A stretch of DNA of 64,000 nt from Cylindrodendrum hubeiense. Taxonomy: Eukaryota; Ascomycota; Sordariomycetes; Hypocreales; Nectriaceae. The position numbers were made by a program, and so were the translations under genes. Below are positions 1-64,000 of this stretch, piece by piece (positions within the stretch are counted from its first letter, which is position 1; each line of letters starts with the position of its first letter). The DNA lies in NCBI GenBank assembly GCA_014621425.1, contig JAANBB010000096.1:1-64000 (forward strand), written 5' to 3'. Under the pieces are notes generated by a model. That model saw only the letters and a list, made by a program, of their open reading frames with translations. It did not search any database and was not told the origin of the DNA.

Positions 1-1040
1 CGTGGCGACGGCGGAGTGTCCCTCCGGGGTGTACCGGCCCCTAGCACTCCCCTTAGCACTCCCCTAGCACGCCTAGCAGGTTTCTTTAGCACCGTGTGTC
101 GCTGCCGCCATCGCCTTCAGCGTCCCCAGCGTCCCCCAGCGTCCCCAGCGGGCTGGCGTCTCTGCCGTTAGCTCCAGGTAAACGGTACCCAGCGACGGCT
201 AGTGGCTTGTCGCTTTCGACTCAATCGAGTCTGCTACCGCCCCACTTCCTCTCGCGCGCTCATCTCATCCCCGTCCAACGTCCCCCCCCGTAGTGCGAGA
301 GTGTTGTGTGTGTGTGCTTGTGTGTGTCTGTGTGTCTCTCGTCGCCTTGCCTCGCCCTGCCTTGTGCCTTTCATTGCCCGGTATCAGTTTGGGTCTTCCC
401 TGCCTTGCCAATGTTACTGCCAGTCATACCTGGCTCCGAGCTCTCACGTCGTGTTTTGTTGTGCTGCAAAGCGTAGCGTTGCGTTGCCTTGCTTTCGTCT
501 TGGAGCTTGGTTCCGTGCGTCACGTCGCCTTCTCCCACCCATCTTCCCGCACTCTCGACGACAAACCACCTCCACCACCGACAACAACAGACCGCGACAC
601 ATGCGACGCTCCATGTCGTCCGCTTCCCTGTGAATTACAATCAACGGAACGCCCTTGTTGGCCACTATATGGCGTCGTCACGTCTTGTACGTCCTGGTCC
701 TTCATCTTCATCCCCCCTCCTCGCTCGTATCCCCATTTCCCACCCAGGACCCGCTCTGCAAATGGGCCTTTGCTGGGGGACCTCGCTGGAAATCAAACCA
801 GGTGCTGAAGGCAATTAAACATTGCCAGAACTCGTCCTTGGTCTCGGTCTCGCCGCCGTCATCTTATTCTCTCTTCCTCCACTCTTCCCCCCTCCGCAAA
901 AAACACCACGACATGCGCCTCGACGGCCGCCGCTGCTGCTGCTCTTGCTAACTCAATGCCTTCGCCTCCAGCTCCCGTCGCCTTGAGCATCTCCAGCTCC
1001 GCCCTCTCCTGACGACGACCACACTCGCGCGGCCGTGCCC
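1..1040. promoter_or_regulatory. 5' region of the LTE1-like gene
   Basis: No protein gene is supported here. The stretch is pyrimidine-rich on the + strand, with a GT/TG microsatellite around 300-340 and C/T-rich tracts to about 960. Fungal promoters and 5' leaders often look like this. Several short ATG and non-ATG frames exist, but none has recognisable content. It most likely holds the promoter and 5' UTR of the gene whose ATG is at 1041. Confidence 0.5.
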
Positions 1041-4000
1041 ATGGCGACCCTCCTGGAGCCTTCAGTCCCGCTGCTGCCAGCGACTGGCCTCAGCGCTCCG
1101 CCAGCCTTCCCCGTCTCGTCGCGCCCCCCGACCAAGGATCCTACGTCCACCACCGCGACGCCCAGGTCCGGGGCTGTCGCCATCCCGAAAGATTCTGCTC
1201 CCAGGGAAGCCCCGACACCCAAGAGGCCTGCCAGGTCGGCCACCACACGCATGCCCCCATCCACTGCCAGGCCCTTGGTTCCTGTAACTGAGCGGCGATC
1301 CCATCAGCCACGGCCTTCTACCACCCGAGGCCACAGGGAAGCACCTACTACCGCAACTGACGCCGACCAACCCAACAACCTGTCCAAATACGACATCGTC
1401 CCAGATGGTGGATCCGCAGGTCGAGAGGGCCGTCAATTCGCTGTTTCCAACGTTGGCAACAATGGTCGTATATATCTGAGGTACGTTAGTCCGCCGTTGT
1501 TTTTCGTCGTTTGTCGTTGTTTGCCATCCCCTTTGGCATGCTGTGTGCCAGCCTTCCCGACCTCCACTGAGTCCACCTCGTCATCCTGCTCAGTGCTCTC
1601 GCTTTGTGGAGAGGTCTCAGTCGGTCCCTTTCCGTGATCCGCCCTGGCGTGGATTCAGAGACACCACCACGCCGGTGCCCGAAACTCTGGCGCTGGATGA
1701 CTCTGAGCTGACATTCCCTCCCTCCAGGCCGACTATCCGCCCCGCCAACCAGCGATGTCCCCAGCCTCAGTTCGTGTTTCCCATTACGCCTCCGAGCACC
1801 GCGGGCTTGGATCCCTTGAAATACGATAGGTCAATCGAGGACCAGGGCAGCGAACTGCACATCAGCCAGTGGTCTTCGACTCCCGAGGCGTCACCCTTCG
1901 TCACCGGCCAGACCTTCTTCTCCGACCCGCAGGATTCCGCCCGGGCCGTCAAGCATCGACGTGCTCTGTCCGACAGCACGGTCCACGAGACCACCGCTAA
2001 GGACTCGGAAAGCGGCGACTTCAAAATTGTCATCTCTAAGCCGGGCGACGATCACCGGCCTCGCACAATGGAAGATATCGATCCCAATGCGGTCCCGCTC
2101 CTGGACATCAACATACCCACCTGGCGTATAGGAACCCCCCGGTTTACCGTCAGAGGCACGCCTGTACTCCGCGGCTCCTCGTACGCTCCCACCGAAGATT
2201 TCCGTTCCAGCAGCGCCTCTCTGTTGAATCGCCAGGGCGGGCTCAACAGCTCTCACCTCGAAATGGGATCCGGACGACCTAGCACCCTCTCTGTGCCTGT
2301 TCTGCGCTTCTCTCGCTCTGCGTCTACCCCAACCTCTCCTCCCCCTCGTCGCACCGTCCACCCATCATACATGTCCAACCTCAAGATCGAACCAGCCATG
2401 TTCGACGGCCTGACCTTTAAGCCGGCTTGCGATGACCGAGCCTTGGTCAGATACTCTCCCGTCACGAGCGCCGTGACCGCCGCCACACCTCCACGACTCG
2501 TCGCAGAGATTACTTCTCCCAGTTTCTTGGATTACGAGCTGATATCCGACTTCTTCCTGACCTTCCGCGCCTTTCTCGAATCGGCGGACCTATTGCGAAT
2601 GTTGGTTGCGAGACTTCGTTGGGCCCTGGGTCGAGATGATGAGACGGGCATGGTTGTTCGGGTTCGGACCTTTGTTGCCTTGCGGCATTGGATCCTGAAC
2701 TATTTTATGGACGATTTCGTTCTCGACTATCACCTCCGTGTGACCTTCTGCGAGTTGTTAAACGACTTTGTTGACGAGCTATCAAAATGCAACCGGTCTC
2801 GAAAGGTGCAACTTAAGATTCTCGGAGAGCTCAAGAAGTGCTGGAGGCGGGTTTGTGCGCTGTACTGGGATGGCCCCGAATTTGATGACTCGCTGGAAGC
2901 CTGTGTTCCCGTCTCACCTGGCGGTATCGCGGGCCACAGAGACCCAGACCTGGATCCGTCATTTTGGGATCAGGAGGATATAGAACCACCTCAGTTGGAT
3001 GAAATGCTTCCCTCGCGAAAGAGCACTCATGAACGAACCAGCTTCGTGGCCGACATTTCTCGAGCGGGCCATATTGGAGATTCGATCGTCTTTGAAAACC
3101 GACCCAGCACTCCAGAGGAGCAAATCACGCCGGATCCTGTCGAGGATATGAACCCGGCGTCCCCGATTAGTATGGCGAGCGTCGACATTGTCTCATGCTC
3201 ATTCCCCAACAAGGCCTCGCGATCTGGTCATCCTACTGGCCCCCATCCGCTGGGCGCTCACCCTGTGACCGCAAGCTCAGTATACAACCAGACAGGTCAG
3301 GTAGCGACGACGCCTCGAGCCCTCGTCGGCAAACGTGTCCGTCCAACAGCCCAGGCGCACAAGCGCAACAACAGTATGACTGACTCTCTGAGAGACCACA
3401 ATTCCGACAAGGTATCATTCAAAGACCAGGAGTTCTTGATGACCGTTCCGTACGCGGGGAGCCTTGTCCGAGGGAATTTGTTGCCCCCCGCCCAGGCTTT
3501 TGTTGATGTTGAGCCTGATGACGTCCCCCGCAGTGCCAGACAGAACGCGTCGCTCCACCCTGACAGCCAAGAAATGGTCAAGGCAAGGGCGCAAGCGAGT
3601 GCCATGTCGGGTCATGGCATGAAGAAGTTGCTGGGAAGTGTGCGACGAGCCTTGAGCACTAGAGGTCAGGGAGTCTCTCCGACGCAGGGAAGCTTCATCA
3701 ACGTGGCGCCAATCGGCCCGCGTGGCGCAACCACAAACCGACTTCCCGGAACAGCAGTCGTCCCACAGAACCGACACCGATACAACAGCGCCCGACCGCC
3801 TGTGAGAATAGACGTACTCGGCGCCGAGGCAGCGGAAGATTTCAAGAATGCCGTGCGAGAGGAAGCCGCTGCGGAGGCCGAGCGTCGTGGACTGCCGGTG
3901 TTGCCAAACTCGACATCCGTTCCCGCAGATATCGGTTACTCGGCTGCATACATGGACTCAAGCACATTCGACAGCCTCCCCCAGAATCATAGGCACCGAC

Positions 4001-6681
4001 CTGTTAGTGACATGGGCATTACAGCTGGGAGCAAGTCAATTGTCATTGTAGATGATACGACTCCGTTTGGTGCGGTGCATCGGGGGACCATCAGCGGACA
4101 CCCTTCGGTCGACGCTTTTGCAGAGGCTTTCAGGCTCGGCGGCGCCGATCCGACGCCCCCCACCACTCCCCCTGCGCCTTCATTCGGAGGGACACCACGA
4201 CGTTCTTCGTATTTGCTGAACCAGCACGTTTTAGAACCATGTCTCTCACAGGACCCACTGCCGCCGTTCGTACCAGACCTTGATACTCTGGGCCCCGGCC
4301 ACAGCGCCCGCCCATCTGAGGATCAGACCCGAACTTCCTTGGCAACAACACAGCGGAGTGTTCGCAACTACCCTCCAGTTTCTTTTCGAGGAAGCCATTG
4401 TCGGAACAGGTCGACCAGGACTCATCAGTCGCTAAACTCAATGTTAAACAAGCGCCGATACTCTTTTGGTAGTGGTATGGGGCGTTCTTCAGCCCGAAGC
4501 TTCGATGCCACGACCTGTTCTGGTGTCTCGGTCAACAATGATGAGCCGGAAGATCCCGTCCCGCAGCCTTTACATGTTTTACGACGACGTCCTGGTGGAG
4601 ATCTACGAGCTGCAACGAATATAGGAGAGCTGGACCCAGTATCTTTGCGGAGGTCTCAATCAGTTGGATCCTTGACTACTTATTCTGAATCCATCCGGAG
4701 CTCCTTCGTCCAGAGCCCTCGCGTTGACTCGTTTGGAAATGGCGAGGTTGTTTCTATCGAGTACTCGCAACCGCGGAAGGAGGTCTATTCTCTTGGACAG
4801 CTTGCCGAGAAGAAGCCGCCGAAACGGGACTTGTCATTATTCAGTACTCATTCGTCGAAGCCAGTTATGCGACCCTCATTTGAAGTTGAAGCGCAAAAGC
4901 TGGCACAGATCCCTGACGATGACGAGGACGATGGCGGCATCGAGTCCGCGCTGATGAAGCTCGAGGGAAAATTCCTCGACAAGAAGCCCAGAGATGACGA
5001 GGAGCCAGTCGACCCTGCTGAAATTGGAATCGCCATTGGCGAACCAGTGATCAATGAGCCAGAGACGAGAGGCCATCACGAGAAATTTGCCATGAGACAA
5101 ACATTTATGTTTGATGCTGATCAGGATGATCAAGATGAGCAGGACGAGCAGGAGCCGGTGGATCAACAGGGAGATTTCCTGACACCGCAACGACCCCTGA
5201 CTGAAGTCAAGTCTTTCCTGTCTGAGACCTCCCAAGAGTCGTATTCCTCCATTCCCATCTTAGATCGGGGTGGAACCGATGAGGGTCGAAGCATGCATCG
5301 AGGGCGAGCATGGACAAACATGTCGATCCTCGAGGGGCCCGAGGACGATGCCACACCCAAACCAAACAAATATGGCTTCTTGGACGACGACGTGGCAGAT
5401 TCGCGACACCCATCCTATGACTTTGTCACAAAGACTGAGAGCATCGAGGGCATCAGATTCGGCGAGAACATCCCCGCTGAGGGAGAAGAGGAAGAAGATC
5501 AGTCCTTCCTAAACGACGACAGTGATCTGTCGTCAGAGCTGTCTGCCGATGGACTCGACGACGATGATGACGACGACTTTGGCAATGAGCACGACTTCGC
5601 TCCCAGGGCAGCATTCCCTGCCCATCCTCTTGCATCACCAGCCCCAACTCCCGCGCCAAGAAGGAGCCCTCCTTCGCCCCCAATTACTCTTGTTCAAGCA
5701 CTAGAGATGTCACCGCCTCAAACCTTCAAGATACCCGAACTCCACGAGGACCAGGTGTGGAATCAGAAGCCTCTTCCCCCTACACCAGAGACGTCTCCCA
5801 CGGCCCCGTACATCCATTCGATCAGCTCTGCAGATGACCAAACCTCAACGACCGAAGCCCTTCGAAACGCGCCCAAGCCTGAGCCTGCTGACAGCAACAA
5901 GTATAACGTTCACCTGCCGTTCATCTTGGCCTTTGACTCGGAAATCCTGGCCCAGCAGTTTACACTGATTGAGAAGGACGCTCTCAACGAAATCGACTGG
6001 AAGGAACTCATCGATATGAACTGGAAGAATGCCCAAAACAATGATTCTCGGTCTTGGGTTGACTTTTTGCGCAACACGGATGCCCATGGAGTCGAAGTGG
6101 TGATTGCTCGCTTCAACATCATGGTCAAATGGGCCATCTCCGAGATCGTCATGACCCAGCACGTCGAGGAGAGAGCGCGATGCATTGCCAAGTTCATTCA
6201 CATCGCAACCCACTGCCGGCGCTACCGCAACTTTGCGACCCTCGCCCAGCTCACCATCGCCCTCTCCAGCAATGAGGTATCTCGTCTCACTAAGACCTGG
6301 GCCCTTCTGCCCCCGCACGACCACAAGACTCTGCAGGATCTCGAGAACCTGGTAACGCCCATGCGCAACTTCTACAATCTTCGAGCCGAGATGGAGGTTG
6401 GGTCAGATCTGGGCTGCATCCCCTTTGTCGGCATCTACACCCATGACCTGCTATACAACGCGCAGAGGCCCTCGGAGATTGCGGGCTCGCCCACCACGCC
6501 TCCCCTGATCAACTTCGAGCGGTGCCGCATCGCTGCTGCGGTGGTCAAGATCCTGCTTCGGTTGTTGGAGGCGAGCACGAGGTACAAGTTCCAACCTATT
6601 GAGGGTATCACCGAGCGCTGTCTCTGGATGAGCGCCCTCAGCGACGAGGAGATCCGGCGACACTCCGAAATGCTCGAATAA
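1041..6681 (+). CDS. LTE1: LTE1-like Ras guanine nucleotide exchange factor
   Basis: Two exons, 1041..1480 and 1728..6681, give about 1797 aa. The intron starts GTACGT, has CTGAC as branch site and ends after a C/T tract in CAG. Splicing joins IYLR to PTIRPANQR in frame, so a longer frame opening at 1543 starts inside the intron. A RasGEF_N domain lies near residues 388-500 (FLDYELISDFFLTFRAFL). The catalytic RasGEF (CDC25) domain lies near 1540-1780 (LPFILAFDSEILAQQF, later NFATLAQLTIALSS). A disordered, Ser-, Pro- and acid-rich linker of about 1000 residues separates them. That split layout is typical of yeast Lte1, a cortical activator of mitotic exit, whereas Cdc25 proteins have adjacent domains. 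Exchange activity on Ras or Tem1 is family knowledge, not shown here. The start is the first in-frame ATG. Confidence 0.8.
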
Positions 6682-8398
6682 ATACCCTACTTGCGCAATT
6701 CGCCTTGTTTTGCGAACCACACAAAAAATACACGCACATGCTGTCGATGCCAACCCCCCATCGACAAAGACGCATCAACGTAATGAATCTTACGACCCTC
6801 CGCGGCGACGGCGTTTTATCTCTTATTAATGTTTCATCACCATCACGGGATACCATACATACAACACATACACGGCCAATGTACTTCCTTGTATCTATAA
6901 ACCCCAACAAACGAAATGCCTATTACATGAAGGGGCAGTCCATATACCACTACCACGGCCTTGACAGGAAGACAGAGACTGCATGTCCGCCCCATTATAC
7001 ACAACAATACCATCTTCATCACAATCATCATCACAACATCTGGGAGAAGCTGGAGTTGGGAATTCTAGCCGGCCTTTGCGTCTTTCTACTTTTTCTTCTC
7101 GATTCTGATGGCCTTATATCCTCTTGGCTTTTCTGGCTTGTCTTGGTTTTGTTCCATACCCCTTTCCGCGTCGTGCGTGACGGCTTTACGTTTCGCTTTT
7201 TGACTCGTTTTTGTTCATCATCTCTTTCGTGGGAGTTTGAGCCCCATGAGCTTGTTTGAGAATCAAGTGTGCAGCGTTGGATTGGGGAGGAATAATGGGA
7301 TGGGATAGGAAGGAAGGAAATGGAAGGGGAACAACATAAAATGGGAAGGATGGCTGGGATTGTGGATGGATGGATGGAGTAGATACAGGATTGACAGACA
7401 GTGAAGGGCTTTTGAACCCAGGAATTGATACCACCTTTGCGATGACTTCATGATTGACGACTCTTTGTGATTAACGTGATGTTTTTCGTGATGTGATCGC
7501 ATAGATGAGGGCAATATTGTGACAAGTTTCTGATGCTGCGAAGTGGTGATGGGGTAATAATCTGGGTATCGCTGGGCGCTGTCTCTTGTGTTTCTATTGT
7601 TTTAAATGAAGTCGTCAACATTCCCATGTAAACCTCTTTGGTTTGTTGCAAAACTGAACCGCATCGGCCTGTCTCCTTGGAGATTATTATCACTCACCTC
7701 ACTTGTCCCGAATAGCCACTGATCTATGGTTGACAAGAGAAACGTGGCATGTAAGGTGGCCTGCAGCAGTGTTTATTGTGATGTGACGGAGAGAACCAGT
7801 CACAAGGTGGTGGGTGAGATGGCCGTGAAGGACGAGTTGAGAAGTGCACTCAGAGAAGAGAGATGAACGATGAAGGGTGTTTTGAGCCGTGTCGTGAGGC
7901 TTGAGAAAGGATGAGGCCATGGTGAGATGATTTTCAGGCCGACAACATCCTCGTCTTCCATGAAACCTTGCACTTTATACAGTCACATGGAAATATAAAT
8001 TGAAGCAGATAGAGCCTTTCATGGCAACTTTTTGATCTTTTTTTCCTCCCAGTTTGGACGACTATGTAGCTTCTCGCATCAAAATCGTAGAACAAAGGCG
8101 GGACGACGATCAAGTCTAACCCCCTTAACGATACAGGGCTTTCCCTCCCCCCCCTTTCCGGTGAGTTCCGTCCTCCCAGCCTGAGCATCCGAGAACAAGC
8201 GTAGTCAGAAGCCCGACACAGAGAGAGACAAAAGAGGGACAATGGGCCAGGGGCGAGTATCTTTCCCTCATTAGCACCGCCAAGTTGAACCTTAGTCCAA
8301 AGATAAAAGTCAGCAAGCCTAGTAACGCCGCCGATGTCGACCAATCGTCGTCACCACTCTGTTGCGCTCGCCTCGGCACCTCCTTGGGCCTCAGGATT
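6682..8398. other. Intergenic region between convergent LTE1 and RPS0
   Basis: The region is bounded by two convergent 3' ends. It is moderately AT-rich and includes GGAT/GGAA-type short repeats around 7300-7380. I see no ORF with recognisable content and no RNA gene. It probably contains both 3' UTRs. Confidence 0.5.
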
Positions 8399-9505
8399 CT
8401 ACCACTGGGTCTCCTTAGGAGCCTCAGCGGCGGCAGCCCACTCAGTGGTGGCAGGGGGAGCAGTGGTGGTGCCAGCAGCACCCCACTCCTCACCAGCAGC
8501 GCCGTCCCAGCCAGTGGTGGTAGCGGCGGCACCAGCGAAGCCAGCGGCGGGAGCCTCCCAGTCACCACCAGCGAGACCAGACTCGATAGCAGCGGGGGCA
8601 GCCTCCTCCTCGGCGCCGACAACCTTCTCCTCCTCGATCTTCTCCTCAGCCTCGGCCTCGGGGTCACGGTCTGGTACGGATGTTAGTAGATGAATATGAT
8701 AGCAAGCTCAGGAGGGGGACATACAGAAGTAAAGATCGACCATGACGTCCCAGGGGGTCTCGCGGTTGTAGATGGTACCGCGGAGACGGAGGACCTCACG
8801 GGCGAGCATCCACCAGATGCAGCCGATGGCGTGGCGACCCTTGTTGTTGGTGGGGATGGCAACGTCGACGTACTCGGTGGGGGAGTCAGTGTCGCAAAGG
8901 GCGATGACGGGGATGTTGACGTAGGAAGCCTCCTTGATGGCCTGGGCGTCGGTGCGGGGGTCGGTGACGACGATCAGACGGGGCTCCTTGAAAGAGCGGG
9001 TGATGTAGTTGGTGAAGCTACCGGGGGTGAAGCGACCGGCAATGGGGGAGGCACCGGTGTGGGAAGCGAACTTGAGGACAGCACGCTGACCGTAGGGACG
9101 GGCAGAGATGACACAGACATCGGCGGGGTTGTCAATGGCGGCGATGATGCGGGCGGCCAGGACAATCTTCTCCCTGTAGAGCAAGTTCGGTTAGCCATGT
9201 ATGGCGGGGCATTGAATTTCGCGATCTGAATCTTGGTGTTTCCTCTGCGGCTCCAAAACGACGTTATATGACCGTCGCGAACAGCCGCAGACGTCCAGAA
9301 AGACCAAGAGAGCGCGGAATTTTTCAAAAACATACCAAGTCTTGCCAACGTTGAGAACGTTGACACCATCGGCACGGGTCTTCCAGAGGTAAGACTCCAT
9401 GTGCACCTGCAAGTTCTTGCTGCCAAGGTGAGCCTGCGCAGCCAGGAGCATCTCAATGTCCTGGCTGGTGGCGTTGAAGAGGGAGGGCAGGTTGGAGGGA
9501 GCCAT
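8399..9505 (-). CDS. RPS0: 40S ribosomal protein uS2 (RPS0/RPSA)
   Basis: Three exons on the minus strand, 9336..9505, 8725..9173 and 8399..8670, give 296 aa, normal for fungal RPS0. The protein opens [20 protein letters not shown]. It contains the uS2 blocks [40 protein letters not shown] and [13 protein letters not shown], then [14 protein letters not shown] formed across the second intron. The tail is Ala/Glu/Gly-rich and ends in the KETQW motif. Introns are 162 nt (GTATGT...TACAG) and 54 nt (GTATGT, ACTAAC, CCAG). uS2 is needed for late 40S maturation and sits near the mRNA exit site. The gene is divergent from the mitoribosomal uS15m gene, with 337 bp between start codons. Confidence 0.96.
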
Positions 9506-9842
9506 TTTGACGGATTCTATTCCTGGCGGTTGAAGGGGGTGAGGCGGAAAAGGAGAGTTCGTGATGTTCGTGGAAGTCGCAAAAGTTCGCGAGACCTTCT
9601 GAATTTACCAAAAATGTGTGTGGTGGGAGAGCCCTGATGGCGCTAGTCCCAGATTGTTATAGTGCAGCTGGAGGTGGGACGTCGAGGCAGCATGCACGTG
9701 ATATATGCCACTAGGCCGGTTCGGGCTCCAGCGTGCAATGCTCCGTCGACATGGGCCGTGGCAGGTGGGAAATTTTGAGGTCCGCTCTGGGACATCATCC
9801 ATCAGTCTTCAGTATATCAGTCCGCTGATTGATGCCTCAATC
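9506..9842. promoter_or_regulatory. Shared divergent promoter of RPS0 and uS15m
   Basis: This 337 bp gap separates the start codons of a cytosolic (-) and a mitochondrial (+) ribosomal protein gene. It contains a perfect E-box CACGTG at 9695..9700 in the context GCACGTGA. A site of this form binds bHLH regulators such as Cbf1 in other ascomycetes. No TATA box stands out. Co-regulation of the pair is inference. Confidence 0.55.
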
Positions 9843-10861
9843 ATGCCACCCAGACTACAGGCGCTGCCGCGCTTAGGCTTATTGAACCGTACGATAACCC
9901 TCGAACACCTATACCGACCCCTACAGCTCGACTTACTGACCAATTGTCTATAGTCTGCCTCCGACCCGCGAAGCCCACTCCGAACTTCCTCCCCCGAGTC
10001 CAGACTGCCAACCTCTCCCTGCGTGAGAGGAAACGCAACGCCAAGCAGGATCCCTACAAGTACGCCCAGGCTCAGCAGCGCAAGGCCGCCAATGTACAGC
10101 GCCGCGAGGAGCTCGAACGGGAGCGCCATGAGGCCGCAGGCGACCCTGTTCGGGGTAGTATCACACCTTTCGTCGAGTCCCTAGACTCGGCTGGCCAGAG
10201 CACCAAGCCCATTGCGCCCATCGAAGGCAGCGAAACCGGTGCTGCGGCTCCCCAGAAGGCGGAGGCGTGGTCGCCTGAGCTGCGAAACCACTTCCTGACT
10301 GAGAAGGAGTTGGAGGAGGCTGTGAAGCACGCATACACCCTCACCAAGCCCATGGTGGGCGTGGTGGCGTCGCAAATGGAGCCCGGAACTGAGGGGGATA
10401 AGATGAAGCTTCACGAGCAGAGGCACGCCAAGGCCGTCGAGGCTCTGAAGCGCATTACGGCCATGAGCAACAGCAGCGGCAAGGACCGCTTCCACGCCAA
10501 CGTGCGGCGCATTGTCGACGAGTTCGGCCGCCACAACACGGACAAGGCCCTCAAGCCCAAGCCCCAGTCCATCAACCCCAGCACCGTGCCCATGCCCGGC
10601 CGCGCCGGGCCGGACACGGGAAGCTCCGAGGTCCAGATCGCCATCTTGACGGCCAAGATCCGGACCGTGTCCCAGGCCCTCGAGATCAACCGAGGCTACA
10701 AGGACAAGCACAACAAGCGCAACCTTCGGTTGCTGCTGCACCGGAGACAAAAGCTCATGAAGTACATGGAGCGCAAGGAGCGGGGAAGTGAGCGCTGGAC
10801 CAACATGATTGAGAAGCTGGGCCTCACGGAAGCAACATACAAGGACCAGATCGAGTTGTAG
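9843..10861 (+). CDS. Mitochondrial small-subunit ribosomal protein uS15m
   Basis: Two exons, 9843..9888 and 9954..10861, give 317 aa. The intron (GTACGA, CTTACTGAC branch, TATAG) follows codon 15 and joins LLN to LCLRPAKP in frame. The N-terminus is basic and serine-poor with leucines, consistent with a mitochondrial presequence. The C-terminal third, from about residue 230, holds the S15 fold: GSSEVQIAILTAKIRTVSQ, then NKRNLRLLLHRRQKLMKYM. The latter is the RNA-binding helix pair that contacts small-subunit rRNA. Bacterial S15 is about 90 aa; the long N-terminal extension is usual for fungal mitoribosomal versions (yeast Mrps28). The gene converges on the V-ATPase d gene with about 210 bp between stop codons. 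Confidence 0.9.
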
Positions 10862-11070
10862 GACTGCTGTAGAATACCTGTTCTCTATGTACAATACAAA
10901 GCCACCATCAAAGACGAGCGAACTTGATTAAGCCGCCTTGCGTCTACCCGTCTCCACCCTTGCGCCAGTTGTCGGACCATTTCCGTGACATTACGAGCTC
11001 AGTTGCTATACTACACAAAATCAAGCTAAAAATCGAAACATGTTTGGGGTGTCATTGCGGATGCGAGAAA

Positions 11071-12342
11071 TCAGAAGACGCTGATGTAGTTGCCAATGCG
11101 GTCCTTCTGGTTCTGAGCTATGCATTCGGCAATCCAGGTGATGTTGCGAATTTCCTGTGGCCTGTTAGTTATGTCCAATTGATTCAATTTAGAATCAGGG
11201 GCACGAACCTGCTCTCTGAGCTTCACCCAACCATACACAATCGCGTAGGTAAACTGCCTAGTAAAGGCGCCCTTGGAGATTTCCATTTCCTTCTGGTAGA
11301 ACATGTCCTCCAGAGTCTTTCCGTCAGAAGAGCCACCGCCCATGTTTCCAGGGCCAGAGGGACCGCCACCAACAGAGATGGCGTCGAAAAAGGTCTTGAA
11401 GTCGTGCACACCGTCAACAGCCAGACGGACGCCCTCGGGATCATCGGCTCGCGAGAGCATCAGGGTTCCCTCGGGGTACAGCTTGCCAAAGCTGGGGTAC
11501 AGCTTGCTGCGGTCCGCCTTAGTCAGGTCGGTGCCGAAGGAGTTGAGGGTGATGTTGATGGCTCGGCGGTCAGCCTCGAACTCGAGAATCTCGGACATCT
11601 CCTCGGAGGTGGGGGTCCCTGCCATGTCAGGGTGGGTGTTGACAAAGTTGTAAAAGTCCTCCAGGTAGTTCTTGTAGAGAGTGTTTCGGACAATCTCGAT
11701 GTTGAGCTCGTCGAGGTCCTGGTGGCTGAGGCTGCCCTTGAAGTAGGGAGCCAGAGGGGTCTCAATCAGGACGCTGTTGTAGAGTTCCTCAATGTTGGTG
11801 GCGACGCAAAGGACAGGCATAGTCTCGAACCAGCCGAGAGGATGGCATCGCTCAAGGAGTTCACGGGTGTCGCGCTCGTGCAGGGTGCCGGTAATGAGAA
11901 GGGCGACATTGTCAATCATGTAGCCGTAGGTGACGTAGTCCATGAAGGCGGCCAGTGATCCAACGGCATTGGCGCGAACATATCGGAACTCGGAGATGAG
12001 CTTCTCGGTGGTCTTGGCTGCGAGGCTCGAGGTAGATGGATTGGGAGGAAGAGATGCGAGGAAGTCGCCGTAGGCAGGGCCGAGCTGGAGCTTGAGGTCT
12101 GGGACGTCTCAGTACAAGGGAGCGGGAGGGGTTAAGCCGGGCGCGAAAACCTACCGTCGATGGTCTCGCACTGGGTCAAGTTGTTGTAGGCCGAGCCGGT
12201 GAGCAGGCTGTTGCGGTAGCCTCGCACAATGCCCTCGACGTAGCTGTTGCAGGGTCAGTTCCAGTTACATGCATGCGTCGTCATGGCAGCTCTCGTAGGC
12301 TTCCACATACCCATTGTTGACGTTGAAAAGAAGGCCCTCCAT
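11071..12342 (-). CDS. VMA6: V-type proton ATPase subunit d
   Basis: Four exons on the minus strand, 12311..12342, 12155..12243, 11209..12098 and 11071..11154, give 364 aa, close to the family length of 345-365. The short first exon encodes MEGLLFNVNN and joins to GYVEGIVRGYRNSLLTG. Later family blocks are FMDYVTYGYMIDNVALLITG, HPLGWFETMPVL and ECIAQNQKDRIGNYISVF at the C-terminus. Subunit d is the cup-shaped protein that couples the central stalk of V1 to the c-ring of Vo at vacuolar or Golgi membranes. The last intron (11155..11208) is 54 nt, has no stop in frame, and has GT, ACTAAC and AG signals. If retained it would add 18 residues. The gene shares a divergent promoter with NOP58. Confidence 0.95.
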
Positions 12343-12821
12343 CGTGGCTGATGTAGAATTCGTTCGAATCTAACGCGTGTGAGGCTGACGAGAAGATGCG
12401 CGACGTCTTGCGTTTTCCGGGTGAGTTGGACGTTGGAGATTGAGGGAGCTGGATCGTCAAAAGATGCCGCCTAGCATTCCCGCCTGCAAGCAACAACGAC
12501 AACGAGCTGCGTCGACGTCGCTTGCACGTGAGTGGCCGGGTGCCCACAACTAAGCGGGTACGTACCGAGAAGAGTTCGTTCGGATAAATGGTGCGACCGG
12601 CAGCCGGCGGCCCATGCATGCAACCCACTTTGTGCACCAGCACCAGCAGGCAAAAAAAATTGGGTGGAGACTCTAGAGCTTCAACTGAAATTTTTCCATC
12701 GTCCAGCCCACCTCGCATCTTCCTTTGCAGCGTGCACAGCGAACGGAATTGTGCCTCGCGAGGAAATCACGACATCAATCGAACAGTGCGATATTATCGG
12801 GAAAGACCACACGACGCCAAG
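12343..12821. promoter_or_regulatory. Shared divergent promoter of VMA6 and NOP58
   Basis: The 479 bp between start codons holds a perfect CACGTG at 12525..12530, again as GCACGTGA, the same octamer as in the RPS0/uS15m promoter. No competing ORF is convincing. Regulation of NOP58 by this site is plausible but inferred. Confidence 0.5.
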
Positions 12822-14808
12822 ATGTCGCTCTTTGTGCTTGCCGAGACGCCGGCAGGGTAAGTCGCGACCCTGGAGAACGGGAGCACAGGCGAGGTGCGAC
12901 CCAGGCCATGGTTCATGGAATGCTAACAATTGGCAGCTACGGCCTGTTCAAGGCTACGGACAAGAAGATGTTGAAGAACGAGGAGCTCGCCGCCGAGCTG
13001 GGACGTCCTGAGAAGGTCGTTGAGATGTGAGTAACTGACTTTTTTCTCTTTCTTCGACGCAAGCGACACGGTCGGGTAGACAAGAAAGAGGCACTCTACC
13101 GGTGTCTCTCTTCGTACCAAGGCACACAGCACGCAAGCAATGGACACAACTAACGCGTCTCTCGCCCAACAGGCTCAAGCTGAAGAAGTTCGTCAAGTTC
13201 GACAGCGCTGCCACCGCTCTCGAGGAGGCTGCTGCCCTCAAGGAAGGCAAGATCCCCGATCTGCTCATCGGGCTCCTCGAGGATCTCAAGGCCGAGAAGA
13301 AGGCTTCGATCGCCGTCGCCGATATGAAGCTGGGAACAGCCATCTCCAACATGGCCGATCTCAACCTCCAGCCCGTGTCGGGCTCCAACACCATGGATCT
13401 CTTCCGAGGCATTCGCGGCAACCTGTCCAACTTGATCCCTGGTCTCGAGGTTGAGAACATTGACCGCATGGCTCTTGGTCTGTCCCACTCCATGTCCCGC
13501 CACAAGCTCAAGTTCTCCGCCGACAAGGTCGACTCCATGATCATCCAGGCCATCAAGCTGCTCGATGACCTTGACAAGGAGCTCAACGTCTACGCCATGC
13601 GAACCAAGGAGTGGTACGGCTGGCACTTCCCTGAGATGGCCAAGATCCTCAATGACAACCTGGCCTACGCCCGCGTCATCCTCGCTGTCGGCATGCGCAC
13701 CAACATTGCTACCAGCGATCTCTCCGAGGTCCTGCCCGAGGAGGTCGAGGCCGCCATCAAGGCTGCCGCCGAGATCAGCATGGGTACCGAGATCACCGAT
13801 GAGGATCTCGAGAACATTCAGCTCCTGGCTGACCAGGTCATCACCTACACTGAGTACCGAGCTCAGCTGTCCTCGTACCTCGAGAGCCGCATGCGCGCCA
13901 TTGCACCCAACCTGACTGTCCTCGTCGGCTACCTGGTTGGTGCCCGTCTCATTGCCCACGCTGGTTCTCTCATCAGCCTGGCCAAGTCTCCCGGTTCCAC
14001 CATCCAGATTCTTGGTGCCGAGAAGGCGCTCTTCCGTGCTCTCAAGACCAAGCACGACACTCCCAAGTACGGTCTCATCTACCACTCCTCGCTCATTGGC
14101 CAGGCCACTGGACGCAACAAGGGTAAGATCGCCCGTATGCTGTCTGCCAAGGCCGCTCTGGGTCTGCGTGTCGATGCTCTCGGCGAGTTCGAGGACGATG
14201 TCGATGAGGAGGAGCGTTCCATCCTCGGTCTCAGCAACCGCATCAAGCTGGAGAACCAGCTCCGAAAGCTCGAGGGCAAGCCCCTTCTCCCCAAGGGCAC
14301 CAACGTCACCCCTTCGGGTGAGATTGTCGGTGCTGGTCAGTTCACTGTGAAGGAGACTCGCCGATACAATGCCGATGCCGATGGTGTCTCTGACGAGGCC
14401 GAGGAGCCCAAGTCTTCCAAGAAGAGCAAGAAGTCGAAGAAGCTCATTGAGGAGGTCGACGAGGAGATGAAGGATGCTGACAGCGATGACGAGGCTGTTG
14501 CCACCCCTGCCAAGTCTAAGAAGCTCTCCGAGGCTGACTACGAGCGTCTTGCCGAGGCCGCCGGTCTCTCAGTCAAGAAGTTCAAGCGCAAGTACGAGCG
14601 CGGCGATGTCGATGTCAACGAGGACGGCACCCCCAAGGTCCACAGCAAGAAGGACCTGAAGAAGGCCCGCAAGGCTGAGGAGAAGGCTACCCCCTCCAAG
14701 GGCGAGACTGAGAAGAAGAAGAAGCGCAAGCACGACGACTCGGAGGATGAGGCCGAGGCCAAGAAGGAGAAGAAGCAGAAGAAGAAGAAGCGCCAATCCT
14801 CGGACTAG
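12822..14808 (+). CDS. NOP58: Nucleolar protein NOP58, core box C/D snoRNP subunit
   Basis: Three exons, 12822..12856, 12937..13026 and 13173..14808, give 586 aa. The start is [12 protein letters not shown]; after the first intron the frame continues [20 protein letters not shown]. An N-terminal NOP5 domain is followed by the coiled-coil/NOSIC region ([20 protein letters not shown]) and the Nop domain ([21 protein letters not shown], then [11 protein letters not shown]). The last 140 residues are a Lys/Glu-rich tail with KKSKKSKK and [11 protein letters not shown] clusters. NOP58 pairs with Nop56 and fibrillarin to guide 2'-O-methylation of rRNA. The length and KKE tail match yeast and Neurospora proteins. 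Introns use GTAAGT/CTAAC/CAG and GTGAGT/CTAAC/CAG. Confidence 0.96.
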
Positions 14809-15975
14809 GAGCCCCCGCGGATGAAGTCGCGGCGCAAGCCACGACGACGCTGAAACGGATACTGGGAGCGGACCGGGCCTCGTCCTGCTCCGCCTCCTCA
14901 TTTCTCTTACTCGTCTGGACACTCCCGACGGACCATTCCCAACACAAGCGATTGGACGGTTCCCGATGTGTAGATATGTGATACCTGAGAGACTTTGGCA
15001 TGGCAGCTTCTGGCTTAACTGTTGCCCACACCTTTTTCCTGGTTGGCTGGCGTTTGGGCGGAAGGGGCATATTGGCGTGGATGGTCATTTTTTTCACTTA
15101 TTTTTTGTGCTTTATCTCCTCCCAATCTCTCTTGTTTTCTATTGTCTTGTGATGAACTCACTTCACTGGATGTCGAATCTTGGGAGAGAAGGGTAGACAG
15201 ATGATGTATTTTGTGGAGCAGGGTCTAAAAAAAAGTCAAGTCGAGTTCTTCGACGTTCAAAATGATGCTCGAGCTTGGTATCGGTGTGACTGTCTAATCT
15301 GCAGTCTACCAGTGATGATCGTAATGACGAGAGAAAATGTCCTCCACTTCGTAAGCGCGAGAACCCCACAACAAACGTCATGATAGGTACTCCTTTAGTG
15401 GACTAAGGCAGCATTCTCAGCGGGGGCCAAAAACTAGATCAAAAGATCCATCAATTAATTCAGTCAACAGTGCAATGTACGGTAATTCATACAAGAATAG
15501 TGATATTTCAAACGAATGGGGTATCCATGCCCAGCACACCAAAAGCAACATCCATCCATCCCATCCCCTAAATCATGTGCCCTTTCGAGCAATCTGGGTA
15601 TCTGTCAAGAGCGGCACATCATCGTTTCCATCAATCCCACCAACGTCAATCATGAGCTCCCCCTCGCAAAACGTCTCGAATAGACAGAAATCAAATGCAT
15701 ACGACTATGTTGTTGGTGTGGTTGGTATTAGGGGTTTTGTCGACGAAAGGGTATCTGGGTGGCGAAGCAAAAACAAAAAGCATGCGAAAATCAGGTTGGG
15801 AGCACCGGCGCCTAAGGGTCCGTATGTTCGATGGAGAAAAAGCACTGCTCTTCTGTTGAAGACGAGAAGAGCAACGGGGAGTGCTTTCGAAATCAAGTAG
15901 ACCAGCCTATTCCCATCGAGGGAAACCCTCAAGCGTTAGCGGTCGGTGCCCCATACAGGGTTTTATGACATTTGT
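14809..15975. other. Intergenic region between convergent NOP58 and the stomatin gene
   Basis: Two 3' ends face each other here. An open frame at 15475..15900 has no family signature and low-complexity content, so it is not called. No RNA gene is evident. Confidence 0.5.
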
Positions 15976-17200
15976 TTAAATGTTCTCCACCATGCGGGCA
16001 TGCATGGCTTGTTCAAAACTGGAGTCCTGACCTCCAAAGTCATTGTAAGAAGCATCCTGGTTGCCACCGCTGGGCTCGCCAGTCGTGCTGCCCATGGCGG
16101 CGTTGAGGGCGCTGGGACCCAAGGTCTGGCTGGCACCGGGCAAGAAGATGACCTTGCTGTTGGCCGACTTGGCCATGGCTTGCATAGCCTCGAGGTAGCG
16201 GATCTGCATAGCAGGGGCGGAGCTGAGGATATCGGCGGCTTGACGCATCAACTTGGCGGATTCGACCTAGGAAACTTTGTGTCAGCATGCACTTGTAATG
16301 TGAAATCAAACCCACAAGGGAAGGGGGGTGGAAGGTACCTCGGCCTTGGCAGCAATAATCTTGCTCTCACCAATACGCTTGCTTTGGGCGGCCATGGAAA
16401 GGGACTCCTGGAGCTCCTGGCTAAAGATAATGTCCTTGATGAGCATGCTCTCAACCTGAACACCCCAGCCGGCGGCAACATCCTCGATGATCTCGCCAAT
16501 GGACTGGGCGATCTCCTCGCGGCGCTCAATGACATCCTGAAGAACGCGGGCACCGACGACGTGGCGCAGAGTAGTCTGGGTACGCTCCATGAGAGCCTGG
16601 CGCACATTGTTGATGCCGAAAGCGGCGATATGGGGTGCCACAATGTGGTAGTAAATGACCGAGGTGAGGCGCAGCGTGACATTGTCCTTGGTCATGCAGA
16701 TCTGCTCAGGAACCTCTGCGGTTTGGATCTTGACGTCGATCTGAATGAGGCGCTCACTCAGAGGGTTGACCTGGACCAGACCGGGATCGACAGCCTTGTA
16801 GAACTTGCCGAACTTTGTAACGAGGCCGACATTACCCTGCTGGACGTTCTTGAAGGGGTTGGGGCAAACGATGCAGCAAGGGATAGCACCCATAACTCCG
16901 ACGACGTTTCCGAGGCCATTGACTGTGGATTTTGTGTTAGCGCAAGTGTGTTTTGAGTTACGACTTCATCTGTGACAGAGAGGTTGCGACGGAGAAAGGC
17001 GAAGGCGTACTCATGGTGCCGTACCAGCCCTTGGGGTTGGCATCATTCTCTACGATGGTGGCATAGCTGCGCTGAAGATCCTCCTTCTTGGGCGGGATGA
17101 CGGCCATCTTGGTCTGAGTCTGGAAGCCTCCGGTACCTTGCTCGGGCGCCTTGGAGGAGCTGTCGCCGTTGACAGTGACTGCAGGGATGGAGGATGACAT
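15976..17200 (-). CDS. Stomatin-family (SPFH/band 7) membrane protein
   Basis: Three exons on the minus strand, 17011..17200, 16339..16922 and 15976..16266, give 354 aa. After a polar N-terminus, residues about 63-87 form a hydrophobic, cysteine-containing hairpin (INGLGNVVGVMGAIPCC, then CPNPF). The SPFH domain follows: QGNVGLVTKFGKFYKAVDPG, LRLTSVIYYHIV, RTQTTLRHVVG and GWGVQVESMLIKDI. The C-terminal segment SAKLMRQAADILSSAPAMQI is the usual oligomerisation and tail region. The family scaffolds membrane microdomains at the plasma membrane or vacuole; the exact compartment cannot be read here. I chose MSSSIPAV as the start. An in-frame ATG at 17281 would add 27 residues rich in Ser, Asn and Thr. 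Introns are 88 and 72 nt with normal signals. Confidence 0.9.
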
Positions 17201-20200
17201 ATTTGTGTTTGTTGAGTGATTGTCGCTCGATTGTGCTTGGTTGATCAAAGGCGACCTGTCTGAATGGGTAACTGGTGGCATGCGATTATATACGTAAGTT
17301 GTCGCGAGGAGAACGCGTGAGCAGTAGTGTGATGGTGTGTGAGGTGTGTGAGGTGTGAGAGGGTGTGAGATGTGGTGTGGTGATGTTTCGGGGCGGGGGA
17401 ATCGATTCCTATTTAATCTGAATGGATGGGACCTGCCAGGTCATGCATTCAATGAATCACTGACGTACTGGCGTACCGATCGAAGGAAGAACGGCACAGC
17501 CATGACAGACCGGAGCCCCTACCGACCTTTGGGACGCGGGAAGCACCTACCCCGGGCGATGGAAGCTGGCCATGTGCCGCCAGTCGCACCTGCCCTGCCC
17601 TGGCGCCTGCCACTGCTGCTCCCTGTAGATAGCTCCTGCACCCTCCTGCACAGGGCAAGAGCTTCACAAGGGCCCCACCCAGCCCTCCACCGTGGATGGG
17701 GGGCCTGGGGCATACTACATGGTAGAATTGGCAGCGCCCTTTGCGGCTACCTCAGCGGCTTCGTCTGCGGCTTCGTCTGCGGCATTGCCCACGCTTTACC
17801 CACACGGGCCACATCCAAGACACATCCAATACACACGGTTCGCCTGCCATCGGCGCGCGATTGGCCCTGTCACGACAAAAGAACGGGGTGCGTGCGGGGC
17901 AGACTCTTGGGCAAAGTGGCGTCGTCCACCGGATGCACGGCTCGCGTCCACACCCTCGCCGCCAGGCTCCAGTAATGATTCCATCGCTCCAGATTGTCTC
18001 TCTCAACGGGTGGGCAGCGCGCCGAGAGGCCTTTTTCGTGAGACATCGTGTTGCGATACGATGAATGCGACGGCGTCATGGCGGGTATGTCGCTCAGTTC
18101 TTTGCCCAGCTCTTTGCCCAGCTCTTTGCCCAGCTCCTCCTCGCCCAGCTTACCACATTCATCCCCGCCGACACTGATGACCACTCACAAGCAAAACACC
18201 TCCAACGTTTCAAACCCGCCTCGTAAAAAGCCTTCTGATCCTCGCCTTCGTAGATGACGCCAAGTGCCCTCTTCCCTCGGCTGGGGAAACATCCGGCCAC
18301 GATTCGCCCGCCCCCTGCGCTTAGAGACCGGGCGCTCTCATGACAACCCACCACATTCCAGCCAGCAACGATCGACCACCTGGTCCCCCGGAATCGACAT
18401 GGTGCTTACACACTGCCCATACTGCCGAACACCGGCTACCCAGAAGCCAACGTTCCGAGCCGTCGTCTTGCAGACCGACAACTCACGATCCATCGCAACT
18501 CATACTTCTTTTTGACACACCTCGCGGGCCTCGCTTCGGCGCCGAGGCACCCCATTTCAACCTCGACCCACGAAACCACGGAACTCACCCTGCTGCCGAG
18601 AGAGCTCCAACAAAAGTGCTGCAATCTAGCTCTCAATCGTGTCCGAAATTTCCGTCCGATCTACGAGGTGGTGTGCCAATCCGACGTCTATGGGTCCACC
18701 TGTCCAATCATGAGCTCGGCGCATTATCGTCTCCCTGGGGACAGCGCAGCGTGACTTGTGCACTGCCTCCGACTAGCACAACCCAAAATCACAAATGTCG
18801 ACGTCGGCCAAGAAGAGTCGAGCTTGGCAATGAAAATCGACTGACTCAACATCTCGCTCATTATTCCAATCTAGATGTGGAAGTGACCGAAAGAGGGGTG
18901 TCTCCGTAGTCTGCCGACCCCAGTTCCAGAATGTTTCTCGACTTCAGGCCTGGGCCATGGATCGCTAAGGCTTACAACCTCGCCTCAATTGCGCAGCCTT
19001 GTCCCTGAAGCTATGCGTCCGTTCTTACTAAATTTCCACTTTTGTTCGACGTCATCACAATGCCACCTACACCCGCCAATAGAAACACAGCATAGTCTAA
19101 ACCAACAATCTCATCAATTGAAGGCTGAGTCTCGCCTCATCCCCAACCAACGACTCCTTCCAATCTACTCCGCCACTGCTGCACCCACTGTAACCGCTGG
19201 GACTAGATACCTCATTTCTCGGCCAAGACCCCAAGGCCCCAAGGCCCCACCCTCGCCTTTGCCTCGCCCCCGTTTGCCATCTCCCCTTCTATCTCCTTGA
19301 CAACATAAATCCCAGCCTTGATCTTCATTGAATGCACCCCAATGACGAAAAATCTGCCTAGAGTTGTAGCCCACGAGGTGACTTTTGTGACAGTAACCTA
19401 CAGCTTACACGATACCATTATTGACACACTCCGCCGCAACAACCTCCGAGGTATTGGTGGTGCCTTCAGCATAGCCACCAACATGCTCTCCTGTTAGTCT
19501 AATGGTGGCATTTATGGGAAGCCTGATTAATAACTCACATAAGCCCTTTCGTCTAGAGCCGACGGGGCAGTGCTTTATTTCTTCGGCGGTTACCCTCATA
19601 GTATTGATTAGCGGTGACAATGCGCAGTTCAGGCGAGGCGGTTCTGAATGTGATTCGCCTGTTCCCCAACATCTCTTACTGGTATCCTTGTGCAGGGCTT
19701 CCATGCATTTTGGGCAGATTTCTTATTGGGAACTTTCCGCTCCAGTGACCGGTGAGCAATGGAAACGTACGACCATCGCATGGCGATACACTTTGGCCAT
19801 TTCCCCAATCGGAGACCCTGCAGCTTTTAGGTTCCTGTATATTGGCCCATGGATCTGGTGAAATAATGACCTGTATCTTGTGTTGTGGCACTCCTCAAGG
19901 CTGATTTATCATCTCCATCCAATGGACAACCTCAACATAGATGAGCAGGGTGAAAGTTGCTCCCCGCGGAATTTTCAAATTTGGGTTAATGGGAGATCTG
20001 GCATATGTTCCATAAATTTGATATAATTATAATGAAACGGGAAGATCAAATCTGCCTTGAGACCTGTTACATCCTGGTGTCTAAGATGCGAGGGTCGAGG
20101 TTGTGCTGTAGGGTAAGGCACAAACGAAGGGATATGTTAAGCCAAAGTGTTGTTGAAGTGCCACACAAAAATAATCAAGGGGTAATTAGTATTGATTTAC

Positions 20201-20377
20201 TATATTTGGAAAATTCAAACATTATTTTGAGTGTGAGTGTACTCACAAACAAACTGTTGAATCATATTCTGTCGTGTCATAGTTAGGGTGCGTTGACATG
20301 TTGATACCATTGAAATGCCGCTAAGATAGCGCAGGGCTCTTGAGTCGTCTTTTTAAGGCTGCCCTCAACAACCGACG
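17201..20377. other. Gene-free stretch upstream of the tRNA cluster
   Basis: The first part is the promoter side of the stomatin gene, with TGTGAGG-type repeats near 17335-17370. Several overlapping frames of 60-206 codons occur between 17355 and 18909 on both strands. They are rich in Pro, Arg, Ser and His and show no domain or splice support. Short tandem repeats lie at about 17750-17781 and 18092-18136. From about 19.9 kb the base composition turns AT-rich. No RNA gene is seen before 20378. Confidence 0.5.
18092..18136. repeat. 12-bp tandem repeat
   Basis: The unit CAGCTCTTTGCC repeats nearly perfectly three to four times. A related short triplicate of CGGCTTCGTCTG lies just upstream near 17755-17780. 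It is non-coding as far as can be seen and may be length-polymorphic. Confidence 0.7.
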
Positions 20378-20505
20378 TCCCCGATGGCGCAATTGGCTGT
20401 AAGTTACTAAGTTATCCCACTCACCAAAAACAACGTACTAATGATTCTAAAGAGCGCGTTCGACTGTTAATCGAGAGGTTGATGGTTCGAGCCCATCTCG
20501 GGGAG
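20378..20505 (+). tRNA. tRNA-Asn(GTT), copy A, with D-loop intron
   Basis: Acceptor stem TCCCCGA pairs with TCGGGGA, with discriminator G at 20505. The anticodon loop CTGTTAA gives anticodon GTT. The T arm carries the B-box GGTTCGAGCCC. The gene is interrupted at 20399..20452 (54 nt), between D-loop bases T (after GGC) and A of GGCT/AGCGCG. Removing that segment gives a 74-nt tRNA identical to the uninterrupted copy at 22775..22848. The A-box (TGGCGCAATTGG) lies wholly before the insert and is intact. A T5 tract at 20516..20520 fits a Pol III terminator. There is no intron at 37/38. Confidence 0.92.
20399..20452 (+). other. Putative spliceosomal-type intron in tRNA-Asn copy A
   Basis: The 54-nt insert begins GTAAGTTACT, contains TACTAAT and ends TCTAAAG. 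The candidate branch A lies 11 nt from the 3' end. These are the signals of this organism's mRNA introns, which are also often 54 nt. No pairing with the anticodon is needed or seen. Confidence 0.75.
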
Positions 20506-20515
20506 TTCCCGTCTC

Positions 20516-20520
20516 TTTTT
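20516..20520 (+). terminator. Pol III terminator of tRNA-Asn copy A
   Basis: Run of five T ten bases past the discriminator base. Confidence 0.6.
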
Positions 20521-20685
20521 GCAGAATTCTTGGCCTTGATATGTTTCGAGTCATATTTGTGTGTACGTGTGTGGGATGTGGAGCCGAACCTCCACGTCCC
20601 CATTTTTGCGCACTTTAGCGAGGGCTCCGCTAGCGTACCCTTAGACGGAATTATCGAGGACGACCTTCAACAACAAACTGCAACA

Positions 20686-20810
20686 TCCCCGATGGCGCAA
20701 TTGGCTGTAAGTATTCACTCAAATCGAGTTCAAAGACAATCACTAATAATCTCAAAGAGCGCGTTCGACTGTTAATCGAGAGGTTGATGGTTCGAGCCCA
20801 TCTCGGGGAG
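20686..20810 (+). tRNA. tRNA-Asn(GTT), copy B, with D-loop intron
   Basis: Mature sequence is identical to copy A, with the same acceptor stem, anticodon GTT and B-box. It is interrupted at exactly the same D-loop position by a 51-nt insert (20707..20757). The 3' flank TTCCCGTCTCTT is shared with copy A, so A and B are a local tandem duplication about 310 bp apart. T5 at 20833..20837 is a candidate terminator. Confidence 0.92.
20707..20757 (+). other. Putative spliceosomal-type intron in tRNA-Asn copy B
   Basis: The insert begins GTAAGTATTC, has CACTAAT near its end and stops at CTCAAAG. The branch-like A is again 11 nt from the 3' end. The middle of the insert does not resemble copies A or C, so only the splice signals are conserved. 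Confidence 0.75.
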
Positions 20811-21620
20811 TTCCCGTCTCTTAAATCCTTCCTTTTTGCCCCTCCTTTCAAAGGTTTGTGTATAAGATTCGCTCTTAGTTGAGGATGGACTGCACATGGC
20901 ATTTCTAGTACTTCCACATTTATCCACGTGCTTCAGTCTCCTTGATCCAACCCAGAGCTGAATACCTGCTGCGTACTGTTTTTTTCAGGGGGTTTGGGTC
21001 CAGGTGTCTGTATTGTCAATTTGTTGCTTGACATTGAGGTGAAGTGAATGGACTGAGATTCGCGTGATGATGATATGAAAGGGACAAACTATCTAATGTG
21101 AGCCCATTTGTTATTTCTGCTAGGATGATTGATGTGTATATTTATGCAGCCACAGCCATCGTCCGTTAGCCGTCACCCAACGACCTCAGATATAAACCAG
21201 GGAGTGGACTACGAAAAGCAATGCCGTGACTACGATGAAACTGAACAAGTTCATGCTGTTTATTTTCCTAGCTTAGAGAAATGACACCGTAGCCGTCGAC
21301 ATTCCAGATCTATGCTAGCCCAACCAGCAACCACCCACCACCTGTCTGTCTGTCTGGTTAAGTTGCGCATGTTGTTGGATGGAGGTCAGGTTTCCTGTTT
21401 TGGTAATACCTGCCAGAATCGGGTTAACAGCCGACCCGACATGGAACCAGCATGTACTGTGTGGTATACCCAAGCCAAAAGGAAAGAGGAGTGAGGCACC
21501 GCCGCAACTGGTCACGACAACTCACCAAGACAACCTGCATATCATGTCTTCGGCAGGCTCCTCGCCAACACTAGATGGACAGACGACAGGAAGAAAATCG
21601 TGAGAAATGCCAAAAAGGAA
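20811..21620. other. Spacer between tRNA-Asn copy B and tRNA-Pro
   Basis: AT-rich spacer with no supported gene. CACGTG occurs near 20924, without an obvious target gene. Confidence 0.4.
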
Positions 21621-21711
21621 GGGTCTGGCCGGGGATTGAACCCGGGACCTCTCGCAAGCTATGCTATAGGGTTTTCCCTAAGCGAGAATCATACCGCTAG
21701 ACCACCAGACC
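21621..21711 (-). tRNA. tRNA-Pro(AGG) with ordinary 37/38 intron
   Basis: Acceptor stem GGTCTGG pairs with CCAGACC. The D arm is TCTAGCGGTATGA and the anticodon stem is CTCGC/GCGAG. The loop TTAGGG gives anticodon AGG, and the B-box is GGTTCAATCCC. A 19-nt intron at 21657..21675 follows G37 and contains CCCTA, able to pair with the anticodon region, as expected for tRNA endonuclease substrates. A5 on the + strand at 21612..21616 supplies the Pol III terminator. Confidence 0.93.
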
Positions 21712-22049
21712 GGTCGATGCAACTCAGATGAATTGCTGTGATTGCATCACGTGATGGAAATCGCTTTCGTATTGTTACTCAAAGAGCTGACAGCTGCTGT
21801 GTGTTGTTACTGCGAGATGGGGATGAGAACAGGTCGCGTAACGTACTGACACAGAAGAGAAGAATGTTGAACATGTTGATCAATATGATCAGGGTTATTC
21901 AACTTATAGGGATCACTAGATGGTCTGTTCTTCTTTTCAAGCAGCGTTAGATTTTGTTTGTTGTCTCAGATCAAATTGTCTTGACTCCACTGCCATCCCA
22001 TCTTCACTGGTGTTTCGTCAAGTCTCCCTCAAGCAACAGCTAATCACAA
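21712..22049. other. Spacer between tRNA-Pro and tRNA-Glu
   Basis: AT-rich DNA with no supported gene or repeat. Confidence 0.4.
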
Positions 22050-22139
22050 TCCGGTATGGTGTAATGGCTAACATTTCGCGCTCTCATAACTTGAGAGATT
22101 TGTTCCGCGGAGCTCAGGGTTCGATTCCCTGTACCGGAG
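22050..22139 (+). tRNA. tRNA-Glu(CTC) with ordinary 37/38 intron
   Basis: Acceptor stem TCCGGTA pairs with TACCGGA, with discriminator G. The A-box is TGGTGTAATGG and the B-box GGTTCGATTCC. The anticodon stem TCGCG/CGCGG flanks the loop CTCTCA, giving anticodon CTC at 22083..22085. An 18-nt intron occupies 22087..22104 and contains TTGAGAG, complementary to the anticodon loop. T5 follows at 22150..22154. Confidence 0.93.
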
Positions 22140-22774
22140 TAATACCTTCTTTTTGTCCTCTTGTGGGGTTTGTTGTGAATGTCATCTTTTTTGCCTGTCT
22201 GTCTATCATCGAGTCTTGACGCCGCGGTGTCTGGTTTATTGCAAATTCATACAGCAACATATCTTCGAGGTCAAAAGTAAACCAACACACCCAAGATTGT
22301 TGTTGCCCTTTCTGGTTGTGGGCGAATTGGCAGTTGGCCGATTCCTGAAGTATTGTTGTCCTTCTTTCGGTTGTTGTTGGGCTTCTCAATGGGGCTGGCC
22401 GGATGTGGCTAGAGACAATCGATTTCGAGAGAAGCTTGCATTACTTAATTTTCCAATTCTCAAAAAAGACCTGGTAAGTTGTGGCTAAACTGCCTATGGG
22501 GATAGAGTGTGGGAAACTGGTGCTCGTGGGGAATGGCAATGGTCCCATGAGACCGAAGATTTATCATGCACATGGCACGCCCGCTCTGAAAGGCCAAGAG
22601 GGAGGAGTTTCTGGTTAAATTTATGATTAGTCATGCTTCCCGTGCGATTAGGCATTTAAGTTTTGCCGGTGCTGTTACACGTGTAGCAAAAAAGACGCAT
22701 GTTGCATGAAGGTCGCTGACATTAATCCAACACAGCACCAAAAAGAAAACAACAAAAGGAATACAAGATATCGT
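22140..22774. other. Spacer between tRNA-Glu and the minus-strand tRNA-Asn
   Basis: No supported gene. Short frames on both strands have no recognisable content. A4 at 22754..22757 may serve as a weak terminator for the minus-strand tRNA-Asn. Confidence 0.4.
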
Positions 22775-22848
22775 CTCCCCGAGATGGGCTCGAACCATCA
22801 ACCTCTCGATTAACAGTCGAACGCGCTAGCCAATTGCGCCATCGGGGA
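22775..22848 (-). tRNA. tRNA-Asn(GTT), copy D, intronless
   Basis: Continuous 74-nt gene on the minus strand, with acceptor TCCCCGA/TCGGGGA, D arm GCGC/GCGC enclosing the loop AATTGGCTA, anticodon GTT and B-box GGTTCGAGCCC. Apart from lacking the D-loop insert, it equals the mature sequence of copies A, B and C. It therefore fixes the exact insert boundaries in them. Confidence 0.95.
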
Positions 22849-24601
22849 TTTGATTTGATTTGTTTGATGACGAGAATCGTGCGGAAAATGCCTCATATAC
22901 CGTCACCAGGGATAATGATCAACGGAGTGACAACACTCCCCACCATCCCCACCCTCCCCACAAGCAGATACTCAAGTCAATTAAGGAACTATGATCAATG
23001 CAATATAGTATTATTTAATGAGATGATATAACATGATTGATTAAGCTTACCACTAATACTCTGCCACATCCACTTATGTTCCAGCACTCATCTCCACGGG
23101 AATGAATAGCATTTCTCGGCCTTCTCTGCGTCCTCTAACGTTATTGAAGTATTTCGAAACTGAAGTCGCCTTAAGCGTGACGGTAGCTATCGTGCCGGGA
23201 TAGAGTGGGAAATAAGATATCTATGCAGACGAAGCAGAGCAAACACCGTTAGTCCTCTAGATTTCTAGGTGAAATCAGGAAGCACCATGAATACAGCACA
23301 GCCATATGCCATTCACCCAGAATCCATATCAGGCTTCTCCATCGATTATGACTGAACGAATGACCGCTAGATGGTGAGAGGCTAAGAGCAGAGCGCACCA
23401 AACAGCCAGTAGCATCCAGTTGGGAGATAACGAGTGGAACGCGTAGTCGTAGATCTGCACGCTTTGTAGATGAGAAGTCACATGCGCCTGTGTCGTATGC
23501 ATCGGACCGATGCAAATGCTTGTGAGGAGGCTTGCCATCCCTTAGCCACAATAAAGACGTCTTCTGAAGGTGCAAAAGCTACTCAAACCTCAGATACGTT
23601 GAATGCTTCAAGTCGGGTTCCACAGCGGTGACACAAGGGAAGCTCTCACACTATGTGGAAGTAAATTGTTAAAGGACTGAGCTGCACATCGAGTTATTTT
23701 TCGATGACGATGGCACCGTGCTGCGAGGCGTTGGAGTCTGGAGCGACGAATCCGTGAGGCATGATGGGTTTTGAAGGTGCGGAGGCTTCCCTAGTGTCGA
23801 ATCCACCAAATAAGCAGCGTCAATTCAGACTAGCAGCGACACAAGCGGCCCACGCACCGGCAAGAGTATGCCATAGTTGTCGCGCGTAATCAGTTGTTGC
23901 ATATGCGGCAAAGCGTGGAGATTCGCCAGGGACCGATAACCAGATGTGCCAATGAAGCGGGGAAAATTGCCGCTTTGGGCTAGAAAGCCGGAGGAGTGGG
24001 GCCGGATCGGCCGGCTGGTAAAAGGGAAGGTCTCCGACCAGAGGGCAGGAATCAATCAATTACGCATGCGTCTTCATGAGAGATAGCTTTGTGAAGGAAC
24101 GAGACCTTCCCTAGCCCTACTAGTCATAGAGCCTCTTTTAATTCTGTATTATTTGTATTGAACCGGCATTTTCTCTCGAAATTTCCTTGCCATTAGTCGC
24201 GCCCGGGTCTTTGGAACCCGAATTCTCATCACTTTGCACTTGCTTTTCAACGCCTTGCCAAACGCGAAGACCTTCAATTCTTCAACCAAGCATCTGCTTA
24301 GATGCTTTCCATCCCATTGAGCCTTACATCAAGTCAGCTCAGCCGATAGCTCCACCTGTGGCCACACACACATCCGACCCAGGGAGACTCGTTGGCGACA
24401 CCTGATTGGAGATTTTCCGTGTGAGGGCATCTACTTGGGTGTTGTGTTACGATCCTTTTTCCGCCGCTTCAATGGCGTCAGGGCGACCCGAGGTTACAAT
24501 TGGGGTTGGAGTGTTGGGCAGTTATGAACTCCACTTTTTGGGTCCAATACTGCGGGGCTCATATATTTCCTTATCGAAATCAGTTTCCATCAAAATACGC
24601 A
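22849..24601. other. Gene-poor spacer within the tRNA region
   Basis: Mixed AT-rich and normal composition. Frames up to about 108 codons near 23249-23575 and 23820-24059 lack recognisable domains and splice support. They could be eroded mobile DNA, but no terminal repeat or transposase motif is visible. Confidence 0.4.
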
Positions 24602-24729
24602 TCCCCGATGGCGCAATTGGCTGTAAGTTACAAATTTGTCCCGTACTCCGCAAACAACATACTAATTCTCACAAAGAGCGCGTTCGACTGTTAATCGAGA
24701 GGTTGATGGTTCGAGCCCATCTCGGGGAG
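24602..24729 (+). tRNA. tRNA-Asn(GTT), copy C, with D-loop intron
   Basis: Exons are identical to the other Asn copies, with anticodon GTT and B-box GGTTCGAGCCC. A 54-nt insert at 24623..24676 sits at the same D-loop point. Flanks differ from copies A and B, so this is a dispersed copy. A T7 run at 24741..24747 is a strong Pol III terminator candidate. Confidence 0.92.
24623..24676 (+). other. Putative spliceosomal-type intron in tRNA-Asn copy C
   Basis: The insert begins GTAAGTTACA, has ATACTAAT and ends CACAAAG. Its body is partly alignable with copy A (TCCC, ACTC, AACAAC blocks), which implies common descent. The branch-like A is 11 nt from the end. Confidence 0.75.
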
Positions 24730-26649
24730 AGAGTACCTCATTTTTTTGTGCATTTTGATCGTATTTCTGGGGTGATAATACAGTACATCTCTTTTACTTT
24801 TTGTTGGACCGATAATAGTGAGACTCTCGCGTGTTGCCACTGACCTAGCACATGTAAGACGGAGCGGGCTAGGTCCGGCCGAAGAGCATTCCGCGACCAC
24901 CCCCGCCTCCGAGGTCACCGACGCCGTCTCCTCCCGAGAGCGTATGACTCTTGCCAACTTGAATAGCACAAATTCACCCTCGGGATTTATTATAAACATA
25001 ATCATAAATATTTTGCCTGTGCATAGTAATACTGATGACATTTGGGAACGGAGTGCTTATGGTTGCGCCGCTTGCGTGTGAATTACTAAAATGTGGTATT
25101 TGTGTGAGGGTTGTGTTGCAAGACGGCACATATAGAAACTTGAAGTTCGGGAAAAGGATGTACTTAAATACTACTCGCTGACACAATGAAATTTGGACCT
25201 TAGGGACTAGACTGGCAGATGGAGCTCGCTGAGTTGCAACAAGGAACGAGCGGCAAATTCAAAATCTCAAAAGAGGGAGTGCTGGTACAACCCCAAGGCG
25301 AGGTCCTGGGGGAAGCAGTGGAGGAGATGTGGTGGCTCTGGGGTTTTCTGAGTCGATTTTCTTCTGCAAGAACCAGACGCTTTATATTAATCATCCTTCC
25401 CCCTCCTTCACTCCGCCTCATACCAGTGATACGTTGATACTCCTTAATCGACTGACGTTGGGATTTGTAAAGACGGTGGTTGAGGCCGTTTAGCAAAACG
25501 CCCCTTCTGCAAAACTCGTTCTCATTGCGCGCCGTACCCGGTGGGAACGCACCCAGGTCCCGTGTGTGAGGTGTAGTAGCTTATCCTCCTCACCTGGCCC
25601 TCCACCTAACAAACAAATCCACATATTCTAACTCCGAAGTCAATCAGCCTTTACATTTTTCTTCTATTTCTGGGGAAATAAATTTCACCAGTCTGGAGCC
25701 TAATGGATAAAATTACCCTGGTAGATGAGCTGCACTCTAACCACAGCAGTTGACTTCGCCGCCTTGATCAAGATCCGTTGCGCGCAATGCACTATTCGCG
25801 AGGACGACGTGAGTGACCGACGAAAGGAAAGAGACAGTATCGAATCTCCCCTCCTTTAGCAGCTTGCCTCTCCCGCGCCGATGAACAGGCGTATCGCAAG
25901 CAGTACGCTACACTCAAGAACCTCAGGGAAGCGAACCATCCGTTGAACTGGTTTGTAATACTTTTGGCGCATATATCAATCAGGTAGATAAATAGTGAGG
26001 GTAAAGTGGCACCATTACTTATGGCACCTTCCGCTGGTTACCTTTCGTCTACGACAAAGAGACTAATATCGATTTGGAGGATTGGGTACTTTACCCTCCA
26101 GGACTACCCTCAAAGCGTCAGTGATTTTTGCGATCTAGTTGATGTTAGAATATTGTGGGAGCGTTTCATTCGGGCGACTTACAGGCTGGGCATTGGCTCC
26201 TCTTCCACTGGTGAGTTAGCTAATAGAGACGTGAATCTCCCTTCAGGATATACCTATCTTTCCTTTTATCAGTAAACCGGCGACCTTGGATTGGGCTTGC
26301 AACTCCTTCCGCAGCTTCTTAACTTCCTGGTGAATCTGGGTATACCGATCTACGGTCGGAGCCCGTGGCTGAGCTACTGGCGCGTCAGTTGTGTCGAAGC
26401 GCATCAGTCTTCATCCATTGGGTCGGATTCGATCGCTTAGGGCAACGGCACGACTGGACATCATAATGGCTTCGAATAGAACTTCGGATCATCTATAAAA
26501 TGGGTATTTGAACGTATTTTGATTGTGTATCCGTTAGATACGAATGGAGTTACTTAAAATAAATACTATCCCTCCACAGTATTTATCCCAAAAGTACAGC
26601 ACGTAAATAATTAGCATCTTATCCAGTATGCAGGTCTAGAGTAACGCCA
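24730..26649. other. Gene-free stretch between tRNA-Asn copy C and the DNA methyltransferase gene
   Basis: No supported gene. Short frames at 25219..25437 and 26006..26275 carry no family signature. The 3' UTR of the methyltransferase gene should lie in the last few hundred bases. Confidence 0.4.
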
Positions 26650-29600
26650 TCAGTTATCCTCCAGCATAATTACTGATTGTCCCAGTGGGCTCGGGTCGAC
26701 AAGACCACCGTTCATGGCGGAGAGTCTTGTCGCGGCCAAATTAGGCGAGTCGCCCCCCTTGCTCTTGGTCGCCTTGGGCGCCCGGATCTCCACGGCGAGG
26801 GAACTGGAGCGCGATCGTTTGGAGTCTCTAGTGGGAAGTGATGTATGGGACGACGGTGGGGGTGTTAGGTCGGGCGTCATGCTTGAGGCAGGTGTTTGGC
26901 CAGGAGAAGTTCGGAGGCGGGAGAGCACGTCGGGGCCAGTATCGAGGCTCGAGTCGGAGGATACGTCTTCGATTATCGGGGTGGTTGTGGGTTCGACACC
27001 GGAGTGATTTAGGAAAGGGGTGTTTATGGGGACAACAACAGGAGCAACGGGTATAGTGTTGGCAACAGCCGCAGCAACTTCCTGGCCACGACGCTCCTCG
27101 GCCAGACTGCAAACCCACGCTTCGCGGAACACAATTCCAAGGGCCACGGCAACCTCGCGAGCAACGCTGTTGCCCACAATGCGATACTGGTCAGGGGGCG
27201 TCCCCAACAGAACGTCATCGTCGCGGAAGCCCTGCGCTCGGCGGGCCTCCATGATGGTTAGCACACGGTTCTCGCGCCAATGCAGCGTGCGGCCGTTCTT
27301 GGCGTCGCTGGGGCTCTGGCTAGTCACGACGGTCTCGATGAGGCGGGCGGGGAACTGGCGGCCGTAGGCGTTAGAGTTGGGGCGAGAGCGGCTGAGAGAG
27401 CCCCCGTTGTCGGGCGGGAAGACAAGGCGCTCTGCAGCAGTGAGAACGCCGGAGCCTGCGAGCTTGCGGTCGATGCCGAACCAGGCCTGGGCGAAGTTCA
27501 TGCCCCAGGGCTGAGTGGGTATTAGGTTGACTTTGAGGCGGAGCTGCTTGGTGAAGCCGAGCGAGATGCGGTGGTCGGGGAAGGGGACGCATATGTCAGG
27601 CTTGGAGTCGTAGACGGGAGGGAGGTCGGCCGTTGCAAGGCGGGCGGAGACGAAGTCGAAAGGGGTCGCGTCTGGCATGGCGCGCTCAGCCATGGGTTCG
27701 CCAGTGGGCAAGTTGCCCAGAGAGAGCGACTTGGTTAGAGGGGGATGTGCGTGGGTTGGGTCAGGGCGTCGTGGGAGATGGAGGCCAGGGGCAGCAAAGG
27801 CGAGAAACACGCGGGAGCGACGCTGAGGAGAGCCACAGGATGATGCGTCGAGGAAGAAGAAATGGGTCTGGTAGCCAAGACCGACGATGGCGCAGATGAG
27901 CTGACTGAAGACGTCTTGGTCGCGGTTGGCCTTTTTCTGAACGATACCGGGGACGTTCTCGAGCAGGCCGTAACGGGGGCGGTACAGGTCAATGAATGAC
28001 CCAAAGGCTGCGACAAGAGACTGGTTCTTCCGCTGTGCGAGCGTCGTCTTGTCGTTGGTTAAGTGGGAGAAACCTGGGCATGGACTACCGCCGGATATGA
28101 AGTCGACTTCCCCAATGCGAGGGACGTTGCGGCTGAAATGGCCCTTGATCGCGAGCCGCTGCAGGTCGTCGATGGATCCTAGAAAAGGCGACACGGCCTC
28201 GGGTGCCGAGACGTTGGCCATGTATGTGTGCATAGCTTTGGTGTCGTAGTCGTTGGCCCAACGCATCTCAATGCCGCCGCCATCCTCGAGTCCGCGTCCA
28301 AAGTTGCCGCCGCCGCAGAAGAGATCCAGACCACGTAGCCTGGTGATCTCTTCTCCCGGGTCATGACCTTGCCGGAGAGATGAGGGAAAGGTTTCAAGTG
28401 GAGTGTATGATACGTCGTGTGAGTATTCGTCGAAAGTCTCCTGGTGGGTGATGTAGAAGAAGCTGCCCACTCCGTCGCGGTCGTATGGTGTTGGGATCGG
28501 TTCCCCGGTTTTGAAGAATCGCACAAAGCAAGGTTGTCGAATGCGCTGCTTCTTGACTTCGACGAGCTGTTGGCTGTACACAAGCTCGTTTCGCCGGACA
28601 GTCTTCGCCTTGGGGTCGACCTGACTACGCCGCAGCAGCCGCCGGAACCGAAAGATCTCAGTAGCTTCTTCCCTATAAGAAGTCACGAACTCGCAGGGCT
28701 CGGAGCGACCTGTCGACCTATCCAAAATGACGAGGAGCGTCTCGCCCGGCTTGTATTTCGGCCCACGGCTTGGCTTATTTGTGTGCTTGCAGCACATGTG
28801 GTTCTCTTTGAGCGTGATCCACTTACGCTCAGCGTGGATGTAGGTCTGGCGACAGAATAACTCAGCGTGTGTAGCCGACGTGCCCCCAAATTCAACCTCG
28901 TGCACACCCAGGACCTCGCTCTCGGTGATCTTAGAATCCTCGCCACACGAGCAATGGTCCGAAAGGAACAGCTCGTTGTTCCACGGGTATTTCATAATAC
29001 CGCAAAGGGTATCCACGGCACGGTAGTACCAGATGACGTCGAAGGAACGGTGGCCGCGGCGGTCGACGTGGACATGTTGGACAAGGGCAAACCAACGGTC
29101 GACGTCGTTGAAGCCGTGTGACACATCACGCCGCCACTGGGTACCTGATTCGGCACCGTCACGTTGTGTAGAGATGGTATCGCCAGGCTTGATGTCTCGG
29201 ATCTGCTGCTTCGCCGCTGTAGACAGGCACTTAGCAGTGTCATGTATTGGCGACGGCAATTCAAGATGGCGTTGTTGGATGAGCTTATTCCGTAGAGATT
29301 GGGTTCCCTTGCTCAGCGGAACAGCTTCAAGGCGGTCGCCAAATGGGAGGTGTGCAAAGCAGTCGTAGATATACTGAGTAACAACCGTGAGGGGGTTCTG
29401 CGTCTTGTCCTCAAAGGGCTTTCCAGGGGGCTTATAGCAACGATATTCCCAGACCTCCGACCAGAGCGTGTGGGCATAGGTCTTTTCGTAGCCGAGCACA
29501 CCAACGGCCTCCTTGTGCAGAAAGCCAAGATTGGCGATGATGGAGCCACGGAAGTCGTCGCGGGGAAACTGGTTGCGCCAGGCGACGAATTCGGGCACCG

Positions 29601-30585
29601 TCTTGTGCACCTTGTTCATCCACGTGCCGAACGTGCTGCGGAAGTGGAAGATGGTCACCTTACGACGATTCTCGCTCATGACCTTAAGAAAATCGACAAA
29701 GTGCTTGGCCAGGTCGGCCACCCACAGGAACGGATTGAAGAAACGGCGGTACTCAAAGGCAGGCGTGCGTAGGCGGTAGTATATCTCGCGATCGCTGTTG
29801 AGGTCGGAGCGAAGCCATATCTTGTCGCGGACAGTGTGCTTGGTGAGGGTCCCATAGTTGTCGATGGGGATCACCGAAATGGGGACACGTCTGACGAAGA
29901 ACGCCGTGTCGCCGACGCTGAGCTGGCCGTCGAAGAAGAAGTCCCTGTGACCAGTCTTGGTATCGAGTTGATGGAGGGATCGCATCTCCTCCGGAAACTG
30001 CGGCTTGTCGCGGTAAACGGCAAAGTTGTCGAGCTGGAACTCAATAAACTTGACATCTTGGCCGGCCCTCTTGGCAGCCCAGCAGAGAAGACGGACGGCC
30101 TCGGCCTCGGTTTTGATAGGAACGCCGGGTTCGAAGGGTTCGTAGCACGAGCGTGGGGTGATGAGCGTGCTTTCCGGCAGATGTATGCTCAGAGATTTGC
30201 TCATGGGGATGTCAGGAGTGTCGTCCAAGATCAGTTCTTCATCGTCGTGAGTTGCCAAACGATCAGGTCCCAGCTTGACGCTCTCACTGTAGCATACCTC
30301 GGGGGCATTGAGAGCATACTCCTTGATTGCGTCGGGAAGGTCACTGTCGAAGGCGACTGGGCAAGAAGCCGGGCTAAGTGATGGAGCAGCCGTCAGAAGG
30401 CCACTCTGCTCAGCAATGATGTGGTTGTCGTGTATCAGGGCACCATTATCCACGAGTCCAATAGGCCACGACTCGACTGCGAAGAGATCATCCTCGCTTT
30501 GAGTTACAGTCTGAAATTCTTTGTCAAAGATGCTCCCTTCTTCCACTGGGTAGAAAGGGTCGTCGTCTGTGACCAGCCAGTCCAT
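26650..30585 (-). CDS. dim-2: DIM-2-like cytosine-5 DNA methyltransferase
   Basis: Single coding exon of 1311 aa; Neurospora DIM-2 is of similar size. A BAH-type domain lies near residues 495-620 (DRWFALVQHVHVDRRGHRSF onwards). The catalytic domain follows: motif I LDLFCGGGNFGRGL near 753, motif IV GGSPCPGFSH with the catalytic Cys near 833, motif VI ENVPGIV near 877, motif VIII QRRSRVF, and motif X YRIVGNSVA near 1130. All key residues are present, so the enzyme looks active. The N- and C-terminal tails are low-complexity. DIM-2 enzymes perform heterochromatic DNA methylation directed by H3K9me3/HP1, often at RIP-mutated repeats. A 54-nt intron (GTAAGC, CTGAC, CACAG) lies in the 5' leader at 30589..30642, three bases before the ATG. 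Confidence 0.88.
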   Translation of the reverse strand: MDWLVTDDDPFYPVEEGSIFDKEFQTVTQSEDDLFAVESWPIGLVDNGALIHDNHIIAEQSGLLTAAPSLSPASCPVAFDSDLPDAIKEYALNAPEVCYSESVKLGPDRLATHDDEELILDDTPDIPMSKSLSIHLPESTLITPRSCYEPFEPGVPIKTEAEAVRLLCWAAKRAGQDVKFIEFQLDNFAVYRDKPQFPEEMRSLHQLDTKTGHRDFFFDGQLSVGDTAFFVRRVPISVIPIDNYGTLTKHTVRDKIWLRSDLNSDREIYYRLRTPAFEYRRFFNPFLWVADLAKHFVDFLKVMSENRRKVTIFHFRSTFGTWMNKVHKTVPEFVAWRNQFPRDDFRGSIIANLGFLHKEAVGVLGYEKTYAHTLWSEVWEYRCYKPPGKPFEDKTQNPLTVVTQYIYDCFAHLPFGDRLEAVPLSKGTQSLRNKLIQQRHLELPSPIHDTAKCLSTAAKQQIRDIKPGDTISTQRDGAESGTQWRRDVSHGFNDVDRWFALVQHVHVDRRGHRSFDVIWYYRAVDTLCGIMKYPWNNELFLSDHCSCGEDSKITESEVLGVHEVEFGGTSATHAELFCRQTYIHAERKWITLKENHMCCKHTNKPSRGPKYKPGETLLVILDRSTGRSEPCEFVTSYREEATEIFRFRRLLRRSQVDPKAKTVRRNELVYSQQLVEVKKQRIRQPCFVRFFKTGEPIPTPYDRDGVGSFFYITHQETFDEYSHDVSYTPLETFPSSLRQGHDPGEEITRLRGLDLFCGGGNFGRGLEDGGGIEMRWANDYDTKAMHTYMANVSAPEAVSPFLGSIDDLQRLAIKGHFSRNVPRIGEVDFISGGSPCPGFSHLTNDKTTLAQRKNQSLVAAFGSFIDLYRPRYGLLENVPGIVQKKANRDQDVFSQLICAIVGLGYQTHFFFLDASSCGSPQRRSRVFLAFAAPGLHLPRRPDPTHAHPPLTKSLSLGNLPTGEPMAERAMPDATPFDFVSARLATADLPPVYDSKPDICVPFPDHRISLGFTKQLRLKVNLIPTQPWGMNFAQAWFGIDRKLAGSGVLTAAERLVFPPDNGGSLSRSRPNSNAYGRQFPARLIETVVTSQSPSDAKNGRTLHWRENRVLTIMEARRAQGFRDDDVLLGTPPDQYRIVGNSVAREVAVALGIVFREAWVCSLAEERRGQEVAAAVANTIPVAPVVVPINTPFLNHSGVEPTTTPIIEDVSSDSSLDTGPDVLSRLRTSPGQTPASSMTPDLTPPPSSHTSLPTRDSKRSRSSSLAVEIRAPKATKSKGGDSPNLAATRLSAMNGGLVDPSPLGQSVIMLEDN

Positions 30586-31506
30586 TGTCTGTGAGACCAG
30601 TCAGATAAATGTCAATATTCGAGCAAGGGTCGGATCGCTTACAGGGATGTGTTGTGATTAAATTCATTCCATCGCAAATGCATGTTCCTTGTGAGAAAAT
30701 TCGACCAGGAGGAGAGAGGTGAGGTGAGGTCAGAATGATATTGGATGGCAAACAAACGCGCCCCCGACAACGAAGCACCAAAAAGAATACGCAGTGGTGT
30801 GGACCACGCGCCGCACACTGAACCGGGAACAGGGCGTTCCCTTGTCCAAGAAGCCGATGCCTAAAAGAGAGAATAGGTCGCTTGGCAAAGAATCGTCTTT
30901 GAGGTATCCAACGACGCGCGCGCCCACTTCAGAGACGACACCAGCAACAGAAACACAGGCAAGGAGGCTGGGGTATTTCCCGTTCAGGTAAGACAGAAAC
31001 CCAGCAAAATAAAGAACAACAATGCACACCCGGTCGTTCCCAAAAAAACCAGCTCAAGTCTCACCGTGTGGGCGTTCTCCAATGATTAAAACAAAAACAA
31101 GGTGTTTTCGAGGGGAGCACGCGACGCTTCCTTTGTCGTTTGCGATGCAAGGCGACGCGGCGAACGCCCCCGAATAAGGCCAGTCAAGTGGAATGAAAGG
31201 GAGAAATTAGAGCACTCACCTAAGTCGCACGTCCCTTAAACACCACATGGCGCTAACCCCTTTTTGGCAAGTCGCTCGATCACTACATTCACTTATGGCT
31301 TGCATCCTCGACCCCATCGCGGTGCATCCTTCACTCTCTTAGACGTCTCTCCATTATCTATTTTTATATCACGGGACTAGAATATTAATGAAGCAAAGCT
31401 GATTGTCATAATCTATCGGTATCTTCCACCACAACGCCTTGAATGCATCTTGTCGTAAGCCGTAGCCCAGCACGCCGCTGGGTCTTCCCAAACATATTCG
31501 CCATCT
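30586..31506. promoter_or_regulatory. Promoter region of the DNA methyltransferase gene, with 5' UTR intron
   Basis: On the minus strand this region precedes the methyltransferase ATG and follows the SLD2 stop codon. It contains the 30589..30642 leader intron. No other gene is supported. Confidence 0.5.
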
Positions 31507-32978
31507 TTACCTTCGCCGACGAAACCTGCTGCCAAATCCTGGTCCTCCCTTGGAACCGTTATTCTTCAACTTGAGCCGCTGGAAATTTGTATGAGCCAGC
31601 TCATTGACCTTCCTTGCCGCCTTCTTGACTGTCGCTGCTGGTTTAGCCGCCTTGGCCTTCTTTGTCTTCTTTGCCTTCTTGACCTTGATATCCTCAAAGT
31701 CCGATGCTTCCTCGCCACCTGCCTCTTTCTGCGTCTCGGAGTTCGCATCTTCGTTCTCTTGGTCGCTTTGTTGACCCTCGCCCATATTTTCTGGACGTCT
31801 TGTTCGGGTTGGCTTCATGTTGGAGCGCCTGGTTGTCCGCTTCTGTCCCTTCTTCTTGAATACCCTCAACAAATTCGAGTTGCCATCACGACCCATAACT
31901 CCTTCATCTGGACCGTCGTACAGACCCTCGTCGTCAAACCCACCAAGCGGCAGCTGTCCGATTTGGACATCATCTGCATCGTCCTGGGGCTGCGGTGGAG
32001 CGACTGGCTTCGGCCTCGATATGCCCATTTCCTCATCCTCAATCTCCCGTAGAGCATCCAGTTCGTCATCCAGGTGATCCTCCTCGACCTTTCGTAGACT
32101 GGCAACAATTTCACTCAGTCCTCTTACCATCGACTTTCGTGGTAATCTCAACGGTGCTGGTGCGTCAAACTCGCCACTCTCATCGAGAGCTGGAAGAGAG
32201 TGACGCTTGAGAAAGGCAGGCGTGTCGAACTGAAGCTTTGAGACTGAGCTGGGTGTGACGGCGTCTGGGTTTCCATGTCGGTTCTTCTGCGGCGTCATGA
32301 AGCTGTTGAGCATCTGGCGCTTGCTCGAGGACATGGGTGTCCGACCCAATCTTGCCGTCAACTCATCGTCCATGGCGGCGGATCTCTTGCTCGGTGTTGA
32401 GTCGACTCTGCGCTGGGCACTCGGCTTTCTAGGAGAATCCTTTCTCGATGGTGTTCCCAGCTCCTTCTCTACCAACAGATCAAACAGTCCCAGAACACGT
32501 CCATCGCGCTGGGGAGTCGGGCCGAGAGATGTGACCGAAGCTGGGCTGAAGAGCTTTCTTGAAATGGCCGGCGAGTTCATCAGGTCTCCGTCATGGTCGA
32601 TATTACGGTTCTTGGAAGGAGTCTCGAAATTTTTGTTGCGTTTGGTAGGTGTTTGGGCCAGATGGATATCGGACTTGCGCTTCCTGGGCTTAGGGCCCTC
32701 TTTCGCGGATGCGGGTGGTTGTGCCTTGCCGGAGAGAATATCACGGACTTTATTGTACTGCTTGTACTTTTGAGCTGTTCATCGAGATGTCAGCGACAGG
32801 GAGCATTTAGCAGGGTCTGTACACGACTTCACGTACCGATATCTGGGTTGGCCTTGATGTCTTCTCTTCCGGGCTTCTGACTCTTGTGAGTCTGGGCCCA
32901 GTCGCTTTCCCATGACTTCAAGTCGGCGCGTAGTTGTGTTGACTGGGCCTCGTACTCGGCTTTGGTGGCGTCGTCCAT
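31507..32978 (-). CDS. SLD2: DNA replication regulator Sld2
   Basis: Two exons on the minus strand, 32837..32978 and 31507..32774, give 469 aa. The intron (GTACGT...GAACAG, 62 nt) splits codon 48. The N-terminus (DDATKAEYEAQSTQLRADLK, ESDWAQTH, later QKYKQYNKVRDILSG) is the conserved Sld2/RecQL4-type helical region. The C-terminus (NFQRLKLKNNGSKGG, then FGSRFRRRR) is the basic DNA-binding motif of fungal Sld2. Many SP/TP sites (FSPAS, GPTPQR, GTPSR, DSPRK, MTPQK) fit CDK control. In yeast, CDK-phosphorylated Sld2 binds Dpb11 to start replication. A Lys/Ala-rich stretch precedes the C-terminal motif. The gene is tandem with the methyltransferase gene and divergent from the RING gene. Confidence 0.85.
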
Positions 32979-33593
32979 GGCAGCATTCGGTCAAGGGTGT
33001 CAATGGAGAGGGTCGAGAAAAGCCAAAGTCGAGAAAAGCGAAGGTTGGGACTCGAGGTCGAAAGAGGAGTACTCGGTAGGGATGACGAGGTTGTGGGAGT
33101 GGCATATGATCAGGGAGGTGTTGAGTGGGGAATGTCGCGGTGCCAACGCGCAGAGGCAGATTCAAACAGTCAAACGCGGGAGCTTTGGACGCCTTGGACG
33201 CGTTAAGTGCTTGGTGCTGCGGGAACGTGGTGGCACTTGCAGGGGTGCGCGGCAGCTCCGGCTCCGCCTGTGTGGCACCACCACCGCCACACGTTCCACT
33301 GTTGAATCTGGATCTTGGGGGAATCCAACGCCACAGATACGTACCCTCCCACGTCGACCTTCAAGACTCATCCAGGCCCCACGTTCGATTGTTGCACCTG
33401 TCTCTACGTGTTGCAAGCCTAGGCTTCAACTCTTCCACCTCTTATTCTCCTCTTCTCCTCCTCCTCTCCTCTTCTCCTCCTCTCTTCCTCCTCTTCCTCC
33501 CCTCCTCCCCTCCTCCTCCTCCCTCGCGATCGCAGCCCCAGTTGCACGGCTGCACACCTGCCTGTCACACACCTGCCTGGCTGCGTCACGACC
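32979..33593. promoter_or_regulatory. Shared divergent promoter of SLD2 and the RING gene
   Basis: The 615 bp between start codons ends in a nearly pure C/T tract of about 105 nt on the + strand at roughly 33424-33530. This is typical of fungal core promoters or leaders and would be close to the start of the RING gene transcript. Confidence 0.5.
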
Positions 33594-34685
33594 ATGGACC
33601 CCGACCAATCCACCGACGATCTCCAGAGCCGAGTCCTCCAGAGCACGCTCGACGAAATCTCGACTCGACAACAAGACACGGCCGACTGCTGTGTCATCTG
33701 TCTCGAGGCCGTCAGCGAAGCTTGCGAGGCTCTCCCATGCCATCACCACAACTTCGACTACCTCTGCCTCCTTAGCTGGCTCGAGCAGTCACCCAAATGC
33801 CCCCTGTGCAAGGCAACCGTCGCCCAAGTTCGCCATGGCCTCGACGAACCGGTCGCAAAGGTCTACAACGTTCCTCAGCCCGCACCAAGTCCGTCCCCGC
33901 AAGATTCGAGATTATACACTTCGAGGAACTACAACCAGAGACCTCAGTGGCGACGCCCTTATCGTGATCGACCTCACGACACCACACGCAACGAGGGCAT
34001 ATCTCGCGCAGTTACCCAGCGCCGAGACGTATACCGCTACAACCGCTATTCCAAGCACGTGGGCTCAAACCGTGTCTCCCGATATCGAGAATTGACTCCC
34101 GCCCTGTTTTGCACAGACGAGGAGTTAGTGTCACGCGCCCGGATGTGGATTCGTCGAGAACTACAGGTCTTTTCCTTTCTCAGCATCGACGAAGCGACTT
34201 CCACAGCGGCCCGCCCCGAGGACAAAAACGCAAGAAGCGCCACAGCACGGAGGAGAGCCAACAGCGCCGAGTTTCTCCTCGAGTACATAATTGCCGTCCT
34301 AAAGTCTGTGGACATCATGGGCAGTGGGGGACAGGCGGAGAACATGCTGGCGGATTTTCTGGGGAGAGACGACACACGACTGTTTCTGCATGAGTTGAGG
34401 GCATGGCTGCGAAGTCCTTACACCAAACTTGAGGATTGGGACCGGGCGGTACAATACGACGATTCTGAGACGAGGACCAGCACGCCCGAAATAGAAAGGA
34501 GCACAGCCACTGAGACAGGGTCCGGTAGGAGTGAGCGTCAAAATACACACTCCGGGGATCGCCACAGGATGAAGGGGGATTTCTATCGCCCTACAAATAG
34601 CCGAATAGAGAGACAAAGACCTTCGTCCAGACATCAACCGTATGGCCGGAGAAACGGAAGACCAGCGCGAGACAAACATGATTAA
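33594..34685 (+). CDS. Topors-like RING-finger E3 ligase
   Basis: Single exon, 363 aa. The RING lies at residues 33-72: C33-x2-C36, C49 with following His residues, then NFDYLC58 and C69-P-L-C72. An Asp occupies a usual zinc-ligand position (HNFDYLC), as in some Topors-type RINGs. A second conserved block near 165-260 reads TDEELVSRARMWIRRELQVF, EFLLEYIIAVLKSVDI and LFLHELRAWLRSPY. It matches the region after the RING in Topors ubiquitin/SUMO ligases. The C-terminal 80 residues are Arg/Ser/Thr-rich and disordered. Substrates are unknown. The ATG has a good context (ACCATGG) and follows a C/T tract. Confidence 0.7.
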   Translation: MDPDQSTDDLQSRVLQSTLDEISTRQQDTADCCVICLEAVSEACEALPCHHHNFDYLCLLSWLEQSPKCPLCKATVAQVRHGLDEPVAKVYNVPQPAPSPSPQDSRLYTSRNYNQRPQWRRPYRDRPHDTTRNEGISRAVTQRRDVYRYNRYSKHVGSNRVSRYRELTPALFCTDEELVSRARMWIRRELQVFSFLSIDEATSTAARPEDKNARSATARRRANSAEFLLEYIIAVLKSVDIMGSGGQAENMLADFLGRDDTRLFLHELRAWLRSPYTKLEDWDRAVQYDDSETRTSTPEIERSTATETGSGRSERQNTHSGDRHRMKGDFYRPTNSRIERQRPSSRHQPYGRRNGRPARDKHD

Positions 34686-35257
34686 CGAAACTGAAAGAGA
34701 AGGAAGCCTAGAGTTGGATTTTTATAGCATTGATACCCTGAGAGCAATCTCCATAGATGACGGATAATGTCAAATACAAGAAGAATGAATCTATCACTCG
34801 CGCTGCAGCGATCGTAGCTAGTATCACTTGCATCAATGCCGAGCCGTGAAGGGACCGCAATCACCTCCTACCAAAATCCCATCCCATCCCACACAGCCTA
34901 AATTAATAACCAGACACCAAGCTTAAGAATCGGTGACTCCGGGGTATTGGATTCACCCGTGTCCGCCGCATTGCGCCGTCTGTGGGGCAGGCTGTGGAGT
35001 CTAATCCGGAGCCGGGACGGAGTTGATTTCTCAGCACCGGCGGAGTTCCGCCCACATTGCGGGATGACCTAGAAAGGGGCTGATGGCTGTCAATTGTTTG
35101 GGTTTAATAGGAGGCTTTCTAGAACTCATTTATTTTCAGAAAATATCCCAAAAAAAAATCATTGTCATCGTGCTGTACACAGTATCTCTCAGCCACTTAC
35201 ACCACATCCATCAACCGCACCATATCACGACAACCAACCAGCACTCACAAATTCACA
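34686..35257. promoter_or_regulatory. Promoter region of the DsbA/FrnE-like gene
   Basis: Contains the 3' UTR of the RING gene and the leader of the next gene. AT-rich just before 35160. No other gene seen. Confidence 0.4.
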
Positions 35258-35947
35258 ATGGCCTCCCTCTCCATTACCGCCATCTCCGACCCGGTCTGTC
35301 CCTTTTGCTACCTCGGCCTCCTGCGCCTCAACCGCGCCCTAGCCCTGTATCGCAAAACCGTCCCCGGCGCCTCCACCGCCCCCATCGCCATCAGCTGGCA
35401 TGCCTTCCTCCTAGACCCCAACGCACCACGCCGCACCTCGCAGCCCATGCTGTCCAAAATGGCATCCCGCTGGGGCGAGGCCCTCGTGCCCGAGAAGAAG
35501 GCCCAGCTGCGAGACATAGGCCTTCGCGAGGGCGTCGAGTTCAACCTTGGCGCGCGCATCGGCAGCACGGTCGAGGCGCACCGGCTCGTGGCGCTTGCGC
35601 GGAGGATGGATCCCAAGGGAGAAGAAGGTCTCGAACATAAGGTCTCTCAAGAGACGATGCAGATGTACTTTGAGGGTGGTGGCGACATAACGAGCACAGA
35701 TGACCTCGTGGGTGCGGCATCGCGAGCGGGCATCGACGCGGAGGAGGCAAGAGCGTGGCTGGAGAGCGACGAGGGGCTCGAAGAGGTTCAGCTGGAGGTT
35801 GAAGAAGCCGTCAACATGGGCATCAAGGGAGTGCCACGGTTTATTATCAATGACAAATTTATTGTAGATGGAGCGGATGATGTGGGCGTATTTCTGGAGC
35901 AGCTTGTCTTGGCCAGGGAGGAGGCATTGGGGAATCAGAAGGAATAG
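35258..35947 (+). CDS. DsbA-like thioredoxin-fold protein, FrnE type
   Basis: 229 aa from the ATG at 35258 (CACAATGGCC context); a longer frame upstream starts in non-ATG codons and is not used. Residues 1-20 read MASLSITAISDPVCPFCYLG, placing a CPFC redox motif at 14-17 after the first strand. The helical insertion follows. Near 198 the sequence GIKGVPRFIIND carries the cis-Pro loop (GVP) of the thioredoxin fold. FrnE/HCCA-isomerase relatives are soluble disulfide or glutathione-linked enzymes; the substrate cannot be told. No signal peptide is visible, so it is probably cytosolic. The gene converges on SPC34, with 184 bp between stops. Confidence 0.85.
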   Translation: MASLSITAISDPVCPFCYLGLLRLNRALALYRKTVPGASTAPIAISWHAFLLDPNAPRRTSQPMLSKMASRWGEALVPEKKAQLRDIGLREGVEFNLGARIGSTVEAHRLVALARRMDPKGEEGLEHKVSQETMQMYFEGGGDITSTDDLVGAASRAGIDAEEARAWLESDEGLEEVQLEVEEAVNMGIKGVPRFIINDKFIVDGADDVGVFLEQLVLAREEALGNQKE

Positions 35948-36131
35948 ACGTCAGTGTAAGAGTTTGTAAGTTTAGGTACGCTGCATATAGACTTATTGGT
36001 TTGATTATTTGCTTTCAGCTTTTTTGTATAAGAGTTGGTTGTCACTCATGACATGCAATTCTATCCATCTCACCCATTCATTCCATCATCGTTCAGGGGT
36101 ATATCTTCACACATCCACTCTCCTCAGCAGC

Positions 36132-36946
36132 TCACATATTCATAAGCCCCCCCAGATCCTTCTCCATCGCCCGCAACCTCGCCTGCAGCTCCCTCTTCTT
36201 CAACTCCATCTGCTTCGCCTCATCCTCCTCCCTCCTCAGGTCCTCCTCCGTCCACGTCGCATCCTCCTCCTCTTCGTCCTCGTCATCATCATCATCCTCC
36301 ATCCAATCCCGGTTCATGCTCGCCAGCTGGTCCCCCTGCTCCGCCACTCGCGCCTCGTAGTACGCCATGGTGTTCTTCCCGTGCGCATACTTGCTCCGCA
36401 GCGCGGTGATGCGCTCCCGGGCCCCCGGGAGCTCGTAGACCCCGCAGAGCTTCTCGGCACCGCGCAGCAAGACGCTCACGTCCACATCGCCCTTGTGGTC
36501 CTGCTCTCCGCGTCGGAGTTGATCATGCATCTGACCTCCCAGGACTGCGGACACAGCTGTATGACGCCGGGGGTTGTGTGGGGCTCCGGTACGGGTGGGA
36601 GGGCCGGTCGTCACCTCTCCAGAGGCGACATTGAAAACGGTCTGACGTCGGTGGGATGCCTTCTTTTTCTCGGACTCCACGGGCTTCATATTCGTGGGTG
36701 GTGGTGGAGGAGGCGGCACAGAGAAGAGAGCGCGCTCATGGGGTTCGGTGTCGCGGATGAGGGAGGTGATGTCGTGGTTGGAGAGGAGGGCGTTGGTGAA
36801 GATTTTGGGCTCGGGGAAGCTGTGGCGATGAATGACGCGTTTAGCTGACAGGCCATATTCAAGACAACATGAAGAACTTACGGCAGGGAGTCAATCCCTT
36901 GGCATGAGAAGCCAATTTGCTCGAGGTGTGCTGATATGAGAGACAT
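36132..36946 (-). CDS. SPC34: DASH complex subunit Spc34
   Basis: Two exons on the minus strand, 36882..36946 and 36132..36819, give 250 aa. Exon 1 encodes MSLISAHLEQIGFSCQGIDS. After the 62-nt intron (GTAAGT...CCACAG) comes FPEPKIFTNALLSNHDITSL and RDTEPHERALFSV, the hallmark N-terminus of fungal Spc34. A Pro run, a central KLCGVYELPGARERI block and a C-terminal coiled coil rich in Glu/Lys/Arg follow, interrupted by an acidic DDDDDEDEEEE run. The DASH/Dam1 ring couples kinetochores to microtubule ends. The gene lies next to a FrnE-like gene with no functional link seen. Confidence 0.88.
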
Positions 36947-38501
36947 GGTGGAGTTCGATTTGGCGGGGTTGTTCAGCGCGTCTGGCTCAACAGCTCGGAT
37001 CTTGTGGGTGGCTTTGTCTCGCTAGTTAGGGTATCCGTGTCTCCGTATTATGACACTCGGAAGCTTCGCAATCGAGGCCAGTGCAATCGCCGGGATCCGG
37101 TCGTGGCGGCAGTTAGTGGTGGTGATTGTTGTGCTTAAGTGTCGAATCCATCAACCAACCAAAACAATACGCACGCGGTCGTTAGACTTTATCGATAAGC
37201 CATGTAGCGGGGTCGACACCGCAACTTCAAGCGCCAAGATAACAAGCTCTTATCGGACAGCTACCCTAGACCATCGGCTTCTCCTTCCACATCACGTCAT
37301 ATGGGGCTCCCGAGAGTCTCACCTGAGCACATCCCCATCAGCGCTAACTAACCTCCGATCCATGGGTATCCATGGCTCCTCGATAGCCCTCCTCCAACAA
37401 AGAACAGCTGAGAATCTCCCCTTCGCCCTAGCTCGCGCACAAACCACTTTCCCCTCCTCTCCTCTCCGTATTATGCCCTCATACCCACTTCCCTAAGCAG
37501 AAGGTGATGCCGCAGCATGAGAGCATGAGAGGACACCCTATCTATGCAACTATCACCGCGGAATCCAATATTCCACGCCAGCTATACGCCCAGACTCGGT
37601 AGTCTCCCTATCACTATATCAGCCATGTAACGTGGTCATCGCCGGATCCTTTCCCCGGCGTCCCTAATGCCAATGACGCACACGCACATGATGCATGTCT
37701 GTCATCTCCTTAGCCATGCCACCCACCCCTCCGCACCACCCCCGTCCAACCCACCGGTGTCACCGCCTCACTTTTGGCAAACTACTGGACAATCGCGTGT
37801 GGGCCAAAGCCCAAGTGGACTGGATCATGCAACATTCTGCCGAACCAGGTACATTGTTGGAATCTCCTGGAATCAATTCCAGGTAGGCGGCGCCCAGCAG
37901 GACTGGACACGAGACCCAAGTCTATCCTAGTCTAAGCTTCAATCGACAGATCATCAACAATAAGCCAAATACAACAATCAGAATCATCCAATGCATACTA
38001 TCCCCACTAGGCGCATCATCTTGTGCGTCCTCCAACGATGCCATCGCTCGTAAAAGCATCCGACTGACATATAAAGAAACGGTCTATAAGGTATCGAACG
38101 AAAATGCAGGGTCGGCGCTGATCCATTTGTTGCCTGTGCCCCTGATGCTGTGCCCTCCGTCTATGCAAATGCCAAACAACAATCTCCCAAATCAAATGCT
38201 CATTCTCATCCGGCTGGCCCGTCAATGTCCTCGTCAGGGGCGAGTGTCAATGCCTGGACCAGGCCCGCAATGCCACGGATCGTCGTCCAACAGATCCCTT
38301 GAAGCGTGGTTGACCAGTCGAATGGCCCGGTAAAGGCAGTGTCGGGTTCGTAGATTTTTAAGGTGAAACGTTATCATCATCAGAGGGACCCCGGGTCTCC
38401 TCTCATCCTCGTAACTTCGTCATTATTCATGCCTGTCGTGGCTCGTGGACAGCATATCCGAGTCGTCTAGCCTGGTGGCTGGCGTTGGCGTCGTTTCGGC
38501 T
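36947..38501. other. Intergenic region between SPC34 and an acidic protein gene
   Basis: Holds the SPC34 promoter side and the 3' end of the next minus-strand gene. Frames at 37050..37496 and 37667..37930 have no recognisable content. No RNA gene seen. Confidence 0.45.
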
Positions 38502-39581
38502 TCAACTTGAGTCCATCTCCATGATTTCTATATCCCAGTAAGGCAGCTCACGGGCCAGGTCCCGTCCTGCGAGACACTCATCCTCGCTGGAGTCGGGCTC
38601 GTCGAGCTCCTCGATTCGGGCGGGCGGCGGGTCATGGAATAGCAGGCTGGTGCGCTGCATCTTTCTTCGCAGGCGGCGGGCGCTGGACCCGACGTCGTTG
38701 ACGTCTAATGCTTCGTCGTCGTTGTCGGAATCGCTTAGCTCGCTGTGGGTGCGCTTTCCGAAGCTGCTTCCCATGCTCATGCGACGGAACTTCCTGAGCT
38801 GCTCCCGGCGCCTGAGGAAGGCCTCCTCGTCAAAGTCGTAGTCGGCCTCGCCTCCAACAACTTCATTATCAGAAGTCTCGTTGCTGCAGTTGAGGTTCTT
38901 GAGATCTTGCATCATGTCCTTGTCGAGTTCCTTGGGCACTTCCTTGTGCCTTGACCTGGATCGACTGCGATTTGACTCAATTTCGGTAGGGTGCAGAATG
39001 TCGAGGCCTTCGCATTCGCTGTCCATAGGGTCAACATCTTCGAGAACGAAGTTGCAAATGACCGTTGTCGTGGTCGCAGTCAAGTGAGAGGTCTCGGCCT
39101 CGTCAGACGCATCAGAGTCGTCTTCCGAGTCGGAGTCGGAGTCGTCGGAGCTTTCCGAGTCAGCCATCTCGTCTGCCGAGTCGATAATGTCCGGCGGTTG
39201 ATCCTGGGCTGGAGCATCGAGTACGATGTCTGAGCTTACGCTCTGCGAGGAAGCGTCATCGGAGTCGTCCAGGTCGGACGAGGAAGAGGACGAGGACGAG
39301 CGAGGGCTCAATTGCTCCGGGCCAAGGGTGGGCTGGTAGCTGAACTGGTGGCCGTTCCCGACGGGCTTAATGTTAGGGTCCTCGTTGAGCGGCTTGAATA
39401 TGTCACGAAAGTCGGGCTGGCGGCGGGGCTTGAGACTGTGCTTGCGAGAAGCGGGTGGCGATGTGGTGGGGGTTTCTGGTGGCGAGGTTGGGTCGGCGGT
39501 GAGGTGCTGATCTTGCTGCGTCTGGGCAAGATGGAGGTCTGGCGTAGACGGCCGCCGCCGTAGGTTTCTACTCCTGGGCAT
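38502..39581 (-). CDS. Acidic, serine-rich protein of unknown function
   Basis: Single exon, 359 aa; I do not recognise a domain. The first 70 residues are basic and Pro/Ser/Thr-rich, with SP/TP sites. A central part (about 95-170) is a Ser/Asp/Glu run. The C-terminal third has structured-looking blocks: DYDFDEEAFLRRREQLRKFR, RMSMGSSFGKRTHSELSDSD, then LLFHDPPPARIEELDEPDSS and LPYWDIEIMEMDSS. Even codon use throughout and a tidy C-terminus support a real gene. Composition suggests a nuclear protein; that is inference. Confidence 0.7.
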   Translation of the reverse strand: MPRSRNLRRRPSTPDLHLAQTQQDQHLTADPTSPPETPTTSPPASRKHSLKPRRQPDFRDIFKPLNEDPNIKPVGNGHQFSYQPTLGPEQLSPRSSSSSSSSDLDDSDDASSQSVSSDIVLDAPAQDQPPDIIDSADEMADSESSDDSDSDSEDDSDASDEAETSHLTATTTTVICNFVLEDVDPMDSECEGLDILHPTEIESNRSRSRSRHKEVPKELDKDMMQDLKNLNCSNETSDNEVVGGEADYDFDEEAFLRRREQLRKFRRMSMGSSFGKRTHSELSDSDNDDEALDVNDVGSSARRLRRKMQRTSLLFHDPPPARIEELDEPDSSEDECLAGRDLARELPYWDIEIMEMDSS

Positions 39582-42500
39582 GGTGGAGGTAATCCTTGTC
39601 GTGCTGTTTATATTCTACCCGTCGAGAGTTGAAACAATAAAAAACGTATATATCGTGGGAATTCCCCAGTGGTGGTGGTCCTGGATGGGGTTCCGGCAAA
39701 GTATCGGAGTCGTAGGCCAAGGGCGGGCGGCTTAGACAAGACAAAACGGGAGCGGGATCTTATCAATCGAGGCCCTATGGTTGGCGTGGATGTGGGGTAA
39801 TGGAGGGAGGATGAACCAGCGGTAGGTACAGAGGACCGCGGTGAGGGCCGAGGGTCGCGGATTGCGAGGTACTGGGCAGTACAGTACCACGAGGAGAAGG
39901 GGAAAAGAGGAGAGGGAGACACAAAAAGCCGATCGAAAAAAAAAACCGGTGCAGTTTCGGTGCAGGCGTTAGGTTGCTGCTGGTTGCCGCTGGTTGCTGC
40001 TGGCTACTGCTGCTTCTGCTAGGATTCTGCGCGGGGCTGCCAGCAGAGCATCGCAGGATGCAACGCACCCAAGTGGGAGGGGAGGGTGATTGGGTCTTGG
40101 GCGTGTCCGGGGCTTCTGCTGGGTCCCTTGGGTCGTCTTGGGGGTCTTTTTGGTCGGGCGGCTTTGGCTCTGGTGTCAGGGCTGGACTGGGCTAAAGGCA
40201 GGCCGCCGGCTTGGGCTTGGGCTGGGCTGGATGAGCGCCGAGCGGGCGGAGGAGGGGGCGCGGAAAAGAAACGGCGGACCCAGAAAAAAGGTGGAGGGTG
40301 GAGGGATGGAGGGATGAGGGAGGCTTTTGGGGGAGGCTTTTGGGGGGAACGTCAGCGTCCCTTCAGCTTTCGATTGCGGCAACGGCCTAAGCTGGAATGG
40401 GAAGTGAGATGGGAGTGAGACGGCGAGTTGCAACAGCAGCGGGAGCGTCAATGGCGGTCGTGGTGGCTGTTGCAGCTTGGCAGCTTTGCAGCTTCGTCGT
40501 TGCGTCGTGTTACTGTAGTCGCAGTGGTGATAGTCAGGGAGTCAAGCCCCAAAGAAGGAACCTCCAGCACGGAGAGGATAATATGCGACGGGTGTTTGGG
40601 ATCATGATAATATGTCTCGCGGCGAGAAACGTCGGTTGCTGCGCGGGCGCTTGGCGGGGAACCAGGGCCGTCGACAAAAAAGTTGACGTGAGCTTCTTAG
40701 TTGCGCTTCGGCTTTCCGTCGCTCACTTGGACGTTGCTGGTGTTGCCGCAGATGTTGCCGCAGCTGCTGCTGTTATTCGGTGGCGGGAATTCCCCTTCTA
40801 CAACCCAACGGGACGCTGATCTCGTCGTCGTCGGGGGAGCGGGGGACGGAATTAGACGTCGGTTCCTTATCGCTGTCGTCGTTCACTTGAGAGGGGATCA
40901 AGTGAAGATGACAAGAGAAGAGAGGAAGGGGAAGAGGAAGAAGAGCGAAGGAGGAGGGAAAAAAAGAAGAGACGAAGGGAGGCGAGATGGTAAGTACCTA
41001 GCCAGGTAGGTACGGCGATTGAGGGAAGGCAAAAGGGAGGGATGGTGGCTGATAGGTGCAGCAGTAGTAGGCCCGCACAGCTCAACGGGCAGCAAGGTCC
41101 GGTACGGCACGGTACGATAGAGGGAAGAAGTATGTGCGTGTACTTCGTACTATGTAGGCGGGCGCCTCAGGTAAGGTCTAGGATGCGATGCGATGGTACG
41201 GTATTAGCGCGACGTCTGATGGCGACCGACCAACAGAGGCGGAAGGGAAGCGGCGGCAGGCGGCAGACGGCAGACGGTCGACGGCGGCGGCCCAGGATGA
41301 AGTTCGCACTAACAAGCGAACGGTTTATGCCACTCTTCTTCAGTCAAAGGGTCAAAGGGTCAACGCCTCACACGCTGGCGGCCTGGTCCTGGTCCTGGTC
41401 CTGGCGGGGGACACTTGGCTGCTCTGGGGATGCAGTGCTGCTTGCTCTGCTCACTGGAACGCGACGCTGCAAGGAGAAGCAAGGAGAAGCCCTGTCTCTG
41501 GCGGGCAGCACGATTCTTGGTCTGCTCAGGCCGACGCCGGGTACAAAAAAGAGACGACGGGCAGTACAACGACTCTGTCTCTGATTGTCTGCGGGTGTCT
41601 CTGCGGAGGATAGCGCCGGAGCCGGGGCCGGCTTCGGGGCCAGCAGGGGGGCGAGGGGACGCCGCTGGGTGGAGAATTGGGTTGGTGGGCTTCGGCGGGC
41701 TTGTCGCAGTGCAGAAGCAAAAAAAGAGAATGCTCCTCTGAGACAAGACGCTCACTGAGACGGACGGGGAGACAGACAGCAGCTGAGGAGAGACTGGGGA
41801 TTGGGGCTGGGGCTATCTTGCAAGTCTCCGAGAGTGAGACAAGGACGGTTCGGGGAAAGTCGACAATGACCCCCACGGCTTGGAACTCAAGATGCTTCCG
41901 AAGTCTCGGGTCGGCAATTTTTTGGTGGGCAGGTGAGATGAGGGGCACTTGACTCGGGAGTTTGAGGGTGACGAGCCTGTGTCTGTCTGGGGGACGGGGA
42001 TGGTCTGTCTAAGGTACAGTAGCTAGAGGTGTGTGGTGTTGTGGGTGGATATGTGGTGGGTGTGGGTGTTTTGTGTGTTGCAATCTTGTGGGAAGACGCA
42101 ACGGCGGGTGAGAGATGAGGTAAGATGAGATGAGACTAGTAGATCTCGGTCTCGATCGCGAATCTAAAGTGGAAAAATAAAGGCAGAGGCAGTCCTAGTC
42201 CTATACTGACTGGCCTAGGGGAGCTGCTAAACGGGCAAGACTGAGAAACCCTTGGAAACCTGTTAGTCTGATTCTCCGCAAACTACCTAAGAAACACAAA
42301 AACAAAAACCCTCCGCAGTAGGCGGCAACGGCTCCGCCATTTATAGTCGGCCCAAGCCCAGTTTACGTTACTCAACGTCTCTCTCCCGACTCAAGCCCGA
42401 CCGCATTCGCACTGGAATGCCAAACTAATTATGGACCGGCCCGCTCCCATCCCCAACCGACTACCCACGGCCACGGCTCTCGATTGTCCACGTCGATGTC

Positions 42501-44695
42501 TTTGAATCTGCCTGTCTCACATGGGAGCCCGCTAGCTCAACAGGACCCAATGCACGAATGCCAGTGGGTGGATGAGAAGCTCCAGTCGGTCCCAGCGCAA
42601 TGGGCCACCGCCACCGCCAACGTCAACAGGAAAAAAAATTCGACACAAACGAGTGGAGGACAAGAGCGTGCAGCAAAATAACTGGACCCCATGTTGGAGG
42701 AGACCAAAAAAAATTGTCTCTTAAAGGCACAGGCACAGAAATGCGACCGCAGTCGTCAAAAAGCCCTTCCAAGCGCCGGCCGGGCCTCTGGCGGATCCAT
42801 CCGGTGTCCGCCAGACCCAGACCGGGGAGGGGCATCACCGAGTTGACCGAGTCACCTCTTGCGGGCTTGGGCAGCAATGCTCCTCGCTTGTTCACAATAC
42901 CCTTCGCTTCCCACACAGCCCGAGTACGCACGGCAGACAAAAAGCACGGCGAGAAGAAAAATTCAATCATACGGCGGCCAGGAGCCGCGATTGGGGATCT
43001 GGTCCCCCGGGCCCTGGCTTATCAGAGCCGTGCCTGGGGCTTATGACTCTTTTCCGCGTGGAGACTGCAGCTGTGCTGTGCGTTGGGCTCGGCGCTCTGC
43101 GGTAGTTGGCTGACAAGTACATGCCGGCCTACATGATCCAGCAGCGCCGGCGGCTGCTGAATGGCTGGTCCGGTCCGTTGTGAGACTTGGGGCGAGATGT
43201 CGGTATGCTCTGGGGCTGTGTGACTCTTCTGGGCAGCATTTGCCAGATGGCCAAGTCTGAGTTGGCAGAAGAACAGGAAAACAAAAGCGACAAGGCGAAT
43301 TATCGGTGTGTATGTGTAGGAGTGCATCTGCCGAAGGCCACCCAGTTGTCTCGATTCGTCGTCCAGCCAGTCAACAACTCGAGCCCAGTATCTCTGACCA
43401 CCCTCATCTGGACATCGATGCCCGGGGGTAATTCTAGTGGAGGGAGGTTGAAAATGTTCCCCTTACCCAAGAGGCTAAACAAGTACCCTAGGGTACCGGT
43501 ACCCAGTCTGTGGTACCGAGGCGTGGCCTAACGGCCGGACATCGTCATCTCGCATCTCACCCGTCCTACAGGGTAGCTGACGTAGGTATTTCACATGGCA
43601 TTCATGCCATCATTGCGCAACACTGGTGATCAGGGTCGGATCACAAGCCCTAGGGCTTATTCCGGGATAGGATTTGCCGCAAGAGGCGGAAAATGATGAG
43701 CATAGATCGGCAAGGGTGTGTATCATGATCCCGATGTGGTATGACATATGACGAACAAAGATGCCGTGCTTATGTTTTTTTTGTCGAGTTGAAGTATGTA
43801 GATCAGATCAGCGACATTTCCAATGCTCAGGAACGAATCAGAAGGCAAGGGCTCAATCACCTTGTATTGTCTCGAAGGCGATGATACTTAATTTTTACAA
43901 TATCACGAGCTCTGGACGATGTATTCAGACACGGAGCAATTGAAACCGCCTGCACGTGAAAATCCACGGCGCTTGCGATGACACTCAAACACGTTGATTG
44001 ACTATTTTCTCCGGCGAAACTCAATTTAGAAAGTTTATCCCGGTAGGTTCGTCAAGTATCTAAAATAATGATATCTAACCCAACAACGATCCATTTGCAT
44101 CGAGACGCATGTGATCCGGTAACGACACTCCGGACGTGTGCAGCTCTGGACGCAACCTTGATAACGAGAGAGAACCCGGTTCACGTATGCAGACACTCAC
44201 GGAAATCAGGCGAGCATCCCGGATCCGACCGTCCGTTAGATTCCGGGATGTGATCTCGTGCGCAAGCCCGGAATTGTGTGATGGGACAATGCGGGGGAGG
44301 CGTTGGTGTGATTCGGGATGGAAAGTCGCACGTAGTCCGAAACACGGCGCGGGCCAAGATGGCATGAGATAATTCAAGGATCTGCTTCCTCCAGAAGAAA
44401 GCATAGAGTATCCAAGTGCATGGACCGAGTTTTACCGGCAGATATACGCGCAGGATGGAGCAATTCGTCTTTTGACGTGGTCCGGAGGCGGAGGCGGAGG
44501 CGATACAGACGGGAGCGAGACGGGATGCCCCGCCATCCTCTTTCGGGAGAGCCACAGTGGCTTGGCAGCGGGAGCTTCTGAAACTCAATGACATCGTCCC
44601 TCCACAGCCATAGCGCGTAGCCATCCAGCAATCAACACCAACACCAAACAGCCCAACTTTCACATCCGCACGCCTGGCGCATTCCTATACACACC
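39582..44695. other. 5.1-kb stretch without a recognisable gene
   Basis: This lies between two divergent genes. It contains purine-rich tracts (about 40905-40990), short tandem repeats (GGTCCTGGTCCT near 41388-41405, AAGGGTC near 41347-41362) and several AGGTA/TACCT and GGTACC motifs (40990-41010, 43485-43515). Frames up to about 180 codons exist on both strands, but all are low-complexity Arg/Gly/Ser/Pro translations. It could hold a long regulatory region, a long leader, or a non-coding RNA. None can be shown from sequence alone. Confidence 0.5.
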
Positions 44696-45916
44696 ATGGT
44701 GAGAATAAATACCGTCGCCTTGACATATTTACTAGAATCACAATCAGCTAACCTTCCTCGCTAGGCGCCAGATCCAGAACCTCCAAAGCGCAAACGCGGC
44801 CGGCCTTCGAACGCGTCCAAACTCGCCGGCGCGTCGCTCGACCGCCCCGACGACCACGAAGCCGATGTCGAAGAAGCGCGCCCGAAGAAACGAGGTAGAC
44901 CAAAGAAGAGTTTGGATGCACCTGAGGTTGCGCCACCGGAGGAGGAGCAGCCCCGACGGAAGCGTGGCAGGCCGTCGCTGGCAGCCGCCGCAAAGTCAAC
45001 AAACGAACCAGAAGAGCCTGCTCCGCCCAAGCGGAAACGTGGCCGCCCTTCACTAGACAAGCAGCGCAAGGGGGTTGAAACAGCCCAGCGAACCGACGAC
45101 CAGGAACCCGAGGAGGTCGAGGATGCAGAGCGGGAAGCGCAGGAAGAGGAACAACCCGAAGAGACCCGACCGCAGCGCAAGCGAGGGCGCAAGCGCGCGC
45201 AGGCAGAGCAACAGCCCGAACCAGAACCTGCACCGGAAGAAACCACAGAGGAGGTACCCCGCAGGAAGCGAGGGCGCAAGGCTCAACCGGCACAGGAACC
45301 TCAGCAGGAGGAAGCGGAGGAGGTAGAGCAGGAGGAGGACGAGCAGCAGCAGCCACAGCGAAAAAAGAGCCGACGATCACTGCGCGACCTCCCCCTAGAT
45401 GACGCCAATAACAAGGGCAGCAAGGCGGTGAGATCCAAGAAGGGTGGGAGGCAATCTGGAAATGCAGACGACGCAGAGAACCAAGAGGAGAGTCAGCCGA
45501 AGAAACGCGGCCGACCTTCAGGGTCGAGGAACTCGACAGGACAGAAGGAGAAGCAAGCCAAGCCTCGCCGATCTCGGGGCGAGGAACAAGAACAGGAACA
45601 AGAACAGGAGCAAGACGAGGAACAAGACCAGGAGCCAGATCAGGAACAACAAGCAGCGGCCCCCAAGCCCAAGGGCCGTCGCCGCCGCTCCAGCCAGACC
45701 GCACCCCCTCAGCCGACCACGCAATGCCGGACGCTCCTGCCCTCGACGGCCCCGACGCGACACCCCAACCCGCCGAGCCTCAACCTCAGGCAACGCCCGT
45801 ACAACAGCAGCTGCACCTACACCACGATGCGAGCATGGCCGCCCCCAACCACTTCGCTCCCTCCACGCCCTTCACGCCGGCTGCGATGCCCAGTCTGGAC
45901 CAGCACGCCTACATGA
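44696..45916 (+). CDS. AT-hook protein, 3' end uncertain
   Basis: Exon 1 is just the ATG (44696..44698). An intron with GTGAGA, CTAACC and GCTAG (44699..44764) follows, then an open frame 44765..45916, giving 384 aa. The protein begins MAPDPEPPKRKRGRPSN and carries about seven AT-hook cores (KRGRPS, KRGRPK, KRGRK variants) between Gln/Glu-rich linkers. It also has the less repetitive segment SRRSLRDLPLDDANNKGS. AT-hooks bind the minor groove of AT-rich DNA. The last 60 codons overlap the FHL1 N-terminus in another frame and look like out-of-frame translation, so the true end is unclear. It may be the N-terminal half of a longer chromatin or kinetochore protein, or be spliced to FHL1. Confidence 0.6.
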
Positions 45917-48900
45917 TGATGGCCTTGGCGTCCATGTCCGGAGCCCCCAGCGCAATGTCGCCGCCTCCCACCGTCACTCCCTCCCAGGTCACCCTACCCA
46001 ACCCCATGGAAGAGGCTTTCCACGGTCTCGGCCCCGCAAACACCATCCGCCAGGCCGGTGCCGACAAGGCCCTCGAATCCTTTGCGCGCGTCGAGTTTGC
46101 CGACAGTGTTTTCCAGATGACCACCTACGCAGTCATCATTGGCCGAGATCAGCGCGCTCTCGAACAGGCCCGTCGCGATGAGAAGCGTGCTGATGAGCAC
46201 AGGCGTCGCGTCGAGGACAACGCCAACCGCGGTCTTCCCCCTCCCTCACCCATCGCGTACGAGCGGGGAAAATTTAGCAAGTCCTATGTCAGTGAGGAAG
46301 GTGGAATGCTGGGTCCCGAATCAGACAATGGGGAGAACGGCCGGCGGCCAAGCGACGCAAGACTAGTACTCAAGGCTCGTCGCAAAATGAAAACGAAGAA
46401 GCGCAGCAGGCCCAGGAGAACATGATATCGAATCGACAATATGTGTCTCACACCCCCGGCGCCGCCGCTGTAGACCTGACTTCGTTGAGGCCTTCTCCCT
46501 GGCACGTTCCCTTCATCGGTATCCACTCGCCGGGTCCCAACATTGCGACCAAGACCAAGGCCATCTCACGAGAGCATCTCAAGATTACGTACAACCAAGA
46601 GGAAGGCGTGTTCGAGGCCATTCCCCTACACAAAAATGGCTTCTTCTGCGAGGACGTGCATTACAAGAGTGAAAAGGTCGTGTTGAAGTGCGGCGACCGG
46701 CTACAGATCAAGGACATTGATTTCCGCTTCTTGATCAACGGCGTCGAGCGAGGCTGCACTGGTGCTGAAGAGGACGTTGAGGAGGTTGCACCGGCAGTGA
46801 AGCGACGCACCCATGGTGGAAAGGAGATGAGCTTTGACTTTGAGTCCTCGCACGGCAATGGCGAGGTACACGACACGAGTGATGAGCTTTCTGAAGTGGC
46901 CAGCCCCCCTGAACTATCCGACTTCGGAGACGGAGATGGTGATGGAGATGGAGATGGGGACGGAGATGGTGATGGAGACCCAGATGGAGACGGAGATGCA
47001 GATGGAGATGCAGAAGGGGATGCAGACGGAGATGCAGATGGAGATGCAGAAGGGGAGATGGATGGAGACGGAGAGGAAGAGGAGATGGAGGATGCCGACG
47101 TCGTCGAAACGGTCGAGGCAGAGGCAGAGATGGGGAGACCTAGCCTCGAGGCCGAGGTCAGGTTGAAGCATGAACTCATGCCTCAACCACATCCTTTAAT
47201 GCCCCAGATACCCAAGAAGCGAGGGCCCGGAAGGCCACCGAAGAACGGAATTATGTCGAAGCGAGAACAACGTCTGCTGAAGAAGCAGCAGCAGGAGATG
47301 GCCAAGAAGACACTGCCCCAAGCACCACCGATTGAGCCTCCCATCAAGCGCAAGGTCGGGCGGCCCAGGAAACACCCGCTCCCAGAGAACTCAAGCGAAC
47401 GACCAGAGAAGCGCAAGTACAAACCCCGGAAGCCGAAGAACGAGGACGGTGCGGAAGGGTCGGACGCAGAGCGGCGTGCAAGAGAGAAGAAGGAGAAGAA
47501 GGCCCGGCCCAAGTCACCGCCGCTGGAGCTCAAGATTGAGGACTACACCGAAGAGCAACTTCAGAAACCCAACAAGAACTACGGCGTTCTTATTGACGAG
47601 ACTCTTACCGCGGCGGGTCCAGACGGCCTCACACTCAAGCAGATTTACAAGCGGATTTGCCAGCGATATCCGTGGTTCTACTTCCATACCGAGACCAAAG
47701 GCTGGGAGAGCAGTGTCCGGCACAATCTTATTGGAAATGAGGCATTCAAGAAGGATGAGACGACGAATCTTTGGTCCCGCGTTCCAGGAGTCGAGTTGGA
47801 CGCGGGCAAGAAGCGCAAGGCGTCCTCCCCAGACCGAGGGCTAGCAGCCGCTCAAGCTTATGGCCAATATCCATACCCCTACAACGCTGCGCAGCACATT
47901 TCTCCAGGCGCCTCTGGTTATCATCCCCCAGGCCAAGCACCTCCTGTGTACCAGGTGCCCGGATACAGCGCGCAGCAAGCCCAGCCAGGACGGCCGGTGC
48001 AGCCTTACGGGGCATCTGCATCACCTCCTGGCCAGCCAGCTCCGGCTGTGGCATCTCAACCGCCAGCGCCGGCACAGTTACCAGGCTATGGGCCTCCACC
48101 AGCCCCCGCCCGACCACAGCTCGGTGCGCCTCAACCAGGTGCTTATAGCTCGCCTTATGCAAGGCCGCCCCCATCAGCGACTCCCCCGATCAAAAAATGA
48201 GGACGGACATACCCCTGCAGCGGCACCGCCTCCCCAGCAGCCTCCGGTCGCGCCAATGGCAGCAAGGGCTGTCCCTGGACCCGCGCCAATATCACAGCAT
48301 CCCCCTGCGGCGGTTGCTCCCGTTGCTGCTGTTTCTTCTGTTTCTGCTTCTGCTTCTGCTTCTGCTCCTGCTCCTGCTCCTCACCGTCCCGCAGCGGCCC
48401 CGGCACCCACCACCGCGACGCGTCCCGTCATCGAACCCCGTCTCCTCACAGCAGTTGTCGGCCTCAAGAATGGCCTCGTCGAAAATCTCAAAAAGGCACG
48501 TAACCCCAAGGCCGAGGCCATCGTAATGTCGGCCCTCAACCGCTGCATTGGACTCAAAAAGGAGGCTACGGAGAACGACAAGATGGAGACCATCTGCATG
48601 AAGGGCATCAGCCAAGTCATCGACGGAGCCACAAAGAACATGAGCCCCGCACCCGGAGCCGGCTCGTCATCTTCTGATGTGCCGCTCATCTTTGAGGCCA
48701 GGGTCCTCGCCTCCCTAACCGGATTCAAGGACGTTTCCATCAAGGCGCTCAAGGCCAGACTCGGCGAATCCAAGGCCGAGGCTGTTACCCTCTCGGCTAT
48801 CGACCGTGTTCTCGGGCTCGCCGACGCCAGCATCGTTCCTCCGCCAGCAGAAGGCGAGCCCTCGGTTGGCAACTTTGAGGGTGTCGAGCAGCATCTCATG

Positions 48901-48960
48901 AAGTCAATCCGCCAACTTCTCACCGGTATGAACCAAAGGCTCCAAGGCGTCAGTGCCTAG
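45724..48960 (+). CDS. FHL1: FHL1-like FHA/forkhead transcription factor, two apparent frameshifts
   Basis: Three open segments follow one another: 45724 to about 46335, about 46335 to 48190, and about 48195 to 48960, some 1078 aa in all. The N-terminal block has MEEAFHGLGPANTIRQAGAD and FADSVFQMTTYAVIIGRDQR. The FHA domain follows (RPSPWHVPFIGIHSPGPNI, SREHLKITYNQEEGVFEAIP, KCGDRLQIKDIDFRFLINGV). Next are a Gly-Asp repeat, AT-hook-like KRGPGRPP/KVGRPRK motifs and the forkhead domain (NYGVLIDETLTAAGPDGLTL, WFYFHTETKGWESSVRHNLI). The C-terminus repeats TGFKDVSIKALK-type blocks. Yeast Fhl1 controls ribosomal protein genes. The frame slips by -1 at a G4 run (46331 region) and +1 at an A6 run (48192-48197). 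Domains on both sides are conserved and no intron fits, so homopolymer sequence errors are likelier than decay. Confidence 0.85.
46926..47075 (+). repeat. Hexanucleotide repeat encoding Gly-Asp tract
   Basis: Imperfect GGAGAT/GGAGAC units inside the FHL1-like gene, between the FHA and forkhead domains. They encode alternating Gly-Asp with scattered Ala, Glu and Pro. All changes keep the frame. It is probably a flexible acidic linker and likely length-variable. Confidence 0.8.
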
Positions 48961-49843
48961 AACCAGTGCACCTCGAATGAGCGGATGACATGGAGTGGAA
49001 TGGAAATGGGATAAGTTGACGATATAGTGCTTTTTTGGAGGGCGTTTTTTACGGTCTAATGAGTATGACTGGAGCTTGATAGGTAGCTTTTAATGGCCTG
49101 TCTTGTTAGAACGGGAACCAAGCATCGGGCTTTTGTTTTCCATGCGGCAGTTATAGCTCGATAGAGGTGGGCGAACCTCTTGGGGGAATTCATTCTACTT
49201 CTTTTCGGCTTATACGATATACCTCTAGAGCAAGCGGACATCTAGCCAAACAACGTATGATACTTTGTACATTGCGCCCTCTCTCCTGTGTCTGATGTGT
49301 CTGTCTTCTGTCATCCATTCCCGTACGCTTCACTCCCCGGCTCCGCATCGATAGACTTGTCATAAAATTTACGTTTTACTTGTAATCTCATCAACAGAAA
49401 ACTTTCATCAGATTAAAGTCCAAAAATTGTAGACGCTAATATGTATCCGCCCACCAAACCCCCATCCGTCATACCCCTCAACACTCCAAGCTGGAAAGGA
49501 CCGACAGCTCCCGTCTTCCGTCATCGTCTTGTCACGTCATTGTTTCGTTTTGAACTGCATCCGAACGCTTGCTCCCGCGTTCCTCTCCTGACCCACGCCA
49601 GGCCGGGTCGTCTTGAGCCCCCTTTCCTCCTAGAGTCAATCGGGTGTAGGTATCGTATATGACAAACTTGAAAACGAAAAAGAGAACAGCATCAAACAAG
49701 ACAATAAAACCCCAAGCGCCAGTTGCTCGGAGAAACCGTAGTTCCTCCCCAGCGCCATCGCCCCTGAATGACTCAACAAAGATTGCTCGTCATTGGGTTC
49801 CTCGCAAAGAAACAATCGCACTAACTTCTCCAGGTACTCAACT
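48961..49843. other. Intergenic region between convergent FHL1-like and BOI-like genes
   Basis: Two 3' ends converge here. AT-rich in part. No ORF or RNA gene is supported. Confidence 0.5.
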
Positions 49844-52828
49844 CTATGCGATGAGAGTACTATCCTTCTCCACTGACTCACTACTGGCGTTGATATCCTC
49901 GGTCTTGAGTTTATCCACCCCAGCCACGCCGCTGTCTGCCTCGTCGTAACAGATGCCGAGACCATTCGTATCCTTCTTCTCCAAAGTAGTTCCATTCTCA
50001 GCGCCTTCCTCGAGATTCATCAATGCAGGGGGGCGATGACGCATTTGCTTCGCTTTCGCAAGTGAGATGGTCTTCTGTTGATAGGTGGTCGTGATGGGTT
50101 TGGTGTCGTCTCGGTCAATCGTGGCCTTCATCAGTGCTGCCATCCACAGGCGGCCCTGCTTCAAGTTGGGCACAGCAAAATAGTGAACGGTGGGCTTCGT
50201 GAAGTTAACAGCTCTCGACAGGCCGGCTCGGGGTGGTACGAGCTTGAAAATGAAGACAGAATCATCTCCCTTTTCCAACTCCTCGGAATCGTTCTGACTC
50301 GTTGGCATGGTTTGGCCACCCACAACGCCGGTGATGGTGGCATGGAGGCCTGTCAACTTCTCGTTATCGGCAGGGAGCACCCTGTGGAAGGAGATATCAA
50401 TCAGGCCTTTCTCGTGGTCATCGTCCTCGGAGTAATAATAGGCCAGGCGTCGGCCTTTAAGGACAAACAACCGTGGTTTCCATGTCGTCATGAGGTTGGA
50501 GCTCTTCTTCTTCATCCAACCGCTGTAGTCCGCATCCTTCATCGCCTCCTTGGGTGGAATTTTCAACAGGCCACGGGTATATGCGCTGGTCTCCTTCTTA
50601 CTCTTCTTGCGGCTATTCTTGCTGAGTTGGGTCGTCGATGTGCTAGGACTCTTTGCGGTGTCGAGGAGACTCGAAGGTCGAANCTGGGCCCCCCGGAGGG
50701 CGTGGTCGATCCAGTACGCGCAGGCGACTCAACCATCGTTTCTTTGCTAGGCGAGTCGATGGGCGTCCCGGTCTTAGAACGGTCGCTGCTCTGGTTATCT
50801 GAGATGGTACGCTTACCCATGCTTCCAGCTAGGGACATGGGCTTGTTGACCACGGCAGAGAGCCAGTCCGAATTGAATCCAGGGATTTTCGACGTCGATG
50901 CTGAGGTCGACGAGCGACCAGCTCCAACCGACGTGTCGAGTTTCGTCACGGTGGGTGACGGAGTTTCGCCGGCTGCTGGCATATTCCTGATGGACTCAGT
51001 GGTAGTGCTCGATGCCGTTCTCCTGTGAGGCCCTGACTGGAGACCATAATACTTATGGGCGGCTGAAGACAAGCCGCCTTCGGTCAATGAGCCTATGCTG
51101 CCAAACCTCGACTGCCTCGTGATGGCCGTGGCGCTGCGAACCCTCTGTTCCTCCGCATAGCTCGATTTTCTGGATTCCGCGCCGCTGTCGCGCTTTCGCA
51201 GTAGATTCCGCTTTCTCCCATCCACCTCTGTCCCAGAGAAATACCCTCGGTCTAACTCGACGGCCGAATCTTGAAGATCTGCGCCACTTGGGGGGCTCAA
51301 GAGATCTTGAAGGCCAGTCGAGGACAAGGGCCTTGGTGTGGCGCCTCCTAGAGTCCAATTCCGGTCAAATGACGGCTGCTTTTTATGCGACCCTTCGCTG
51401 CTGGGGAACGTACCGAGGTTGGCGATCTTGGGGATAGGAGCCGTTCCGGTCGTTATCGCCGTCCCAGGGAGGTGGAACTCGGTGGAAGAATGACGGCGCG
51501 ACTGGTGCATTTCCCTGATAGACGCAGCGGACGGTCTCTTGATATGGGTTGAACGGGACGGACTGTCTTGGGCTATCGGTGTAAGTGTTGTCGTCGGAGA
51601 AGCTTTGGGGGTATGAGACAGGGAAAGTCGTCTTGTCTGGATGGAAGTAGGCCGGTTTGTCAAGGTGTTTGTTCGACTCCTTGTCCGCCGTCCTTCTTCG
51701 GGTCCAGCTTCGCTCCCGTATGTTTGCGTTGACCGCCGTGTTTCAAGCCCCGAGCCACTGACTTCGTCCTGGAGGGCCTTAATCTTGTGCCACGTCTTGA
51801 GTCGTCGACCGACCGAGCCTAGATCAAACGCCTTGATAAATAGTGAGCTTTGGTCCATGCCCAGGAGTACCTCTCCCGATATTTCTTGGTCTCTGAAGAC
51901 CTCGCAGTGATGCTTCTCCACACCCGAGGTGAATAGATACTCAGCAACCGCGTCGGCGGACCACGATTCCACTTCCATACGGGTGGTATGAGATCCGTCT
52001 TCCTCTTCGTCGGTTTCCTCTCCATGGATGTAGGACGTTCGATTGTCAAGGTGATTGCTACTATACTCGCTTCCGGAATCGTTTCCGGTTGTTCGCAACC
52101 CGCCATTGCTCGAGGGCGACCGGAGGTCTGTAATATGCTCGTCGATAACGGTCAAAGTTTCGTGCAACACAGGGCTGTCCTGGGTCGGGTTTGCGAGTTG
52201 AGCAAGGAGAGACATCGAGGGCGGTTCTGTCGGAGCGAGAACGGAGTCGGGCTTGACCGAGTTCAGCGGCAGGGTAACCGGATGGTCGATTGGTTGCGAC
52301 AGGGTCGCGGGTTGGGGCTTGGTAACATGGTTATCCTTCGGGGCCGCATCGGCCGTGCCTATCACTCTGGGTTCTGTTGGTTGGGGACTGGTGGGTTTTG
52401 AAGCAAACGAGCTGGTAGGGATATTCTTGGGAGCGGGTCGAGTGTAGACTGGCGAGCGTTAGTCGCTTCGGCGGATATTAGATGTCAGCGCGGGACAGAC
52501 AAACCTTCGGGGAAGAGACCGGTGTTGCTGTTGACGAGGTGGCGACCCAGAAACCAGCCATCGCCGAACTCGTCATCTCGTTCGATGAGTTCGACTCTAT
52601 CACCCTTTGCAAGGCTCAATTCGTCGGAACTGCGGGCCTGGAAGTCATCTGCATGTAAAAAAGCCACGGGTCAGAAGAGCAGCGCGATAGGTGCGGCGAA
52701 GATTGGAGGGAGGGAGGGCATTCAGAGGCTCGACGAAGGAGACTCAACGAAGGAGACTCACGTATCACGAGCAAAAGATCGCCTGCCGCGGGGCGGACAT
52801 GGCCATCGTTGGGGCCTCTTGCGGCCAT
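49844..52828 (-). CDS. Boi1/Boi2-like SH3-SAM-PH polarity protein (frame break at an N)
   Basis: Three exons on the minus strand, 52762..52828, 52505..52648 and 49844..52448, about 938 aa. The SH3 domain spans residues about 15-72 (LLLVIHDDFQARSSDELSLA, WFLGRHLVNSNTGLFPEGVY), assembled over two introns. A SAM domain lies near 229-297 (WSADAVAEYLFTSGVEKHHC, GVEKHHCEVFRDQEISG). A PH domain lies near 708-845 (GWMKKKSSNLMTTWKPRLFV, LKGRRLAYYYSEDDDHEKG). Ser/Thr-rich linkers separate them. This order is that of the Bem1/Cdc42-associated Boi proteins of bud and hyphal tips. At 50683 the sequence has an N; upstream and downstream frames differ by one base there (exon total is 3n+2). The break is best explained by one missing base at the N. 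Confidence 0.85.
50683..50683. other. Ambiguous base (N) at a coding frame break
   Basis: The only non-ACGT symbol noticed in the window. It sits next to a C6 run (GGGCCCCCCGG). Reading the N as two bases restores one frame through to the PH domain. Confidence 0.85.
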
Positions 52829-55800
52829 GGTCGGATGGTGCCAGGAGCCGTTGGTAGTTGAGGATAGATGGATATTAGATGTTGGATGTTGGAGGTTGAG
52901 ACAAGGTACCGGCGAGGAACGGAAAATGGCAAGCCAAGGGCGGCGGCAGTGGTTGAAGGGTTAGCTGAGGGGCGGCGCAGGTCGGCGGGACGGGAGACGG
53001 GAGACGGGCGATGAGGGTGGGCGAGTTCAAGGGTGGGCGAGTCCAAGGGCGGCGGCTGCTAGAGCGAGGGATGATGGAGTTGGAAGACAATCGTAACGAC
53101 AGCCATCTGCCAGGCCCTCGTGGCAAGGCTCCGCTTGTATTGTTGGGCAGGTTTCGACGATGGGATGGCTGGAGGGAGATGGATGGAGTCGCGCAGGCGA
53201 GTGCTGAAGATGCCAGGTGCGGCAAAGGTGGAGATGGTGGTGCTTTGAGCCTCTGAGCTTCGACCACTTGCGGTGGGTGTGGGTGTAGGCGCGGGAGTGT
53301 GGGCGGTAATAATGGTCTCGGTGCTGGTCTCGGCGCGGCGACGGTCCTGGACTGGTCGTGGTGGACTGGTCGTGGGACTGGTCCCGGACTGGTGAGCTGC
53401 TGCGCTGGGTGCAACTCGAGTTTGTACACCACCCGTGTCGCTGCCGGTGCTGGTGCGCTCCTGGTGCGCTCCTGGTGCGCTGTGCAAATGCTGTGGTGCG
53501 TTGTGTGGACTGGTACATGCACTACCGACCTGTGGCCGCAAGCATCATGCAGTCCCAGAGCGGAGTTGGACTGGCACAAGGCACGACGGCCTCTCACGAG
53601 AGGGGTGGTCCCTGGAAACAGCGAATGAGGGCCCTGGCGTGGACGGCTGCGATTGGTGCGACGCGGCTCCCTGGCACTAGGACAGGTCGATGAGCGCTCA
53701 GATATGAGGCGTCGTCTGGGAATGGGCCGCAGCACGGGGGAAGAATAATTTTACGAGGCGCCTGTCGTCGGCCGAGGCGATGACTGTCGACTGTGCGTGG
53801 TGCCTCCGTGCAGGGCGTCTGTTCGAGAACAAAGGGCTTTCCGGAGGCGTTCTAATGAAGCTGACCGGAGGCCTAGAATGGTGCATGGCATCAGTCTCCT
53901 GTGCTCCAGGGTGGGTGCTGGGATTGGATGATGCGCCCAACCTCAACGTGCTATTTTCGGATGCGGTGCCAGCTCAGATGCCCAGGGTTTGGAAAAGGGA
54001 GAGCAAGGATGAAGATGATGAGGTGAGTGCGGCACTACGCCAAGGCGTCCCGGACCTCCAACATCGACTTCGGTAGTTGTTGTAAGACACCCAGATTATT
54101 GATTGATGGCGGGTCGATGGTCGGCTACATCCATTGGTGGGCCTGGGCGGATGGCGATTTATTTCTTAAGAGGGACGGGAAAGAGGGAAGGGGAAAAGGG
54201 GAAAAGGGGAATTCCAAGGGACGAGTGAATGAGGGCCCAGGGCAATCCCACAGGTTCTCTTGTCGTGCAGCAAGTTCCTTGATCGGTGTAATACTTGTCA
54301 AGAGGGATATTGACAACTGGTTACTTCACAATCACTGACGGCCGTGCCCAGAGCAGAACCGGCACTGAGAAAATCATGGACACCATGGGCATCAGGGAGA
54401 TCAGGGAGATCATGGAGATCACGAGACCGGGGAAACCCTGGACCGCAGGAGCGAGGGCATGCGTGAATCGGCGGGCATTTGAGGAATGAACGACCTGCAC
54501 CATCAAGTCATCGCCGTGCCTGTCTCTTGCCCGTCAAGCCTATCTTCCCCAATGGTACCTTAGGTAAGGTACCAGCCACGACCAGCCAAAGACAGTGGCA
54601 GCTGACCGGTACCTGCCTATTTCCATGGGGCGTCGAATGCAGAAAGAATATCCTGCATACCTTGCCTACCTACCTACCTTGACTTCCGACATAGTGCATC
54701 CTAGGTAGGAAAGGTCACCAAGCCGCCGGCACAACTCAAATCCCCCCAACTCTCCAGGAGATACATACATCGTATTTGACCAGGGTTCCCACTAAGCCCC
54801 GACCACGACCTGAGGCTCACACCGGGGGGCCCGTCGCGCGTGGGGAATGATGGCGGCGCCCGTACCAATTGCTCACGGTGCCGTTGAAAACTTGCCAGGC
54901 CAGTAATTATTAACGGGCTGAGGAGGAGGGAACCAGAAGCATGGGCCAGACGCTAGTAGGGGATGGTCCTAAAATCAAAAAGTGGCGTGGCAATGCGGCC
55001 TGAGCCAACAACACAAACCTCTTTCAAACTCCAACACAACAACATTGTCGATAGAATATAGTACTGTATGGGAACCATTAGCAATACGCCGTTCCATATC
55101 GATGATTAAACATACTCGATCTCGCCGCTGTCGAAATTGTCTTTGGTCGCCGATTATCCGCCCCGACATGATTCGCCTTTGTCTTGGGGGGTTTTCCTTT
55201 GTGCAATTCCTCCCATGTCCTACTGAGCTGGCCCACCCTTGTTGGTCATCTCCATGTGTGAAATGGGGCAAGCAGATACACAAAAAGAAAGACGGAGCAT
55301 ACATGTACCAGTGAAATAATGATATATGTCCAATCTTCTTCAATCCTGTACCATCCGCCGTATCTTCATCCATTCCTACCTACCGGCGTGACGTGAGGAA
55401 AGCATCGTCATTTTGTTTGTTCCAAACTCCTGCCAGCCCCACTGTGAGATACACCTGCATACCTGGCGGTGATTGCTTCGTGCTCCGTACGCAAGGGGGA
55501 GATGGCTAGAGGGTCAGCGCAATGCGAGATGATGTAAATTCAAGGGTTTGCATGTGAAATGTGGGTCACTGGTTACCGTGACTTGTTTCTGCTTGGCAAT
55601 GGGTTTATTTATTGGTTTGGATTGTGCCTGGGCAGTTGCTTGATGATTTGACTCTGTGCTCCCCCAGCGGGCGGATAGCAAGACCCAACCCGATGGCAAT
55701 TTGTTCCGCCCCAACCTCAGCTTTGCATCAAGTGCTTGGTACCTACCTATCCGCGGCCAAAAAATACCATATATGATCGCGCTTACCATAAATGTTAACA

Positions 55801-56785
55801 CCGTACCTTCCTATCTCGTACTGATGAATAAATTCACACATGATTGCCCAGAATGTGGCGGCCAGGAGCAAAAGGACCTGTTACCTCAGCGGTGTCATCT
55901 ACCCTAGACTCACCGCACGACCTAGACTGCAAGCGGGTTAGGGGCTTGTGTTAGGTAAGTTCTTCATCCACAGGCGCCTGTTGGGCTCGATGGCGCCTGC
56001 CCTTCCCCAGGGATCCGCCCCAGCCCAGCCCACCCAGCAGCGTCGCACCAACCACATCGGGGAACCCAGCAGGCTGAGGCTGCGACGAGCAACCAACAAC
56101 GGGCGAGCACAAAGAGCCTCTTTAGTCGGATCTGAAGCCCGTAGCCAGTTCGTTGCTGGACCAGGTGCGCCTTTTGCTCCCGATCGGATAGAACCCCCCC
56201 TCCATCCCTCCATCATCGTCGCTGCCATCGTCGCTGTCGCTGTTGCCATTACTGCAGTCGTGGAAATCCCTGCCGTCGTCGTTGTCGTCGTCGTTCCGTC
56301 ATCGCTGCTACCATTCCCGCCGTCATCGCCATCTCCATCTCCATCGCGCAAACCCTTCCCCGATCATCGTCGTGAGCTTCAGCCCTTCGCCCTTCGCCCG
56401 GGCTCCCACATCGCCCCCTCACCCTCTTCCACCCTCCCACCCGCGGCTGCCAACGCCCGTCGTATTCTCGGCGCCCGCTTCTTGATAAACCACGACTCTC
56501 TGCGATTGCCACAGACGCCGCCGCTCGTCACTCCCGCACTCGGAACAAGTTGTCGAATCATGACCAGGCAGTTTGCACTCGGTTTCAAAAAAAGAAGACG
56601 CTGAGCATGATCCCTGGATTCCAAATGGTAATCCCCTCCCCCATTTCCCCATTTCCCCATTCCCTACATCTCTGCTCCCGCCCTGTTCCTCCGTCCTTCT
56701 GTCTGCGCTGTTCGGCCGACCACAAGATCGGATCCCTGACGATGTCGAATCGCTAGAACCTCCCCCCACGCTGTCGACCCGTGAA
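52829..56785. other. Gene-free stretch between the BOI-like and MIZ genes (divergent)
   Basis: This 4-kb region lies between two start codons. Near 53337-53395 GGACTGGTC units repeat, and near 53450-53482 CTGGTGCGCTC units repeat. GGGGAAAA units occur near 54190-54210. TACCTACC/AGGTAAGGTACC motifs cluster at 54550-54710. CGTCGTCGTTGT triplets occur near 56270-56300. Frames up to 286 codons are His/Arg/Pro-rich translations of these repeats. The last 250 bp are probably the MIZ gene leader, with two short upstream ORFs: 14 codons from 56560 and 4 codons from 56742. Confidence 0.5.
53448..53482. repeat. Short tandem repeat CTGGTGCGCTC
   Basis: Two to three close copies of an 11-12 bp unit in non-coding DNA upstream of the BOI-like gene. 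Confidence 0.6.
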
Positions 56786-59700
56786 ATGCCACAGACCCTC
56801 GACCAGCCCCAGCAACGGGCCAATCCTTCGCAAGAAGCCGCACAGATCGCTACCTCCAACCAGACGGTTAACGCCTTCATCGGTGGTCGTCATCACTCGT
56901 GGATGACAGATGCGGCCTCCACGACATCCAACATCATTAGGGGATCCGACGCCGTCCTTCGTAAGCGCGCCCGGCCGAGAAAAGAACACGCACCCCTGTG
57001 TGCTCCGTCTGCGAATGATGGCAACGCCGAGCCACGCGAGAGCACCCCAATAGCCCCGAGATTGGATCAGCCTGTAGTGTTGGATGCTTCGAGGTAATGC
57101 TCCACCAACCCTCATACTATCCACATGTGTCTGTCATTCCAAACCCGCTGCTGCTCACTAGCACAGGCTGCAGTTGGCCGTCGCGTGGTGCATTGTATCC
57201 CAGATGGATGATACGAACTTCTGCTCTGGCCGCCCCGTTGTTCAACTCAGCTAACCCTTGATGGCAGAAACCAAGCCGTCCTCCCCTCTCCAGCTCCAAC
57301 CGACGAGCCAAGCCCGGTCGTCTCAAGCCAGACTGACAGCCCAAATCAAGGCTCAAGCGGCTATGCTGACATCACAGCTCCCCCGCAACGTGTTACCCCC
57401 GAATCCAATTCTCGAGTCTCCATGGCTCCTGCAGCTCCCACAGCTCCTACAGCCCCTACAGCTCCCACACCGGATACCGCCCCAAACTCCATGCCCACCG
57501 CAGGGTCGTTGTTACAGGCCTATGCTTCCTCCCCTCCTGGATCCATCTCGCAGTTGTTGATAGAGCGGGCAATGGCCTCGGCCTCTGGATTTAATGGTTC
57601 TCCACAACAGGCATCAGCTCCCCAGCCCTTAAACCCTGGTGGAGGGAACATATCTTCTCCCCAGGTTAGTCAGAGGACAGGTCCGGATTCCGGGACCACC
57701 GAACGTCGACCCAAGCGCATGCGCCTAAATCAAGATGATTCGGTTACGCATGCACCGAGGGAATGGCTCCAAATATTAACCACTCACATGGAAAAATATA
57801 ATGGTCCAAGGCTACTCAACGAAGCAGTTGAGATCCCTCGGTATAAGATCCTTCGAGATGCCTGCATGAATGAGGACATATTTTACATGGTGCTCCATCA
57901 ACTTTTTTGCGGGTGGTCACGCGATAGGCTCCTCGTCCACGCCCTCTTCGCTTCTCACGTGGGGTTTGAGGCTGTTGACCATGCGTTTGGTTTTATGCAA
58001 GTCATTCTAAGGCAAAATCAGTTGATTTCGCCCGGACACCTCGATTGGCTCACGAACTTTCCGGGACCTCTGGCCGAGGTTTCTCGCAACTCCCCACAGT
58101 GTTTGTGGATTAGCGTGATTGCGCGATTCCTCCACCAACTCTCCTCCTCCTGGGAGCCAATGATGGTGTCGGCCGAGGCAAGGCAATTCCCCTTGCTTGT
58201 ATCTGAGATGGTCCAGAATCTCAGTTGCACCTCCTATCAAATGCAGTCTTTACTCTTCACCACAAGCCGTCGGACTCTTCGTGTTGAGGACGGCCCGCTT
58301 GCAACATCACTCAACGAGATCTTCGTAAAAGACAGAGCCAGCGAAACCCAGATTGCCACTGGCCAACGAAGCGTTGAAGAGGTCCGCCACATCAGAGGCG
58401 GCTTCGCGACAGCATATACAAACACCATGCAGCTCTACAGGCAGCAACAACTATCCAACCAAAGTGAGCTTCACCACATCATTCCAAACAGGCTGGTTTA
58501 CTGACCCCTTATCTCTATAGGCGCTGCATCTTCCCCCACTATGCATAATTTCTCACCCATTGGCCAACGGCATGCTGGACGTCTGTCTGCTCAACCATCT
58601 CCGATTTTATCTCACCCTCACTCTACACTCCCGAGTATTTCTGCAGCCCCATCTCCTATTATCACCCAAGCGGAAGCCCAAATGGCTAGTCGCAGGGTCT
58701 CAGGCCCAGCAATCTTAGGAAGCTCTGCTCCGCGAGTGAATACCCGAGTGCAGAACTCAAACGCATCAAGTTGGGCCCAAAGGTCCCCAGAATCCACGAT
58801 GAATCAAACTTCTCAGAATTTCGTCAACTCTCCTTCACATACCCACCAGCCTTTGACCCCGGGGTCTGCCGGCATAATGCCACCGTATCCTTACTCGACA
58901 TATCCGACACAAGGCGTGCCACCGTCCCGAGTCGTTAATTCGAACGGTCCGGCGCAGAATATACAACGACGAGCGAGTTCATTTCAACAACAGTCGCCAC
59001 ATATCGGGTCGGCTGGTCAAGGTGCTCCTGCACACAATGGACATAGTCAAGGGTTGCAGTTCCCTCAACACGTTCTGCAACCGCCGAATGCTCAACCCAT
59101 GACCCAGGCGCAGGTTAGTCCCGGTCTGCCGACTCAAGCGTGGTCTTCCCAGTACTCGAACTCAGTGCGTTCTTGGCCCCAAGCTGTACCAGCACCCGGC
59201 GGTTATCCTGCTCAGGCCATGGCTGCACAACACCAAAGAACGCTCCCCCCTATCCAGTTAGCCAGCAGTCATCCATCTACACACCACTCTGCTGCGGGCT
59301 ATACCGTGCCTCAAAGTCCTGGACTCGTGAGGCCCTTGAGCGAGATGGAGATACACCCGAATGAGTATGCAGTGAGTCCATACGGTCAACCCTCACTTGA
59401 GATGGGACTTCATCAAGTTGGTCTGCGCAGTCCTCGGCGGGTTCCCACGCAACCGGTACAGGCCCGCTACTACCAATATGTCAAGAAGTTCGAGATCCCG
59501 CCAGTTGCGGTTGAGCCCCAAATCGGATTGCGGACACTGCACTTCAATGTGCCGAAAGACCATATTCAGAAATTGACGACGAAAAAAGAATCAATAGGAG
59601 GGCTACCATTCTGCACCTACTTCGAAGGGTCCTACCGGTATCGTTTGCGCTTGTGCATGCGACCCGATCGGGAGACAAATGTCGAGGCGGCTGATTGGGC

Positions 59701-60505
59701 AGTGTCCGCTTGTTACTGGCCCAAACATATATTCGTCGATGCGAATGGCCACGTGATGGGATTGAGTCGAAAGCAGCATTTCCACAAGGATCTGCCCCTC
59801 GAGTTAACAGATGTACTAGTTATGGGCCAGAATACCATCAGGATCAGCGTACCGTTGGTTGCTGAGAATAACGCCAAGAAAGGGTATAAATATTTCGTTG
59901 CTGTTGAGCTGGTGGAGACGCGGAGCTATGGCTCCCTTAGAGCTATGATTGAAAACCTTGAACACACTTCCACGGACGAGACAAGGAAAAAGATGATTCG
60001 ACGCTTGCGCCCATCAGACTCGGATGATCTTATTGTCGAGGACGAGACCCTCTTGGTCTCCCTGGCAGATCCCTTCAGCGCTAGCCTGGTTGAAGTTCCC
60101 GTTCGAGGCTTGAATTGTCTACACCTCGAATGCTTCGATCTGGAGACATGGCTGCAGACACGACCTAGCAAGCCACCTCAGAAGGGAGGAGGGGCATCCC
60201 AGAAGGGACCAGAGCCGTCTATGGTGGACGTTTGGAAGTGTCCAATTTGCGACCTCGATGCCCGCCCAACCAGTCTTCGAATTGACGACTATTTTGTTCA
60301 AGTCCGCAAGGAGCTGGAGGCTCGGGGCGAAACAAACACCAGGGCTGTAACTATTGCTGCTGACGGCAAGTGGACTGCTGTTGAAGAGCCGGATGATTCG
60401 GACGATGAGACACCTGCGCCGAGCCAAGCTAGGGTAACCAATGGCAACGGGGGGAAGCAAAAGTCAACCCTGGTAGCGGATGTTATCGAAATACTGGACG
60501 ATTAA
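56786..60505 (+). CDS. MIZ/SP-RING zinc-finger protein, putative SUMO E3 ligase
   Basis: Three exons, 56786..57093, 57268..58463 and 58521..60505, give 1162 aa. Splices join LDAS-R-NQAV (GTAATG...CTAAC...GGCAG, 174 nt) and SNQ-S-AASSP (GTGAGC...CTATAG, 57 nt) in frame. The N-terminal part is Pro/Ala/Thr-rich. A helical region at about 210-440 contains CMNEDIFYMVLHQLFCGWSR and QLLIERAMAS-type segments. A Gln/Pro/Ser-rich stretch follows. The MIZ finger near 1030-1085 reads RGLNCLHLECFDLETWLQ then KCPICDLDARPTSL, giving C-x-H-x2-C and CPIC ligands as in PIAS/Siz and Zimp proteins. The C-terminal VADVIEILDD resembles a SUMO-interacting motif. No SAP domain is seen, so it is not a Siz/Pli1 orthologue. 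Start choice is moderately sure: it is the first good in-frame ATG after short upstream ORFs. Confidence 0.78.
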
Positions 60506-61259
60506 CGGGGCCACAGGACCTTTGTGGCGAGAAGCCACGATGAGACCCTGTCGAACAGGGCTTATCATATGGCGTTTGGAGGGTTCGGGCCTAATTTGAG
60601 GTCCAGGGACATTGTGATTTGAAAGAACAGATACCACCACAGTTTGCTTTGCTTTATTTTTTTGGCTGGCGTTGAAGGACGAGAGAATGGCTTCAGGCTC
60701 GGACTCGCATTTATTGTCGTTCATCTGCATAAGTTATATGATAGAACCAGTAGTGCAAACAGAGCCCCGGTTTCGGCTAGGCCAAAGGAATTGGCAGGTC
60801 GAGGGGACAATGAATCCTGGGAATTGAGCATCATGCAGAAGAAAAAAGTGTACACTTGAACCTATGTCAGTAATTCAGTGATTTTTGGCAAGGCTTGTGT
60901 GTTAGTTAAGTTAGTGACGCTAGTGACGTGAGCTCATGTGCGACTAGGTTTTAGTCGTGTTTATGATATCGTCATCCTTTTGGGGGTGTTTGTTGAGAAG
61001 TTGAGGAATGGTCTGCTGAGTTCACAGCTCAGTGTTGGAGTTGGCCAGAGGTAGAGTGAGTGCTAGTGTCGGTACGAAGGTGGCGGGGAATGTGAGCAAA
61101 GATACAAACACAGCACCTGATTTTGTGCGGGTGTTGAGGTACTCTATATCCCGGTCCCCAGAATTAGTGAATAAAAATTAACCCGACCTACAATCCGCGT
61201 GAGACCTAGACTAGCTACCTTCTTGGCCATCAAGCCCAACATCTCGGTAGTCGGTCGCC
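60506..61259. promoter_or_regulatory. 3' UTR of the MIZ gene and promoter of the Zn2Cys6 gene
   Basis: No gene supported. GTGACG/GTTAGT short repeats occur near 60900-60930. Confidence 0.45.
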
Positions 61260-63369
61260 ATGGCAGATCGCCCTCCCAGTCCCCCGCGTCGGCTCAGGGC
61301 TTGTGCGCCATGCACCCGAGCCAAAGCGCGATGCCATTTCAAGGAGGAGGGTGCTGGGCGGCACCTCTGTGAGAGGTGAGCAACTTTGTAGAGGGTTTTG
61401 GGGCGGAATGATGAAGGGACTGACGAATTAGGATAGGTGTGAAAGGCTTGGCATTGAGTGTTCTGCAAAAACAGTAAAGAGTTTGAGAAAGCCGAGACAA
61501 GTTAAACTGGTAAACGGGTAAGCTCCAATATGGGAAAGCTGAGATGGGTTGACACATGCTGATTGTCTCCACCCAGAGGAGTTACCTTGGAGCGCTCAGA
61601 GACGCCTCGGATTAGCAGCAACGATGGCCTATTTCCTCTAGCATCCGGGGACCGAATGCATTACCGTCCGGATGTCCGCAACTCCTCAGATGTCGCACGG
61701 ACCGGGGAGAGTAACCACGATATTGGGCATTCTCAACACGTTGGCCACGGACCTACAACACAACGAGACTCTGTAGCGACCCTTCCCCCCTTGGGACTCT
61801 CATGGGATCAGGCAACTCGGATCCTGACCATTTTTCGGAGCCATTATATGCCTGTCTTTCCCTTTGTTATAATCGATGATGCAACCATACCTCAGCAACT
61901 TCACACCAGTAGACCGTTCCTATTTCGAGCCATCATGCTAGTCGCCGCGCCTCTATCGGTGCCCCGGATCGTCAAGATGAAGCGCAACGTACTTGCATAT
62001 CTGGGCCAGCAGATTTTTGTTGAGGAAAAGCGGACGTTGGATTTACTCCAAGGTCTCTTGGTTTGTATTGCTTGGTAAGGCCCAGAGGACGTCGACTTCT
62101 AACACATGAATCGACGCTAACGTGATGTGATATGATATCTAGGGCCCATACTTGCCAGATCAGTGACGAACAGGTTACAAACCTGACACATCTGGCTCTA
62201 GGATATGCACATAATCTTGGTATCACCAAAATCCCAGCTGCTCATCCCCGGATAGTTGATTCGAAAGACGCTTCCAAGGAGAAGACAAAGACGGCGAATA
62301 CTGACACAATTGAGAGAACCCATTCCTCGGAGGAGCAGCGAGCTTTCCTCGGCTGTTTCTGTACACTCTCAATGTAAGTTGACAATACACAACGTATTTG
62401 ATTACTTATAAATACCTAAATAATTGTACCAGAACGTCGTTTCAAGCTTCGCGGCGCGACCCTCTTAGTGGTCCGTATGTTGACGTGTCTCGCGACGCCC
62501 TCTCCGACATGAGCACATCACGGACCGATCTTCTCCTCAATGGAATCGTCCATATAGTACAAATGAGTGATAAGCTCTCGAAGGGATTCGGCGAACCACA
62601 CGAGCGTGACCAAGCCCGCTCGTATGCCTTTCTTCTCGAAGGCAGTGGGCGCCGATTCCGTACACAATTGGATCGCCTCGCCGAGAACACGGCGCATCCA
62701 GATATTGCCGAGCATCGGTCATTTTTCGAGCTCTACCATCAATACCTTATTGTACGGTTGTATGAGCCTGCCGTTACTGTAGCTGAAAGACCGGAAGAGG
62801 GCGTCCCCCCATCCATGTACCGCTCGTTGTGCCTGCGCAATTGCCTCGGCGCTGCGCAAGAGTTCTTAGAGCTCCTCCTAGCGCAACCCATCGACACATA
62901 CTTGCGCCATTCTATCATCAACACTGGCCAGGCCGCCTTCGTAATGTTCATGACAGCACGACTTCTTCTCATCGACACGCCAGACTGGGACGTTGCGCTC
63001 GCACGCCAGACGCTCGACTTGCGAACTACCCTGGACCAAATATTCGCACATGTCACTGAGGCAGAAGAACTGCGGGTGAGGACTATGGAAGAGTTTGCCG
63101 TGGAGACAGGATATGTAGTGACCGACGAGGAAAGAAAATCGGGGAGTAGACTGGTGGAGATGGCGCAGAAGACGCGATGGTTGCGGGAGTGGTTTGACGC
63201 CAGACTTCAGGGTCGGCCGATGCAGGAGCATTGGCCATTTCCAGCGGATGGGATGGGAGGGATGGCGAAAGAGGCTGGTGATAAAGGGGTAGCACCATCG
63301 TGGTCTGTAGGGTTATTGGGGGATATGGTATGGAATTTTGACCCTCCAAGTGGGCGACTTGCTTCATGA
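61260..63369 (+). CDS. Zn(II)2Cys6 fungal transcription factor
   Basis: Five exons, 61260..61375, 61437..61517, 61577..62074, 62143..62373 and 62433..63369, give 620 aa. All four introns are 59-68 nt with GT...AG and in-frame joins. The zinc cluster is at residues about 16-49: CAPCTRAKARC, an 11-residue loop to a fourth Cys, then CERCERLGIEC completed across intron 1. This gives C-x2-C-x6-C-x11-C-x2-C-x6-C. A basic linker (KSLRKPRQVK) follows. The middle region (HYMPVFPFVIIDDATIPQQL, SRPFLFRAIMLVAAPLSVPR) is the start of the fungal-specific regulatory domain, close in style to Leu3/War1-type regulators. Such proteins usually bind CGG repeats. No metabolic cluster is seen alongside, so the target is unknown. 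Confidence 0.88.
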
Positions 63370-63572
63370 CGGGATCATGCAATAGTGAAGGTGCTACTTT
63401 GGTTGAGGCTTATAGTTATTCATCGTGGGGTATCTGAGCAAGTCTAAAAACAAAAGAACTAGAAGTGATATAAATGACACAAGGCCAGCCAAAAAATACA
63501 AAACGCCGTGTTGTGATACACTCATGGAACAGTTCGCCATCTCATCAACGCCACCTCATCAACACCATTCCC

Positions 63573-64000
63573 TTACTTATAGTCCTCATCATCAGAGCTA
63601 AGCGAGTCATACTCATACTCACTGGAAGAGATAGAGTTATAATCTCCAGAGAATGGAAACTCAATGTCTTCATCATAGTCGGATTCGTCATCACATGATT
63701 CATCTTCATCATCATGCTTACCATTCACAAAATCCTCCCAGCAGTTGGCGTCATTTAAATCAACGAGATGTACCCGCGCTCTCCACTTCTTTTTCAGAAT
63801 GCCATTCTCATCATACGGCTCCTGCCTTGTCCAATCCGTCCACAGGCCTATGATTTTCGAGGCCTTTGAGTTCCTCACATCGAACCACTCTTGGTGTTTC
63901 ACAGCGCAGCGTGGACACCCGGCTGCCTCGCGCATGCGCTCGTTCTTCAGTTCGGCATGCACAAGCTTTTCGACTTTGACGTACAGCTCGGAGGAGAAGC
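63573..64000 (-). CDS. Unknown protein with acidic C-terminus, 5' end outside window
   Basis: The minus-strand frame is open to the window edge, so the N-terminus is missing; about 142 residues are visible. It begins mid-protein with SSELYVKVEKLVHAEL, then GCPRCAVKHQEWFDVRNS with a CxxC pair, and WRARVHLVDLNDANCWEDF. The C-terminal 55 residues are strongly acidic (Asp/Glu/Ser/Tyr). I do not recognise the family. A second CxxC that would complete a zinc site is not seen in the visible part. Confidence 0.6.
   Translation of the reverse strand, partial: FSSELYVKVEKLVHAELKNERMREAAGCPRCAVKHQEWFDVRNSKASKIIGLWTDWTRQEPYDENGILKKKWRARVHLVDLNDANCWEDFVNGKHDDEDESCDDESDYDEDIEFPFSGDYNSISSSEYEYDSLSSDDEDYK

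Follow-up and report, generated by a model that had tools for sequence, protein, structure and literature searches.

Introns in tRNAs and other small structured RNAs

In textbook accounts, the introns of nuclear tRNAs belong to the tRNA splicing endonuclease. The canonical introns lie at position 37/38, where the Sen endonuclease cuts and the Trl1 ligase joins (PMC4090602). Introns in the D arm and at other non-canonical positions are described for tRNAs of Cyanidioschyzon merolae and of nucleomorphs (PMC3978253, PMC4090602); those of C. merolae are reported to be of the bulge-helix-bulge (BHB) type, and those of the Guillardia nucleomorph are short, at 3 to 24 nt. In fungi, U2-type introns with canonical GT, RCTRAY and AG signals are described in U6 snRNA and U3 snoRNA genes, with intron-bearing and intronless paralogues in one genome and with positions clustered in the molecule (PMC5832005). 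Apart from U3 and U6, according to the same account, no small structured RNAs are known to carry introns frequently, and U3 is described there as a polymerase III transcript (PMC5832005). An mRNA-type intron in a fungal nuclear 18S rDNA is recorded in the title of a 1993 report.

The inserts analyzed here share features with each of these systems. Like the U6 and U3 introns, they appear to be U2-type introns within a small structured RNA, with the same canonical signals, intronless paralogues and clustered positions, but the host is a tRNA, and five families and five positions are affected in one genome. U6 is a polymerase III transcript. Canonical 37/38 introns likewise sit within nuclear tRNA genes and, by our reading, occur in this same genome, yet the inserts differ from them in position and borders, have a branch motif and lack an endonuclease-type structure. 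With the introns of C. merolae and nucleomorphs they share the D arm and other non-canonical sites, whereas they are 51 to 57 nt long and carry spliceosomal signals with no BHB. The 18S rDNA intron is also of spliceosomal type in a structural RNA gene, although its host is an rRNA. From these sequence features, we consider it very probable that U2-type spliceosomal introns interrupt no fewer than 19 of the nuclear tRNA genes, in the Asn, Phe, Arg(ACG), Cys and Arg(TCT) families. The literature matches listed, which cover subscription journals thinly, include no account of a tRNA gene with a spliceosomal intron; an earlier sequence-only reading knew of no described nuclear tRNA family of this structure.

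Interrupted genes in the window and across the genome

The window, by which we mean the whole 64,000-nt stretch of Cylindrodendrum hubeiense DNA, holds three interrupted tRNA-Asn(GTT) genes on the forward strand (20378–20505, 20686–20810 and 24602–24729), as well as an intronless copy on the other strand (Table 1). The sequence-only reading had placed the three inserts at one common insertion point and had described a GTAAGT start, an ACTAAT motif with 11 nt between its candidate branch A and the end of the insert, an AAAG end and bodies that differ between copies. All of this was confirmed: the exons are identical while the intron cores have diverged, and in each of the three genes only one cut of the insert's length, that of GTAAGT...AAAG, restores the intronless sequence exactly. 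The string TGGCGCAATTGGCTGTAAGT occurs three times in the window, against 0.00 occurrences expected from 100 shuffles. Inspection of the Glu(CTC) and Pro(AGG) sequences also bore out the ordinary 37/38 introns that had been noted in these genes.

Table 1. Coordinates of tRNA gene features in the window
Feature	Position	Strand	Remarks
tRNA-Asn(GTT) copy A, exon 1	20378..20398	+	holds A box
tRNA-Asn copy A, intron	20399..20452	+	54 nt, GTAAGT...AAAG; candidate branch A 20441
tRNA-Asn copy A, exon 2	20453..20505	+	anticodon arm and B box
copy A, T5 run	20516..20520	+	likely Pol III terminator
tRNA-Asn copy B, exon 1	20686..20706	+	
tRNA-Asn copy B, intron	20707..20757	+	51 nt; candidate branch A 20746
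tRNA-Asn copy B, exon 2	20758..20810	+	
copy B, T5 run	20833..20837	+	likely Pol III terminator
Pro(AGG) gene	21621-21711	-	ordinary 37/38 intron by our reading; ARAGORN label Stop
Glu(CTC) gene	22050-22139		ordinary 37/38 intron by our reading; ARAGORN label SeC
tRNA-Asn(GTT), intronless	22775..22848	-	equals excised product of all five intron-bearing Asn genes
tRNA-Asn copy C, exon 1	24602..24622	+	
tRNA-Asn copy C, intron	24623..24676	+	54 nt; candidate branch A 24665
tRNA-Asn copy C, exon 2	24677..24729	+	
copy C, T7 run	24741..24747	+	likely Pol III terminator

Scans of this single genome that used no splice motif at all returned 48 distinct matches, which were passed through a stem test for a tRNA gene with a long insert; 23 passed, 22 failed and three were unreadable. 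The 23 comprise 19 genes whose inserts have a spliceosomal 5' site, a branch motif and an AG end, three genes (C87, C168 and C362) with inserts at 37/38 that lack spliceosomal signals, and an apparently broken gene, C518. Outside the window lie 16 of the 19, namely two further Asn genes and 14 genes from four other tRNA families. Inserts of this type (51–57 nt, n = 19) are present in five of six Asn matches, seven of nine Phe(GAA) matches and four of nine Arg(ACG) matches, along with two Cys(GCA) genes and one Arg(TCT) gene, and intronless genes exist in the Asn, Phe, Arg(ACG) and Cys families. By our numbering of the cloverleaf, the inserts fall at 19/20, 20/21, 20a/21, 24/25 and 31/32, and none of the 19 occupies 37/38. 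Ordinary introns at 37/38 occur elsewhere in the genome in what we read as Met, Ile, Lys, Ser and Leu genes.

The C518 gene is interrupted in its anticodon arm by an insert that contains a repeat and has no splice signals. Because no excision from it yields a standard anticodon loop (0 solutions), it leaves the odds of the readings discussed below unchanged; ARAGORN offers an Arg(acg) reading for it when long introns are allowed. Two scans of viral contigs gave 0 and 0 matches and a scan of GTDB contigs gave four chance matches, all without a B box; neither collection yielded a relative.

Splice signals, intron borders and exon constraint

All 19 inserts begin with GTANG and end with AG, and each contains a YTRAY branch motif (CTAAY in 18, TTAAC in one) with its A 11 to 13 nt from the end. 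Fusarium belongs to the same family as the present fungus. The published Fusarium intron consensus consists of GTAAGT, CTRAY in 91% and YAG at lengths of 42 to 529 nt, a range that includes the inserts, and the 5' sites score a mean of 8.8 bits compared with 7.2 expected for Fusarium mRNA introns, the lowest being 4.6. Signals of the same kind occur in eight introns of four conserved protein genes in the window; these introns were picked out by eye on the expectation of GT-AG borders, and the genes were placed in part by Pfam. Codon usage was also used to look for mRNA introns of this genome, but it proved too weak to rely on, with six and nine candidates in two runs, most of them doubtful.

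Several details of these signals vary. The AAAG end of the five Asn introns is of the RAG type, which accounts for ~5.7% of Fusarium introns. The lowest-scoring 5' site is the GTATGG of one Cys gene (CysC155), and the single TTAAC branch motif is found in the other (CysC368). The two Cys introns and the Arg(TCT) intron each contain an extra AG a few bases past the branch A that would need to be skipped. Exon 1 ends in AAG in none of the 19 genes and has G at −1 in 13.

The intronless paralogues leave no ambiguity about the intron borders in Asn and an ambiguity of one base in Arg(ACG) and Phe. Excision restores the intronless Asn sequence without a mismatch in all five Asn genes, and in all four Arg(ACG) genes it yields an exact copy of one intronless member of that family. 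Once excised, all 19 sequences are called by ARAGORN with the correct anticodon, and the products form 20 or 21 of the 21 cloverleaf pairs (20 in Cys). Minimum free energy folding gave non-cloverleaf folds even for several good tRNAs and hence has no bearing on the question.

Within families the exons show no differences in Asn, Arg and Cys and at most two in Phe, and by this exon test the intron-bearing genes are not decaying tRNA pseudogenes. Mean identity of the intron cores is 0.56 to 0.65, compared with 0.48 to 0.51 for shuffled cores. Some Phe cores are near-copies, reaching 0.90 identity, and the 19 introns therefore do not count as independent cases. Two doubly compensated base pairs separate the intron-bearing Phe genes from the intronless Phe gene, and two likewise separate the Cys genes. 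Because the intron-bearing Phe and Cys genes depart from the intronless ones at stem bases, the mature tRNAs of the two kinds would be distinguishable.

Competing explanations and a proposed route of maturation

Maturation by the spliceosome, as the sequence-only reading proposed, is the reading best supported by these sequences, with signals in all 19 inserts, borders fixed by paralogues and failure of the BHB structure in all 19. The most serious alternative is that the tRNA splicing endonuclease cuts the inserts at non-canonical positions and that the mRNA-like signals are incidental. Such junctions, including D-arm introns, are described in C. merolae and nucleomorph tRNAs (PMC3978253, PMC4090602), and in eight of our 19 genes four base pairs that join exon 1 to the intron end, the BHB center, can be drawn if G-U pairs are counted. 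That center is missing, however, from all Arg(ACG), Cys and Arg(TCT) introns and from four of the 12 Asn and Phe introns, and both flanking helices are incomplete in every intron, leaving no complete BHB among the 19. The eukaryotic endonuclease is moreover believed to locate its cut sites by their distance from the tRNA body (PMC4090602), and its action gives no reason for a GT, a branch motif and an AG in every insert. With no insert that fits a BHB site, we reject this explanation as improbable.

Still less credible is the proposal that the intron-bearing genes are pseudogenes, neither spliced nor used, while intronless copies do the work. The Asn, Phe, Arg(ACG) and Cys families do have intronless genes, and the genome contains two broken genes, C518 and a Phe relic with an intron (C31). 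The relic, however, is a picture of decay, having lost both exons and the AG of its intron, unlike the 19 genes, whose exons are unchanged or within two bases while the introns have diverged and whose stem pairs are compensated; on this exon conservation and compensation we reject the proposal. It would also leave one known functional gene each for Asn and Phe, as found by a search that allowed up to three mismatches over 28–29 nt and may miss more divergent genes, whereas Asp and Thr(AGT) have at least 11 and nine, respectively. A single working gene for each would be out of line with the Asp set; in 4969 codons we counted 160 Asn, 176 Phe, 329 Asp and 181 Thr (ACT/ACC) codons.

We give equally little credence to the idea that the exons are parts of polymerase II transcripts into which tRNA sequence has been recruited and which undergo ordinary mRNA-type splicing, with no tRNA made. 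The mRNA type of the splice signals speaks for this idea, but each of the 19 genes has an intact A box and B box, and a run of T5 or longer starts 4 to 22 nt past the gene in each. The pattern of conservation is also that of a tRNA, with a mean identity within families of 0.54 to 0.60 over the 30 nt upstream (single Phe pairs reach 0.97). The intact A box, B box and T-run in all 19 likewise make the unusual transcription offered as an alternative in the sequence-only reading unneeded.

The inserts are conserved like spliceosomal introns rather than mobile elements, as had been claimed earlier: a mobile introner-like element is rejected by the absence of a target-site duplication in Asn, Phe and Arg(ACG), where border ambiguity is zero bases in Asn and one base in Phe and Arg(ACG), and by bodies that have mostly diverged, although an old introner-like insertion may be the origin of the introns. 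A group I or II intron is rejected on size, as its ribozyme core does not fit in 51 to 57 nt; an Rfam scan of the window returned tRNA only, with two matches.

In the spliceosomal route that we favor, RNA polymerase III would transcribe the entire gene from the internal A and B boxes to the T-run. U1 would then pair with GUANG at the 5' end of the intron, and U2 with CUAAY at the branch site. The intron would be released as a lariat and the joined exons would adopt a normal cloverleaf, after which the tRNA ends would be trimmed in the usual way. The ordinary 37/38 introns of other tRNA genes would still follow the endonuclease route. More broadly, it is likely that the spliceosome serves as a main tRNA-maturation machine in this fungus, with most Asn and Phe genes and part of the Arg and Cys genes being polymerase III genes whose U2-type introns arose in several independent gains, none of them within an A or B box.

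If this is true, nuclear tRNA splicing has a second route, in which the spliceosome is able to act on tRNA precursors made by polymerase III and exons are joined without endonuclease-ligase chemistry. The supply of tRNAs for the affected amino acids would depend on the spliceosome, and so be coupled to splicing capacity, alongside an endonuclease that still handles the 37/38 introns. Introns that seem to have been gained repeatedly, at defined sites within one genome, would offer a system for studying the origin of spliceosomal introns. Such introns could also conceal tRNA genes from annotation, because ARAGORN at its default settings finds none of the 19 unexcised genes.

Intron-bearing tRNA genes in the genome

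The sequence-only reading had placed three tRNA-Asn(GTT) genes with inserts of 54, 51 and 54 nt in the window, and we confirmed both the coordinates and the lengths on the sequence. Among cuts of the insert's length, only one per gene reproduces the window's intronless tRNA-Asn, and this sole cut has the proposed borders, GTAAGT...AAAG. The candidate branch motif ACTAAT likewise stands, with 11 nt after the branch A in all three. Across the genome (47.5 Mb, 798 contigs), the tRNA-Asn anticodon-arm string has six matches, five with a D-loop insert and one without. A search with the D-arm and GTAAGT led to tRNA-Phe(GAA) genes arranged like the insert-bearing Asn genes. There are nine tRNA-Phe matches: seven with the insert, one without, and one decayed relic with it. 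When branch motif, AG, D-stem and T-arm were combined into a single pattern, it matched 12 times, always in Asn or Phe, and its reversed control gave no match.

These searches relied on splice motifs or known tRNAs. We also scanned the genome with five patterns that contain no splice motif and require just an A box and a T-arm with a gap of 72-104 between them. They gave 9, 16, 17, 6 and 6 matches (reversed controls 5, 6, 4, 7 and 7) at 48 distinct places, which were checked for the 7 pairs of an acceptor stem and the 5 of a T-stem. Twenty-three places show 6-7 acceptor and 5 T-stem pairs, a further 22 reach no more than 5 and 4, respectively, and three (contigs C359, C690 and C693) were unreadable. 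The passing genes are seven Phe, five Asn, four Arg(ACG), one Arg(TCT), two Cys(GCA), three with long introns at 37/38 and one on contig C518. GT, branch motif and AG are present in all 19 Asn, Phe, Arg and Cys insert genes from these scans, and the set is absent from the three 37/38-intron genes. In the C518 gene (locus L118) the acceptor, D and T stems are perfect, and the anticodon arm carries an insert that includes a repeated segment of ~20 nt; no excision yields a standard anticodon loop, the spliceosomal signal set is absent, and we take the gene to be broken. Because A boxes that start with TAGT, further T-arm variants and inserts far above ~70 nt lay outside the scans, 19 is a lower bound.

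Beyond Asn and Phe, introns occur in four of nine Arg(ACG) genes, in two Cys genes (at least three others are intronless) and in one Arg(TCT) gene, a count from the motif-free scans with other Arg(TCT) copies outside the search. One intronless Arg(ACG) gene, on C85, matches the spliced form of the C129 genes exactly; the remaining four intronless genes differ by a few bases.

Locations of the tRNA genes and a neighbouring protein gene (C-numbers, contigs elsewhere in the same genome)
Feature	Contig	Position (strand)	Insert
tRNA-Asn(GTT), copy A	window	20378..20505 (+)	D-loop
tRNA-Asn(GTT), copy B	window	20686..20810 (+)	D-loop
tRNA-Asn(GTT), copy C	window	24602..24729 (+)	D-loop
tRNA-Asn	window	22775-22848 (-)	none
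tRNA-Asn, one each	C90, C117		D-loop
tRNA-Phe, three in tandem	C70	37179-37719	spliceosomal signals
tRNA-Phe	C557		none
tRNA-Phe, decayed relic	C31	41630	present
tRNA-Arg(ACG), four in tandem	C129	64742-65478	spliceosomal signals
tRNA-Arg(ACG)	C85	8284	none
tRNA-Arg(TCT), one	C508		spliceosomal signals
tRNA-Cys(GCA), two	C155, C368		spliceosomal signals
Genes with long 37/38 introns, three	C87, C168, C362		no GT/branch/AG set
tRNA-like gene	C518	21166-21300	anticodon arm
DIM-2-like methyltransferase	window	26650-30600 (-)	

Splice signals of the inserts

The 5' ends of the 19 introns are GTAAGT (7), GTATGT (4), GTAAGC (4), GTACGT (3) and GTATGG (1); the branch motif is CTAAY in 18 and TTAAC in one, with the branch A 11-13 nt before the intron end, and the 3' end is YAG in 14 and AAAG in all five Asn introns. 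For 2022 introns from four Fusarium species, the excerpted source gives the consensus GTAAGT, CTRAY in 91%, lengths of 42-529, and 3' sites YAG|R in 94% and RAG in 5.7% (PMC5677156). When the Fusarium percentages are used for scoring, the mean of the 19 5' sites is 8.8 bits, compared with an expected 7.2 for mRNA introns. Within the window we also read eight introns by eye in four protein genes (V-ATPase AC39 subunit, ribosomal S2 family, Nop-domain protein and Band 7); their 5' sites are GTATGT, GTAGGT, GTACGC, GTACCT, GTAAGT or GTGAGT, and their YTRAY motifs lie 10-33 nt from the intron end. The weak sites among the tRNA introns are the single GTATGG and TTAAC, the AAAG ends, and AGs that come early in the Arg(TCT) intron and in both Cys introns. 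Exon 1 ends in AAG in 0/19 and has G at -1 in 13/19.

With limits chosen after the data were seen, the chance of the three signals in a random insert is ~7e-6; given this value and the five families, chance origin is not a serious reading, despite kinship within families. Judged by their splice signals in this one genome, the 19 introns would be removed by the spliceosome, as is likewise inferred from splice signals for most fungal U3 introns.

Intron position and constraint on the exons

All 19 introns lie between the A and B boxes and outside both; in 16 of them the next base is A21 or C20 of the D-loop. Both boxes are intact in every gene, 96-102 apart from start to start, and a run of at least five T starts 4-22 nt downstream in 19/19. 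Pol III would be expected to tolerate the longer A-B box spacing, and we read this interval as the region where an insert spares the Pol III promoter and terminator.

Cutting of the inserts by the tRNA splicing endonuclease at non-canonical positions needed testing because endonuclease-type ectopic introns are known in C. merolae and nucleomorphs; C. merolae permuted-gene junctions also fall at 20/21 (excerpts of PMC3978253; PMC4090602). The central helix of a bulge-helix-bulge can be drawn alone in 8/19, G-U pairs counted, but a complete site is possible in 0/19, and we consider this explanation highly improbable. In other eukaryotes, as excerpted, short insertions into the D- or T-arm mostly occur in a single gene among many synonymous ones and are presumed to mark pseudogenes (PMC4090602), a pattern that does not fit the present genes.

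On the proposed reading, spliceosomal introns in functional tRNA genes, the exons were compared within families: the five Asn genes agree exactly, as do the four Arg and the two Cys genes, and the seven Phe genes show no more than two exon differences, while mean intron-core identity is 0.57 (Asn), 0.63 (Phe), 0.56 (Arg) and 0.65 (Cys); shuffled cores give 0.48-0.51. Individual Phe core pairs go as high as 0.90, and some Phe copies are therefore recent. Mean upstream-flank identity is 0.54-0.60, with one Phe pair at 0.97. Gene conversion of the exons, which lie tens of bases away on either side, should take the intron along.

Intron-bearing and intronless Phe genes differ at 4:69 and at 49:65, both doubly compensated pairs, and the corresponding Cys genes at two such pairs, both in the anticodon stem. 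Every spliced form shows 20 or 21 of the 21 cloverleaf pairs; the Phe acceptor pair 5:68 is mismatched, as G-A or G-G, in all eight intact Phe genes that were read (loci L050-L058, L069), with or without intron. ARAGORN at default found 19/19 spliced and 0/19 unspliced, and with a larger allowed intron it found five unspliced, two with the wrong anticodon. The C31 relic (locus L070), its exons and intron 3' AG mutated, gives the picture of a dead copy.

If only the intronless genes identified here worked, Asn and Phe would have one gene each (matches with up to three mismatches), against at least 11 for Asp and at least nine for Thr(AGT) among the 59 tRNA matches listed. In six long ORFs, Asn (160) and Phe (176) codons are about half as frequent as Asp (329 of 4969).

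Known ground and genomic setting

The excerpted tRNAscan-SE 2.0 paper seeks non-canonical introns in archaea, and "spliceosome" is absent from its main text (PMC8450103). Our literature search, with most subscription journals outside it, turned up no description of tRNA genes with spliceosomal introns, which does not establish absence from print.

The window's DIM-2-like cytosine-5 DNA methyltransferase, a single open frame, is 85% identical to that of Ilyonectria destructans, 78% to Dactylonectria estremocensis and 77% to Neonectria punicea; judged by these identities, the source is an ascomycete near these species. We take the three genera to be Nectriaceae, as is Fusarium.

Positions 18910-26649 of the window hold four Asn genes and the Glu and Pro genes, with no ORF of at least 150 codons in the ORF list; GC is 0.465 at 20001-24000, against 0.552 and 0.524 in the flanking stretches. 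The assembly holds unknown base(s), seen as X in translations of the overlapping ORFs 49844-50728 (-) and 50563-52458 (-). In the tandem arrays, four Arg(ACG) and three Phe genes with introns stand ~200 bases apart.
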